Below the pieces are notes generated by a model, which did not search any database, was not told where the DNA came from, and was given only the letters and a program-made list of their open reading frames with translations. The position numbers were made by a program, and so were the translations under genes. Shown piece after piece: positions 1 through 64,000 of a stretch of DNA of 64,000 bases. Location: NCBI RefSeq assembly GCF_016428645.1, contig NZ_JAELXW010000006.1, positions 1 through 64,000 of the forward strand, read 5' to 3'. Origin of the DNA: Glycomyces salinus. GTDB lineage: Bacteria > Actinomycetota > Actinomycetes > Mycobacteriales > Micromonosporaceae. Position 1 is the stretch's first letter. Every line of letters starts with the position of its first letter.

Positions 1-2
1 GC

Positions 3-92
3 GGCCTCCAGTGCGACTCGCGCGGCTACGACCTCTACAAGCCGGATCGTGGAGCGGTCCTGGACGAGAACTACGAGCTGATCGAAGGCTAG
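3..92 (+). CDS. C-terminal end of an unrecognised protein (partial)
   Basis: An open frame enters from the left edge and stops at TAG 90-92, giving 29 residues that end in DENYELIEG. It is immediately followed by a long perfect hairpin, which supports it being the 3' end of a real gene. Too little is visible to name a family. Confidence 0.55.
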   Translation, partial: GLQCDSRGYDLYKPDRGAVLDENYELIEG

Positions 93-93
93 C

Positions 94-146
94 CCGACGT
101 GGCGACTGGCCGGCCCCCGGTGGGGGCCGGCCAGTCGCCACGTCGG
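94..146 (+). terminator. Long perfect hairpin terminator
   Basis: A 24 bp inverted repeat (left arm 94-117, right arm 123-146) starts two bases after the stop codon of the partial gene. There is no clear T-tract, as is common for actinobacterial terminators. It separates that gene from the aldo/keto reductase. Confidence 0.75.
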
Positions 147-149
147 AGG

Positions 150-168
150 GTGGGAACACCGTTCCCAC
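150..168. promoter_or_regulatory. Perfect palindrome upstream of the reductase gene
   Basis: GTGGGAACACCGTTCCCAC has perfect 8 bp arms around a 3 bp spacer and ends 48 bp before the ATG at 217. Its size suits a dimeric repressor operator. It has no T-run, so a terminator is unlikely. The cognate regulator is unknown; the MmyB-like regulator next door is one candidate. Confidence 0.5.
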
Positions 169-216
169 GAAAAGCCTTCTCTGGCACCTTCTGACCTGCG
201 AATCTACCGTCGGGGC

Positions 217-1104
217 ATGACTCAGAGAAATCTCGGTGGCAACACCGTCAACCCGATCGGCTTCGGCTCCATGCAACTGGCCGGACCGAACGCATTCGGC
301 CCTCCCGCCGACCCCGACAACGCCGAGGCGGTGCTCCGGCACGCCGCAGCGAACGGGGTCGAGCACATCGACACCGCCCAGATCTACGGCCCCGACATCG
401 TCAACGACCTCATCCGCGAGGCCCTCCATCCCTACCCCGAAGGGCTGCGCCTGGCGACCAAAGTCGGCGGGGCCCGCGACGACCGGGGCGGCTGGCATCC
501 CAGCGGCGACCCGGAGTCCCTCAAACGGCAGGTCGAGGAGAACCTGCGATCGCTGCGGGTCGAACGCCTGGACCTGGTCAACCTGCGCCGCTTCGAACGC
601 GATCAGCCCGAGCACACCGAACCGGCCCTGGCCGACCAGCTCGGCGCCCTCGCCGCACTCCGAGACGAGGGCAAGATCGACATGATCGGCATCTCGAACG
701 CCCGCCTGGACACGGTGGCGTCGGCGATCGAGCTGGCCGGAGTCGTGTGCGTCCAGAACGCCTACAGCATCCTGAACCGCACCGATGACGACATCATCGA
801 GCTGTGCCGCCGGCACGAGGTCGCCTTTGTGCCGTTCTTCCCGCTCGGCTCGGCCCTCGGGTCCGGCGGGCCGAAGCATCTGGCCGCCGACGAGCACGTC
901 GGCGCCGTCGCCGGGAAGCACGGCGCCACCGCGACGCAGATCGCGCTCGCATGGCTCCTGGCCCGGTACGAGCGGATGCTGCTGATCCCGGGAACCGCCT
1001 CGATCGCCCATCTCGACGAGAACCTCGCCGCCGGCCGAATCGAACTCGACGCCGACGACCTCGAACGTCTCGAGAAGGTCCAGCCGGTCCCGCTCGGGGC
1101 GTGA
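217..1104 (+). CDS. Aldo/keto reductase
   Basis: This 295-residue protein fits a soluble NADPH-dependent (beta/alpha)8 oxidoreductase of the AKR superfamily. The N-terminal GFGSMQLAG strand, the HIDTAQIYG segment holding the catalytic Asp and Tyr, the LATKVG strand with the conserved Lys and the IGISNA strand near the middle are all visible. It ends with a cofactor-loop-like LLIPGTAS. The ATG at 217 follows a palindrome by 48 bp and has only a weak ribosome site. It converges on the regulator gene at 1154. The substrate cannot be read from sequence; this family often reduces aldehydes, ketones or quinones. Confidence 0.88.
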   Translation: MTQRNLGGNTVNPIGFGSMQLAGPNAFGPPADPDNAEAVLRHAAANGVEHIDTAQIYGPDIVNDLIREALHPYPEGLRLATKVGGARDDRGGWHPSGDPESLKRQVEENLRSLRVERLDLVNLRRFERDQPEHTEPALADQLGALAALRDEGKIDMIGISNARLDTVASAIELAGVVCVQNAYSILNRTDDDIIELCRRHEVAFVPFFPLGSALGSGGPKHLAADEHVGAVAGKHGATATQIALAWLLARYERMLLIPGTASIAHLDENLAAGRIELDADDLERLEKVQPVPLGA

Positions 1105-1153
1105 TGCTCCCGCCGCCCGGCCGGGCGGCGGGGACGCGGGCCTTCGAGCCGGT

Positions 1154-2002
1154 TCAGACCGCTGCCGCCGGCGCCGCCCAGTCTCGGAGCCGTTCGAGCT
1201 TCTCGGCGTCGGGGCTGCCGGGCCGGGCCGAGCACACGACGAGCCTGACGCTCGAGTGGGCGACCGTCAGCACGTCGCAGTCGATGGTCATGTCGCCGAC
1301 CAGCGGATTGTGGACCGTCTTGAGCATGCTCAGATGCGGGGCCGCGTGGCCCTCGTCCCACAGCTCGGCGAAACGGGGGCTGTTCGCGCGCATGGTCATC
1401 ACGAGCGACTTGAAGGCCGGGTCCTCGCCGAGTTCAGACGCCGAGATCCGCAGGTCGGCCACCAGTGCCCGCTCGAAGACCTCGTCGCCTCCCTCGGGGG
1501 TGGCGATCTTCGAGGAGACCTCGTCGATGAAGGTCCGCACGACCAGGTTCTCCCCCGCGGCCTCCGCCGCTGAAGGCAGGTCGAACAGGTCGCAGAGGAG
1601 CTGCGTCGCGTAGAGGAGCGTCCAGTCGGCGGTGAAGACCGCCAACGGCCGGTCCGCCATGCGGTCGACCATGCGCCGTGCCGCGGTCGGAATCCGATCG
1701 GAGAGGGTGTTCGGCGCGAGCGGAAGATGGCCGGCCGAACGCAGGAGCAGGTCGGTCTCGCTGGGAGACAGCCGCAGCGCACGGGCCAGCGCGGTCACGA
1801 CCTGCGCCGACGGGGTCCTGAACCGCCCCTGTTCGAGCCGCACGATGTAGTCGGGGCTGACTCCCGCGAGGGAAGCCAGCTCCTCGCGGCGGAGACCCTT
1901 GGCCCGGCGGCGCCCGTTCGAAGTGATGCCGGCCTGCTGGGGATGGGTCCGCTCCCGCCAGGTGCGGAGCAGACTCCCGAACGATTGCACTTCCGAACGC
2001 AC
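1154..2002 (-). CDS. XRE-family regulator with MmyB-like ligand domain
   Basis: This is a 282-residue DNA-binding regulator. The N-terminal helix-turn-helix (about residues 10-80) contains the GLRREELASLAGVS motif typical of this actinobacterial family. The C-terminal two thirds match the MmyB-like domain, which in a Streptomyces relative binds a fatty-acid-like ligand, with the usual ADWTLLYAT-type segment. The start is a GTG at 2002; another GTG four codons on is possible, and neither has a good Shine-Dalgarno. Regulators of this type usually sit beside a reductase they control, which fits the convergent reductase here. That pairing is inferred from position. Confidence 0.85.
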   Translation of the reverse strand: MRSEVQSFGSLLRTWRERTHPQQAGITSNGRRRAKGLRREELASLAGVSPDYIVRLEQGRFRTPSAQVVTALARALRLSPSETDLLLRSAGHLPLAPNTLSDRIPTAARRMVDRMADRPLAVFTADWTLLYATQLLCDLFDLPSAAEAAGENLVVRTFIDEVSSKIATPEGGDEVFERALVADLRISASELGEDPAFKSLVMTMRANSPRFAELWDEGHAAPHLSMLKTVHNPLVGDMTIDCDVLTVAHSSVRLVVCSARPGSPDAEKLERLRDWAAPAAAV

Positions 2003-2091
2003 CGGTCGATCCTATCCGCATCCGGCGGCCCGAGTGGACACGGATCGTCCCGGCCGCCGCGTTCCTCAGCCGCGCGACGACGCCGTCCGGA

Positions 2092-3027
2092 TCACCGGAC
2101 GCCGCGGGCCAGGGCGGCGGCGAGGCGGCCGTTCGCGGACTCGAGGCGGGCGTCGGCGGTCGACGCGTCCACGCCGTGTTCGATCATGACCACCGCGGTC
2201 TTGATGCGGTCGCCCGAATCGTTCAGCGCCCGCCGGGCCGCCTCGCGTTCGGAGCCGGTGATCTCGCAGATCATCCGTACCGCGCGGTCGGCCAGTTTGG
2301 AGTTGAGGACGCGCATGTCGACCATGAGGTTGCGGTAGACCTTGCCGAGTTTGACCATGCTGATCGTGGAGATCATGTTGAGCACGAATTTTTGGGCGGT
2401 GCCCGACTTCAGGCGGGTCGAGCCGGCGACCACCTCCGGGCCCACCGGCACCTCGACGGCGTGCTCGGCCGCCGCCGACAGGGCGGTGGCGGTGTTGCAC
2501 GACAGGCCGACCGTCAGCGCGCCGCGGGCGCGGGCCTCGCGGACGGCGGCGATCACGAACGGCGTGCGCCCGCTGGCGGCCAGTCCGACCACGGCGTCGT
2601 TCGGGCCGATGTCCTCGGCGGCGATCGCGGCGATCCCGGCCGCGGTGTCGTCCTCGCTGCCCTCGACCGCGCCGCGCTCGGCGGCCGTCCCGCCGGCCAG
2701 GATCGCCTTGATCAGCTCGGGGTCGGTCGAGAAGGTCGGCGGGCACTCGGCGGCGTCCTGGACCGCCACCCTTCCGGCCGTCCCGGCCCCCACGTAGCGC
2801 AGTCTCCCGCCCGCGGCCAGGCGCTCGACGATCGCGTCGATGGCCGCGGCCAACTCGGGGAGGACGGCGGCGACGGCCCGCGGTACGGTCGCGTCGGCCT
2901 CGTTCATCGTCCGCGCCAGGTCCAGCGTCGGCAGGTGGTCGATCCCCGAATACCGCGGGTCGGCCCGCTCGGTGCTCAGGGTGGCCAACGCGGCGGTCGA
3001 ATCGAAATCCTCGGTCGCATCACTCAC
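2092..3027 (-). CDS. murQ: N-acetylmuramic acid 6-phosphate etherase
   Basis: MurQ cleaves the D-lactyl ether of MurNAc-6-phosphate in the cytoplasm, giving GlcNAc-6-phosphate for peptidoglycan recycling. The protein has a SIS-type sugar-phosphate fold: RYVGAGTAGRVAVQDAAECP near the N-terminus, then VVGLAASGRTPFV, and a C-terminal helical region. I start it at GTG 3027 (311 residues, close to the usual 300). The open frame extends 21 codons upstream, but that stretch has no family similarity and lies in the promoter region. It is divergent from the MurR-type regulator, the classic arrangement for murQ. Confidence 0.93.
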   Translation of the reverse strand: MSDATEDFDSTAALATLSTERADPRYSGIDHLPTLDLARTMNEADATVPRAVAAVLPELAAAIDAIVERLAAGGRLRYVGAGTAGRVAVQDAAECPPTFSTDPELIKAILAGGTAAERGAVEGSEDDTAAGIAAIAAEDIGPNDAVVGLAASGRTPFVIAAVREARARGALTVGLSCNTATALSAAAEHAVEVPVGPEVVAGSTRLKSGTAQKFVLNMISTISMVKLGKVYRNLMVDMRVLNSKLADRAVRMICEITGSEREAARRALNDSGDRIKTAVVMIEHGVDASTADARLESANGRLAAALARGVR

Positions 3028-3116
3028 AGGAGCGAGCCTAGCGCAATGGAGATAAGTTTCAGCATCCTCGATCCGGTTGAAGAAATGCACCGTTAGTCCG
3101 GGTGTACCGTGTGCAC
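3028..3116. promoter_or_regulatory. Divergent murQ-murR promoter region
   Basis: This short AT-richer interval separates two divergent starts. It holds an interrupted inverted repeat, TTTCA at 3057-3061 and TGAAGAAAT at 3078-3086. RpiR/MurR-family regulators often bind A/T-rich inverted repeats with TGAAA/TTTCA half-sites, so an operator here is reasonable but unproven. Confidence 0.4.
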
Positions 3117-4001
3117 ATGTCTGCCAGCCGCACCGAAACGCCGAACCTCCTGGTGCTCATCAAGTCCCTGCTGCCATCGCTGTCGAAGGCCGAGACGAAG
3201 GTGGCCCAGGAGATCATCCGCGAGCCCGAAGCCGCCTCGACGCGCACCATCACCGAACTCGCCCGCGCCGCGGGCACCTCGGAGGCCACGGTGGTGCGCT
3301 TCTGCCGCTCCCTGGGGCTGTCCGGCCACCGCGAGCTGCGGATGCGCGCGGCCCAGGCGATGATCGGCACCGGGAACGGGCCCGACCGGGAGATCGCCGG
3401 CGGCGACATCCCCACCGGCGCCGACATGGCCCGCATCATCGCCACGGTCAGCTACGCGGACGTCGGCGCCATCACCGACACCGCCGAGTCGCTTGACAAG
3501 GACGCCTGCGAGGCGGCCGTGGCCGCCCTGGCCGGGGCCGGTCGGGTCGACCTGTTCGGGGTGTGGGCCTCCGGGATCGCCGCCACGGACCTGGCGCAGA
3601 AGCTCCACCGCATCGGATGCGTGGCCTACAGCTGGCCGGACGTGCACGCGGCGCTGGCGGCGACCGCGCTGGCCGGGAGGAAGGACGTGGCGGTGGCGAT
3701 CTCGCATTCGGGGGCGACGACCGAGACCGTGGAGTTCCTGGAGGCCGCCCGGGACCGCGGCGCGACGACCGTGGCGATCACCAACCACGCCCGCTCGCCA
3801 CTGGCCAAGACCGCCGACCACGTGCTGACCACGGCGGCGCGGGAGACCACCTTCCGCTCGGGGGCGACGGTCTCCCGCATCGCGCAGCTGATGGTCGTGG
3901 ACTGCCTGTTCGTGGGGGTGGCCGCGCGGCTGCGGCGCCGCTCGGCCAAGGCCCTGGCCGCGACCGCGGCGGCCGTCTCCGGCCGCCAGCGGGCGTCCTA
4001 G
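3117..4001 (+). CDS. RpiR/MurR-family regulator with SIS domain
   Basis: This 294-residue transcription regulator has an N-terminal RpiR helix-turn-helix (about residues 15-85), including ITELARAAGTSEATVVRFCRSLG. A C-terminal SIS sugar-phosphate-binding domain follows, with VDLFGVWASG and VAISHSGATTETVEF. MurR relatives repress murQ genes and are relieved by MurNAc-6-phosphate. A GTG at 3102 would add five residues; I prefer the ATG. Its stop overlaps that of the amidase gene on the other strand. Confidence 0.88.
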   Translation: MSASRTETPNLLVLIKSLLPSLSKAETKVAQEIIREPEAASTRTITELARAAGTSEATVVRFCRSLGLSGHRELRMRAAQAMIGTGNGPDREIAGGDIPTGADMARIIATVSYADVGAITDTAESLDKDACEAAVAALAGAGRVDLFGVWASGIAATDLAQKLHRIGCVAYSWPDVHAALAATALAGRKDVAVAISHSGATTETVEFLEAARDRGATTVAITNHARSPLAKTADHVLTTAARETTFRSGATVSRIAQLMVVDCLFVGVAARLRRRSAKALAATAAAVSGRQRAS

Positions 4002-4666
4002 GCTCGATAGCTCCGGGCCTGCTCGACCTCGTCGCGCAGGCGCGGGAGCATGTCGTGGATGATCCCCGGGCACAGCGTGTCACTGAAGTCCATGTGTCCG
4101 AAGATCTCGGTTGATGGAATCCCGTACCGGTCGGCGGCGTAGGCGCACATGGCCACCAGCACCTCCCACTGCGCGGACGGGGGCTCGGCCCCGTCGTGGT
4201 AGGCGCCCTCGCAGGAGATGCCGACCGCCTGCGTGTTCTGGCCGGCGGTGTGGATGCCCTGGATGAAGTAGGAGCCGTCCTGGATCGCGGCCAGGCTCCC
4301 GGTGCAGCCCTCGGTGATCCAGCCGCCGCGGCTGACGATGAAGTTGTAGCCGCTGTCGCGCCAGCCGTTGTCGTCCATGTGCAGGTCCTGCACCCACCTG
4401 GCGTGCGCGTGCGCCTGCGCGCGCGAGAAGTCGGAGGTGTTCTCCGAGACGGTGTGGTGGACGATCAGTCTGGCGGGGCCGCCCCAGACGACCGGGTTGG
4501 TGCCTCTGGGCGGCCGGGCGCCCCACTCGCCGGTGGAGTCGATGTCGGGCTCGATCGCGGCGGCGCCGGCGGCCCGCATGCCCAGGCCGGCCACGCCGCT
4601 GACGCCGACCAGACCGGCCGCGCCTGCCGCCAGCAGGAGCCTGCGGCGCATGAGTTGGTTGTCCAT
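3998..4666 (-). CDS. Secreted N-acetylmuramoyl-L-alanine amidase (Amidase_2/PGRP type)
   Basis: This is a 222-residue zinc amidase that removes stem peptides from MurNAc outside the membrane. The N-terminus (MRRRLLLAAG then a hydrophobic Ala/Gly stretch) looks like a Tat signal. The catalytic domain shows LIVHHTVSE with the first zinc His, the SYNFIV-like YNFIVSRGGWITEG segment, and GHMDFSDTLCPG with the second His and the Cys ligand. I start at ATG 4666, preceded by GGAGG; the upstream extension has no ribosome site. It lies 70 bp downstream of the GH25 gene and may share its transcript. AmiE in the Bacillus salvage cluster does the same job. Confidence 0.9.
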   Translation of the reverse strand: MDNQLMRRRLLLAAGAAGLVGVSGVAGLGMRAAGAAAIEPDIDSTGEWGARPPRGTNPVVWGGPARLIVHHTVSENTSDFSRAQAHAHARWVQDLHMDDNGWRDSGYNFIVSRGGWITEGCTGSLAAIQDGSYFIQGIHTAGQNTQAVGISCEGAYHDGAEPPSAQWEVLVAMCAYAADRYGIPSTEIFGHMDFSDTLCPGIIHDMLPRLRDEVEQARSYRA

Positions 4667-4736
4667 GCCTGCCTCCGAGTGGAGGGCGGCCCGGCCCGGC
4701 ATCGGAGCTCAGGGGCCGGGCCGCGCTCCGGTTGGG

Positions 4737-5507
4737 TTAGGGAGTGTTGTTCGCCAGGGCCAGCAGCCGCGACTGCGAGCCGTTGAAGTTGTTGCGGTCG
4801 ACGTTCCCGGAGATGCCCGGGACCGATCCGCTCGAGGTGTACTGCCAGAACGTCCAGGTCGTGTTCCGCCACCCGGCCGGGAGGGTCGGGCTGGAGACGC
4901 CCCAGTGCGCCACCCACAACGGGCTCTTGGAGGCCATGCCGGTCCACGAGCCGGTGCAGGTGTTCCACCACGACGCGGTGGTGTAGATGACCACGTCGCG
5001 TCCGGTCCTCGACTTGTACGTGTTGTAGAAGCTGTTGACCCAGTTGCGCATCTGGGTGGTCGAGAGGCCGTAGCAGTACGCGCCCGACGGCGGCGCCTCG
5101 ATGTCGAGCACGCCCGGCAGCGTCTGGTCGTCGCGCGACCAGCCCCCGCCGTTCGAGGCGAAGTAGTTCGCCTGCGACGAACCGCTGGAGGCGTTCGGGC
5201 GCGCGAAGTGGTAAGCGCCGCGGATCAGGCCCGCGTGGTACGCGTTGGGGTAGTTGGCGTTGAACCGGGGGTCCTTGTAGGACGTGCCCTCTGTGGCCTT
5301 GATGTACGCGAAGTCGATGCCCGCGTTCTCGACCGAGTTCCAGTTGATGGAGCCCTGGTAGTGGGACACGTCGATGCCCGCGGGTTGGGTCTGCGCCTGC
5401 GCCGGACTGGCCACCGCCACGGCGGCCGCGGTCAGGATCGCGGACGCGACCAGGATGATCGCTTTCCGCCAGGTTCTTCGGAGTTTCTGATCGATTGCCT
5501 TGTTCAC
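4737..5507 (-). CDS. Secreted GH25 lysozyme (N-acetylmuramidase)
   Basis: This 256-residue extracellular muramidase cuts the MurNAc-GlcNAc backbone. It has a Sec signal with cleavage probable after SPAQA. The GH25 barrel shows GIDVSHYQG, IDFAYIKATEGTSY, RGAYHFARP and the catalytic PGVLDIEAP. It ends after the barrel with no wall-binding repeats. The start is GTG 5507, 7 bp downstream of AAGGAG; the extra N-terminal codons upstream of this carry no signal features. It is the first gene of a probable two-gene unit with the amidase. Confidence 0.92.
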   Translation of the reverse strand: MNKAIDQKLRRTWRKAIILVASAILTAAAVAVASPAQAQTQPAGIDVSHYQGSINWNSVENAGIDFAYIKATEGTSYKDPRFNANYPNAYHAGLIRGAYHFARPNASSGSSQANYFASNGGGWSRDDQTLPGVLDIEAPPSGAYCYGLSTTQMRNWVNSFYNTYKSRTGRDVVIYTTASWWNTCTGSWTGMASKSPLWVAHWGVSSPTLPAGWRNTTWTFWQYTSSGSVPGISGNVDRNNFNGSQSRLLALANNTP

Positions 5508-5549
5508 ACGAGACTCCTTGCGTGTCAGGAGATCTACCTTTCGGGGGAA

Positions 5550-5565
5550 GTGTGAGGTTTCACAC
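5550..5565. promoter_or_regulatory. Inverted repeat upstream of the GH25 gene
   Basis: GTGTGA and TCACAC flank GGTT, 43 bp before the GTG start. It lies in the promoter interval of the muramidase-amidase unit and is a candidate operator or promoter-overlapping site. Confidence 0.4.
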
Positions 5566-5609
5566 TGAAGCCCAGTATGGTGAAAAACTCCACGACAAGT
5601 CAAGCGCGT

Positions 5610-5622
5610 GAAAATAATTTTC
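5610..5622. promoter_or_regulatory. AT-rich palindrome upstream of the GH25 gene
   Basis: GAAAATAATTTTC is a perfect palindrome around one base in an otherwise GC-rich chromosome. It lies in the 159 bp between the nagZ-like stop and the GH25 start. The TGAAAA/TTTTC half-sites resemble those of RpiR-family operators, so control by the MurR-like protein of this cluster is plausible. Confidence 0.45.
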
Positions 5623-5666
5623 TGATACGGCCAGGTGAACCCGGGGCTTCCGGCCGGTTCGTAGGG

Positions 5667-7469
5667 TCAGAACCCGTCGCCGGAGCCGAGCTCGAACAGC
5701 ACGGAATCCGGGTCGTCACCTGCGGGAATGTCGACCGGCAGGGAGCCGGACGGCTCCAGTTCGCCCACGATGACCTTCGCGAGTGACGACAGTGAACCGT
5801 CGGTGTAGGAATAGCTCGCGAGATACGCGTTGACATCGGTGAAACGGGCGATGTCATAGGGAGTGCCGACCGCCGCCGCGACCACCGGGACCCCGGTGGC
5901 CTGGAGGGACCGCACCAGTTCGGTCTGCGGCGAGTCCGCGCCGACGTTGAACGTGGCGACCACGACCAGATCGCGGCCCTCGGCCGCGGCCGCGGCGTTG
6001 CCGATCGCCGCGCTGTCGGGCTCGTCGCCGGTCGGCATCGCATCGGCCGAGGCGCCCAGCTCGCCCAGGGAATCGGCGATCACCGCGGTCGTGTTCTCGC
6101 CCCAGCCGGTGACCAGCACGTTCAGGCCCTCGGCGGGGACCGGGAGCGTGCCGTCGTTGCGCAGCAAGGTGATCGCCCGGTCGCCGATGTCGGCCGCGGC
6201 CTCGCGGTGCTCATCGGTGCCGACCGTCTCGAGCACGCCCTCGGAGTCGACGCCGCCTTCCTCGATCAGGCCGAGCCGGTACTTCAGGTCCAGCAGCCGC
6301 TCGACCGAGGCGTCGAGGCGCTCCTCGGTCAGCTCCCCCGACTCGACCGCGTCGAGCACCGCCTGCCGGGCGAGGCCGAAGTCCGGCGGCATCAGCAGCA
6401 GGTCGGCTCCGGCCTGGAGGGCCATCACCGGGACGCGCTCGTCGCCGTACTCGCTGCGCACGCCCTCCATCTCCAGCGAGTCGGTGACCACCACGCCGGT
6501 GAAGCCGAGCCGCTCCCGCAGCAGACCCGTCAGGATCGGCTCGGACAGCGTCGCGGGCTTGAGCGAGTCGTCCAGGGCCGGGAACTGGATGTGGGCCGAC
6601 ATGATCATGTCCGCCCCGGCCTCGATCGCCGCCTCGAACGGCGGGGCGTCGATCCGGGTCCACTCCCGTTCGGTGTGGGTGATGCTCGGCAGCCCCACGT
6701 GGCTGTCGACGTCGGTGTCCCCGTGCCCGGGGAAGTGCTTGGCGCACGCGGCGACCCCGCCGGAGGAGTACCCGCGCACTTGCGCGGCGGTCAGCTCGGC
6801 CGCGAGCTCGGGGTCGGAGGAGAACGAGCGCACCCCGATCACGGGGTTGGCGGGGTTGACGTTGACGTCGGCGTCGGGCGCGAAGTTCTGGCTCAGGCCC
6901 ATCGCGCGCAGCTCGGCCCCGGCGATCCGGGCGGCGTTCTCGGCGGCCTCGGCGTCGCCGGTCGCGCCCAGCGGCATCGCCCCGGGGAACTGGGTGACCG
7001 GTTCGCCGATGCGGGTGACGACCCCGTACTCCTGGTCGGTGGCGATCAGCGGCGGCACGGCGTCGCCGGCGGCCTCGATGAGCCCGTTCGAGAGCCGGGC
7101 GATCTGCTCGGGTTCGTCGACGTTCCCGGCCCACCCGAAGTAGATGACGCCGCCGGGGCGGTAGCGCTCGATCAGTTCGGCGCCGTTGTCGACGCCGAGG
7201 TGGTCCTGGTTGGCGGCGACGTGGTCGGGGTCGTCGGTGTCGGCCGCCGAGCCGTTCACGTACACCATGAACAGCTGCCCGACCTTGTCCTCCAGGCTCA
7301 TGGAGGCCAGCTGGTCCTCTACGTAGGCTTCGCGGCCGTCGATGTTCTGCTCCCGTCTGTCGACCGTGCCGTCGTCGTCGGAATCCGGAGAGCAACCGGC
7401 CATCGCCGCGGCGGCGCCGGCCAGTCCGGAGGCGAGCACGGTCTTGCGGCGCAGAGTCGGGATTCGCAC
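5667..7469 (-). CDS. nagZ: GH3 beta-N-acetylhexosaminidase lipoprotein (NagZ type)
   Basis: The protein is 600 residues and removes non-reducing GlcNAc from muropeptides or GlcNAc-MurNAc. A lipoprotein signal ends at AMAGC (Cys-26), placing it outside the membrane. The GH3 barrel holds the NagZ signature KHFPGHGDTDVDSH (from residue 244), whose Asp-His dyad acts as acid/base in this subfamily, and VVTDSLEMEGV with the nucleophile Asp at 330. A C-terminal alpha/beta domain (about 420-600) is present, as in the two-domain Bacillus enzyme. The start is a GTG. It leads the minus-strand run NagZ, muramidase, amidase. Confidence 0.9.
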   Translation of the reverse strand: MRIPTLRRKTVLASGLAGAAAAMAGCSPDSDDDGTVDRREQNIDGREAYVEDQLASMSLEDKVGQLFMVYVNGSAADTDDPDHVAANQDHLGVDNGAELIERYRPGGVIYFGWAGNVDEPEQIARLSNGLIEAAGDAVPPLIATDQEYGVVTRIGEPVTQFPGAMPLGATGDAEAAENAARIAGAELRAMGLSQNFAPDADVNVNPANPVIGVRSFSSDPELAAELTAAQVRGYSSGGVAACAKHFPGHGDTDVDSHVGLPSITHTEREWTRIDAPPFEAAIEAGADMIMSAHIQFPALDDSLKPATLSEPILTGLLRERLGFTGVVVTDSLEMEGVRSEYGDERVPVMALQAGADLLLMPPDFGLARQAVLDAVESGELTEERLDASVERLLDLKYRLGLIEEGGVDSEGVLETVGTDEHREAAADIGDRAITLLRNDGTLPVPAEGLNVLVTGWGENTTAVIADSLGELGASADAMPTGDEPDSAAIGNAAAAAEGRDLVVVATFNVGADSPQTELVRSLQATGVPVVAAAVGTPYDIARFTDVNAYLASYSYTDGSLSSLAKVIVGELEPSGSLPVDIPAGDDPDSVLFELGSGDGF

Positions 7470-7567
7470 CCGCCCAGTCTTACTCTACGAGTCCCCCACC
7501 GGCGAGGTCGGGGCACACGAAACGAGACCCATTCACCAGACCACCGTCCTCCGGCCACACGAACGAG

Positions 7568-7600
7568 GGGCCGGGAAGCAGCGAAACTCCTCCCCGGCCC
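7568..7600 (-). terminator. Hairpin after the PIN toxin gene
   Basis: GGGCCGGG (7568-7575) pairs with CCCGGCCC (7593-7600), directly downstream of the toxin stop on the minus strand. It separates the toxin-antitoxin unit from nagZ. Confidence 0.55.
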
Positions 7601-7603
7601 GGC

Positions 7604-8020
7604 TCAGTCAGGTCCGAGCACATCGAGCTTCGGAAAATAGGTTCGGTATCGCGCCGTATCGCGAGTGAGCAGCCGGTATCCGCGCACCGCTGCGTGGGCG
7701 CCGATGTAGAAGTCCGGCAGCGGCGATCGCTTTGTTCCACCACGCCGCCTGTATTCGGCGAACGCCTTTCCTGCCAGGAACGCGGCGTCGTACGGCAGTT
7801 GCTCTCGCTCGACCTCGTGGGGAGACAGCCAGCCTTCGAGTTCTTCGAGCATGTCGAATCGGACCGAGATCTCCGCATAGACGATCGGGTTCACGCACAG
7901 GATCCCCTCGTCGTAGGCTCGCGCCACGGCACGCAGCGACCAGTCTCGCCAGGGGCCCGGGTGCCCGAACACGTCAAGCCAGACATTGCTGTCGACGAGC
8001 GTCGAGACCGGATCAGTCAC
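7604..8020 (-). CDS. PIN-domain ribonuclease toxin (VapC-like)
   Basis: This is a 138-residue PIN-domain nuclease. The acidic residues expected for metal-dependent RNA cleavage are visible: Asp in TLVDSNVWLDVF near the N-terminus, Glu in VYAEISVRF, and Asp in LPDFYIGAHA and LLTRDTARY. It overlaps the antitoxin gene by 8 bp, so the two are translationally coupled. The RNA target is unknown. Confidence 0.85.
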   Translation of the reverse strand: MTDPVSTLVDSNVWLDVFGHPGPWRDWSLRAVARAYDEGILCVNPIVYAEISVRFDMLEELEGWLSPHEVEREQLPYDAAFLAGKAFAEYRRRGGTKRSPLPDFYIGAHAAVRGYRLLTRDTARYRTYFPKLDVLGPD

Positions 8021-8252
8021 CGCGCAACATCTCCATCAGCTCGTCGGTCGTCTTGTCCATATTCGCGGTTCCCTTGCCGGCGATCCGCTTAGCGAAGCGC
8101 TCACCTCGAGTCTCGCTGCGGGGAACCGGCTTGAGATAGACTCGATCCCCCTCCTTGGCGAACTCGAACTCATCTCCCGGATGCCAGTCTTCCTCGGCCC
8201 GGATGTCCGCCGGCACAGTGACCTGGCCCTTGCCGTTCATCAGCATTCCCAT
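8013..8252 (-). CDS. AbrB/MazE-fold antitoxin
   Basis: This is a 79-residue protein with an N-terminal SpoVT/AbrB swapped-hairpin DNA-binding domain (NGKGQVTVPADIRAEEDWHPGDEFEF). Its charged C-terminal tail would wrap the toxin. I start at ATG 8252, preceded by a G-rich ribosome site; the longer frame upstream crosses the promoter. It precedes and overlaps the PIN toxin, so it is taken as its antitoxin and autorepressor. Confidence 0.82.
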   Translation of the reverse strand: MGMLMNGKGQVTVPADIRAEEDWHPGDEFEFAKEGDRVYLKPVPRSETRGERFAKRIAGKGTANMDKTTDELMEMLRGD

Positions 8253-8344
8253 TGTTGTCACCCCCCCCAAAGGATAGGTAGCACGAGGTATCTCGGAATA
8301 CATTCTAACTTCTTGGGCGTGTCGCGCGCGCAGGTCGCACACGC

Positions 8345-8383
8345 AAGGGGCCGGGGAGGAGCTTCGCTCCTCCCCGGCCCCTT
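8345..8383 (-). terminator. Strong hairpin terminator after rplR
   Basis: AAGGGG CCGGGGAGGAGC pairs with GCTCCTCCCCGG CCCCTT around a TTC loop. It lies about 20 bp after the rplR stop, so transcription of the ribosomal operon appears to end here instead of entering rpsE as usual. Confidence 0.8.
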
Positions 8384-8402
8384 CAAGCCGTGTTCTAGCG
8401 GG

Positions 8403-8798
8403 CTAGAACTTCAGGCCCTCGTCGCGGGCGGCGTCGGCCAGGGCCGCGATGCGGCCGTGGTACTTCAGACCCCCGCGGTCGAAGACGACCGCTTCGACGC
8501 CGGCGGCCTTGGCGCGCTCGGCGACCAGCTTGCCGACCTCCTTGGCCTTGGCGGTCTTGTCGCCCTCGAAGGTGCGCAGTCCGGCCTCGACCGTCGACGC
8601 GGCGGCCAGCGTCTGGCCCTTCGTGTCGTCGATGACCTGGGCCACGATGTGCTTCGAGGAGCGGAACACCGCCAGCCGCGGCTGGTCGGGCGTGCCGGTG
8701 ATCTTCTTGCGGCCGCGGAAGTGGCGCCGGTTGCGCCCGATGCGGCGCTTCTGAGAGGCCGACCCGGACGGGCGGCGGCGCTCGAGTTTGCTCGCCAT
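8403..8798 (-). CDS. rplR: Large-subunit ribosomal protein L18
   Basis: The 131-residue protein binds 5S rRNA with L5 in the central protuberance. The conserved RPRLAVFRS-like strand ([19 protein letters not shown]) and the C-terminal [25 protein letters not shown] are clear. Its start overlaps the rplF stop by one base. It is the last ribosomal gene of the run: rpsE, rpmD and rplO do not follow. Confidence 0.97.
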
Positions 8799-9337
8799 TA
8801 CTTACCTGCCTTCCCGGCCTTGCGGCGGATACGCTCGTCGACGTACTTCACGCCCTTGCCCTTGTAGGGCTCCGGCGGACGCAGTCGGCGGATGTTCGAC
8901 GCGACCTGGCCGACGACCTGCTTGTCGATGCCCTCGACGTGCAGGAGGGTCGGCTTCTCGACCGTGAACGTGATCCCCTCGGGGGCGTCGACCTGGATGG
9001 TGTGGGAGAAGCCGAGGCTCATCTCCACGCCCTTGCCCTTGGCCTGCGCCCGGTAACCGGTCCCGTTGATCTCCAGGGACTTCTTGTAGCCCTCGGAGAC
9101 GCCCACGACCATGTTGTTGACGAGGCTGCGCGCCAGGCCGTGGAGGGCCCGGGACTTGCGCTCGTCGTCGGGGCGGGTCAGCTCCAGCGACCCGTCCTCG
9201 TTCTTCTCGATGCCGATCGGCTCGGGCAGCTCTTGACTGAGCTGACCCTTGGGGCCCTTCACGGTGACCGTCGCGCCGTCGATCTTGACCTCGACGCCGG
9301 AGGGCACCTTTACCGGCTGCTTCCCAATGCGGGACAT
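8798..9337 (-). CDS. rplF: Large-subunit ribosomal protein L6
   Basis: The 179-residue protein sits near the sarcin-ricin loop and factor-binding site. It begins MSRIGKQPV and ends with the family signature [17 protein letters not shown] followed by [10 protein letters not shown]. It is tightly packed between rpsH (18 bp gap) and rplR (1 bp overlap). Confidence 0.97.
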
Positions 9338-9355
9338 GCTATTTACCCTCCCCTG

Positions 9356-9763
9356 CTACCAGATGTAGGCGACGACTTCGCCGCCGACGCCGCGCTTGCG
9401 AGCCTCGCGGTCGGTCAGCAGGCCCTGGGAGGTGGACACGATGGCCACACCCAGGCCGCCGAGGACGCGCGGCAGCTCAGTGGACTTGGCGTAGACCCGC
9501 AGGCCCGGCTTGGAGACGCGGCGCAGGCCCGCCAGGGACCGCTCGCGGTGCTCACCGAACTTCAGGTCGACGACGAGCGTCTTGCCGACTTTGCCTTCCT
9601 CGGGCTCCTCGACGCGCCAGTCGGCGATGTAGCCCTCGCGCTTGAGGACCTCGGCGATCGAGGCCTTCATCTTGGAGTGCGGCATCGCCGTGGTGTCGTG
9701 GAATGCCTGGTTGGCGTTCCGCAGACGGGTCAGCATGTCTGCGATCGGGTCGGTCATTGTCAT
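9356..9763 (-). CDS. rpsH: Small-subunit ribosomal protein S8
   Basis: The 135-residue protein binds 16S rRNA helix 21. It starts [18 protein letters not shown] and ends with the conserved [20 protein letters not shown] region. The start could be the second Met. An unusual 102 bp gap with a hairpin separates it from rpsN. Confidence 0.97.
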
Positions 9764-9790
9764 TTGCGATTCGCCTTTCTCACCCCGGTT

Positions 9791-9811
9791 CCCCCGCGCT
9801 TCGCGCGGGGG
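9791..9811 (-). other. Hairpin between rpsN and rpsH
   Basis: CCCCCGCGC pairs with GCGCGGGGG around a TTC loop in the only sizeable gap of the spc gene run. There is no T-tract, so it may be an mRNA-stability element, a processing site or a partial attenuator. Confidence 0.45.
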
Positions 9812-9865
9812 CCTGTGGCGATCGGAGTTGCAGTGCTTCCCGGGCCGGCTCGGCCGGCGTGCGGT

Positions 9866-10051
9866 CTACCAGGAAGCCTTGTGGACGCCGGGGAGTTCGC
9901 CGCGGTGGGCCATCTCGCGCACGCACACACGGCACAGGCCGAACTTGCGGTAGACGGCCTTGGGCCGACCGCATTTCTGGCAGCGGGTGTAGGCGCGGAC
10001 GGCGAACTTCGGCTTCCTCTTGGCCTTCGCGATGAGGGCTTTCTTCGCCAT
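9866..10051 (-). CDS. rpsN: Ribosomal protein S14, zinc-binding type
   Basis: This 61-residue S14 has two CxxC pairs (CQKC and CRVC), which define the short zinc-containing form. It begins [16 protein letters not shown] and ends [11 protein letters not shown]. Its start overlaps the rplE stop by one base. Confidence 0.97.
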
Positions 10052-10620
10052 TAGTCGTTCTCCTTGAACGGGAAGCCCAGGTGCCGCAGCAGCGCCCGGC
10101 CTTCATCGTCGGATTTCGCGGTGGTCACCAGGGTGATGTCCATGCCGCGGACCCGATCCATCTTGTCCATGTCGATCTCGGGGAACACGCTCTGCTCGGT
10201 CAGACCGAAGGTGTAGTTCCCGTTGCCGTCGAACTGCTGGTCCGACAGGCCGCGGAAGTCGCGGATGCGCGGCAGCGCCAGCGACAGCAGCCGGTCCAGG
10301 AACTCCCACATGCGGTCGCCGCGGAGGGTGACCTTCGCGCCGATCGCCTGGCCCTCGCGCAGTTTGAACTGCGCGATGGACTTGCGGGCGCGCCGCACGA
10401 TCGGCTTCTGCCCGGTGATCGTGGCCAGGTCCTCCAGGGCTCCGTTGATGAGCTTGGAGTCGCGGGCGGCTTCGCCCACACCCATGTTCACCACGATCTT
10501 GGTGAGCCCGGGGATCTGGTGGATGTTCCCGTACTTGAACTCGTCGGTCAGCTTCTGCTTGATCTCGGACCGGTAGGTCTCCTTCAAGCGAGGCGCGATC
10601 TTCTCTGCAACGTCAGTCAT
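10051..10620 (-). CDS. rplE: Large-subunit ribosomal protein L5
   Basis: The 189-residue protein binds 5S rRNA and contacts the P-site tRNA. The conserved [11 protein letters not shown], the ITGQKP-containing segment and [20 protein letters not shown] are visible. I use the ATG at 10620, which sits at the rplX stop; a GTG one codon earlier is also possible. Confidence 0.97.
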
Positions 10621-10934
10621 CACAGGTCCTTACCCGTACGCTTCGAGACCCGGACCTTGCGGCCGTCGTCGCCGATCCGGTAGCCCACGCGAGTGGGCTG
10701 GTTGTCGGCGTCGAGCACCATCACGTTGGACACGTGGATCGAGGACTCCTGGGTCACGATCCCGCCGGTGCGCGAACCGCGCGCCGTCTGTCCGGCCTTG
10801 GTGTGCTTGGTGATGCGGTTGACGCCCTCGACGAGCACGCGATCGCGCGTCGGGTACGCCTCCAGCACCAGCCCTTCGGCGCCCTTGTCCTTGCCCGCGA
10901 TGATGCGGACGCGGTCGCCCTTCTTGACCTTCAT
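10620..10934 (-). CDS. rplX: Large-subunit ribosomal protein L24
   Basis: The 104-residue assembly-initiating protein begins [18 protein letters not shown], with the KOW RNA-binding motif. It lies 3 bp after rplN and overlaps the start of rplE. Confidence 0.97.
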
Positions 10935-10937
10935 CTC

Positions 10938-11303
10938 TTACAACACCTCCGGCGCGAGAGAGATGATCTTCATGTACTGCCTGTCTCGCAGCTCCCGGGC
11001 AACGGGTCCGAAGATGCGAGTCCCTCGCGGTTCGCCGTCCTTGACGAGAACAGCGGCGTTCTCGTCGAACTTGATGTACGAGCCGTCCGGGCGGCGGCGC
11101 TCCTTGACGGTCCGCACGATGACGGCCTGCACCACGTCGCCCTTCTTGACCCCGGCGCTCGGGATCGCGTCCTTGACGGAGGCCACGATCGTGTCGCCGA
11201 TGCCGGCGTAGCGTCGGCCCGAGCCGCCCAGCACGCGAATGCACAGGATCTCCCGTGCACCGGTGTTGTCGGCGACCTTCAGCCGCGACTCTTGCTGAAT
11301 CAC
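10938..11303 (-). CDS. rplN: Large-subunit ribosomal protein L14
   Basis: The 121-residue protein lies at the subunit interface. [19 protein letters not shown] at the start and [16 protein letters not shown] near the end are textbook family motifs. Order and spacing match the standard spc operon head. Confidence 0.98.
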
Positions 11304-11315
11304 GTCCCGATCTCC

Positions 11316-11585
11316 CTACTTGGCCTTCTCAAGGATCTCGACGATCCTCCAGCGCTTGGTCTTCGAAAGCGGCCGGGTCTCCATGATGGAGACGCGGTCG
11401 CCGACGCCGCACTGGTTGTCCTCGTCGTGCGCCTTGTACTTCTTGCTGCTGCGGATGACCTTGCCGTACAGCGGGTGCATCTTGCGGTCTTCGACCTCGA
11501 CGACGGCGGTCTTGTCCATCTTGTCGCCGACGACCAGGCCTTCAAGCACCTTGCGCCGACCGCGAGTCTGAGTGTCCTCGCTCAT
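11316..11585 (-). CDS. rpsQ: Small-subunit ribosomal protein S17
   Basis: This 89-residue OB-fold protein carries [20 protein letters not shown] and [18 protein letters not shown]. It overlaps rpmC by 4 bp (ATGA type). Confidence 0.97.
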
Positions 11586-11815
11586 TCCTCAACCTCCTCC
11601 GGCGTGGCGCTGAGGCCGAGCCGGCGCTCGTTCATGACGGTGTAAATCCGCGCGATCTCCTTGCGGACCAGGCCGAGCATGTGGTTGTTCTCCAGCTGGC
11701 CCGTCGCGTGACGGACCCGCAGGTTGAACAGCTCTTCCTTCTTGTCCAGGAGTTTCGCCTGGAGTTCCTTGTCGCTGAGCTCGCGGAGCTCACCGGCGTC
11801 GATACCAGTGGCCAT
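11582..11815 (-). CDS. rpmC: Large-subunit ribosomal protein L29
   Basis: This 77-residue helical protein lies near the exit tunnel. [25 protein letters not shown] is split across its first helix and [16 protein letters not shown] follows. A GTG overlapping the rplP stop would add one residue. Confidence 0.96.
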
Positions 11816-11817
11816 CA

Positions 11818-12243
11818 CTACTCACCTGCACCTTCACGCGTCACGATGCGGCACTTCATCGGCAGCTTGTGGATGGCCCGCATGAGCGCCTCGTGGGCGG
11901 TGTTCTCGCTCGGGAACGAGAGCTCGAACATCACCCGACCGGGCTTGACGTTCGCCACCCAGTACTCGGGGGAGCCCTTGCCGGAACCCTGGCGGGTCTC
12001 GGCGGGCTTCTTGGTGATGGCGCGGTCCGGGAAGATGTTGATCCAGACCTTGCCGCCACGCTTGATGTGACGGGTCATCGCGATACGGGCCGCCTCGATC
12101 TGGCGGTTGGTCACGTAGCCGTGCTCGAGCGCCTGGATGCCGTACTCGCCGAACGTCACGCGCGTGCCGCGCGTGGCCTTGCCCCGGCGCTTGGGAGCGT
12201 GGGGCTTGCGGTAACCGCGCGGCGGTTTCCGTGGCATGAGCAT
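11818..12243 (-). CDS. rplP: Large-subunit ribosomal protein L16
   Basis: The 141-residue protein contacts the A-site tRNA elbow. It begins [17 protein letters not shown], close to the usual MLIPR form. [22 protein letters not shown] is the family signature region. An upstream GGAGGG supports ATG 12243. The rpmC frame begins at its stop. Confidence 0.97.
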
Positions 12244-12248
12244 GTCGC

Positions 12249-13058
12249 TTAGCCCTCCTGCTTCTGAGTCTCGGTAGCGGGAGCGGCGGAGGCGCCCTCG
12301 GGCTGCGCGCCCTGCGGCGTCCCGGTGTTCGCGGTGCGACCGCGACCCCCGCGACCGCCGCGGCCTCGGCCCGAACGGCCGCCGCGCTCGCCGCCGTCAC
12401 GGCGGCGCTGCACCTGCTCGGCCTGCTCCTTGAGCGTGGCCTCGCCCTTGTAGATCCACACCTTCACGCCGATGCGGCCGAAGGTCGTGTGGGCCTCGAA
12501 CAGGCCGTAGTCGATGTTCGCGCGCAGCGTGTGCAGCGGGACCTGGCCCTCGCGGTACTGCTCGGAACGGCTCATCTCGGCGCCGCCGAGGCGGCCCGAG
12601 CACTGGACCTTGATGCCCTTGACCGTCGGGTTGCGCATGGCCGACTGGATGGCCTTGCGCATGGCGCGACGGAAGTTGACGCGGCTGGCGAGCTGCTCGG
12701 CGACGCCCTGGGCCACCAGCTGAGCATCGACATCGGGGTTCTTGACCTCGATGATGTTCAGTTGGACCTGCTTGCCGGTCAGCTTCTCGAGGCGGCCGCG
12801 CAGGCGGTCGGCCTCGGCGCCCTTGCGGCCGATGACGATGCCCGGCCGGGCGGTGTGGATGTCGACGCGGACCCGCTCGCGGGTGCGCTCGATGTCGACC
12901 TTGCTGATACCGGCGCGCTCCAGACCCTTGGTCATGAGCCGGCGGATCTTGACGTCCTCGCCGATGTAGTCCTTGTACTCCTTGTCGGCGTACCAGCGCG
13001 ACGTCCAGTCGGAGCTGATGCCGAGGCGGTACCCGTGCGGGTGAACCTTCTGACCCAT
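12249..13058 (-). CDS. rpsC: Small-subunit ribosomal protein S3
   Basis: The 269-residue protein forms part of the mRNA entry channel. [14 protein letters not shown] begins it, the KH domain with [13 protein letters not shown] follows, and the C-terminal domain has [11 protein letters not shown] Gly/Arg-rich and then Ala/Pro-rich tail of about 55 residues extends past the conserved core, as in many actinobacteria. Confidence 0.97.
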
Positions 13059-13546
13059 TACTCGGTCTCCTCCTTCTCAGCCGACTCGTCCGACTTGTCG
13101 TCGCTCTCTGCCGGCTTGTCGGCCTTCTCCTCCGCCTTCGGCTGGGAGGCCTTGGGGCGGCGAATCGAGGCGGTCTCGACCGGCGCAGCCTGGATCGACT
13201 CGACCACCACGGTGATGTGGCTGGTGCGCTTGTTGATCCGGTACGCGCGTCCGTGGGCGCGCGGCCGGTAACGGCGCATGGTCGGTCCCTCGTCGACGTA
13301 GATCTCCGAGATCAGCAGCGACTCGGGGTCCAGGCCCAGGTTGTTCTCGGCGTTGGCCTGAGCCGACGCGATCACCTTGTAGACCGGCTCGGCCGCGCTG
13401 TAGGGCGCGAACTCGAGAGTCGTCAGCGCCTCGTCCACGGGCAGGCCACGCACGAGGTCGACGACGCGGCGCGCCTTGCGCGGAGCGACGCGGACATACC
13501 GCGCCGACGCGCGCGCCTTCGGAGCCTCCTGCTCCAGTGTTGCCAT
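13058..13546 (-). CDS. rplV: Large-subunit ribosomal protein L22
   Basis: This is a 162-residue tunnel-lining protein. [19 protein letters not shown] and the tunnel hairpin region with [20 protein letters not shown] are clear. An acidic Glu/Lys/Asp/Ser tail of about 45 residues extends beyond the core. It overlaps the rpsC start by one base. Confidence 0.97.
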
Positions 13547-13582
13547 CGTTAAATTCCTTCGTTCGTTACTGGGGCTCGTGGC

Positions 13583-13864
13583 TTAGCGCCGACGGCTCTT
13601 GCGGTCGTCCTTCTCGTGGCCGCGGAAGGTGCGGGTGGGGGCGAATTCGCCCAGCTTGTGCCCGACCATGTTCTCGGTGACGTACACCGGGACGTGCTTG
13701 CGCCCGTCGTGGACCCCGAAGGTCAGCCCGATGAAATCGGGCGTGATCGTGGAACGGCGCGACCAGGTCTTGATGACGTTCTTGCTCTTGGACTCCAGTG
13801 CCGCGTCCACCTTCTTCTGCAGGTGGTCGTCGACGAAGGGGCCCTTCTTGAGACTGCGACCCAT
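13583..13864 (-). CDS. rpsS: Small-subunit ribosomal protein S19
   Basis: The 93-residue 30S head protein contains [15 protein letters not shown] and the signature [20 protein letters not shown]. It lies 3 bp after the rplB stop. Confidence 0.98.
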
Positions 13865-13867
13865 GGG

Positions 13868-14710
13868 TTACTTCCTCCGCTTGCGGCTGGCGTGGCGACG
13901 ACGGACGATGAGCCGGTCGTTCGGGTGGTTCTTCTTCCGGGTGCGGCCCTCCGGCTTGCCGTTCGGGTTCACCGGGTGGCGGCCACCGGAGGTGCGACCC
14001 TCGCCACCGCCGTGCGGGTGGTCGACCGGGTTCATGACGACACCGCGGACGGTCGGGCGCCAGCCCTTCCAGCGCATGCGGCCGGCCTTGCCCCAGTTGA
14101 TGTTGCCCTGCTCGGCGTTGCCCACCTCGCCGACCGTGGCGCGGCAGGTCACCTGGACCAGCCGGATCTCGCCGGACGGCATGCGCAGGTGCGCGTACTT
14201 GCCCTCGCGGGCCAGCAGCTGGATCGAGGTGCCGGCGCTGCGGCCCAGAGCGGCGCCGTTGCCCGGCTTGAGCTCCACGGCGTGGACCGTGGTGCCGACC
14301 GGGATGTAGCGCAGCTCGAGCGAGTTGCCCGGCTTGATGTCGGCGCCGGCGCCGGACTCGATCCGGTCACCCTGCTTGACGCCCTTGGGCGCCAGGATGT
14401 ACCGCTTCTCGCCGTCCGCGTAGTGCAGCAGCGCGATGTTGGCGGTCCGGTTCGGGTCGTACTCGATGTGAGCGACCTTGGCGGGAACGCCGTCCTTGTC
14501 GTGCCGGCGGAAGTCGATCACCCGGTAGCGGCGCTTGTGGCCGCCGCCGCGGTGACGGGTCGAGATCTTGCCGGAGTTGTTGCGGCCGCCGGTCTTGCTC
14601 AGCGGGCGCACCAGCGACTTCTCCGGCGTCGACCTGGTGATCTCGGCGAAGTCGGAGACGCTGGAGCCGCGACGACCAGGCGTCGTGGGCTTGTACTTGC
14701 GAATAGCCAT
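13868..14710 (-). CDS. rplB: Large-subunit ribosomal protein L2
   Basis: The 280-residue protein is needed for subunit joining and peptidyl-transferase structure. [15 protein letters not shown], the [15 protein letters not shown] segment and the C-terminal [17 protein letters not shown] signature with its essential His are present. Its position between rplW and rpsS is standard. Confidence 0.98.
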
Positions 14711-14728
14711 GTCTTCTCTCCTGCGTCC

Positions 14729-15043
14729 CTACGAGATCTGTCCGCCGAAGATCTCACCGAGGCGACCGGGGTCGCCCTCGACGGTGACGATCGCGTGCTT
14801 GACGCTCTTGCGCTGTCCCCAACCGTCGCGGGTGCGCTTGCGCTTGCCCTCGCGGTTCATGGTGTTGACGCTCTTGACCTCGACACCGAAGATCTGCTTG
14901 ACGGCGGTCTTGATGTGGGTCTTGTTGGCGCGCGGATCGACCTCGAAGGTGTACTTGCCCTCACCGAGGAGGGTGTAGGTCTTCTCCGAGACGACCGGCT
15001 TGATGATGATGTCGCGCGGGTCGGCGACGTTCACTTCGCTCAT
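14729..15043 (-). CDS. rplW: Large-subunit ribosomal protein L23
   Basis: The 104-residue protein forms the docking site for trigger factor and SRP at the tunnel exit. [19 protein letters not shown] and the [15 protein letters not shown] helix are typical. It overlaps the rplD stop by 4 bp. Confidence 0.97.
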
Positions 15044-15690
15044 GCCGCGACCTCCTGCTCGGTCCGGTCAGCGATGAACGCCTCGATGGCGGCCTCGCTG
15101 AAGACGATGTCCTCGTGGTTGAGCACGTCGTAGGTGTTGACCTGTCCCCAGTCGAGGACGTGGACCGTCGGGAGGTTCCGCAGGCTCAGGCGGGCGGTCT
15201 CCTCGTCGCGGGAGAGCACCACCAGGACCTTCTTCGCCTCGGTGACCGCGCTCAGCGCGGTCTTGGCGGCCTTGGTCTTGGGCTCGTCGCCTTCGATGAA
15301 GGCGTCGATGACGTGCAGCTGCTCGCAGCGCACCCGGTCGGTGAGGGCGCCGGCGAGAGCGGCGGCCTTCATCTTCTTGGGCGTGCGCTCGGCGTAGGAG
15401 CGCGGCTGCGGGCCGTGGACGACGCCGCCGCCGGCGTACTGCGGGGCCCGGATCGAGCCCTGACGCGCGCGGCCGGTGCCCTTCTGGCGGTACGGCTTCT
15501 TGCCGCCGCCGCGGACCTTGGCGCGGGTCTTGGTCGACGCGGTGCCCGAGCGGGCCGCGGCGAGCTGCGCGGTCACCACCTGGTGCATCAGCGGGATGTT
15601 CGGGTCCACGTCGAAGACGTCGGCGGGAAGCTCGATGGTCTTCCCGGTCTCCTTGCCGGAGGCGTCTTTGACTTTGATCTCGAGGCTCAT
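15040..15690 (-). CDS. rplD: Large-subunit ribosomal protein L4
   Basis: The 216-residue protein has the tunnel loop [20 protein letters not shown] and a globular C-terminal domain. In E. coli L4 also autoregulates the S10 operon. It overlaps rplC by 4 bp. Confidence 0.97.
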
Positions 15691-16340
15691 TGGTTGACCA
15701 CCTGCTTAACTGCGCTGCGGACGAGCACCAGGCCCTTCTTGGGACCGGGGACGGCGCCGACGATGAGCAGCAGCCCGCGCTCGGCGTCGACCGCCTGGAT
15801 GCGCAGGTTCTGCGTGGTGTGCCGGTTGCCGCCCATGCGGCCGGCCATGCGCATGCCCTTGAACACGCGGCCCGGGGTGGCGCAGCCGCCGATCGACCCG
15901 GGGGCGCGGTGGACCTTGTGCGCACCGTGGCTGGCGCCGAGGCCGTGGAAGCCGTGACGCTTCATGACGCCGGCGAAGCCCTTGCCCTTGGTGGTGCCGG
16001 TGACGTCGACGAGGTCGCCCTCTTCGAACGTGGTGGCCTCCAGGCTCTGGCCCAGCTCGTAGTCGGCCGCGTCGGTGGTCCGGATCTCGACCAGGTGGCG
16101 ACGCGGAGCGACGCCGGCCTTCTCGAAGTGGCCCTTGAGCGGCTTGGTGACGTTCTTGAGTTTGACGTCGCCGAAGCCCAGCTGCACGGCCGAGTAGCCG
16201 TCGACGTCCGGTTTGCGAATCTGGGTGACGACGTTCGGCTGCACCTGCACCACGGTCACGGGCACGGCGCGGCCGTTCTCGTCCCACACCTGGGTCATGC
16301 CGAGCTTGGTGCCCAGGATTCCCTTGATCTGCCTGTCCAT
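15687..16340 (-). CDS. rplC: Large-subunit ribosomal protein L3
   Basis: The 217-residue protein begins [21 protein letters not shown]. The peptidyl-transferase extension has [20 protein letters not shown] and [15 protein letters not shown]. It lies 8 bp after rpsJ. Confidence 0.98.
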
Positions 16341-16348
16341 TGGTGCCC

Positions 16349-16657
16349 CTACAGCTTGATCTCGATGTCGACGCCGGCCGGCAGGTCGAGGCGCATCAGC
16401 GAGTCGACCGTCTTCGGGGTCGGGTCGAGGATGTCGATCAGTCGTTTGTGCGTGCGCATCTCGAAGTGCTCGCGCGAGTCCTTGTACTTGTGCGGCGACC
16501 GGATCACGCAGAAGCGGTTGATCTCGGTCGGCAGCGGCACCGGCCCGGCGATGTCAGCCCCCGTACGGGTGACCGTCTCCACGATCTTGCGGGCCGAGGA
16601 GTCCACGACCTCGTGGTCGTAGGCTTTCAGCCTGATGCGGATCTTCTGTCCCGCCAT
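16349..16657 (-). CDS. rpsJ: Small-subunit ribosomal protein S10 (NusE)
   Basis: The 102-residue protein is a 30S head component and, with NusB, an antitermination factor. [19 protein letters not shown] and [12 protein letters not shown] are diagnostic. It heads the S10 run and is preceded by a long leader and a recognisable promoter. Confidence 0.98.
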
Positions 16658-17048
16658 GGTTCCTTACCTTACGTAAATTGGCTGTTCAGACCGCTCCACG
16701 CGGTCGGGCGTGTCGCGAGTTCCAGACGCACTTGGACACGAGGGATTCGTGTTTCGGTGTCTTGGCTCGCCCGCCTGCCCGCCGTGAACGGTCCCTCTCG
16801 GCGCTGGGTCAGTGCCTACTCGGGCCCGCGGGCCGGGCGTGAGCATCGGCCGCCGTCAAACACGGAGGTCCGATGCGAACGCAACCTCCCTATTATGCAG
16901 GTCCCCTGATCGGTCCGACAAACCGGGGCGGAGACAGTGGGGCAGGTTACGCGAATGGAGCTATAAAGCAAAGGAACCGGGGGGACCTACTCTTGGCGAA
17001 GCTTGGGAGCCAAAAAATTGCCTGGGAAGATCCCCCCGGTGCGCGGTC
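16658..17048 (-). promoter_or_regulatory. S10 operon promoter and leader
   Basis: The 391 bp between the tuf stop and rpsJ hold no convincing gene. On the minus strand TTGTCG (16916-16921) and CATAAT (16892-16897) are separated by 18 bp and form a good housekeeping promoter. The transcript would carry about 230 nt of leader before rpsJ, long enough for regulation by folding or by a ribosomal protein. No specific known leader motif was recognised. Confidence 0.6.
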
Positions 17049-18242
<1,194 letters not shown>

Positions 18243-18362
18243 TTCGTCCTCCTGTGGACTGAATAAATCTGGTTTGACTTAACTGACCCATCGCGTCGCC
18301 TCTGAAGGCCTGCGACAGGTGGTTCCCGGGGCGGGAGGACGGGCTTGCCCTCCCGCGTCCGA

Positions 18363-20468
<2,106 letters not shown>

Positions 20469-20483
20469 GATTTCCCCTCTGCA

Positions 20484-20954
20484 CTACCAGCGGTAGTGCG
20501 CGAATGCCTTGTTGGAGTCGGCCATCTTGTGCGTGTCCTCGCGCTTCTTGACCGCGGCGCCGAGGCCGTTCGAGGCGTCGAGGATCTCGTTCGTCAGCCG
20601 CTCGACCATGGTCTTCTCGCGGCGGTCGCGGGAGAAGCCGACGAGCCAGCGCAGGCCCAGGGTCGTGGCCCGCTGCGGGCGCACGTCGACCGGGACCTGG
20701 TAGGTGGCGCCGCCGACGCGGCGGGACCGGACCTCGAGGGTCGGCTTGACGTTGTCCAGGGCACGCTTGAGGACGACGACCGGGTCCTGGTCGGCCTTCT
20801 TGCGGCAGTTCTCGAGGGATTCGTAGACGATCCGCTCGGCCAGGCGGCGCTTGCCGTCCTTGAGCACCTTGTTGATCAGCTGGGTGACCAGCACCGAGTT
20901 GTAAACCGGGTCAGCAGTCAGCGGCCGACGCGGCGCGGGACCTTTACGCGGCAT
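20484..20954 (-). CDS. rpsG: Small-subunit ribosomal protein S7
   Basis: The 156-residue 30S head nucleator begins [21 protein letters not shown] chose ATG 20954, preceded by AAGGAG; the longer frame runs through the end of rps[18 protein letters not shown] is the family core. Confidence 0.97.
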
Positions 20955-20958
20955 ATGT

Positions 20959-21330
<372 letters not shown>

Positions 21331-21946
21331 TGAGCCGAACCCCTCTCAACACGTCGGATGGTTGCGTCGTCTGTCATTGGCGTCATCTCAAGGCCCCGCT
21401 CGTTTGAGCGGAACCCCCGTCCCCCGCGTTCGGGCGTGTCACGTCTCTCCGGACTCAGAACAGCCTTGTCCGGCGAAGCGAACTTCGCCGCGCGGGCTGG
21501 TTCAGACGCGTTCATGAATGTGATCTCTGGCGAGACCCGACCATCTGGATCGGTATTCACGAAGCCCCCAGTCGGAGGTGTGCGTGCCGATGACGCCAGG
21601 CGAAGAGACCCGGGGGCCTCGTCGCCGTGCAGGCACGCAACCTGGCCTGGCTCTCACGTGACCAAGCTGCCGGAGTAGACAGGGCCGCCATGCCGCTAAA
21701 GCGGTGTCCAGGCACAAGGGAAAAGCCTACCTAGCCTAACGAACCGCCTCAATGCGGTTTTCGGCCCGCAGAGCATCCGTGCGCGAAGTCACGGGGGCAG
21801 GGGCAGAACCGACTCTCAGTTCGCAAGCTTCGCCGAGGTCGGGCACTGGTGCTGTTCGCTGCGGTGCGGTAGACACACCGCAGTCATCTTATCTCGCGGA
21901 ACGCAGGCGAAACGAGGGGGCCGCCCCGCCAGGGGCGTATCCCGTC
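21331..21946 (-). promoter_or_regulatory. str operon promoter and long leader
   Basis: No convincing gene lies in these 616 bp. On the minus strand TTGAGG (21747-21752) and TAGGCT (21724-21729) with a 17 bp spacer form a promoter, predicting a leader of about 385 nt to rpsL. The part between 21753 and 21946 shows nothing I can assign. Confidence 0.55.
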
Positions 21947-22318
21947 TCACTCCCGGCCGAGACCGCCCGCGAAGTCGCCCTCGAGGCCCGGCTGATCGGC
22001 CGTCCGCGCCAGATCCACGACCGTGACCAGCAGAACCACTATCACCACGGCAGCGGAGACCCCGATGGCGATCCAAGCCAGCCTCCGGATCCGCGCCAGC
22101 TTCCGACCGCCGAGCAGGAAACCCTCGGAGTCCCGGATCTCCGCCTCGGCCTGCCGGGCCAGCACGAGCGCGAGCAGCGCCGGGATGGCGCCGCCGATGA
22201 ACGGGGAGATCACCAGCCCGATCGCGGCCAACGTGTGCGAAGCCACGATCTTGGTCGACTCCACCGGCTCCGGATCATCCGGATGCCGAACCCCACCGCC
22301 ATGCGCCACCGACAACAT
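21947..22318 (-). CDS. Small membrane protein, DUF4190-like
   Basis: This 123-residue protein has two hydrophobic helices (about residues 27-52 and 79-101) joined by a charged loop EAEIRDSEGFLLGGRKLARI. This pattern matches the DUF4190 family of actinobacterial two-helix membrane proteins of unknown role. The start has no strong ribosome site. It stands alone between the str operon and the AbrB/RelE pair. Confidence 0.7.
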   Translation of the reverse strand: MLSVAHGGGVRHPDDPEPVESTKIVASHTLAAIGLVISPFIGGAIPALLALVLARQAEAEIRDSEGFLLGGRKLARIRRLAWIAIGVSAAVVIVVLLVTVVDLARTADQPGLEGDFAGGLGRE

Positions 22319-22372
22319 CAGCCCATCCTATTGCGGTTGAACTCTCCGAGAAGAACCGGGAACATCTCTCCC

Positions 22373-22549
22373 ATGACCGATCACTCAGCCGAGGAGGAAC
22401 TCGGCGACCAGTACCAGGCGGCGATGGAGGAGTGGTTCGCCTCTGAGGACGCGGAACTGTGGGACAGCGTCACCGGAGACGGCCTAGAAGACGAACCGGA
22501 GTGGCGTAGCGCCACCGCGCAGCCGCCACCCTCGGTCACGGATTCTTGA
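22373..22549 (+). CDS. Small acidic protein, possible antitoxin-like
   Basis: This is a 58-residue acidic frame rich in Glu, Asp and Trp (for example ASEDAELWDSVTGDGLEDE). It overlaps the end of the convergent RelE-type gene by 14 bp. Its composition resembles short tails of actinobacterial antitoxins, but I cannot place it in a family. An ATG and the open frame are the only direct evidence. Confidence 0.4.
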   Translation: MTDHSAEEELGDQYQAAMEEWFASEDAELWDSVTGDGLEDEPEWRSATAQPPPSVTDS

Positions 22550-22832
22550 AGATGTCGTGGGTTCCGATCCGACGCCACATGACGTGCGGTTCGCCCTCGA
22601 TCTGCTCTTCGCCGTACTGCCATGTGGCGCGACCATCCGAGTCCCATGTCAGCTCATAGACTCCGTCGCACCCCTGCATCTTTTTGACTCTCAGGCCCGC
22701 CCTCAATGGTCGATTCGCCTTGAGATCCTCCACGAATTGAGCTACTGCTCTCTGGAACCGGGCGCGCTGCCCTGCGTCGAGTTTCCCGTAATCCTTGTTG
22801 AACTTCGGAAACTCCTCAAACGTCGGACTCAC
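22536..22832 (-). CDS. RelE/ParE-superfamily toxin
   Basis: This is a 98-residue basic protein of the small RelE fold. It has N-terminal helices (FNKDYGKLDAGQRARFQRAVAQFVEDL) then strands with GLRVKKMQGCDGVYELTWDSDGRATWQY and a C-terminal VMWRRIGTHDIFK. RelE toxins usually cut mRNA in the ribosomal A site. The start GTG overlaps the antitoxin stop (GTGA), which implies coupling. Confidence 0.82.
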   Translation of the reverse strand: MSPTFEEFPKFNKDYGKLDAGQRARFQRAVAQFVEDLKANRPLRAGLRVKKMQGCDGVYELTWDSDGRATWQYGEEQIEGEPHVMWRRIGTHDIFKNP

Positions 22833-23149
22833 GGAAGCGGGTTCTCCCGCTCTAGGGTCTCGAACATCTCTTCAGCGCTGTGGAACACCCTGCCCTCACC
22901 GGCGGCGATCTGCTCATCGGCTTCACGCTCACCGGCCTGCCACTCCGGCGTCCAGTACCAGCGCTGGTCAGCCGGAATCACGACGAGCCCCTCCAGCCTG
23001 GCGTCACCATAGTCATCGACAGTGAGGCGGAGGCGGTCCCCTTCCTTCACATGCAGCGCATCTTGTATCTCCCGGGGAATGGTCACTTGACCCTTCGAGC
23101 GGATCTTGAGCTCTGCCTCGGCGATCACCCTCGGCTCCTTCTCGTTCAT
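22829..23149 (-). CDS. AbrB-family antitoxin of the RelE-type toxin
   Basis: This is a 106-residue protein. The AbrB/SpoVT domain (KIRSKGQVTIPREIQDALHVKEGDRLRL split over residues 15-42) is followed by an acidic C-terminal toxin-binding tail. An AbrB-type antitoxin with a RelE-type toxin is a less common pairing than RHH or HTH with RelE. An inverted repeat lies just upstream. Confidence 0.82.
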   Translation of the reverse strand: MNEKEPRVIAEAELKIRSKGQVTIPREIQDALHVKEGDRLRLTVDDYGDARLEGLVVIPADQRWYWTPEWQAGEREADEQIAAGEGRVFHSAEEMFETLERENPLP

Positions 23150-23184
23150 CGAACCCTCCCCAGGATATTCTTACTGTCTTACTT

Positions 23185-23204
23185 TAGCACTTTCACACGT
23201 GCTA
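23185..23204. promoter_or_regulatory. Candidate operator for the AbrB/RelE unit
   Basis: TAGCAC and GTGCTA flank an 8 bp spacer, 35 bp upstream of the antitoxin start. The surrounding DNA is AT-rich, as a promoter would be. Autoregulation by the AbrB antitoxin or its complex is likely for this kind of module. Confidence 0.5.
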
Positions 23205-23229
23205 CATCGTATCATCTGCATGACACACG

Positions 23230-23263
23230 GAGGGGCCGGAGCGCTTCGCGCTCCGGCCCCCTC
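23230..23263 (-). terminator. Terminator after rpoC
   Basis: GAGGGGCCGGAGCGC pairs with GCGCTCCGGCCCC around a short TTC loop, 38 bp after the rpoC stop. Confidence 0.78.
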
Positions 23264-23300
23264 TGTTCAGCCGTCGGGAATCGGCTTGGGTTTGGCTCTT

Positions 23301-27188
<3,888 letters not shown>

Positions 27189-27274
27189 TGAACTCTTCCC
27201 CTTGATGTTGCTATAAAGCCTTGGCTCATTTACGGCTCCGCATGCGTCGCCGTGGGTGATGAGACGTGGGCGGT

Positions 27275-27304
27275 GGCGGGTCGCTCCCTTGCGGGCGACC
27301 CGCC
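27275..27304 (-). other. Hairpin in the rpoB-rpoC gap
   Basis: GGCGGGTCGC and GCGACCCGCC flank a 10 nt loop between the rpoB stop and the rpoC start. It has no T-tract and probably acts in mRNA processing or as a partial attenuator. Confidence 0.45.
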
Positions 27305-27315
27305 CTCACTCGACG

Positions 27316-30747
<3,432 letters not shown>

Positions 30748-30958
30748 GATTCGTCCTTCCGAGGACCTGAGTTTGCTGCGGCCGGCGCATGCCAGGGTCA
30801 CGACAACGAAGCGGGATCGGCGTGGGCGGTCGGGGGCGGGCATCGGGTCGCACGAGCCGTTCGGCGCGCGATCGCAGATGAGTCGATACCTGAATTCCCC
30901 ACCGTCCGCGCCCCTCACCGCTTCAAGAACGAGCGTGAAGGAGGCAGCGCAAATTAAT

Positions 30959-30987
30959 AGCTTAATACAAGCTCCGGCAACTGTCAA
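30959..30987 (-). promoter_or_regulatory. rpoB promoter
   Basis: On the minus strand a perfect -35 TTGACA (30982-30987) and TAAGCT (30959-30964) are separated by exactly 17 bp in a locally AT-rich stretch. The predicted leader before the TTG start is about 205 nt. Confidence 0.75.
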
Positions 30988-31550
30988 CTCCCCGCCGGCG
31001 CGGCGAGGTGTGTGGTGACGACGATCTCGTCGGCTGCCGAAGCTCCTCCCAACTGAGGGTCGATTCATGCGTGGCCGGTGAGGGCCAGTCCTGCCTTGGC
31101 CCGTTCGCATGCAGCTGATGCGAACGTTGCCCGCGCCACGTTGGGGCGCTCGATTCACTAGTTTGCAGGATCAGGTCACACTTCGTCAAGTCAAGCGTCG
31201 AATGCGTCGCCAGGCGATCCTTCGCAAGGAGGACCGGACATGAAGGGTTTCACCAGCGGGGCCGGACCGGCGGGCGGCGGTCCGAGCCGTCCCCTCCGCG
31301 GCTCGGACCACCGGCATCCGTCGGGAGCGGAAGGTCCCCTCGCCCGGGGCGCGGACGCCGACGCTGCCGCGTCGCCGAAGCCGGGAGCGCCTCCGAGCTG
31401 AAGCGGAAGGCACCCGTCTTTCTTGCAGCGCTTGCGTTCCGCGCGCGCCGGGCGGGTCGGGAGCCCGCTGCGGGGCTCCACCCGGTACAACGAGCCAGCG
31501 GGCCGAAAGTGACGCATCCTCGGAAGATTTCCCGGGCCGCGGACAGGAGT
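30988..31550. other. Gene-free interval upstream of rpoB
   Basis: Apart from the rpoB promoter at its edge, no gene with supporting features is seen in this 560 bp stretch. A TTGACTTGACG string near 31184 on the minus strand could be part of a second promoter, but I find no convincing -10. Confidence 0.5.
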
Positions 31551-31583
31551 GCCCGGGCCGCGCCCCATCCGCGCGGCCCGGGC
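31551..31583 (-). terminator. Terminator after the acidic lipoprotein gene
   Basis: GCCCGGGCCGCGC pairs with GCGCGGCCCGGGC around a 7 nt loop, about 25 bp after the lipoprotein stop. It isolates that gene from the rpoB promoter. Confidence 0.75.
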
Positions 31584-31608
31584 CCATACCCCGGTTAAGG
31601 CTTGCGTC

Positions 31609-32868
31609 CTAGGCGTCGATCATCTCCTGGGCGGCCTCGATCGCCTCGTCCATGTCTTCCTGCCAGGAGTAGATGCGCTCTTCGATCTCCTTGTAAGCGG
31701 AGATGTTGACCTCGTCGTAGGCCTCGGCGGAGGCTTCGGCGTAGCCGACCTCCTCGTCGCACTCGGCGAAGACCAGCGCCACGTCGATCTCGTAGGCCTT
31801 CTGGTCCTCGAAATCGTCGCCGAGGTCATCGGGGACGTCGGGGAGCTCGGTCTCGGAGTCACCGCCGTAGCTGTACTCCTCCTCCTCGCCCTCCCAGTAG
31901 ATGCTGTAGAAGTACTCCCAGGTCGGCAGGTACCCGCCCTCGTCGAACTCCCAGCCCGCGTGGCCGGCCTCGGCCAGGCAGTCGGTGAACTCGTACCGGA
32001 GGTCGATCATGCGGTCCTGGTACTCGAACTCGATGTCCTCCCACATGGTCTCCTCGGCGGAGTACTCGGGGTTCTCGGGCCGGTAGGACCACTCGGTCCA
32101 GGTCCCGGATTCGCCGCCTTCCTCCCACTCGTGCTCGACCAGTTCGGGCTCGCCGTAGAGGCCCTCGATCATCTCGAGCTGGCAGCCGCCGGGCATGGGC
32201 TCCTCGAAGTCCTCGGCGTCACCCTCGAACTCGAGGTCGCCGTCCTCGGTGTCCTCGACGACCTCTTCATCTCCGGAGCCCAGCCCTTCGATGACGGTGC
32301 CGTCGTCGAGGCCGTGGCCGCCCCCGTCATCGAGGACGTAGCCGTACCACTCCTCGGCCTTCTCCTCGCCGACGTAGGCGACGTACCAGTCCCACTTCTC
32401 GTCCTTGTCGAGGGCCTCGAACTCGCTGTTGTCGGGCTCCTCGAAGGCCTCCTCCTCGTACTCCTCCTCCTGCTGGTCGTAGTAGTCCTGGGCTTCCTCG
32501 CTCTCCCACTGGTCGGGCGCCTCGGCCCAGATGCCGAAGCCGTACTCGCCGGCCTCCTCGGCGTCGGGGAGGAAGCCCTCGTGCGGGTAGCCCCAGGACA
32601 GCGAGTCGCGCTCCTGAGGGGCCCATTCCATGAGCTCGAATTCGTCGTGGACGGTGTGGCCGGCCTCTTCGAGGCAGGAACGGATGATCCGGTTCTCTGC
32701 CGCGGTGAGTTCGGCGTCGAGGCGGGCCGACTCGTTGAGCAGCTGGACGAGCTGCTCCTCTTCGCTGGCGGGCTCCTCGTCGTCGTCGCCCAGCAGGCCG
32801 CAGCCCGCTGTGAGGGTCAGTGCGGCGGCGGCGCTCAGGGCCGCGGCGCCTCGGAACCGGTCGGGCAT
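31609..32868 (-). CDS. Highly acidic secreted lipoprotein of unknown function
   Basis: This is a 419-residue predicted lipoprotein: a hydrophobic signal ending LTAGC (Cys-23), then DDDEEPASEEE. The rest is extremely rich in Glu, Asp, Tyr and Trp, with runs such as EEEYEEEAFEEPD and few Lys or Arg. Conserved-looking Cys residues occur in RSCLEEAGH, FTDCLAEAGH and FAECDEEVGY; the first two form a C-L-x-E-A-G-H repeat, so two related modules are likely. I do not recognise the family. It sits between rplL and rpoB, where other actinobacteria normally have no such gene, with its own terminators on both sides. Confidence 0.8.
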   Translation of the reverse strand: MPDRFRGAAALSAAAALTLTAGCGLLGDDDEEPASEEEQLVQLLNESARLDAELTAAENRIIRSCLEEAGHTVHDEFELMEWAPQERDSLSWGYPHEGFLPDAEEAGEYGFGIWAEAPDQWESEEAQDYYDQQEEEYEEEAFEEPDNSEFEALDKDEKWDWYVAYVGEEKAEEWYGYVLDDGGGHGLDDGTVIEGLGSGDEEVVEDTEDGDLEFEGDAEDFEEPMPGGCQLEMIEGLYGEPELVEHEWEEGGESGTWTEWSYRPENPEYSAEETMWEDIEFEYQDRMIDLRYEFTDCLAEAGHAGWEFDEGGYLPTWEYFYSIYWEGEEEEYSYGGDSETELPDVPDDLGDDFEDQKAYEIDVALVFAECDEEVGYAEASAEAYDEVNISAYKEIEERIYSWQEDMDEAIEAAQEMIDA

Positions 32869-32969
32869 CGTCGTCTCCTCGTTTCGGGGTGGCGTCGTCT
32901 ACCGGTCAGACGCGACAGATGCCCCGAAACGTTGCACGGATTTCGAGATTCGCGCGGAGAAAACGAAAA

Positions 32970-33005
32970 CCGGGGCCGCGCCGCCTTTCGGCGGTGCGGC
33001 CCCGG
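32970..33005 (-). terminator. Terminator after rplL
   Basis: CCGGGGCCGC and GCGGCCCCGG with an inner CCGCC/GGCGG stem form a strong hairpin, followed on the minus strand by GTTTTCGTTTTC. It ends the rplJL transcript before the lipoprotein gene. Confidence 0.85.
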
Positions 33006-33061
33006 CCGTACAGGGCCTGGGAATCCCCTTGTAGAGCCTGGTCGGCTCCGGCGCGTCCGGT

Positions 33062-33448
33062 CTACTTCAGCGAGACGGTGGCGCCGGCGCCCTCGAGGGC
33101 CTCCTTGGCCTTCTCGGCGTCGTCCTTGCTGGCGCCCTCGACGACGGCCTTCGGCGCGCCCTCGACGAGCTCCTTGGCCTCCTTGAGGCCGAGCGAGGTG
33201 ATGCCGCGGACCTCCTTGATGACCTTGATCTTGGAGTCGCCGGCCGACTCGAGGACGACGTCGAACGTGTCCTTCTCGACGGCGGCCTCCTCGCCACCGG
33301 GGGCGGCGCCACCGGCGGCGGCGACGGCGACGGGAGCGGCGGCGGTGACGTCGAACTTCTCCTCGAACGCCTTGACGAACTCGGAGATCTCCAGGAGGGT
33401 CATCTCCTCGAACTGCGAGAGCAGTTCGTCAGTGGACAGCTTAGCCAT
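33062..33448 (-). CDS. rplL: Ribosomal protein L7/L12
   Basis: The 128-residue stalk protein recruits translation GTPases. It has the N-terminal dimer domain, an Ala/Gly hinge ([13 protein letters not shown]), and a C-terminal domain with [20 protein letters not shown]. It lies 30 bp after rplJ. Confidence 0.98.
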
Positions 33449-33478
33449 GGTGTTTCCTTTCTGATGTCTTCGCGCCGG

Positions 33479-34018
33479 CTACTCTCCGGCGGCTTCCTTC
33501 TTGTCGGCCAGCGCGGCGCCCAGTCGGGCGACCTGCGAGGCGGGAGCGGCGAAGAGGCCGGCGGCCTTCTGGATGTTGCCCTTGAGCGCTCCGGCGACCT
33601 TGGCCAGCAGCACCTCGCGGGACTCCAGGTCGGCGAGCCGCTTGATCTCGTCGACGGACAGGACGGCACCGTCCATGAATCCGCCCTTGATCACCAGCGC
33701 CTCGTGGTTCTTGGCGAAATCGCGCAGTCCCTTGGCGGCCTCGACCGGGTCGCCCTCGATGAAGGTGATCGCGGTCGGTCCGGAGAACAGGTCCTCCAGG
33801 CCCTTGACGCCCGCCGCATCGGCGGCGCGCTTGGCGAGGGTGTTCTTGGCGACGCGGTAGCGCGCCCCCTCGCCGAGGGTCCGGCGGAGCTCCTGGAGCT
33901 CCTCGACGGTCAGCCCGCGGTACTCGGTGAGCACGGCGGCCGACGAGCTGGAGAAGCGATCGGTCAGCTCGGCGATGGCGGCCTGCTTGTCCGCCGGGTA
34001 GTTTTCCCGTTCAGCCAT
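33479..34018 (-). CDS. rplJ: Ribosomal protein L10
   Basis: The 179-residue stalk base protein binds L12 dimers. [20 protein letters not shown] and [12 protein letters not shown] are typical. I start at ATG 34018, preceded by AAGGAGGG; the annotated frame extends 11 codons upstream without a ribosome site. An L10-type leader precedes it. Confidence 0.97.
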
Positions 34019-34072
34019 GTTTCCCTCCTTTCTCGGCTGATCAATCCTCAAACCGTCAGGAGGCGCGAAAAA

Positions 34073-34093
34073 GGCGCCCCCCGCTGGGACGCC
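34073..34093 (-). terminator. Attenuator in the rplJ leader
   Basis: On the minus strand a GGCGTCCC/GGGGCGCC hairpin is followed directly by TTTTT, 55 bp before the rplJ start. A T-run terminator inside the leader suggests transcription attenuation of rplJL. Confidence 0.65.
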
Positions 34094-34225
34094 TCCGCAA
34101 ATGACTGTGGCTCAACCTGTGAGAAGGTTCGACACCATGGTCGCTTCGAGTCGCCCTACGTTGGCCCCTGGATGGTTTACAACCGCTCGAGGCGGTGACC
34201 GACGGTCTTCGGGTTGTTGTCTCAG
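34080..34225 (-). ncRNA. L10 leader RNA
   Basis: The minus strand upstream of rplJ carries GACCGTCGGTCACCGCC, then GAGCGGTTGTAAACC and paired arms further on. These resemble the conserved actinobacterial L10 leader, where L10(L12)4 binds the mRNA for feedback control. It overlaps a T-run hairpin, so control may be by attenuation. The exact boundaries are estimates. Confidence 0.65.
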
Positions 34226-34248
34226 ATGCTAGCAGTGGACGTGAAGAA

Positions 34249-34277
34249 GCCCCAGCGCAGGGAGCCTGCGCCGGGGC
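34249..34277 (-). terminator. Terminator after rplA
   Basis: GCCCC-AGCGCAGG pairs with CCTGCGC-CGGGGC with one mismatch, about 35 bp after the rplA stop. It separates rplKA from the rplJL leader. Confidence 0.7.
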
Positions 34278-34310
34278 CACGTCACACTCTTCGCGCTTCG
34301 GCGCGGGTCG

Positions 34311-35006
34311 CTAGGCGACCTTGACCGCCGACGGGTCGACCGGGATGCCCGGGCCCATCGTGGTGGTCAGGGTGATCTTCTTGATGTAGACGCCCTTGGA
34401 GCTGGACGGCTTGAGCCGCTGCACCTCTTCGACCGCGGCGGCGTAGTTCTCGACCAGCTGGTCGGTCGAGAAGCTGGTCTTGCCGATGGTCAGGTGCAGG
34501 TTGGCGTGCTTGTCGACGCGGAAGGCGATCTTGCCGCCCTTGATCTCCGTGACGGCCTTGGCGACGTCCGGGGTGACCGTGCCCGTCTTCGGGTTCGGCA
34601 TCAGGCCGCGCGGGCCCAGGATCCGCGCGATCCGGCCGATCTTGGCCATCTGGTCGGGAGTGGCGACGGCGGCGTCGAAGTCGAGCCAGCCTTCCGAGAT
34701 CCGCTTGACCAGGTCGTCGGAGCCGACCTCGTCGGCGCCGGCGGCCACGGCGGCCTCGGCCTTGTCGCCCTCGGCGAAGGCGATGACCCGGACGGTCTTG
34801 CCGGTGCCGTTGGGCAGGGAGACGGTGCCGCGGACGAGCTGGTCGGCCTGCCGCGGGTCCACGCCGAGCCGCAGGGCGACCTCGACGGTGGCGTCGAACT
34901 TCGTCGGGGAGGTCTCCTTGGCCAGTTCGGCGGCCTCGGCGGGCGCGTACAGGCGCGCCTTGTCGACCCGCTTCATCAGGTCGGAGTACTTCTTACTGCG
35001 CTTCAT
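34311..35006 (-). CDS. rplA: Ribosomal protein L1
   Basis: The 231-residue L1 stalk protein has [21 protein letters not shown] near the start and the signature [19 protein letters not shown]. In many bacteria L1 represses rplKA translation. It lies 57 bp after rplK. Confidence 0.98.
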
Positions 35007-35063
35007 GATCCATCCTTCGGATGTCGTGGTGAGGGCGAGCGCCGCCCTTCCACTGGGTCGGGT

Positions 35064-35492
35064 CTACTCGACGGTGATGCCCATGGAGCGGGCGGTGCCG
35101 GCGACGATTTTGCTGGCGGCGTCGAGGTTGTTGGCGTTCAGGTCGGGCATCTTCTTCTCCGCGATCTCGCGGACCTGGTCGGCGGTGACCTTGCCGACCT
35201 TGTTGCGGTGCGGCTCGCCCGAGCCCTTGTTCACACCGGCGGCCTTGAGCAGGAGCTTCGCGGCCGGCGGGGTCTTGAGGACGAACGTGAACGAACGGTC
35301 CTCGTACACCGTGATCTCAGCGGGGAGGATCTCGCCGCGCTGGTTCTCGGTGGCCGCGTTGTAGGCCTTGCAGAACTCCATGATGTTGACGCCGTGCTGG
35401 CCGAGGGCGGGACCCACCGGCGGAGCCGGAGTGGCCTGGCCACCCGCGAGTTCCAGCTTGAACGTCACAACGGCCTTCTTGTTGGGAGCCAT
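35064..35492 (-). CDS. rplK: Ribosomal protein L11
   Basis: The 142-residue protein starts [20 protein letters not shown] and carries [20 protein letters not shown], the thiopeptide-binding N-terminal domain, with its Pro residues intact. I trimmed the frame to ATG 35492, its homology start. Confidence 0.97.
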
Positions 35493-35665
35493 CGTGTCCT
35501 TCTCTTCCTGGGCTGTCACGGGGCGGAGTGCCCCGTTCCTTACGTGCGCGCGCCCGCCCGCGGCGGGTGCGCAACTTCTCGATGGTACTTGCCGGCCGAG
35601 CCGGAACCTGAAGCGAGGTGTGTGAGCTGGGCCAACTGCCGGGCCGCAGCGGACCTCTGCCCCGC

Positions 35666-36415
35666 CTAGAGCTTGGAGACCTGGTTGAAGTTCAGCTCCA
35701 CCGGGGTCTCGCGGCCGAAGATCGAGACCAGCACCTTGAGCTTCTGCTGCTCGGCGTTGATCTCGGAGATCGTGGCGGGCATCGAGGCGAAGGCGCCGTC
35801 GACCACGGTCACGGACTCGCCCTCGGTGAAGTCGACCTTGATCTCGGGCTCGGAGGAGGACTCCTCCTCGGTCGCGCCGGCCTCGGCCTTCTGCTCGGGC
35901 GGCAGCAGCCACTGGATGACCTCGTCGAGCGGGAGCGGGCTGGGCCGGTCGGTGCGGTCGACCACGCCCACGAACCCGGTCACGCCCGGAGTGTTGCGGA
36001 CCACCGAGTAGGACTCGGGGGTCATCTCCATGCGGACCAGCACGTAGCTGGGGAAGACCTTGGCCTCCACCTTGGACCGCTTGCCGTTCTTGATCTCCAC
36101 CTCGGTGTGGGTGGGGACCTGGACCTCGTAGATGTAGTCCTCCATGTCGAAGGACTGGATCCGGTTGCCCAGGTTGGACTTGACCCGGTTCTCGAATCCG
36201 GCGTACGAGTGCAGCACGTACCACTCGCCGGGCGCGAACCGGTATTTGGCGCGCAGCGCCTCGGCCGGGTCGATCTCGGGCTCGGCCTCCGCCCCGGAGT
36301 CGGCCTGCTCGTTCTCGGCGGTCTTGGTCTCAACGGCCTCGAGATCGCGCTCGGCGTCGTCCGCCGCGGCCTGCGCCTCGGCTTCCTTCTTGAAGGCTTC
36401 GTCGAACTCAGACAC
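35666..36415 (-). CDS. nusG: Transcription elongation/antitermination factor NusG
   Basis: The 249-residue protein has an acidic N-terminal extension of about 55 residues, as in other actinobacteria. The NGN domain follows ([20 protein letters not shown]), and a C-terminal KOW domain ends with [20 protein letters not shown]. An acidic linker ([12 protein letters not shown]) joins the domains. It follows secE. Confidence 0.97.
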
Positions 36416-36644
36416 GCTCGTCTCTCATTCCGGCTCGTCCCCGCGGAGCGGGGATCCACGTTGCTTGGTCTACTCGGATGACTGCGGTGCCGACTGTGCG
36501 GAATCTCGTTCCGCAGGCGTCACCGTGGCTCCCTAACAGTCACGCGCCGGCGGAACCGGCGCGTGTTATACGACTAGGGTAACCGGCCCGCCGCGCGGCC
36601 GGTCCCAGGCATGGCGGATCCGGCGCAGGTCACGTCGGAGCGCG
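36416..36644 (-). other. secE-nusG gap with a hairpin at 36541-36565
   Basis: CACGCGCCGG pairs with CCGGCGCGTG in a gap of 229 bp. TATAAC next to it on the minus strand could be a -10 element, but no matching -35 was found. It may partly insulate nusG from secE. Confidence 0.45.
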
Positions 36645-36926
36645 TCAGGAGTCGGCGCCGAACGCGCGCTGCACGAGGTCACCGAAGAGCAGGTCCAGGC
36701 CGCCGATGTAGGCCATGATGACCGCGACGAAGACCAGCACCACGATCGAGTAGGTGATCAGCTGGCGGCGGGTCGGGTAGACGACCTTGCGGAGCTGCTC
36801 GACGACCTCGCGCAGGAAGCGGCCCAGTTTCTTGAAGGGGTTGCGATCGACCTTGCCGGAACCGCGCTTGGGCGTGGGACGACCCTTGCCCGCGGTCGTG
36901 TCGGAGCGGCTGGTGTCGTCGGCCAC
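36645..36926 (-). CDS. secE: Preprotein translocase subunit SecE
   Basis: This 93-residue protein has an N-terminal hydrophilic part, then KKLGRFLREVVEQLRKVVYPTR (amphipathic helix, split here) and one membrane helix (SIVVLVFVAVIMAYIGGLDL). It is the gamma-type clamp of SecY. The secE-nusG order is conserved in bacteria. No tRNA-Trp gene is seen upstream. Confidence 0.95.
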   Translation of the reverse strand: MADDTSRSDTTAGKGRPTPKRGSGKVDRNPFKKLGRFLREVVEQLRKVVYPTRRQLITYSIVVLVFVAVIMAYIGGLDLLFGDLVQRAFGADS

Positions 36927-37023
36927 GTCGGCTTCCTCCAGGTCTGGTCGGGCAGTGCCATCCCCGCCGGCGCGGGGAGCTCACGCCCGCAGCATACCGC
37001 AAGGGCCAAGACACGTAATTCGC

Positions 37024-37521
37024 TCATCCCGGCGGGGGCGGCGAATCGGGCATCCGCTTGCGGAACTCCTGCCAGAGCTCGCGCATCTCGGTGAACCGCT
37101 CGGCCGCGAACTGGAAATACAGCGCGCTCTGGTACATCCGGTCGCGCCCCGCCCCCGGCGGTAGGGTCTCGACGCCCGCGAGCGCCAGCTCCTCGTAGCG
37201 CTTGAGCAGCGGCAGCCGGTCGAGCATTATCCGGCCCCAGATGTCGTCGTCGAGGATCTCGTAGACGTCGGCGCGGGTGTCGGGCCGGCGGTTCTTGACG
37301 ATGAGCCCGGCGGTCACCAGGTCGCGGACCGCGTTCGAGATCGCCGCCAGGCTCACGCCCATGCCCTCGGCCAGCTCGGCGGCGGTGTAGCTGGAGGCGT
37401 CGTCGATGAGGATGTACGAGAAGACCCGGGCGGTCATCCGCTGCATGCCGCTCTCGACCAGCATCGTCGCGAAACGCTCCACGTAGTTCATCACTTCGGT
37501 ACGGTCGACATCGTCGCTCAT
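37024..37521 (-). CDS. MarR/GbsR-type winged-helix regulator
   Basis: This 165-residue regulator has a winged helix in residues about 10-85 (RVFSYILIDDASSYTAAELAEGMGVSLAAISNAVRDL in parts). A helical C-terminus follows, YQSALYFQFAAERFTEMRELWQEF. I start at ATG 37521 with GAGGGG upstream. It is divergent from the ABC exporter genes across a clear palindrome, so it is most likely their repressor. Confidence 0.83.
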   Translation of the reverse strand: MSDDVDRTEVMNYVERFATMLVESGMQRMTARVFSYILIDDASSYTAAELAEGMGVSLAAISNAVRDLVTAGLIVKNRRPDTRADVYEILDDDIWGRIMLDRLPLLKRYEELALAGVETLPPGAGRDRMYQSALYFQFAAERFTEMRELWQEFRKRMPDSPPPPG

Positions 37522-37560
37522 CGCGGCCCCTCTTTCGGCTCCAACCTTCGACACGATCAT

Positions 37561-37584
37561 ACATTTCACAAATTCATGAAATGT
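37561..37584. promoter_or_regulatory. Operator between the regulator and ABC genes
   Basis: ACATTTCA and TGAAATGT are perfect 8 bp arms around 8 bp, 18 bp upstream of the ABC ATPase start and 39 bp from the regulator start. The position would allow the regulator to block both promoters. The ATPase mRNA would have a very short leader. Confidence 0.7.
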
Positions 37585-37602
37585 GTGGTACGTTTAAAAA
37601 CT

Positions 37603-38523
37603 ATGACCGCTGTCATCCACACCGAGAAACTCGTCAAGCGATTCGGTCACGTCACCGCGCTCGACGGGCTCGACCTCGAGGTATCCGAGGGCCAGACGCA
37701 CGGCTTCCTCGGGCCCAACGGGGCCGGCAAGTCCACCACCATCCGCATCCTGCTCGGGATGCTCAGAGCGGACGGCGGCACCGCCCGCCTCCTCGGGTCC
37801 GACCCGTGGAGCGAGGCCGCCGAACTGCACCGCCGCATCGCCTACGTGCCCGGCGACGTCGCCCTCTGGCCCAGCCTCTCCGGCGGGGAGACCATCGACG
37901 TGCTCGGCCGCCTGCGAGGCGGGATCGACAAGTCCAAGCGGGACCAGCTGCTCGAGCGCTTCGACCTCGACCCGCGCAAGAAGGGCCGGTCCTACTCCAA
38001 GGGCAACCGGCAGAAGGTGGCCCTGGTCGCCGCCTTCGCCTCCGACGCCGAGCTGTTCCTGCTCGACGAGCCCACCTCCGGGCTCGACCCGCTCATGGCC
38101 GCCGTGTTCAACGAGGTCGTGCGCGAAGTCGCCGCCGAAGGCAAGACCGTGCTGCTGTCCAGCCACGTCATGAGCGAGGTCGAGGCGCTGTGCGAGAAGG
38201 TGAGCATCATCCGCAAGGGCCTCGTGGTCGAGACCGGGACGCTCGCCGAGATGCGGCACTTCTCGCGCTCGGAGGTCCGGGCGACCCTCAAGAAGCCGAT
38301 CCGCGGCCTGGGCGACCACGAGGGCGTCCACAACCTGAAAGAGGACGGCCTCGAACTGCACTTCCAGGTCGACTCCGGCGCGCTCGACGACGTGCTCACG
38401 CAGCTGGCCGTCGCCGGGATCGCCAGCCTCACCTGCGAACCGCCGTCGCTGGAGGAGCTGTTCCTGCGCTACTACGGCGACGAACTGGCCTCCGCGGGGG
38501 TCCCGAACGGCAACGGGGACTAG
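37603..38523 (+). CDS. ABC transporter ATP-binding protein
   Basis: This is a 306-residue ATPase with Walker A GPNGAGKST (residues 37-45), the signature variant YSKGNRQK, Walker B LFLLDEPTSGLD and an H-loop VLLSSHVMSEVE. The C-terminal extension and signature variant are typical of the DrrA-like drug-export family. Its stop is 2 bp before the permease start. The ATG lies close to the operator, with no clear ribosome site. Confidence 0.93.
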   Translation: MTAVIHTEKLVKRFGHVTALDGLDLEVSEGQTHGFLGPNGAGKSTTIRILLGMLRADGGTARLLGSDPWSEAAELHRRIAYVPGDVALWPSLSGGETIDVLGRLRGGIDKSKRDQLLERFDLDPRKKGRSYSKGNRQKVALVAAFASDAELFLLDEPTSGLDPLMAAVFNEVVREVAAEGKTVLLSSHVMSEVEALCEKVSIIRKGLVVETGTLAEMRHFSRSEVRATLKKPIRGLGDHEGVHNLKEDGLELHFQVDSGALDDVLTQLAVAGIASLTCEPPSLEELFLRYYGDELASAGVPNGNGD

Positions 38524-38525
38524 CC

Positions 38526-40187
38526 ATGGCGACCGCAACCGCAGAACGCTCACGGCTCAAGGAGGGGCGCCTGGGCACGCTGGCCGGGACCGGCAAGCTG
38601 CTGCGCTTCCACGCCCGGCGCACCCGCGTCTTCCTGATCGGCTGGTTCGCCGGCCTGGCCGGGATGAACGCCGTCATCGCCGCGTCGCTCGCCGGGGTCT
38701 ACTCGGACCCGAGCTCCCGCATCGAATCGACCGCCACCTACGACACGCCCGCCATCCGGTCGATGACCGGACCCGGGCTCTACCTCGACCACTACGGCGA
38801 CAGCCTCGCGGTCATGTACGCCCACCAGATGATCCTGTGGTCGACCCTGATGACCGCGGTGATGTTCATCCTCCTGATCACGCGCCTGACCCGGGCCGAC
38901 GAGGAGACCTCGCGGCTGGAGGTCATCAGGTCGCTGCCGGTGGGACGCCGCGCGGACCTGGCCGCCGCCGTATGGCTGGCCGTCCTGGCCGGGCTCGCGC
39001 TCGGACTCCTGGTCGGCCTGTCCGTGCTCGGCATGGACGGAGCGGATTTCGGCGGCGCGATGCTCTACGGCCTCGCGCACGCCGCGGTCGGCATCACCTT
39101 CGCGGCGATCACGGCCGTGGCCGTGCAGATCGCGAACTACAGCTCGACCTCCAACGCGCTCGGGTTCTCGGCGCTCGGTTTCGGCGCCCTGATGAGCATG
39201 GCCGGCAGCGCCGCCGAGGACCCCGAGGGCAGCGCGGCGCTCTGGCTCTCGCCCTTCGGGTGGGCGCAGAAGACGTTCGCGTTCACGCCCGAGCAGACCT
39301 GGACTCCGGTCCTGGTCTCGGCCGTCGTGGCGGCGGCGCTGTTCTGGCTGGCCTTCGCGCTGGTCGCGAAGCGGGACTTCGGGCAGGGCCTGCGGTCGTC
39401 CCGCCCCGGGCGGTCCGCCGCCGGATCGGGCCTGAGCTCGATCGGGGCGCTGTCGTTCCGTCTGTCCCGCGGCGTCCTGTGGGCCGGGACCATCACGCTG
39501 CTCCTGCTCAGCTCCTCGTACGGAGCGGTACTCGGCAGCGCGGACGACTTCCTCGACTCGATGCCCGAGGCCCAGCAGGAGGTGTTCGACCAGGCGGGCG
39601 GGACCGTCACCGAGAGCTTCCTGGCCACGATCTCGCTCGTCGACGCCTTCGCCGCCGTGATCTTCGGGCTGCTCGTCATCGGACGGGCCCGCAAGGAGGA
39701 GGTCGGCGGGCGCGGGGAGCTGCTCGCGGCAGGGCCCGTCCCGCGGTCCGGCTGGCCCGGCTCGTACCTGCCGATCGCGATGATCACCGCCTCGGTGAGC
39801 GTTCTGGTCGGAGCGCTCGGGCTGGCGACGGTCGGGGCCTCGTCGCTCGAGGACGGCTCGTACTTCGGCGAGATCCTCACGGCCGGCCTGATCCACCTGC
39901 CGGCGGTGTGGGTCATGGTGGCGTTCGCGTTCGTCTGCCTGGGGTGGCTGCCCCGGGCCGGCTGGCTGCGCTGGCTGCCACTGGTCTACGTCTTCGTCGC
40001 CGGATACTTCGGGGACCTGATCGACCTGCCCCAGGCCGCCCGGGCCGTCTCGCCGTTCGAGTACGTCCCGTCCTATCCGGTGGACGACCTGGACTGGCTC
40101 CCGCTGATCGTGCTGGCGGCGGTCGCCGCCGCTCTGGCTGCCTTCGGGTACGCGGGCGTGCGCCGCCGAGACCTCCAGTTCGACTGA
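38526..40187 (+). CDS. ABC-2 type exporter permease
   Basis: This is a 553-residue membrane protein with about 12 hydrophobic segments in two similar halves, such as VFLIGWFAGLAGMNAVIAAS and LAAAVWLAVLAGLALGLLVG. This resembles the actinobacterial polyketide-antibiotic exporter permeases. The start is ATG 38526, two bases after the ATPase stop. The frame extends further upstream but there it only shadows the ATPase gene. Substrate unknown; a self-resistance or drug-efflux role is likely. Confidence 0.88.
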   Translation: MATATAERSRLKEGRLGTLAGTGKLLRFHARRTRVFLIGWFAGLAGMNAVIAASLAGVYSDPSSRIESTATYDTPAIRSMTGPGLYLDHYGDSLAVMYAHQMILWSTLMTAVMFILLITRLTRADEETSRLEVIRSLPVGRRADLAAAVWLAVLAGLALGLLVGLSVLGMDGADFGGAMLYGLAHAAVGITFAAITAVAVQIANYSSTSNALGFSALGFGALMSMAGSAAEDPEGSAALWLSPFGWAQKTFAFTPEQTWTPVLVSAVVAAALFWLAFALVAKRDFGQGLRSSRPGRSAAGSGLSSIGALSFRLSRGVLWAGTITLLLLSSSYGAVLGSADDFLDSMPEAQQEVFDQAGGTVTESFLATISLVDAFAAVIFGLLVIGRARKEEVGGRGELLAAGPVPRSGWPGSYLPIAMITASVSVLVGALGLATVGASSLEDGSYFGEILTAGLIHLPAVWVMVAFAFVCLGWLPRAGWLRWLPLVYVFVAGYFGDLIDLPQAARAVSPFEYVPSYPVDDLDWLPLIVLAAVAAALAAFGYAGVRRRDLQFD

Positions 40188-40219
40188 AGACCTGAGGAAA
40201 CAGGAGAAAATAAGGGAAG

Positions 40220-40253
40220 CGGGCCGGTCGATCCACTCCGATCGACCGGCCCG
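40220..40253. terminator. Bidirectional terminator
   Basis: CGGGCCGGTCGAT and ATCGACCGGCCCG flank 8 nt between convergent operons. On the minus strand it is followed by TTATTTTC, so it should stop the lanthipeptide operon well, and it may also stop the ABC operon. Confidence 0.85.
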
Positions 40254-40277
40254 GATCCGTACCGGGTGATCCGCGGT

Positions 40278-41531
40278 CTACACCCGCGCCGAACGATCGG
40301 TCTCCACCGCGGGCTCGGGTTCGGCGGTGCGCGCGAAGCGCCACAGCAGCGGCACCGCACAGCACGCGACACCGGCGACGATCCACAGTGCCGAACGCAC
40401 CGGCATCAGCGTGCCGAGCCACCCTCCGGCCAGCGCACCGAGTACGGTGGCCGCCGCGGTCACCAGCTGGACCGAGACGATCAGGCGCCCGAGGCTCCGT
40501 TCCGGCACGGCCTTCGTGACGAACGCCGAGAGGGCGATGTTGTTCATCGATCCCAGCGTCGCGGGCCCGGCGATCGACGCGGCGACCAGCGCCACCGACC
40601 AGACCTCCAGGCCCGTGGCCAAGGGCAGCAGCAGGAACGGGACCGCCGAGAACGCACCGGTCCAGAAGATCAAGCGCTCGGACCGCCAGCGTCCGCTGAA
40701 GCGGTCGACCAGGACGGTCCCGGCCAGGGCCGCCGCGCTCGCCCCGGCGAACAGCCAGCTGTACCACCGGGCGGGCAGCCCGAGGCCGTCCAGGACGAAC
40801 ACCGCCGTCATCGACTTCCACGCTCCTGAGGCCAACGCGCTGATCGCCACGAACGCGACCAGTCCGCCGAGCAGCGGCACCGTTCGCATCAGGCGGAACC
40901 CTCCGAAGGCCGAACCGCGCGTCCGCGGCCCCGCCGGAGGGCGTTCGACCTCCGCACCGCCCCGGACCCGGCCGACCAGGCCGAGACTCAGGGCACTGAC
41001 CAGACTGAGGACCCCGGCGACGGCGAACACCACGAACCCGCCGGCCACCGCCAGGTGACCGGCGGCCGACTGCGCCGCCAGTCGCGCGGACTGCTCTCCA
41101 CCCTGGAGGCGGGCCCGCCCCTTCATGAGGCGGTCGGCGGGCACCAGGCTCTTGAGGTGGACGAAGTAGAGCGTGCTCGTCGCCAATCCGACCGTGGTGG
41201 TCGCCAGGCATACCAGCAGCAGCGTGACCAGGTGGAGCCGGTCGGCGAGGATCGAGACCGTCGCTGCGAGGCCGATCCCGGCCAGAATCAGCTCCCCGGC
41301 CAGGAGCACCCGGCGCGGCCGCCGCACGCGGTCGGTCATCGCGGCGATCGGAAGGCCGAAGAGCATCATCGGCGCCGTCCCCGCGACCGTCAGGAGGCCG
41401 ACCTGGAAGGAATCGGCCCCCAACCGGTCGACCGCGAGGATCGACAGGGCCGAGGAGACGACCGTACCGCCGAGCACGGCGGCGCACTGCCCCCAGAAGT
41501 AGACCCGAAAGGCCGGCCCGAACGGCTTCAC
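40278..41531 (-). CDS. MFS transporter of the lanthipeptide operon
   Basis: This is a 417-residue major facilitator with about 12 membrane helices and a central loop. The loop 2-3 region DRVRRPRRVLL matches the MFS signature. I start at GTG 41531, which overlaps the permease stop (GTGA); the longer frame lies inside the permease gene. As last gene of the operon it may export the peptide or protect the producer. Confidence 0.87.
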   Translation of the reverse strand: MKPFGPAFRVYFWGQCAAVLGGTVVSSALSILAVDRLGADSFQVGLLTVAGTAPMMLFGLPIAAMTDRVRRPRRVLLAGELILAGIGLAATVSILADRLHLVTLLLVCLATTTVGLATSTLYFVHLKSLVPADRLMKGRARLQGGEQSARLAAQSAAGHLAVAGGFVVFAVAGVLSLVSALSLGLVGRVRGGAEVERPPAGPRTRGSAFGGFRLMRTVPLLGGLVAFVAISALASGAWKSMTAVFVLDGLGLPARWYSWLFAGASAAALAGTVLVDRFSGRWRSERLIFWTGAFSAVPFLLLPLATGLEVWSVALVAASIAGPATLGSMNNIALSAFVTKAVPERSLGRLIVSVQLVTAAATVLGALAGGWLGTLMPVRSALWIVAGVACCAVPLLWRFARTAEPEPAVETDRSARV

Positions 41532-43957
41532 TTCGAGGCGGCCTCCCCGGGCGGAGCCGCCGGCTCTGTCCTCCGGGCCGCCGACCTCCGCGTCGGATCG
41601 GACCACCGGGACGCCACCGAGGCGGCGGTGAAGGTCGCGACCACGAAGACCGCCAGCGATACGGCGGCAATCCAGCCGAGCTCCCCGGCCGCCCGGCCGA
41701 GGCCCGGCAGCTGCGCCGAGGCGATCATGTACTGCGGCAGCACCACCGCCGCCGCCGAGGCGACACCGAGGCACGAGACCGCGAAGCACTCGACGTAGGT
41801 GGCCGCGCGGATACCTCCGCGTCCGGCGGCGAAGCGCGCCAGCCAGGTCCGTTCGGTGTGGCGCGTCTGGTAGTGGGCGGCCAGGCCGTTGGCCCCGCCG
41901 AGGACGAGCATGATGACGATCAGCGACAGGAACACCAGCTCCGTCCCCGAGGCCGCCGCGCCTCCCGCGGTGAGCTCGTCGACTTCCATGATCGTCGTCC
42001 CCGGACGCGATTCGACCCACCCGGTCGGATCGGGTGCGTCGCCGTCCAGAAAGACCGCGTCGAGCTCGACGCCGCTCTGGTGCTCGGTGAGCAGGTCGAG
42101 CCCGGCTATGATGTTCGGAAAGGCCGTGTCGGAGGCGTGGATCGCCCCGACCGTCACTTCCAGCGGCGTCCCGTCTCCCAGGTACGCCCGGTAGCTGTCG
42201 CCCACGTCCACGCCCGTCTCCAGGGCCGCGGTGACCGACATCGCGATCGAAGTGCCGCCGACGTCGTCCATGGAACCGTCGGTGACGTCGACGGTGTACC
42301 GGCCCATGTCGCCGCCGAAGGCGACTCCCCCATCGAGGCGTTCGAGGTCCTCACGCGGCGTCTGGACGTACATCGTGAACTCGGTGAACCCCGCCCCGCC
42401 CAGTTCTTCCTCGTCCGCCGCGACCAGATCGCCGCGTTCGGCCGCCACCACCGCCTGCCCGGCGTGCACCGCCGACTGCCACTCCTGCGTCGACGCCGCG
42501 CCCACGATCACCGAGCCCAGCACCATGTGGAGCCCGATCACCGCGGCGACCGCGACCATGCCCGTGGCTTTCCCCAACGGCTGCATGCGGTGACGCAGGG
42601 ACCGCGCGGCGGTCCACATCACCCAACCCCGGCCCGCGAGCGCTCGCAGGAGCACGGACGACGCCGCTACCAGCCAGGGTGCGGTGACGACCACCAGCGG
42701 AACGGCCAACAGCATCGCCATGCCGACGGCCAGGAACATCATCAGAGACGTGCCTATGTTCATGAGCGCCATCGTGGCGGCCAGACCGGCTATGAGCAGC
42801 GCGGTGACGACGGCTCTCGGAAGATGTCCGACGTTCTTGAGTCCGGACCCGCTCCCTTGGACCACCGCCCGTATGTTCCTCCCGGACAATACGGTCAGAG
42901 CGATCGCGCCCGCCGCGAGGAGGAACCAGACCTGCAGCAGCGGCCCGGCGGTGGCCTCGATCGAGAACCAGGTCTCGCCCAGTGTCCGGTGGATGAGCTC
43001 GGCGACCAGCGGACCGAGGACGAACGTCAGGGGTAGGGAGAGGATCGTCCCCGCAGCCGTATAGGTCAGCAGGAAGGCGCGCAGCTGGCCGCCCGCGCCA
43101 CCGAGCCGCGACAGCGCTCGAAGCTCGCTTCCGAGGTTGGAGGTCGCCAGGGAGACGCACCCGAACAGGAGGGTGGCCACGGCGAGGACGGTGAAGCCCA
43201 TCATGGTCCACAAGTCCTCGACCATGCCGTCGACGGCGGCGGTGGACACCTCGTTGTCCCAGTCGACACGCCGCTCGTCCGGAACGGTCGACAACCCCTG
43301 GTCTGCCACAACCGCCTCGAACGCGTCCCAGTCGGTGTCGTCGGAGGCGAACACGGCGATGAAATCGGCGTGGCCTTCGGCGTTTCCATCGAGGCTCAGC
43401 GCGGTCTCGGAGTCGAAATAGGCCCCGTGAGGGAGTGTCCGAGTGATGCCGGAGACGGTGAGCGCGTGCTCAGTGCCGCCGTCGACGAGCGTGACCGAAT
43501 CTCCCACCGCCGCCCCGAGATCGTCCGCGGTCGCAGACGCGAGGACGGCCTCCTCGCCGCCCTCCGGGCGCCGGCCTTCGGACAGCAGGTCCGGTGCGGG
43601 CCACCAGGTGCGGCCGTCCAGGTGCTCGACCGTGTGCGAGTCCGACCGCAGTTGCGTGATCCTGAAGACCGACGCGGGCACGATGGTCGCTCCGGCAGAG
43701 GTCAGTCCACCGGCCGACTCCATGCTGGTCGGCGCCGTGTCCGCCCAGGTGCGCCTCGACGACTCGGGTACCCGCTGGTCGGCGGTGACCACGCGATCGG
43801 GTTGGTCCGTGTAGCTCGATTCAGGGTGCGCCAGCTGCGCGGACTGGATCACGACGTTGATCCCGCCGAGCAGCGCCGCGGCCGAGGCGATGGCGACGAC
43901 CAGCATGCCCAGGTTGAGGATGCGGTACCGGAATGTCCTTATGGCGGTTCGGATCAT
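41528..43957 (-). CDS. FtsX/MacB-like ABC permease
   Basis: This is an 809-residue permease. An N-terminal helix (LGMLVVAIASAAALLGGINV) precedes a large extracytoplasmic domain to about residue 245. Membrane helices follow near 255-275, 305-375 and 395-480, then a second extracytoplasmic domain and three C-terminal helices. This is the double-FtsX pattern seen in antimicrobial-peptide ABC systems. It begins 9 bp after the ATPase stop, and the two form one transporter. Export of, or immunity to, the lanthipeptide is the likely role. Confidence 0.88.
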   Translation of the reverse strand: MIRTAIRTFRYRILNLGMLVVAIASAAALLGGINVVIQSAQLAHPESSYTDQPDRVVTADQRVPESSRRTWADTAPTSMESAGGLTSAGATIVPASVFRITQLRSDSHTVEHLDGRTWWPAPDLLSEGRRPEGGEEAVLASATADDLGAAVGDSVTLVDGGTEHALTVSGITRTLPHGAYFDSETALSLDGNAEGHADFIAVFASDDTDWDAFEAVVADQGLSTVPDERRVDWDNEVSTAAVDGMVEDLWTMMGFTVLAVATLLFGCVSLATSNLGSELRALSRLGGAGGQLRAFLLTYTAAGTILSLPLTFVLGPLVAELIHRTLGETWFSIEATAGPLLQVWFLLAAGAIALTVLSGRNIRAVVQGSGSGLKNVGHLPRAVVTALLIAGLAATMALMNIGTSLMMFLAVGMAMLLAVPLVVVTAPWLVAASSVLLRALAGRGWVMWTAARSLRHRMQPLGKATGMVAVAAVIGLHMVLGSVIVGAASTQEWQSAVHAGQAVVAAERGDLVAADEEELGGAGFTEFTMYVQTPREDLERLDGGVAFGGDMGRYTVDVTDGSMDDVGGTSIAMSVTAALETGVDVGDSYRAYLGDGTPLEVTVGAIHASDTAFPNIIAGLDLLTEHQSGVELDAVFLDGDAPDPTGWVESRPGTTIMEVDELTAGGAAASGTELVFLSLIVIMLVLGGANGLAAHYQTRHTERTWLARFAAGRGGIRAATYVECFAVSCLGVASAAAVVLPQYMIASAQLPGLGRAAGELGWIAAVSLAVFVVATFTAASVASRWSDPTRRSAARRTEPAAPPGEAASK

Positions 43958-43966
43958 GGTGAGGCT

Positions 43967-44698
43967 TCAGTCCGCCGCGGCGAGCAGGTCGTCGAGCAGG
44001 TCGCCGGGGTCGGCTCCCTCGACCTCCCTGTCGATGCGCCCTTTGGACAGGACGAGCACCCGGTCGGCTCGGGATGCGACCAGAGGGTCGTGCGTGATCA
44101 TCAGGATGGTGTTCCCGTATTCTCCGGCCAAGTCGCGCAGGAGGCTGGTGATCTCCCTGGCCGAGGCGGGATCGAGAGCACCGGTCGGTTCGTCGGCGAC
44201 CACGACCGCCGGTTTGAGTGAGAGCGCTCGGACGATGGCGACGCGCTGCTGCTGTCCGCCGGAGAGCTGATCGATGCGACGGCCGAGCAGGTCGTCGATG
44301 CCGGTGCGTTCGGCGAGTCGTCGCACCCAGTCCCGGTCGAGTGCCGTTTTGGCGATCCGGGACGGCAGTTCGATGTTCTCGCCGACTGTGAGCGCCTCCA
44401 TCAGGGCGTAGTCCTGGTAGACGAATCCGACACGGCTGCGGCGGAACACGGCCAGCTGGCGGTCGTTGAGGGCGCCGAGGTCGGTTCCGTCCAGAAAGAC
44501 TCCGCCGCTGCTGGGCCGGTCGACCCCGACCGCGCAGTTCACCAGGGTCGTCTTCCCCGAACCCGATGGTCCCATGAGGGCGGTGAACGTCCCCGGAGCG
44601 AGATCGAACGAAACGCCCCACAGCGCATGCACCCATCCGCCCCGCGAGGCGAAACTCCGACTGACCTCCCGCATGGCGAGTTTCGATGTCCTGCTCAC
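43967..44698 (-). CDS. ABC ATPase of the lanthipeptide operon
   Basis: This 243-residue MacB/LolD-type ATPase has Walker A GPSGSGKTT, Q-loop VYQDYALM, signature LSGGQQQR, Walker B VVVADEPTGALD and H-loop MITHDP. I start at GTG 44698, 6 bp from AGGAG; the longer frame lies in the repeat downstream of the precursor. It pairs with the FtsX-like permease. Confidence 0.93.
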   Translation of the reverse strand: MSRTSKLAMREVSRSFASRGGWVHALWGVSFDLAPGTFTALMGPSGSGKTTLVNCAVGVDRPSSGGVFLDGTDLGALNDRQLAVFRRSRVGFVYQDYALMEALTVGENIELPSRIAKTALDRDWVRRLAERTGIDDLLGRRIDQLSGGQQQRVAIVRALSLKPAVVVADEPTGALDPASAREITSLLRDLAGEYGNTILMITHDPLVASRADRVLVLSKGRIDREVEGADPGDLLDDLLAAAD

Positions 44699-44733
44699 GG
44701 AGACTCCTCTGCGTTTCGATCGGATACACTGGA

Positions 44734-44763
44734 TGTCCGACCCTCGCGTGCGAGGGCCGGACA
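44734..44763 (-). other. Hairpin after the second precursor gene (repeat copy 2)
   Basis: TGTCCG-A-CCCTCGC pairs with GCGAGGG-C-CGGACA around two bases. It lies about 90 bp after the precursor stop and before the ABC ATPase, and is duplicated at 44991-45020. It probably limits read-through or protects the precursor mRNA 3' end, which would raise precursor output over the enzymes. Confidence 0.6.
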
Positions 44764-44854
44764 CGCAGATCATCGAGCCCAGCGCCGGCCGACGCAACCG
44801 CAAGTCAGGGCGGCGAAACCAAGGCCTGCGGCAGGTGCGCCGGCGCTGGCCCGA

Positions 44855-44950
44855 CTAGTTTCCGCAGTTGAAGAAGCTGAACGAGGAGACCTGCGGCGAT
44901 GCGTCGTCGGCCTTGGCGTCCAGGGTCTGCAGTTCGAGAATCTTGGCCAT
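44855..44950 (-). CDS. Class III lanthipeptide precursor 2
   Basis: This is a 31-residue precursor. The leader MAKILELQTLDAKADDASPQ carries the ILELQ motif recognised by LanKC enzymes (compare labyrinthopeptin leaders, MASILELQ). The core V-SSFSFFNC-GN has Ser-22, Ser-25 and Cys-29, an S-x2-S-x3-C labionin motif. AGGAG lies 6 bp upstream of this ATG; another ATG directly before it is closer to the ribosome site than ideal. It is the second of two tandem copies. Confidence 0.88.
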   Translation of the reverse strand: MAKILELQTLDAKADDASPQVSSFSFFNCGN

Positions 44951-44990
44951 CATCGGCTCCTATCTGGTAATCGTGGTTGGCGGTTGCCGG

Positions 44991-45020
44991 TGTCCGATCC
45001 TCGTGTGCGAGGGCCGGACA
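44991..45020 (-). other. Hairpin after the first precursor gene (repeat copy 1)
   Basis: This is the same TGTCCG/CGGACA stem as at 44734-44763, with a slightly weaker inner helix. It lies between the two precursor genes, about 90 bp after the stop of the first. Confidence 0.6.
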
Positions 45021-45111
45021 CGCAGATCATCGAGTCCGGCGCCGGCCGATGCGACCGCGGGTCAGGGCGGTGAAACCAAGGCCTGCGGCGCGCACGGCGG
45101 CACTGGGTCGA

Positions 45112-45210
45112 CTAGCCGTTGTCGCAGTTGAAGAGGCTGTAGGTGGACCACTGCGGCGAAGCGCCGTCCGCCTTCGCGTCCAGGGTCTGCAGCTCGAGAA
45201 TCTTAGCCAT
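45112..45210 (-). CDS. Class III lanthipeptide precursor 1
   Basis: This 32-residue precursor has the leader MAKILELQTLDAKADGASPQ, identical to the other copy except at residue 16. The core W-STYSLFNC-DNG has Ser-22, Ser-25 and Cys-29, again S-x2-S-x3-C. Dehydration of both Ser and double Michael addition from Cys would give one labionin; a single addition would give lanthionine. The ATG overlaps the synthetase stop (TAA inside ATGGCTAAG), so translation is coupled. The core has only one ring motif and 12 residues after Gln-20. Confidence 0.9.
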   Translation of the reverse strand: MAKILELQTLDAKADGASPQWSTYSLFNCDNG

Positions 45211-47758
45211 CATCGGCTCCTTTGCGCTTTTCGATGGATCTTTCGTAGCCGGAGCGGGAGGAGTCCCGTTCCGCTCCCGCCAGTCCCATTCCCGGGAGCT
45301 GGCAAGTCTGTTGTTCCGCCAGTGCCGCCAGGTAGACGACGCCGGCGCTGCCGGTGGCGAGGTCGTGGGAGAGCCGGTGGGATTCGCGCCCGAGCAGCGC
45401 CAGCCGGTCTTCGGTGCCGGTCGGGCACGCGAACGGTGCGAGCTGGTCGAGATCGATGCCGGGATCATCGGCCAGACCGAGCCGGTGCGCCTGAAGGCTC
45501 GTGTACCACAGGCCGAGTCGGCCGCGGAACAGTCCCGCTTCGACGGTGTGGTCGATGGTGGTGGCGGTCAGGATCCGTTCGAGAGCCTCGCGCCGTCGCC
45601 GGTCGATCCACTCGCGGCCGCTCATGAGGGCGAGCGCCAGGCCGCATGAGCCCCGTTCCAGGTACGGCAGGGCTTTGCGCCCGTCCATCATCAGTTCCTG
45701 GCGGCCGTCGCGGTGCAGGTGGGCGGCGGCGCGGTCCACGGCGATGTCGTAGCCTCGATGCCAGGTCTCGGTTCCCGTGCGGCGGTACTGGTCGGCGAAG
45801 AACATCGCCGCTCCCGACCAGCCGTGCAGCAACCCGGGAGGCAGTGCGTCTGGTTCGGCTGAGGTGAGGTGACCGAGCAGCCCTTCGGCGATGGGGCCGA
45901 CCTTCTCGGAGCGGCCCAGGTCCTCGAGCATGCGGCAGACGCCGATCGCTCCCGAATACAGGGACATGCCGATCTGCTGCCGTCCGGCCCGCTGGAGGAC
46001 CAGGTCGGCCACGTCCGCGGCGCCGGGATGCCCGGCCCTGCCCAGGATCCATGCGGCACCGGCGAGACCGTCGTAGAGCCCGAGCGCGGCTTCAGGGCGG
46101 CTGGCGAGCGCGCGTTCATGGATCCCGGCCAGATCGTCGGGGTCGAATCCGCCGGTCGCCGACGCGTCGGCGAACACGATTCCGGCGGCGCCGTAAGCCA
46201 GTCCGACCGCCGAACCGGGGCCGAATCCGCGCGGGTCGGTGCGGTCGGATCCCTTCGGTCGGCCCTGTCCGGAGTCGGTCCGCATGGAGCGGTGCATGCG
46301 GTCCACGTCGAGACCGCGCGCGGACCCGTGCGTCCGCCCGCCGGTCAACCGCGAGGCGAGTCGATTCAGGTGACCGGTATCGAGGTCGTACCATGCCGAG
46401 AGTCGTTCGAGGGCGAACGGCACTGCCTCATCGTTCAGATGAAATGCCTGGTTGAACGGCGCAAGTGCCGAAATCTCACAACAGGCCGAGGCGTAGTGGT
46501 CGAGCGTTTCAGGAGACATGGCGCGGCCCGGGTTGAACCCCGCCGTACCGATACCGGGTGGCGCTTCCGAGCCCGTACGCCGCGCCGCTTCCAGGTCGAT
46601 GATGCGCAGTTCCCCGGTCTCCTCGTCGAACAGGAGGTTCCGCGGATTGAGATCGCCCACGGCCCATCCGGTCCCGTGGATCTCCTCCAGCGCGCGTTCC
46701 AGAGCTTCGAACAGGGGGACCAGGCCGCGGCGGAACTCCTCACGGTCCCCGGCACCGGTACCCGGTCGGATCAGCGGGCTTTCGGCCGCCATTTCACTCA
46801 GCGGCTTGCCGTGGCAGTACTCCATCGCCAGGAAGTGGTGCTCCCATTCCGTGAAGATGCCCAGCGGAGCCGGGGTCCAGCCCAGGTCTTCGAGGTCTCG
46901 CAGCACCGCGTGCTCGTGGTGGAGCCGATCGACCGCGTCCCGGCCCTCGGCGTCGACACCGCACAGCGGGCGAGCCTCCTTCAGGACGACCTCCGAGCCG
47001 TCCGGTGCGAGCGCCAGATAGACGCCGCCGGCGTTCGAGAAGTGCATCGCCTCTTTGACGACGTAGTCTCCGACTGTCGGCTCGGACGGGTCCTCCTGCT
47101 GCTCGGCGGGTCGGAAGCCGGTGCCTGAGGCGATCCAGTCGGAGAGCTCGGCCCAGTCCGGAAGCGTGAACGCCGGTTCGCGCCGGTCGGGCACGAGGTG
47201 CCCGTCGGGGTGGCGTATCGCCGGGCGGCGTCCCGTCGCGCTCTCGATCCACATCGGTTTGAATGCGCCGTACCGGAGGAACACCGGGCTCTCCCCCCAG
47301 CGCAGGTCCGAGAGGATGAACGGGGACGGCCGGTCGCCGAGCAGGCCGTGGAGGGCCTGGACGAGCGTGCGGCAGTGTTCCTCGTCCGTCGGGTATGCGG
47401 TGACGAGCTTTCCGGCCGAGACGCGGTTGGCGCCCTTGGCGTTGGAGAGCAAGTGCAACCGAGGGTGGCTGAGGAACTTCAGACTGGCGCCCTCGCGCTC
47501 GCAGACGTCCCAGGCCCGCTCCACGGTCGCCTCGTACTCGTCGGTGACGGCGGAGAGGTGGATTTTCCAGCCCTGCTCGGGGAGCTTCTGGTCGATGAGG
47601 CGCAGTTCGCACCAGACATCGTTGTTGGCACGCTCCCAACCTGTCGGGAGCGCACGGCGCACTATGGGGTGAGCGTCATCGCGATCCGCCATTTCCTCGG
47701 CGGGCGTGTACCAGACGCGGTCGCCGAACAACCATTGGAGCGCGATGCCGCTTTCCAT
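45203..47758 (-). CDS. Class III lanthipeptide synthetase LanKC
   Basis: This 851-residue enzyme modifies the adjacent precursors. Residues 1-230 form the lyase domain (GWKIHLS 63-69, GKLVTAYP 116-123, LSDLRWG 149-155). Residues about 231-500 are a protein kinase with Lys-260 in VVLKEARP, GDLNPRN (Asp-369, Asn-374) and IIDLE (Asp-388). Residues about 515-851 are LanC-like; where zinc-dependent cyclases have CHG this reads FRG (744-746), as expected for class III. ATG 47758 follows GGAGGA. It heads the operon, with the first precursor overlapping its end. Confidence 0.94.
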   Translation of the reverse strand: MESGIALQWLFGDRVWYTPAEEMADRDDAHPIVRRALPTGWERANNDVWCELRLIDQKLPEQGWKIHLSAVTDEYEATVERAWDVCEREGASLKFLSHPRLHLLSNAKGANRVSAGKLVTAYPTDEEHCRTLVQALHGLLGDRPSPFILSDLRWGESPVFLRYGAFKPMWIESATGRRPAIRHPDGHLVPDRREPAFTLPDWAELSDWIASGTGFRPAEQQEDPSEPTVGDYVVKEAMHFSNAGGVYLALAPDGSEVVLKEARPLCGVDAEGRDAVDRLHHEHAVLRDLEDLGWTPAPLGIFTEWEHHFLAMEYCHGKPLSEMAAESPLIRPGTGAGDREEFRRGLVPLFEALERALEEIHGTGWAVGDLNPRNLLFDEETGELRIIDLEAARRTGSEAPPGIGTAGFNPGRAMSPETLDHYASACCEISALAPFNQAFHLNDEAVPFALERLSAWYDLDTGHLNRLASRLTGGRTHGSARGLDVDRMHRSMRTDSGQGRPKGSDRTDPRGFGPGSAVGLAYGAAGIVFADASATGGFDPDDLAGIHERALASRPEAALGLYDGLAGAAWILGRAGHPGAADVADLVLQRAGRQQIGMSLYSGAIGVCRMLEDLGRSEKVGPIAEGLLGHLTSAEPDALPPGLLHGWSGAAMFFADQYRRTGTETWHRGYDIAVDRAAAHLHRDGRQELMMDGRKALPYLERGSCGLALALMSGREWIDRRRREALERILTATTIDHTVEAGLFRGRLGLWYTSLQAHRLGLADDPGIDLDQLAPFACPTGTEDRLALLGRESHRLSHDLATGSAGVVYLAALAEQQTCQLPGMGLAGAERDSSRSGYERSIEKRKGADDG

Positions 47759-48052
47759 TCGTGGATCCTCCGGAGGGGTCGGTCGTGGTGACGGTCACTA
47801 CTTTCACAGGCCGACGCATCTTGACTGCACTTCGCGTGCACCTCGTGCGCCCCTCGTCACGGATTATCATGAGAAGGTGGAGGTCACGGCAGATATCCTG
47901 TTTTCCCGATCAACCTGTGCTACGTTGCGCAGGCGGGGAACAATCGTGGTGACGCGAACGCTGATCTGATGTGCCGCAACACGCTCAGGTCGAATGACGT
48001 ACCGGCAAGCCACTTCGCGGCGCGAAACACTACCCCCACGAGGACCCGTTCG
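47759..48052. promoter_or_regulatory. Divergent promoter region of the lanthipeptide cluster
   Basis: This 294 bp interval separates lanKC from the SARP gene. It holds four heptamers in exact 11 bp register (47819-47858), a perfect palindrome GTGACGGTCAC at 47788-47798, and a possible plus-strand -10 TATCAT at 47865-47870. No other gene is seen. Confidence 0.6.
47819..47858 (-). promoter_or_regulatory. SARP-type direct-repeat binding site
   Basis: Read on the minus strand, heptamers GACGAGG, CACGAGG, CGCGAAG and GTCAAGA follow each other every 11 bp (4 bp spacers). SARP regulators such as ActII-ORF4 bind TCGAG-like heptamers with this spacing near promoters. The CGAGG cores agree. The orientation suits activation of lanKC, though the plus-strand SARP gene could also be a target. 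Confidence 0.65.
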
Positions 48053-48874
48053 ATGTCAGTTGAGTACCCCGAGATTCGCCTGGCCGCACCGGTCGCGATC
48101 ATCGTCCCGTCCGGTGCACTGCCCGTGAAATCGGTCACCGCCAGGGGGCTGCTCGCCCGTCTGGCGCAGGCGCCCGGCCAGCTGGTGGCCTACCACCAGC
48201 TCACCGAATCGATATGGGAGGAACGCGAACCGCGCTCGGCCAAGTCCAATCTCAGGACCGCGGCGGCTTCACTGCGCCGCGCTCTGGGTTCGGGCGAGCG
48301 CGACCCGGCGGAGGTCCTGCGGACCTACCGCGCGAGTCCGGGCCAGGCGAACGGCGCCATGTCGCTCGACCTGCCCGAGAGCGCCATCGACCTCTTTCAG
48401 GTCACACGCAAGGTCGACGCCGCGTTCGAACACATCCGCGCCGACCGCCTCTCGGAGTGCCGCCGACTCTGCCGCGAACTGGAGTCGGTCGATCTGACCG
48501 GATTCGGGACCGATCTTCCGGCCACCAGATGGTTCGGCGTCCTGGCCCAGCGGGTCCAGCGGCTGTGGTTGCGGATGAACTTGGTGCGCTGTAAGACCGC
48601 GTTGCTGGACGGTGACTTCGTGGTAGCCGAACGGATCGCGGTCACGCTCCATCGGAGCCAGGCGGCGATCGATCCCGGCGAAGCGCTGCTCACCGTCACG
48701 CAATTCTTCCTCGGCGACACCGCGCAGTCGCTCGAACATCTCACCGCGCTGCGCGATCGGCACAGCGCACTCGGACTCGACTGGCCCCCGCACTTCGACC
48801 GACTGCAACATGCGATCCTCAACCACAGCCACGCGGAAGTCAGAGAGATCGCACGCGTCGATCTGGTCCTCTGA
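48053..48874 (+). CDS. SARP/AfsR-type pathway regulator
   Basis: This is a 273-residue regulator. The N-terminal winged helix (LTESIWEEREPRSAKSNLRTAAASLRRAL in parts, about residues 45-90) and a following bacterial transcription-activator-like helical region match the SARP family. ATG 48053 follows GAGGA by 9 bp. It is divergent from the lanthipeptide operon across SARP-like repeats, so it is probably the pathway activator. Confidence 0.82.
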   Translation: MSVEYPEIRLAAPVAIIVPSGALPVKSVTARGLLARLAQAPGQLVAYHQLTESIWEEREPRSAKSNLRTAAASLRRALGSGERDPAEVLRTYRASPGQANGAMSLDLPESAIDLFQVTRKVDAAFEHIRADRLSECRRLCRELESVDLTGFGTDLPATRWFGVLAQRVQRLWLRMNLVRCKTALLDGDFVVAERIAVTLHRSQAAIDPGEALLTVTQFFLGDTAQSLEHLTALRDRHSALGLDWPPHFDRLQHAILNHSHAEVREIARVDLVL

Positions 48875-48941
48875 GGGCCGAGAGCCGCATTCCAGGGTTC
48901 GTTGTCGGACCCGCGTGGTTGCCTGTGGTTCTATGGTGACC

Positions 48942-51900
48942 ATGTCCGGAGGCGCCGCGGAACCGCGATACGAGCTGATCGATCCGCCTGACGCGCCGTT
49001 CGAGTTCGAACTCGACCCGGGACAGCGCGCAGTCCTCGCCCACTCGTCCGGGCCGCTGCTGGTCCGCGGCGGTCCCGGCACCGGCAAGACCGAGGCGCTG
49101 ATCCGGGCCGCCGCCGCGAAGGTCGAGGCCGGGGCCGAGCCGTCCTCGGTGATGGTGCTCGGGCTGCGGCGGCACGACACCGCCCACCTGAGGGGCCGGA
49201 TCAACTCGCTCACCGCCTCCCGCTCGGCCGAGGAGGTCCCGGTGTTCACCTTCCCGGCCCTGGCCTTCGCGGTGCTGCGCTCGGCCGCGCTCGCCGACGG
49301 CCGCGGCGAGCCGCGGCTGCTCACCGCCCCCGAGGCCGACACGCTCATCCGGTCCATGCTCGGCGGCGAGGACTTCGGCTGGCCCGAGACGCTGACCGAG
49401 GCGCTGCGGACGTACGCCTTCACCCAGCAGCTGCGGGACCTCGTGCTGCGCTGCGGCGAGCGCGGGATCGACGGGCGGCGCCTGAGCGCCCTGGGCCGGG
49501 AGCACGACCGGCCCGAGTGGCTCGCCGCGGCCCGGTTCTACGAGCGGTACGTGGACACCCTGGCGGTGCAGTCGGTCTCGAGCGCGCTCTACGACTCGGC
49601 CGAGATCGTGCGCGCCGCGGCCGCCGAGCTGCGGCGCCGCCCGGAGCTGTGCCCGCGCCCGGAGTGGCTGTTCGTCGACGACCTCCAGGACGCCACGCCG
49701 GCGCACGTCGACCTGCTGGAGCTGCTGGCCGGGGGCGGCGGGGGCCTGGTCGCCGCGGCCTGCCCCGACGAAGCCGTCTTCGGCTACCAGGGCGGCGACC
49801 CGGAGATCGTGCGGCACTTCCCCGACCGGTTCGGCCCGGTCGGCGGCGGCGAGGCGCCGACGGTGCGGCTGGCCGACACCCACACGGTCGCGCTCGCGCC
49901 GCTGGCGGCGACCGTGGCGCTCTCGCGGCGGCTGCGCGGGCCCGACCGGGACCGGCGGCGCGGGACCGGATCGGAGGAGGAGGGAGCGGCCTCGGTGGTG
50001 CTCCTGCCCTCGCCCACGCGGGAGGCGACCTTCATCGCCGACACGGTGCGCCGCGCGCACCTGCTGGACCAGGTCCCCTATTCGGACATGGCGGTGCTGG
50101 TCAAGTCGGCCTCGTCCATCCCGCAGCTGCGGCGCGCCATGCAGCACGCGGGCGTGCCGACGCGCCAGGCCGCCGACGACGTGCCGCTCCCGTCGCACTC
50201 GACCGTCCGGGATCTGCTGCGGATCGTCCTCTTCGGGCGGCGCCCCGAGCGGCTGGACGAGGCCGCGGCCGCCGGGCTGCTGCACTCGCAGTTCGGCGGG
50301 GCCGATCCGTTCGGGGAGCGGCGGCTGCGCCAGGAGCTGCGGCGCCTGGCCGTGGCCGCCGACGACTTCTCCCCCTCGTCCGACCTGCTGGTGGACGCGC
50401 TGCGGGATCCCGGCGAGATCGCCTCGCTGCCCGAAGAGGAGTGGGCCGAGCCGGCCCGGCGGTTGGCGGCGCTGTTCGAGGCCGCGCGCGCCGGCGGCGG
50501 TGTCACGCAGGTGCTGTGGCGGGTGTGGGAGACCTCGGGCGTCGGCGAGCGGCTGCACCGCCGGGCCCTTTCCGGGGACCGCCGCGCCCAGCGGGCCGAC
50601 GCCGAACTGGACGCGGTGATCGCCCTGTTCGACCTGGCCGAGGACTACGAGCACAAGCAGCCCGGCGCTGGCGTCGAGGTGTTCTGCGAGCACATCCTGC
50701 ATCAGGAGCTGCCCGGGGACTTCCGCTCGGCCAGCGCCGAGCTCGGCGAGGCGGTCACGCTGGCGACCGCGCACGCCGCCCACGGGCGCCAATGGGCGTT
50801 CGCGGTGGTGGCCGGGGCCCAGGAGGGGGCCTGGCCGAACCTGCGTCCGCGCGGTTCGGTGATGGGCGCCGAGGCGCTGGTGGACCTCCTCGACGGCCGC
50901 GCCGACGTCGACGCGGTCGCCCATCTGCTCGACGAGGAGCGGCGGCTGTTCTACGTGGCGTGCACGCGGGCGCGCGACCGGCTGCTGGTGACCGCCGTCG
51001 ACTCCGACGACATGCAGCCCAGCCGGTTCTGCTCCGAACTCGGCCTCGAACCCGCGGCGGCGCCGCGCGGGGTGCGGCCGTTGAGCCTGGCCGCGCTGGT
51101 GGCGCGCCTGCGGGAGGTCGTGGTCGATCCAGACCATCCGGGCCGGGAAGCGGCGGCGGCGCAGCTCAAGCGGTTGGCCGAGGCGGCCGTGCCGGGGGCC
51201 GACCCGGGCCGGTGGTGGGGCCTGGCCGAACTGTCCGACGAGCGCGCGCTGACCCTGGCCGGGGAGACGATGCGCGTCTCGCCCTCGCAGGTGGAGAAGA
51301 CCCGGCAGTGCGCGCTGCGCTGGGTGCTGGAGTCGCACGGAGGCGACTCGGGCGACCCGCTCCCCCGCCACCTGGGCACGCTGCTGCACGCGGCGGCCGA
51401 GTCGGTGGCCGAGACTCCGGACGCCGACCCGGCCAAGGTGATGGAGCGGGTGGTCTCCGACCATTTCGACCGGCTGCCGTTCGAGGCGCCGTGGCAGGCC
51501 GCGCAGGAGCGGCAGCGGGTCGAGGGGGCGATCGGCCGGTTCGCGAAGTGGATGAGCGACAACAAGCGCGAGCTGCTGGGAGCCGAGCGGTCGTTCCGGA
51601 TCAAGGTCGAGTTGGGGCCGCCGGGTGTCGAGGTGGTCATCTCGGGACAGGTCGACCGCCTCGAGCGCGGCCAGGACGGGCGGCTGTACGTGGTCGACCT
51701 CAAGACCGGCCGCAACCCGGTCTCCAACGAGGATTCGTCGGCGCACCCGCAGTTGGGCACCTACCAGTTCGCCGTCGCCGAGGGCGCGTTCGAGGAGGGC
51801 GCCGAGCCCGGCGGCGCGGAGCTGGTGTACCCCAACAAGGACTCCAAGGGCTTGACGGTCCGCTCGCAGGGGGCCCTCGGGGAGGCCGAGAACCCCGACT

Positions 51901-52043
51901 GGGCGCGGGAGATGCTCGACGACGCGGCGAACCAGATGGGCGGGCCGGTCTTCGAGGCGCGGAACTCCTCCAAGTGCGCCACGTGCTCGGTGAAGAACTG
52001 CTGCCCGATCGCGGACGAGGGACGGCAGGTGACCGATGAGTAG
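48942..52043 (+). CDS. adnA: AdnA helicase-nuclease subunit
   Basis: This 1033-residue protein is one half of the actinobacterial AdnAB double-strand-break resection machine. The UvrD-type motor has Walker A GGPGTGKT (residues 43-50), motif II VDDLQDA and motif VI FYVACTRARDRLL. The RecB-like nuclease has LYVVDLKTGRNP. Cys in TRQCALRW and the C-terminal KCATCSVKNCCPI suggest an Fe-S cluster, as in AddB-like nucleases. An ATG at 48933 would add three residues. It overlaps adnB by 8 bp. Confidence 0.92.
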   Translation: MSGGAAEPRYELIDPPDAPFEFELDPGQRAVLAHSSGPLLVRGGPGTGKTEALIRAAAAKVEAGAEPSSVMVLGLRRHDTAHLRGRINSLTASRSAEEVPVFTFPALAFAVLRSAALADGRGEPRLLTAPEADTLIRSMLGGEDFGWPETLTEALRTYAFTQQLRDLVLRCGERGIDGRRLSALGREHDRPEWLAAARFYERYVDTLAVQSVSSALYDSAEIVRAAAAELRRRPELCPRPEWLFVDDLQDATPAHVDLLELLAGGGGGLVAAACPDEAVFGYQGGDPEIVRHFPDRFGPVGGGEAPTVRLADTHTVALAPLAATVALSRRLRGPDRDRRRGTGSEEEGAASVVLLPSPTREATFIADTVRRAHLLDQVPYSDMAVLVKSASSIPQLRRAMQHAGVPTRQAADDVPLPSHSTVRDLLRIVLFGRRPERLDEAAAAGLLHSQFGGADPFGERRLRQELRRLAVAADDFSPSSDLLVDALRDPGEIASLPEEEWAEPARRLAALFEAARAGGGVTQVLWRVWETSGVGERLHRRALSGDRRAQRADAELDAVIALFDLAEDYEHKQPGAGVEVFCEHILHQELPGDFRSASAELGEAVTLATAHAAHGRQWAFAVVAGAQEGAWPNLRPRGSVMGAEALVDLLDGRADVDAVAHLLDEERRLFYVACTRARDRLLVTAVDSDDMQPSRFCSELGLEPAAAPRGVRPLSLAALVARLREVVVDPDHPGREAAAAQLKRLAEAAVPGADPGRWWGLAELSDERALTLAGETMRVSPSQVEKTRQCALRWVLESHGGDSGDPLPRHLGTLLHAAAESVAETPDADPAKVMERVVSDHFDRLPFEAPWQAAQERQRVEGAIGRFAKWMSDNKRELLGAERSFRIKVELGPPGVEVVISGQVDRLERGQDGRLYVVDLKTGRNPVSNEDSSAHPQLGTYQFAVAEGAFEEGAEPGGAELVYPNKDSKGLTVRSQGALGEAENPDWAREMLDDAANQMGGPVFEARNSSKCATCSVKNCCPIADEGRQVTDE

Positions 52044-55000
52044 GACGCCGGAGTACAGCGCGGTCGGGCTGGCGAACCGGCTGGGCGACCCGACGCCGAC
52101 CGAGGAGCAGCGCTCGGTCGTCGAGGCGAGGCTCGAACCGCTGCTGGTGGTGGCCGGGGCCGGTTCGGGAAAGACGACGACGATGGCCGACCGGGTGGTG
52201 TGGCTGATCGCCAACGGGATGGCCAGGCCCGAGCACATCCTGGGGCTGACGTTCACGCGCAAGGCCGCGGCGGAGCTGGCCGCGCGCGTCCGCGAGAAGC
52301 TCGCGCGCCTGGCCGAGGGCATTCCGGCCCTGTCCGAGCTGCACGGCGAGCCGACGGTGTCGACCTACAACGCCTATGCGGCGAGCCTGGTCTCCGAGCA
52401 CGGCATCCGCATCGGGGTCGAGCCGAACACACGGGTGGTGACCGAGACCGGCCGGTGGCAGCTGGCGCGGGACCTGGTGGCGTCCTGGGACGGCGAGATG
52501 ACCGAGTTCGACGTGGGGATCGACAAGGTCACCGAGCAGGTCCTCAAGCTCGCCGGCGAGCTGGCCGAGCACCTCCAGACCGGGGACGACCTGCGCTGGT
52601 TCGACCGGCGCCTGGCCGAGGACCTGGAGGAGCGGCAGGCGTCCCGCTCGAACGAGGACTTCCGCAGGTTCGCGGCGCTGCCGCGCAGGCACGCCCAGCT
52701 GCTGCCGCTGGTGGAGGCGTGGGAGCGGCGCAAACGCGAGCAGCGGGTGATGGACTTCGCCGACCAGTTGTCGCTGGCGGCCGAGCTGGTCTCGCTGTCG
52801 CCGGAGATCGCGGTGACCGAGCGGGACCGCTGGCGGGTGGTGCTGCTCGACGAGTACCAGGACACCTCGCATTCGCAGGTGACGCTGCTGCGGGAGTTGT
52901 TCGGCGGCGGGCACCCGGTGACGGCCGTCGGCGACCCGAACCAGTCGATCTACTCCTGGCGGGGGGCCTCGGCGGGGACGCTCGATCGGTTCGGCACCGA
53001 TTTCCCGCGCGGCGACGGCGAGAGCGCGGAGCGGGTGTACCTGACCAGGTCGTGGCGGAACCGTGCCGAGATCCTGGAGGTCGCCAACGCGGTGTCGGCG
53101 CCGCTGCGGGCCGGGACGGTCCCGCCGCTGACCGCGGGCGTGCCGGGTTCGGGCCGTGTGGAGGCGGCGATGCACCCGACCGTCGAGGCAGAGGCCGAGT
53201 GGCTGGCCGGGCGCTTGAAGGACCAGTGGTCGCCAGAGGGCGAGGCGACGGCGGCGGTGCTGGTGCGCAAGCGGCGGCAGATCCCGGCGCTGCACCGGGC
53301 GCTGACGGCCGCCGGGCTGCCGGTGCAGGTGGTCGGGTCGCTGGGGCTGCTGTTCTATCCGGAGGTGGCCGAGGTGGTGGCGATGCTGCGCGCGGCGGCC
53401 GACCCGCTGGGCGGACCGGCGCTGATGCGGCTGCTGACCGGCTCGCGCTGGCGGATCGGGGCACGGGACCTGGGGGCGCTGTGGGACCGGGCCAGGGAGC
53501 TGGCCCCGGACGTGCGCGGTTTCGAGCCGGACGCGGGGGCCGAGTCCGAGGCGTCGCTGGCCGACGCGCTGGCCTCTCCCGGGGATGCGGCGAACTACTC
53601 GCCGCTGGGGTACCTGCGGTTCGCGCAGCTCCACGAGGAGCTGGGGTGGATCAGGGGGCGGCTGGGCCAGAGCCTGCCGGATGTGGTCGGCGACGTGGTG
53701 GCCAAGTCCGGCCTGGACGTGGAGGTGATGCTCCACCAGGGCGACCTGGCGAACCTGGACGAGTTCACCGACATCGCGGCGTCCTACGAGAACGACACGG
53801 CCGGGGCGAACGTGCTGGGTTTCCTGTCGTTCCTGGAGTCGGCGGCCGAGCGGGAGCGCGGCCTGGTCGTGGAGGGCGCGAGCACGGCCGCGGGGGTGGT
53901 GCAGATGATGACGGTGCACGCCGCGAAGGGCCTGGAGTGGGACGTGGTGGCGGTGCCCGGCCTGTGCCAGGGGATCCTGCCGTCCCGCGGTTCGGACCCG
54001 ACCTGGGTGACCGATCCGGCGCGGCTGCCGTACGAGCTGCGCGGCGACGCCGACAACCTGCCGGGCCTGGACCTGGCGGGCGCGGCCGACCCGAAGGAGG
54101 TAGCCGCGGCGCTGCGGGCGTTCAAGAAGGCCGACCGTGAGGGCCGGTTGGACGAGGAGCGGCGCCTGGCCTATGTGGCGTTGACGCGCGCGAAGCGGCT
54201 GCTGCTGTCCAGCGGCTACTGGTGGGACGCCGAGTCGAGCCGCAAGCGCGATCCGGCGCCGTACCTGGAGGAGGCCCGCGAGGCCGGCGCGGAGGTGGCC
54301 CTCTGGGCCGAGCCGGGCGTCGAGAACCCGTTGGAGGCGCAGGGGCGGACCGCGCAGTGGCCCAAGGCGGCGCCGCTGGGTTCGCGCCAGGAGGCGTTCG
54401 CGGCGGCGGCCGATCTGGTGATGGCGGCCGGTGACTCCGAGCCCGACTCTCCGGCGGCGCGCGCCTGGGCGGAGACGGCGGCGCTGCTGCTGGCCGAGCG
54501 GGACGAGCGCGAGTCGGGAGTGATCCGGGTGCCGCGCCCCGAGCGCCTGTCGACCTCGCAGCTGATGGCGCTGCGGGCCGACGAGGAGGCGTTCGCGGCC
54601 GCCAGGCGCCGCCCGATGCCGCAGCCGCCGCGCGCGGCGACCCGGCGGGGCACGGAGTTCCACGCGTGGGTCGAGGAGTTCTTCGGCGGCGGGGCCCTGT
54701 TCGACCCGGCGGACCTGCCGGGGGCGGCCGACGAGGTGGAGGCCGACGCGGATCTGGAGCGCCTGAAGCGGGCCTTCCGGGGCTCGGAGTGGGCCTCGCG
54801 GCACATGGTGGCCCAGGAGGTGCCGTTCGTGGTCGACTACGAGGGCCTGGTGGTGCGCGGCCGCATCGACGCGGTGTTCGCGCGGGACGGCGGCGGCTTC
54901 GACGTGGTGGACTGGAAGACCAGCCGGGCCCCGGAGGGCGAGGCGGCCGAGAACGCGGCGTTGCAGCTTCGGGTCTACCGGAAGGCGTGGGCGGAGCTCA

Positions 55001-55080
55001 AGGGTGTGGACGAGTCGGAGGTGGGCATGGCCTTCTACTACGTGGGCCAGGATCGCACGTGGCGGCCGGACGGGATTTAG
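52036..55080 (+). CDS. adnB: AdnB helicase-nuclease subunit
   Basis: This 1014-residue subunit has a well-conserved UvrD-type motor: Walker A GAGSGKTT (41-48), LTFTRKAAAELAARV, motif II LLDEYQDTSHSQ, SIYSWRGA and YVALTRAKRLLL. The nuclease motif is FDVVDWKT near the C-terminus. It is the lead motor in mycobacterial AdnAB. It overlaps adnA (ATGAGTAG), so the pair is co-translated. Confidence 0.93.
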   Translation: MSRTPEYSAVGLANRLGDPTPTEEQRSVVEARLEPLLVVAGAGSGKTTTMADRVVWLIANGMARPEHILGLTFTRKAAAELAARVREKLARLAEGIPALSELHGEPTVSTYNAYAASLVSEHGIRIGVEPNTRVVTETGRWQLARDLVASWDGEMTEFDVGIDKVTEQVLKLAGELAEHLQTGDDLRWFDRRLAEDLEERQASRSNEDFRRFAALPRRHAQLLPLVEAWERRKREQRVMDFADQLSLAAELVSLSPEIAVTERDRWRVVLLDEYQDTSHSQVTLLRELFGGGHPVTAVGDPNQSIYSWRGASAGTLDRFGTDFPRGDGESAERVYLTRSWRNRAEILEVANAVSAPLRAGTVPPLTAGVPGSGRVEAAMHPTVEAEAEWLAGRLKDQWSPEGEATAAVLVRKRRQIPALHRALTAAGLPVQVVGSLGLLFYPEVAEVVAMLRAAADPLGGPALMRLLTGSRWRIGARDLGALWDRARELAPDVRGFEPDAGAESEASLADALASPGDAANYSPLGYLRFAQLHEELGWIRGRLGQSLPDVVGDVVAKSGLDVEVMLHQGDLANLDEFTDIAASYENDTAGANVLGFLSFLESAAERERGLVVEGASTAAGVVQMMTVHAAKGLEWDVVAVPGLCQGILPSRGSDPTWVTDPARLPYELRGDADNLPGLDLAGAADPKEVAAALRAFKKADREGRLDEERRLAYVALTRAKRLLLSSGYWWDAESSRKRDPAPYLEEAREAGAEVALWAEPGVENPLEAQGRTAQWPKAAPLGSRQEAFAAAADLVMAAGDSEPDSPAARAWAETAALLLAERDERESGVIRVPRPERLSTSQLMALRADEEAFAAARRRPMPQPPRAATRRGTEFHAWVEEFFGGGALFDPADLPGAADEVEADADLERLKRAFRGSEWASRHMVAQEVPFVVDYEGLVVRGRIDAVFARDGGGFDVVDWKTSRAPEGEAAENAALQLRVYRKAWAELKGVDESEVGMAFYYVGQDRTWRPDGI

Positions 55081-55245
55081 CCGTCGGGAATGCGAAGTTC
55101 GTCCATTGTCCGCGCGGTGTCCCCTGGCAGTTTGCAAGGCGGTGTTAGGTTCTTCGGGTCCCCCGAAGGCGCCGACGGACCCGATCGGCGGCGCGATCGA
55201 GACGGGACGCGACGATTCCCCCCCACGCACAATTGATAGGAACTC

Positions 55246-55725
55246 ATGAACGACCGCACCAAGCTTCGTCCCGCCCGCCTGACCGCCCTGGCCGGAGGCG
55301 CCTTCGCCCTGACGATGGCACTCGCCGCCTGCGGCGGAAGCAACGACACTCCCGACGGAGCAGTCGAGAACTTCTACGACAACGGAGCCCAGGACATCGT
55401 GAACGCGATGGTCGACGGCGACTTCGAAGGGGCCGCGGACACCGCCGAGGACTACTTCTGCGCCGGCGACGTTGACGGCATCCGCGAAGTCGGCGACCAG
55501 CTCGCCGAGCTGCCGGAGGACATGTCCGACGAGGCCCTGCAAGAGTTGGCCTCGGATGTCGAGATCCCCGACGGCTTCGAGTACGAGATCGGCGACGTCA
55601 CCGAGGACGGCGACACCGCGACCGTCAATGTCGAGGTCACCGCCGACGGCGAGACCACCGAGAACTCGCACGAGCTGACGAAGGAAGACGACGAGTGGAA
55701 GATCTGCGGCGAGTTCGCGATGTAG
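55246..55725 (+). CDS. Tandem lipoprotein, copy 1
   Basis: This 159-residue lipoprotein has the signal LRPARLTALAGG...LAAC, then an acidic mature domain with one Cys in YFCAGD and one in KICGEF. It ends with strands YEIGDVTEDGDTATVNVEVT and KEDDEWKICG, a pattern like DUF4878/NTF2-like secreted domains. ATG follows ATAGGAACTC. It is the first of three tandem paralogs. Confidence 0.85.
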   Translation: MNDRTKLRPARLTALAGGAFALTMALAACGGSNDTPDGAVENFYDNGAQDIVNAMVDGDFEGAADTAEDYFCAGDVDGIREVGDQLAELPEDMSDEALQELASDVEIPDGFEYEIGDVTEDGDTATVNVEVTADGETTENSHELTKEDDEWKICGEFAM

Positions 55726-55734
55726 TTCGCCCGT

Positions 55735-55784
55735 GAACGAGCATCGGGGCCCGGCCGCAGGCGGCCGGGCCCCGATGCTCGTTC
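55735..55784 (+). terminator. Terminator after lipoprotein copy 1
   Basis: Perfect 24 bp arms (GAACGAGCATCGGGG outward) surround a 2 nt centre, starting 10 bp after the stop. Confidence 0.8.
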
Positions 55785-55906
55785 GGTGTCCATTTCGAGG
55801 TCTTCTGGCGGTTCGCGGGAGGATGCTACGTTCATCGGGTCCCCCGACGGCGGCCCACCGGCCCGAGGGGATGGTCGAATCACCCCCTCCACACCGATAG
55901 GAACTC

Positions 55907-56380
55907 ATGATCATGGACTTCAAGCTCCGTCCGGCCCGCCTGACCGCCCTGACCGGCGGTGCCTTCGCCATGGCCTTCGCATTGGCCGCGTGCGGCGGCG
56001 GGGCCGGCTCCCCCGAGGACGCGGTCGAGGACTTCCTCGGGGGCGGCATCGAGGACTACGCCAACTCCTTCGCGGAGGGCGACTTCGACGCGGTCCTCGA
56101 GGCGGCCGAGGAGCACCTGTGCGCCGAGGATGTCGAGGGCCTGGAGGAGATGGCCGCCCAGTACGAGGAGCTCAGCCCCGAGGAGCAGGAGGCGCAGGCC
56201 GCCCAGATGGCGGAGGCCGCGGTCCCCGACGACTACTCCTACGAGATCGGCGAGGTCACCGAAGACGGCGACACCGCGACCGTCAACGTCGAACTCACCG
56301 CCGAGGGCGAGACCGTCACCGAGGGCGTCGACGTGGTCAAGGAAGACGACGAATGGAAGGTCTGCGGCTTCGGCGTCTGA
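55907..56380 (+). CDS. Tandem lipoprotein, copy 2
   Basis: This 157-residue paralog of copy 1 has FKLRPARLTALTGGAFAMAF then LAAC. The mature part keeps Cys in HLCAED and KVCGFG and the same DDYSYEIGEVTEDGDTATV strands. It is closer to copy 3 than to copy 1. The same ATAGGAACTC ribosome region precedes its ATG. Function unknown. Confidence 0.84.
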   Translation: MIMDFKLRPARLTALTGGAFAMAFALAACGGGAGSPEDAVEDFLGGGIEDYANSFAEGDFDAVLEAAEEHLCAEDVEGLEEMAAQYEELSPEEQEAQAAQMAEAAVPDDYSYEIGEVTEDGDTATVNVELTAEGETVTEGVDVVKEDDEWKVCGFGV

Positions 56381-56414
56381 CCCCGAGGCCACACCTCTCC
56401 AGCAAATCGAATGC

Positions 56415-56445
56415 GGGGGCCGGGCGCCGAAAGCGCCCGGCCCCC
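56415..56445 (+). terminator. Terminator after lipoprotein copy 2
   Basis: GGGGGCCGGGCGC pairs with GCGCCCGGCCCCC around CGAAA, 35 bp after the stop. Confidence 0.78.
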
Positions 56446-56574
56446 GGTGCCGCTCGGGAGTCGTTTCGACGCCCTCCGGTGGTTGCGCGCTGATGCTAGG
56501 TTCCTCAGATCCCCCGATGGCGACGCACCAACCTGAGGGAATGCTCGAACCCCCGCACAGATAGGAACTCATTC

Positions 56575-57042
56575 GTGGACATCAAGCTCCGTCCGGCCCG
56601 CCTGACCGCCCTGGCCAGCGGCGCCTGCGCTATCGCGCTGGCACTGGCCGCCTGCAGTGACGCGAGCGATTCTCCTGAGGGAGTGGTCGAGGCATTCATC
56701 GACGACGGCATGGCCGAATACAGGAGCCACCTCATCGAGGGCGACGCCGAGGCGGCCGTCGAGGCCGCCGCCGACTACCAGTGCGCCGAGCACGTCGAGG
56801 AGCGCCGGGAGTCGGCCGAGGAGTTCGTAGCCCTCACCGGCGAGGAGCGAGAGCAGGCGGTCGAACGGCTCGAGGAGTACTCGGTCCCCGACGACTACTC
56901 CTACGAGATCGGCGAGGTCACCGAGGACGGCGACACCGCGACCGTCGAGATCGAGATCACCGCCGACGGCGAGACCAGGAACCAGACCATCGACGTGGTC
57001 AAGGAAGACGACGAATGGAAGGTCTGCGGCTTCGGTCTCTAA
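56575..57042 (+). CDS. Tandem lipoprotein, copy 3, start shifted
   Basis: This is a 155-residue paralog with IKLRPARLTALASGACAIAL and LAAC. Cys in YQCAEH and KVCGFG are kept. In copies 1 and 2 ATG directly follows AGGAACTC; here that codon is ATT, and the frame begins at GTG 56575. Its last 28 bp overlap a small secreted protein gene, and no terminator follows directly. Confidence 0.83.
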   Translation: MDIKLRPARLTALASGACAIALALAACSDASDSPEGVVEAFIDDGMAEYRSHLIEGDAEAAVEAAADYQCAEHVEERRESAEEFVALTGEEREQAVERLEEYSVPDDYSYEIGEVTEDGDTATVEIEITADGETRNQTIDVVKEDDEWKVCGFGL

Positions 57043-57290
57043 AAACTGGCGCGACCGGACTGGTCGCAGCCGGCCTGATAGCAACCGCATCCCCAGCCAG
57101 CGCATCAACTTCGGACTGCACCGGCTACCTAAGCGACCTCGGCTATAGTGTCGGTTCGGGTGTAACCGGTGCCTGCGAGCAGGGCGCTTCTGGGAATACC
57201 TACGCTTATGTTACCTGCTACGTCAGCCTCCTTGACCTAGGCGTCACCCCTAGCCACTCCGACACGGCTTGCTATCTAGCTGATCGGTAA
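57015..57290 (+). CDS. Small secreted four-Cys protein
   Basis: This 91-residue frame starts inside the end of lipoprotein copy 3, 7 bp after AGGAAG. Residues 1-30 form a signal ending ASPASA. The mature part has Cys-35, 54, 68 and 86 in two similar halves (C-x18-C and C-x17-C) sharing LSDLGY/LLDLGV and ending A-C. Codon use is softer than neighbours (CTA, ATA, GTA, AGT occur). The repeat and signal make it a real gene in my view; function unknown. Confidence 0.72.
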   Translation: MEGLRLRSLKTGATGLVAAGLIATASPASASTSDCTGYLSDLGYSVGSGVTGACEQGASGNTYAYVTCYVSLLDLGVTPSHSDTACYLADR

Positions 57291-57317
57291 CGAGTTTCAC
57301 CTATCTAGCAACTGAAG

Positions 57318-57340
57318 GCCGGGCGCCTCTGGCGCCCGGC
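57318..57340 (+). terminator. Terminator after the four-Cys gene
   Basis: GCCGGGCGCC pairs with GGCGCCCGGC around TCT, followed by TTTGTT. It ends the copy 3 and four-Cys transcript. Confidence 0.8.
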
Positions 57341-57371
57341 TTTGTTCGGCTCGCTCCAGTGTTCTCGGCCG

Positions 57372-57758
57372 TCAGCCAGCAAGCAATGGAACCAGTCGTC
57401 TGCCGATCTCATCGACCGAGGTCAATTGACCGGAAGCCACCTCGATGATGAGCTGGTAGGCATCACCTTCGACCTCGTCCGGATCTCTTAGCTCGATGCC
57501 GTTGATGGACAAGAATGTCGCGGCCGCAACAAAGCCGAGGCGTTTGTTGCCATCGACAAGCGGATGATTGGACACAACTGAGTGCAGTAGAGCGGCGGCC
57601 TTCTCTACGAGAGTCTCGTACGCGTCTTCGCCGAACAATCTTGTCTGCGGGCGCGCGGCGGCCGACTCCAGCAAACCGACGTCCCGGATCTTTGCCTCCG
57701 GGCCGACAGCAACCTTGACAAGATCAATCAGCGATTCGGTTGAAAGATACCGGGTCAC
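57372..57758 (-). CDS. Doc-type Fic toxin
   Basis: This 128-residue Fic-fold protein has the motif HPLVDGNKRLGF, with the catalytic His and anion loop. Doc phosphorylates EF-Tu and stops translation. The GTG start overlaps the antitoxin stop by one base (TAGTG). Confidence 0.9.
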   Translation of the reverse strand: MTRYLSTESLIDLVKVAVGPEAKIRDVGLLESAAARPQTRLFGEDAYETLVEKAAALLHSVVSNHPLVDGNKRLGFVAAATFLSINGIELRDPDEVEGDAYQLIIEVASGQLTSVDEIGRRLVPLLAG

Positions 57759-57958
57759 TATTCCGCAAGCCTCGCGAGAAGTCGAGCGTGCCGTTCGGCG
57801 ATGCCCTCGGCGACCTCACGCACTCGCTCGCGTTGGCGGTGGTTGATCCAATCCAGGATCGCCTCCTCGGCAGCACTGTTCATCGATACTCCCGCCTCAG
57901 CCGATTCCTCACGAAACGTATCCTCGATCTCGCTTGACAGTCGCAATGTCATGGCCAT
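57758..57958 (-). CDS. Ribbon-helix-helix antitoxin of Doc
   Basis: This is a 66-residue protein with an N-terminal MTLRLSSEIEDTFREESAEA strand-helix and a helical charged tail. It replaces the more usual Phd. GGAGGTGG supports ATG 57958. It is the first gene of the pair and probably autoregulates it. Confidence 0.8.
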   Translation of the reverse strand: MAMTLRLSSEIEDTFREESAEAGVSMNSAAEEAILDWINHRQRERVREVAEGIAERHARLLARLAE

Positions 57959-58042
57959 CCAAACCACCTCCGTACTGGTTGCATCAATGATACCACCCAT
58001 GCCACCACAGGATTCGCTTCGAAGCGGACAAGCCCGTCATCC

Positions 58043-58363
58043 TCAGAAACAGGTCGCCTCTGCCAGAACCCGATCCCGAATGCGTGCCTGAATTCCCTCG
58101 ACTGTTGAGACCTCTGTGAAGACGCCCAGCAGCTCCTCAACTTCGAGCGCGAATCCAGCCAGATCGAAGTAGCCGCGACCCGGACCTACGTCGACCAGCA
58201 AATCCAGATCGCTTTCAGAGTCCGCCTCGCCGCGTGCAACTGAACCGAACACACGGATGTGGCCGATCCCGTACTTGGCACCGATACGGCTGATCTCAAC
58301 ACGATGCGACCGGAGTTCCGCGACGGTCACCCGCCTTCGCGGCGCTGGCCGATCGATCGGCAT
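58043..58363 (-). CDS. MNT-type nucleotidyltransferase, no HEPN partner seen
   Basis: This is a 106-residue minimal nucleotidyltransferase with IRVFGSVARGEADSESDLDL, the GS...DxD active site. MntA antitoxins with this fold AMPylate HEPN toxins. No HEPN-like gene is adjacent; the RHH/Doc pair follows instead. GAGGG supports ATG 58363. It is either an orphan or has a partner elsewhere. Confidence 0.82.
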   Translation of the reverse strand: MPIDRPAPRRRVTVAELRSHRVEISRIGAKYGIGHIRVFGSVARGEADSESDLDLLVDVGPGRGYFDLAGFALEVEELLGVFTEVSTVEGIQARIRDRVLAEATCF

Positions 58364-58428
58364 TGAAGCCCTCTTGCTCCCCTTCTCCACGATTCTACGG
58401 CCCCGCTCAGGCTGGCACGAGTGGGAAA

Positions 58429-58469
58429 CGCAGTGGGTCCGGGCGCCTTCGGCGCCCGGACCCACTGCG
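58429..58469 (-). terminator. Terminator after ileS
   Basis: GCAGTGGGTCCGGGCGCC pairs with GGCGCCCGGACCCACTGC around TTC, directly after the ileS stop. Confidence 0.85.
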
Positions 58470-58480
58470 ACCGTTCAGCT

Positions 58481-61400
58481 CTAGAGTTTGCGGACGGCGG
58501 CCTTGACTGTCTGGCCTTCTCCTGCTTCACCGCCGGTGGCTTCGTCGTCCAAGGTTCCGAAGGCCAATTCCCTGGCCAGGGTCTCGCCTTCGACGAAGGC
58601 GCGGTGGGTCTCCACGGCCGCGCGCACCTCCTTGTCGGCGTCGACGGTGACAGCCACCCGGTCGGACACGTCCAGGTCGGCGTCCTTGCGGGCCTGCTGG
58701 ATCACGCGGACCACGTCGCGGGCCAGGCCCTCGGCGGCCAGTTCCGGGGTCACCTCGGTGTCCAGGACCAGCACGCCCGCCTGGTCCGGCAGGGCCTCGG
58801 TGTGCTCGGCGTCGACGGCGACCATGGTCAGCTCGTACTCGCCGTCCTCGAGTTCGACCCCTCCGGCGGTCACCCGGCCGTCCTCGGCGGTCCAGTCGCC
58901 GGACTTGACGGCCTTGATGACCCGCTGCACGTCCTTTCCGAGCCTCGGGCCGAGCACGCGCGGGACCAGCTTCAGGTCGGCCCGGCTGTAGCCGGCGACG
59001 TCCGAGTCGAACTCGACGGCCTTGACGTTCAGCTCGTCGCGCAGCAGGTCGGCGAACGGCTCGAGCCGCTCGGCGTGGCCGGTGGCGACGGTCAGCTTCG
59101 CCAGCGGCAGCCGCACCCGCAGCTTCCTGGCCTTGCGCATGGACAGGCCGACCGAGGCGACCTCGCGGACCGCGTCCATGGCCTCGACCAGCGCCGGGTC
59201 GCTCGGCAGGTCCTCGGGCGAGGGCCAGTCGATCAGGTGCACCGAGCGGCCGCCGGTCAGGCCCCGCCAGATGTCCTCGGTGATCATCGGCAGCAGCGGC
59301 GCGGCCACCTCGCAGGCGGTCTTCAGCGCCGTCGCCAGCGTCGCGAATCCGGCCTCGTCGCCCTCCCAGAACCGGTCGCGCGAGCGGCGCACGTACCAGT
59401 TGGTCAGCGACTCCAGGTAGGAGCGGAACGCGGCGGTGGCCCCGGCCAGGTCGTAGCCGTCCATCGCCTCGGTGGTCGTCTCGACCAGCTCCCGGGTCTT
59501 GGCCAGCAGGTACCGGTCGAGCCGGTGCCCACTGGCGAGCGCGGCGGTGCGCGCCTCCTCGGGGGTCGACTCGTACCCGGCGGCCCCGGCGTAGAGCGTG
59601 TAGAAGTACCACACGTTCCACAGCGGCAGGACCACCTGGCGGACCGCGTCCCGGAAGCCGTTCTCGGTCACCGGCATGTCGCCGCCGCGCAGGACCGGCG
59701 AGGCGACCAGGAACCAGCGCATCGCGTCCGAGCCGTACTCCTCGAACGAGTCGCGCACGTCCGGGTAGTTCCGCAGCGACTTCGACATCTTGGCGCCGTC
59801 GGCGCCCAGCAGCGTCCCGTGCACCAGGGCGGTGCGGAACGCCGGCCGGTCGAACAGGGCCGTCGCCAGGACGTGCAGCGTGTAGAACCAGCCGCGGGTC
59901 TGCGCGGTGTACTCGACGATGAAGTCGCCCGGGTAGTGGTGCTCGAACCACTCGGTGTTCTCGAACGGGTAGTGCACCTGGGCGAACGGCATCGAGCCCG
60001 ACTCGAACCAGCAGTCCAGGACCTCCGGGACCCGGCGCATGACCGACTCGCCGGTCGGGTCGTCCGGGTTGGGACGGGTCAGCTCGTCGATGACCGGCCG
60101 GTGCAGGTCGGTGACCTCCACGCCGAAGTCGCGCTTCAGCTCGGCGAGCGAGCCGTAGACGTCCACGCGCGGGTGGGCGGGGTCGTCGGAGACCCACACC
60201 GGGATCGGCGCGCCCCAGAAGCGGTTGCGGCTGATGTTCCAGTCGCGGGCGCCCTCGAGCCACTTGCCGAACTGGCCGTCCCTGACATGGGCCGGGGTCC
60301 AGTCGATCTGCCGGTTGAGCTCGACCATGCGGTCGCGGAACTTGGTGACCGCGACGAACCAGGCCGACAGGGCGCGCTGTATCAGCGGCGAGCCGCAGCG
60401 CCAGCAGTGCGGGTAGTTGTGGTTGTAGGTGTCGTGGCGCAGCAGGCTCTCGGCGGCTTTGAGGTCCTTGATGATCTGCTTGTTCGCGTCGAAGACGTGC
60501 ATGCCGGCGTAGGGCGGGACCTCGTCGGTGAACAGCCCGGACTCGTCGACCGGCACGACCGGTTCGATCCCGGCCGCGTCGGTGACGAGCTTGTCCTCCT
60601 CGCCGAAGGCCGGGGCGATGTGGACCAGGCCGGTGCCGTCGTCGGTGGTCACGTACGGGGCGGCCAGGACCTGGTGGGCGTTGGTGCGGCCGGCGAAGAA
60701 GTCGAACGGCGGGTTGTAGCGCAGCCCCACCAGCTCCGAGCCTTTGTAGCGGCCGACGACGGCCGGGGCCTCGCCGAGTTCGCGCGCGTAGGCGGCCAGG
60801 CGGGCCTCGGCCAGCACGAAGCGCGAGCCCTCGGACTCGGCGACCACGTAGTCGACCTCGGGGTGGACGGCGGCGGCCAGGTTCGACGGCAGCGTCCAGG
60901 GCGTGGTCGTCCACACCAGCAGCTTGGCGCCCTCCAGCGGGCCGGGCGAGGTCACGTCGAGGCCGACGGTCACGGCCGGGTCCTGCCGGTCCCGGTAGGT
61001 GTCGTCCATCTTGGTCTCGGTGGCCGCCAGGGGCGTCTCGCAGCGCCAGCAGTACCACAGCACCCGGTAGCCCTCGTAGACCAGGCCCTTGTCGTAGAGG
61101 GTCTTGAAGGCCCACATGACGCTCTCCATGTAGTCCAGGTCGAGCGTCTTGTAGTCGTTGTGGAAGTCGACCCAGCGGGCCTGACGGGTGACGTACTCCT
61201 CCCACTCGCCGGTGAACTGGAGGACCGAGGCCTTGGCGGCGGCGTTGAACCGGTCGACGCCGTACTCCTCGATGTCGGCCTTGGACTTCAGGCCCAGCTC
61301 CTGCTCGGTGGTGACCTCGGCGGGCATGCCGTGGGTGTCCCAGCCGAAGCGGCGCTCGACGCGGCGGCCGCGCATGGTCTGGTAGCGCGGGACGATGTCC

Positions 61401-61627
61401 TTGACGTAACCGGTCAGGAGGTGCCCGTAGTGCGGCAGGCCGTTGGCGAACGGAGGGCCGTCGTAGAAGACGAACTCGTTCGAGCCGTTCTCGCCCGCCT
61501 CGCGATCCCCGATCGAGGTCTGGAAGGTGTCGTCCTTCGCCCAGAAGTCGAGCACGCGCCGCTCGACCTCGGGAAGGTTCGGGCTCGCCGGTACGCCCCG
61601 TCCGGGGTCGTCGAGTGGATAGGCCAT
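58481..61627 (-). CDS. ileS: Isoleucyl-tRNA synthetase, long HYGH type
   Basis: This 1048-residue class I synthetase charges tRNA-Ile. The first signature is PHYGH (66-69 for HYGH) and the second KMSKS (Lys-613). An editing domain and a C-terminal anticodon and extension region complete the usual length. The HYGH form belongs to the eukaryote-like IleRS2 group, many of whose members tolerate mupirocin. A T-box leader precedes it. Confidence 0.97.
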
Positions 61628-61850
61628 GGGCTCGGTGTCTCCGTCTCCTCGTCACACCTGGTTGACTTCCGGTGCGCGAGGACGAGCCGGGGGCCCGCGG
61701 TACCACCTCGCTTGGCGCGCCGGAGCGCGCCCGCTCGATTCGGCGGCGATGACGGGCCGCTGCCGTCCGGTTCTACTGAGGCTCGTGCCGTTTCTTCCGG
61801 AAGCTCGCCGGTGATGGCCGGGTCGTAGCTGCTGCACGCAAGTCTAGCGC
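61628..61850 (-). ncRNA. T-box riboswitch of ileS
   Basis: On the minus strand the T-box core GAGGTGGTACCGCGG lies near 61695-61709. Upstream, CCGGCCATCACCGG presents the Ile codon ATC (61813-61815) in a small loop, as in actinobacterial ileS T-boxes with a very short stem I. Uncharged tRNA-Ile would pair with both and expose the ribosome site. With no terminator visible, control is probably translational. Confidence 0.85.
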
Positions 61851-61911
61851 TGCCTTCGGCGGCGCTTCTACCGGATTTCGCTCGCGGCCCCGGCCGTGTA
61901 GGATCGGCCCC

Positions 61912-61950
61912 GTGAGACATATCGCACGCAACTGGTGGTGGCGTCGCTGA
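61912..61950 (+). CDS. trpL: trp leader peptide
   Basis: GTG-start 12-residue peptide MRHIARNWWWRR has three consecutive Trp codons (TGG TGG TGG). Ribosome stalling here when Trp-tRNA is scarce should favour an antiterminator and allow trpEG transcription. It lies about 110 bp upstream of the anthranilate synthase gene. Confidence 0.88.
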   Translation: MRHIARNWWWRR

Positions 61951-61981
61951 GGCGGCGCTGTTGCTCCTGCGTGCAAGAAGC

Positions 61982-62009
61982 AAGCGACCGCCCCGCAAGG
62001 CGGTCGCTT
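61982..62009 (+). terminator. trp attenuator hairpin
   Basis: AAGCGACCGCC pairs with GGCGGTCGCTT, about 30 bp after the leader peptide stop. The following tract is not strongly T-rich, yet position and symmetry fit the trp attenuator. Confidence 0.78.
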
Positions 62010-62061
62010 CGTCGTATCCGGGGGCGGCCTCCGCTCGGGGCCCGAACGAGAACGAGGCCGA

Positions 62062-64000
62062 ATGACCACGTATGAGACGCCCTGCGGGGTGGCGATCCGC
62101 CGCGCCGTCGAAGAACTGCCGGACTGGGACCTGACCGAGGTCGTGCAGCGGGTCGAGACCCGCCGCGGCGGGGTCCTGTCTTCGGGCATGGAGTACCCGG
62201 GCCGGTATTCCCGCTTCCACCTGGCCTACGCCGACCCGCCGGTCGAGGTCGTGGCGAGGGGCCGGACGGTCGACGTCCGCAGCCTCAACGAGCGCGGCTC
62301 GCTGATCGTGGACGCGCTCGCCGACGCGCTGCGGCGCGCCGACATCGGGACCGTCTCCCGGCACGACGACGGGGTCCGCGCGGTGGTCCCCGAGCCGGCC
62401 GACCGGGTGCCCGAGGAGGAGCGGTCGAAGCAGCCGACGGCGTTCACCGCGCTGCGGGCGCTGCTGGAGGCGCTGGCCTGCGACGACCCGTACCTGGGGT
62501 TCTGGGGCGCGTTCGGCTACGACCTCGCCTACCAGTTCGAGCCGATCCCCTTCGCCAAGGACCGCCCCGGCGACGCCCGCGACCTGGTGCTGCACCTGGC
62601 CGACGAGGTGTACGTGGTCGACCGCAAGCGCGAGACGGCCCTGGTGTACCGCTACGAGTTCGGTTACGGGGACCGCCGGACCGACGGCCTGGGCCGCGAG
62701 ACCGAGAAGCGCGCCTACGTGGCCGCCGACGAGGTGCCGGCGGGCCCGGTCCCGGGCGTCTATGCCGACACGGTGCGGCGCGCCAAGGAGGAGTTCAAGG
62801 CCGGGAACCTGTTCGAGGTCGTGCCCGGGCACGAGATGTACGCCGCCTGCGACTCGCCTTCGGCGTTCTACGAGCGGCTGCGCCGGGCCAATCCGGCCCC
62901 GTACGAGTTCCTGTTCAACCTCGGCGACGGCGAGTACCTGGTCGGGGCCAGCCCGGAGATGTTCGTCCGGGTGCAGGGCGAGCGCGTGGAGACCTGCCCG
63001 ATCTCGGGGACGATCGCGCGCGGGGACGACCCGCTGCACGACGCCTCGCAGATCGCCGAGCTGATCGGCTCCCCCAAGGAGGAGTCGGAGCTGACCATGT
63101 GCACCGACGTCGACCGCAACGACAAGGCCCGCGTGTGCGTGCCCGGGTCGGTCAAGGTCCTCGGGCGCCGGCAGATCGAGATGTACTCCAGGCTCATCCA
63201 CACCGTCGACCACGTCGAGGGGCGGCTGCGCGAGGGCATGGACGCCCTGGACGCGTTCCTGACGCACATGTGGTCGGTGACGGTGACCGGCGCGCCCAAG
63301 ACGTGGGCGATGCGCTTCATCGAGGAGCACGAGACCACGCCCAGGCGCTGGTACGGCGGCGCGGTCGGCTTCGTGGGCCTGGACGGGTCGATGAACACCG
63401 GGCTGACGCTCCGGACCGCGCAGATCCGCGACGGCGTCGCGTGCGTGCGCGCCGGGGCGACGCTGCTGTACGACTCCGAGCCCGACGCCGAGGAGGCCGA
63501 GACGCATCTGAAGGCCCGCGCGCTGCTGGAGACGGCCGCCGGCGGCATCGGGGCCGCGGCGCCGACCCCGACTCCGATCGAGGTCGCGGGCGGTCCGGCG
63601 GGCGTCGGCCGCAGGGTGCTCCTGGTCGACCACGAGGACTCCTTCGTCAACACGCTCGGCGACTACTTCCGGCAGCACGGCTGCGAGGTGACCACGCTGC
63701 GGTTCGGCTTCGACGCCGCCGAGACCCTCGACGAGATCGACCCGGACCTGGTGGTCCTCTCCCCCGGCCCGGGGCGGCCCGACGACTTCGGGACCGCCGC
63801 GCTCCTCGACGAGCTCGCCCGGCGCGGACTGCCGGTGTTCGGGGTGTGCCTGGGGCTCCAGGCCATGGTCGAGCACGCCGGCGGGGAGCTGTCGCTGCTG
63901 GACCAGCCGAGCCACGGCAAGCCCGGGAACATCAAGGTCATGGGCGGGGGCCTGTTCGACGGGCTGCCCGACGAGGTGACGGCCGCCCGCTACCACTCGA
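62062..64000 (+). CDS. trpEG: Fused anthranilate synthase TrpE-TrpG (partial)
   Basis: The frame is open to the window edge. The TrpE part (about residues 1-490) has FNLGDGEYLVGASPEMFVRV and CPISGTIARG, with chorismate site features, and TGAPK. From about residue 515 a glutamine amidotransferase domain begins (RRVLLVDHEDSFVNTLGDYF) with the nucleophile Cys in GVCLGLQ. Fused TrpEG occurs in actinobacteria and rhizobia. ATG 62062 follows GAGG. The leader peptide upstream ties it to Trp supply. Confidence 0.93.
   Translation, partial: MTTYETPCGVAIRRAVEELPDWDLTEVVQRVETRRGGVLSSGMEYPGRYSRFHLAYADPPVEVVARGRTVDVRSLNERGSLIVDALADALRRADIGTVSRHDDGVRAVVPEPADRVPEEERSKQPTAFTALRALLEALACDDPYLGFWGAFGYDLAYQFEPIPFAKDRPGDARDLVLHLADEVYVVDRKRETALVYRYEFGYGDRRTDGLGRETEKRAYVAADEVPAGPVPGVYADTVRRAKEEFKAGNLFEVVPGHEMYAACDSPSAFYERLRRANPAPYEFLFNLGDGEYLVGASPEMFVRVQGERVETCPISGTIARGDDPLHDASQIAELIGSPKEESELTMCTDVDRNDKARVCVPGSVKVLGRRQIEMYSRLIHTVDHVEGRLREGMDALDAFLTHMWSVTVTGAPKTWAMRFIEEHETTPRRWYGGAVGFVGLDGSMNTGLTLRTAQIRDGVACVRAGATLLYDSEPDAEEAETHLKARALLETAAGGIGAAAPTPTPIEVAGGPAGVGRRVLLVDHEDSFVNTLGDYFRQHGCEVTTLRFGFDAAETLDEIDPDLVVLSPGPGRPDDFGTAALLDELARRGLPVFGVCLGLQAMVEHAGGELSLLDQPSHGKPGNIKVMGGGLFDGLPDEVTAARYHS

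Follow-up and report, generated by a model that had tools for sequence, protein, structure and literature searches.

The 64,000-nt window analysed here (the whole stretch of DNA under study: positions 1 to 64,000, forward strand, of Glycomyces salinus contig NZ_JAELXW010000006.1, GCF_016428645.1) contains a real and well-bounded class III lanthipeptide cluster whose two tandem precursors each carry a single S-x2-S-x3-C motif. The cluster is probably functional and looks like an uncharacterised variant among one-ring class III peptides that are already known or predicted. Its minus-strand genes run in the order LanKC, A2, A1, ABC ATPase, permease, MFS, with the start of A2 overlapping the LanKC stop by 11 nt. 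The features, numbered by window position, are as follows.

40188-48932, no strand: seven-gene insertion separating an ABC-2-like permease gene from a UvrD/PD-(D/E)XK helicase gene
40278-41531, minus: MFS exporter (MFS_1, 81.6 bits), with a 4-nt overlap with the permease stop
41528-43957, minus: permease of 809 aa, FtsX/MacB-like by layout (hydropathy; weak BLASTP match)
43967-44698, minus: ABC transporter ATPase, LolD/MacB-type (ABC_tran, 111.1 bits)
44733-44764, minus: GC-rich hairpin with a 14-bp stem, downstream of A1 (folding against shuffles)
44855-44953, minus: precursor A1, 32 aa, MMAKILELQTLDAKADDASPQVSSFSFFNCGN, core region VSSFSFFNCGN, one S-x2-S-x3-C motif
44990-45021, minus: second copy of this hairpin, lying between the two precursor genes (folding against shuffles)
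45112-45213, minus: precursor A2, 33 aa, MMAKILELQTLDAKADGASPQWSTYSLFNCDNG, core region WSTYSLFNCDNG, one S-x2-S-x3-C motif
45203-47758, minus: LanKC, class III lanthipeptide synthetase (lyase-kinase-cyclase), 851 aa (NF038151, RamC_N)
47969-48874, plus: SARP-like regulator, divergent (Trans_reg_C, 28.8 bits)

Genes and peptides lie at the coordinates given by the initial annotation, which had described a class III cluster in an operon arrangement with two tandem precursors, each with an ILELQ leader and one S-x2-S-x3-C motif; gene order, motifs and family models bear this out. Among the models, the synthetase passes the NCBIfam class III equivalog NF038151 (646.5 bits, cut-off 575), fails the class IV equivalog (309.9 bits, cut-off 650) and contains RamC_N at 209.5 bits. 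Its LanC-like domain scores 19.3 bits, below the Pfam cut-off of 23.2, which the same domain of the LanKC at locus L097 passes (40.3 bits). The best PDB sequence matches (E 9.1e-64) are LanKC entries that we take to be ThurKC. The lysine and aspartates of the kinase motifs are retained, and the DFE motif reads DLE here. Residues K65, H67, K94, K108, K117, D151, R162 and R193 correspond to the ThurKC lyase residues, as counted by hand on an alignment with chain 8sao, which we assume to be ThurKC with its numbering shifted by 3. Eight lyase residues are named for ThurKC in PMC10604976. Since these residues and the kinase lysine and aspartates are kept, dehydration of Ser23 and Ser26 and closure of a ring on Cys30 are to be expected.

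The precursors themselves are well distinguished from chance reading frames. A strict pattern (an LxLQ leader, S-x2-S-x3-C near the C-terminus and a short ORF) matches A1 and A2 only among all ORFs of the 64-kb window, and matches no ORF in 60 second-order Markov sequences of 64 kb each. This null rules out chance ORFs, in agreement with the LanKC/A2 overlap and the silent changes in the leader. Against the lanthi_III_a model NF038154 (cut-off 22), A2 scores above the threshold at 25.8 bits and A1 falls 0.3 bit short at 21.7; scores for the two precursors lie below the cut-off with both the RamS model PF19402 (19.0 and 22.1 bits, cut-off 24.3) and the SapB_AmfS model NF033212 (17.2 and 21.8 bits, cut-off 25).

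The two precursor genes arose as copies of a single 257-260-bp unit, which extends over about 125 nt of downstream sequence with the hairpin region; the repeat comparison gave two families, each 86% identical. Codon by codon, the leaders (residues 1-21) differ by five silent changes and one replacement, and the cores (residues 22-32) by no silent change and five replacements, plus a stop shift; the contrast gives a Fisher p of 0.015 on 11 substitutions, with the leader/core split chosen after seeing them. Residues S23, S26, F28, N29 and C30 are identical in the two peptides. A frozen leader, a varied core and a fixed ring are, at the level of sequence, the pattern to be expected if one enzyme has two working substrates. 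Each core also has a third Ser/Thr (S24 or T24), so that three waters may be lost rather than the two proposed initially.

Strong folding accompanies both precursor genes: the segment after A1 (44699-44848) has a z of -4.62 and that between A2 and A1 (44954-45103) a z of -3.52, each with 0 of 200 shuffles as good. Hairpins also lie 3' of the precursors at two related loci, L097 (z -3.1, 1 of 200 shuffles) and L098 (z -6.7, 0 of 200). Rfam at the gathering threshold matched nothing in the 64-kb window, and the promoter and terminator scan returned 0 and 1 hits, no excess over shuffles.

The transporter genes were compared with those at related loci, gene neighbourhoods having been read at seven LanKC loci. 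For the ATPase, the top NCBIfam rows (MacB, L_ocin_972_ABC and LolD) all fall below their cut-offs, and the protein shares 46% identity with the L097 ATPase across 220 aa. The MFS protein is 41% identical over 391 aa to the one next to the LanKC in L098. What had been called an FtsX permease is less firmly placed. No Pfam or NCBIfam family matches it above chance, and a PDB search at E <= 1 gave no match; in favour of the name are a weak BLASTP match (E 3e-5, 21% identity) to the Pfam-confirmed FtsX permease of L097, and a hydropathy profile of one TM segment, a loop of about 208 aa, a TM block, a loop of about 174 aa and three TM segments, which resembles the FtsX/MacB layout. Because each transporter type occurs in at least one of the nearest relatives, the transporters are taken to belong to the cluster. 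The regulator, annotated initially as a SARP, is more cautiously called SARP-like. SARPs combine a Trans_reg_C DNA-binding domain with a BTAD domain; the former is present above its cut-off (28.8 bits against 26.2), BTAD is absent from the Pfam matches at E <= 0.01, and the match to BagI_FevR reaches 37.8 bits, far below the cut-off of 500.

Comparison within the genus delimits the block. On the left it is bordered by an ABC ATPase gene and by one with weak resemblance to ABC-2 permeases (17.9 bits, below the cut-off of 31.6), on the right by two UvrD/PD-(D/E)XK helicase genes. These flanking genes keep their order in all ten same-genus genomes fetched (of 21 with the second helicase). The distance from the permease-like gene to the first helicase gene is 8,745 nt here versus about 47-963 nt in the ten relatives, where it was measured between the ends of protein matches rather than annotated starts and stops. 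As these neighbours lie next to each other in every one of the ten relatives retrieved (of 21), the seven genes are best read as one inserted unit, probably strain-specific and acquired laterally. Among 22 genomes of the genus, only the window's own contains an orthologue of its LanKC. Matches to the enzyme at E <= 1e-100 occur in 5 of the 22, and the other matches are 34-36% identical to it.

The same genome encodes a second LanKC (G000:C113:72567-74993, locus L103; 35% identical), accompanied by a 48-aa precursor with three S-x2-S-x3-C motifs, a LuxR-type gene and three genes (568-600 aa) that match the ABC ATPase of the window cluster. This is the ordinary form of a class III cluster. The window cluster differs from it in having an ATPase, an FtsX-like permease and an MFS protein in place of three ABC-type genes, and a SARP-like rather than a LuxR-type regulator. 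Precursors like that of L103 occur in other members of the genus.

Relatives of the synthetase were sought in overlapping genome sets drawn from the genus (22), family (200), order (397), class (394) and phylum (396), and in further overlapping sets of 35 and 1 genomes around two relatives. A tree was built from 91 LanKCs (96 minus 5 duplicates), representing fetched, best-scoring loci only. It unites the window LanKC with L008, from genome G033 of the same family, and L062, from G691 of the same class, against the 88 others at an SH-aLRT of 100, with L008 paired with the window enzyme. When each of the three is left out in turn, the remaining pair stays together at 99-100 (SH-aLRT only; 38 of 91 rows). 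The three are mutually 35-39% identical, which is not above many other pairs, and by plain identity L080 (42%) comes closer to L062 than L008 does (39%). The window LanKC has the longest end branch of the tree (1.56), and the branch of L008 is also long. Elsewhere, a scan of genome contigs with the LanKC gave one distant locus (34%), and a plasmid search gave 73 records, all below 60% identity (29.6-33.6% among the 15 matches listed).

Both clade relatives encode a short one-motif precursor directly after the LanKC. In L062/L097 this is MMYVLALQELDEEIVVDAPFSSISYFACH, and the genes run LanKC, A, FtsX, MFS, S9 peptidase (prolyl-oligopeptidase family), ABC ATPase. In L008/L098 it is MSDVLDLQAIENEELDANDGVLASSNWSTVSCCCGDQQMN, whose three Cys leave the number of rings uncertain; the order there is LanKC, A, MFS, and nothing within 17 kb matches the window ATPase. 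We tentatively suggest that the LanKCs of the window, L062/L097 and L008/L098 form a deep, separate lineage dedicated to unlipidated lone-labionin peptides of about 10-13 residues, a reading that we hold with less than even confidence. If it is right, the bicyclic labionin ring would make up nearly the whole molecule, exported by an FtsX-type ABC transporter and/or an MFS protein, and tandem duplication with frozen leaders would yield several mini-peptides from one enzyme.

One-Cys class III cores are rare but recurrent. A precursor is recovered by pattern at 84 of the 91 different LanKC loci, with one core Cys at 3, two at 65 and three at 16. The three one-Cys loci are the window, L009 and L085; L062 is a fourth, missed by the pattern and spotted by eye, and the precursors of L079 and L089 came to light with a looser pattern. 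The invariance of S, S and C among pattern-found precursors is no evidence of conservation, since the patterns demanded the motif. Locus L085 has the one-motif precursor NSGISYFGCS, and L020, L038 and L043 share a common one-motif precursor with two adjacent Cys. Because the LanKCs of L085, L009 and L020 fall outside the window clade, one-ring precursors arose or persisted more than once. A profile of the precursors matches 11 of the 394 class genomes at E <= 0.05 and 5 at E < 1e-9; among these five, the own genome, G691 and G886 already had profile rows, and G784 and G798 (genus of G886) are new. In G655, L119:6285-6368 encodes a 27-aa one-motif precursor next to a divergent LanKC.

Some observations on these loci stand apart. 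The L119 precursor ends in S-x2-S-x2-C with a C-terminal Cys, a more lipolanthine-like form. The genus of G886 (with G784 and G798) has one-motif precursors in NSGISYFGCS and NSGLSLVGCSGD forms, with sites at about 7,083,170 and at 7,090,258-7,090,664 of L099/G886:C1; near them lie two small proteins without a Pfam match, and one ORF is acetyltransferase-like by eye.

The exact A1 and A2 peptides did not turn up elsewhere in the material searched. They are absent from the plasmid collection and from all 393 further genomes scanned with the precursor model, and peptide words of the family are absent from openly searchable paper text, where the literature on the topic yielded no recognised description; subscription papers lie mostly outside that text. 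The initial annotation had considered a single-labionin product unusual. Rarity stands (3 of 84 loci by pattern, plus L062), and the surprise is weakened by recurrence and by single-ring class III peptides that are known or predicted. Andalusicin has one labionin (PMC10604976), noursin has a single Cys that forms one labionin, with a His crosslink in addition (PMC10206099), and the lipolanthine nocaviogua A has one avionin in 8 residues, with Avi8 last (PMC10435860). Single-cysteine class III peptides are, moreover, predicted widely: a 2024 survey reports 179 predicted single-cysteine lanthipeptides from 2,785 genomes, with labionin-motif single-Cys peptides enriched next to type III synthetases (PMC11251773). 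The survey names lipolanthines as the sole characterised single-cysteine lanthipeptides; noursin (2023) is single-Cys as well.

Set against these systems, the window cluster shares with the SapB/AmfS and labyrinthopeptin type a LanKC, an LxLQ leader, the S-x2-S-x3-C motif, nearby transporters and the lack of a cluster protease, and departs from it in its precursors of 32-33 aa and in the single motif that each core carries, against two or three there. It resembles noursin (NorKC) in its one Cys and LELQ leader, noursin itself carrying one labionin; the noursin cluster has an S9 peptidase, as does the relative L097. Unlike noursin, neither A1 nor A2 has a His for a histidinobutyrine crosslink, and scores of 13.0 and 14.0 with NF050143 (cut-off 40) complete the rejection of a noursin-type product. 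Andalusicin (ThurKC) is alike in its single labionin, the ring predicted here too. Its precursor ThurA1 differs in undergoing 11 dehydrations, of which nine remain as open dehydroamino acids, and in being N-methylated (PMC10604976). The predictions of PMC11251773, single-Cys peptides with a labionin motif next to type III synthetases, are alike by description.

Taken as a whole, the block quite likely works as a class III lanthipeptide cluster in which a regulator, a LanKC, one ring, cleavage and export follow one another. For its enzymatic steps, ring type, cleavage site, export, regulation, use and activity we propose the following. The SARP-like protein would activate the operon, and the LanKC would bind the LxLQ helix of the leader. 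Ser23 and Ser26, perhaps with Ser/Thr24, would be phosphorylated by the LanKC, and elimination of the phosphate would give dehydroalanines. Addition of Cys30 would then close one ring per peptide, a labionin over S23-S26-C30 or otherwise a lanthionine. Leader removal would fall to a host protease, plausibly a prolyl oligopeptidase that cuts after Pro20, and subsequent trimming would leave final products of about 10-13 residues. For a cut behind Pro20 the calculated [M+H]+ of A1 is 1300.54 with two waters lost or 1282.53 with three, and that of A2 1498.61 or 1480.60. The prolyl oligopeptidase is proposed because L097 encodes an S9 peptidase, because a Pro shortly precedes the first ring Ser in the A1, A2 and L097 precursors, and because FlaP cuts a modified precursor after Pro (review PMC10885120). 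It is weakened by the L008 and L085 precursors, which have no Pro before the ring. There is no protease gene within the seven-gene block; elsewhere in the genome, outside the window, the S9_N (PF02897) and M1 (PF01433) peptidase models find one match each. Export of the products and/or protection of the cell would be the task of the MFS protein and of the ABC ATPase together with the permease, and the hairpins behind each precursor gene may hold precursor mRNA above transporter mRNA.

The nature of the ring and the use of the product allow other readings. The ring made by the same cluster could be a plain lanthionine between Ser23 or Ser26 and Cys30, the remaining Ser/Thr staying as dehydroamino acids; depending on the class III peptide, the Sx2Sx3C motif does form either lanthionine or labionin (PMC7268733). 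The enzyme leaves some room for this reading: among the ThurKC residues whose loss abolished the labionin fragment, F770 is kept as F744, and D771, the proposed general base, is replaced by Arg745; the residue preceding GR[AST]G varies widely across LanKCs. Both motif Ser are nevertheless kept in A1, A2 and the two clade relatives, the precursors of the relatives having been picked for the motif, and we regard labionin as more likely and the lanthionine as rather unlikely. Far less plausible, to the point of deserving hardly any weight, is a lipolanthine-type product with one avionin ring and a fatty acyl tail. Avionin forms with a C-terminal Cys, and lipolanthine clusters combine such a Cys with a LanD-type decarboxylase and acyl genes. 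The window peptides share with lipolanthines one predicted ring from a Ser-Ser-Cys motif and a short core, and lipolanthines such as the 8-residue nocaviogua A are established one-ring class III products (PMC10435860); here GN and DNG follow the Cys, and the seven genes include no decarboxylase, acyltransferase or PKS, so that this reading was rejected.

Two further alternatives concern not the ring but the purpose of the cluster. The genes could be intact and out of use, in a silent or decaying cluster, as the single orthologue among the 22 genus genomes and the long LanKC end branch might indicate. Against decay, no reading frame is interrupted, lyase and ring residues are retained and the leader changes are largely silent, which makes disuse improbable. 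More plausible is that the product is a signalling or morphogenetic, SapB-like peptide rather than an antibiotic. Several class III peptides are morphogens (PMC13380574), and the weak, sub-threshold match to the RamS model points the same way. That role may, however, already be filled by the ordinary cluster of the same genome, L103, a LanKC match at E <= 1e-60 being present in 10 of 21 relatives. A morphogen is accordingly possible, with the balance somewhat against it.

The present analysis adds a lineage of LanKCs that act beside one-ring precursors, with transporter types that recur and a protease that is optional, and in the window the cluster is a clean insertion. Its pair of natural substrates, with a common leader and differences only around the ring, offers a simple test of labionin versus lanthionine formation from a lone motif, and the cluster equally suits asking what a bare labionin peptide does. 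If active, its products would be unusually small and easily varied.

Elsewhere in the window, a PIN-domain protein gene beside a MazE-type antitoxin-like gene (7604-8342, minus strand) forms a probable toxin-antitoxin pair by Pfam, and a MazE-type antitoxin-like gene with a 98-aa protein lacking a Pfam match (22536-23149, minus) a possible one. Three tandem lipoprotein-like genes with a DUF4878 domain lie at 55246-57042 (plus), and a Fic/DOC family protein (PF02661), possibly a Doc-type toxin, is encoded at 57372-57758 (minus).
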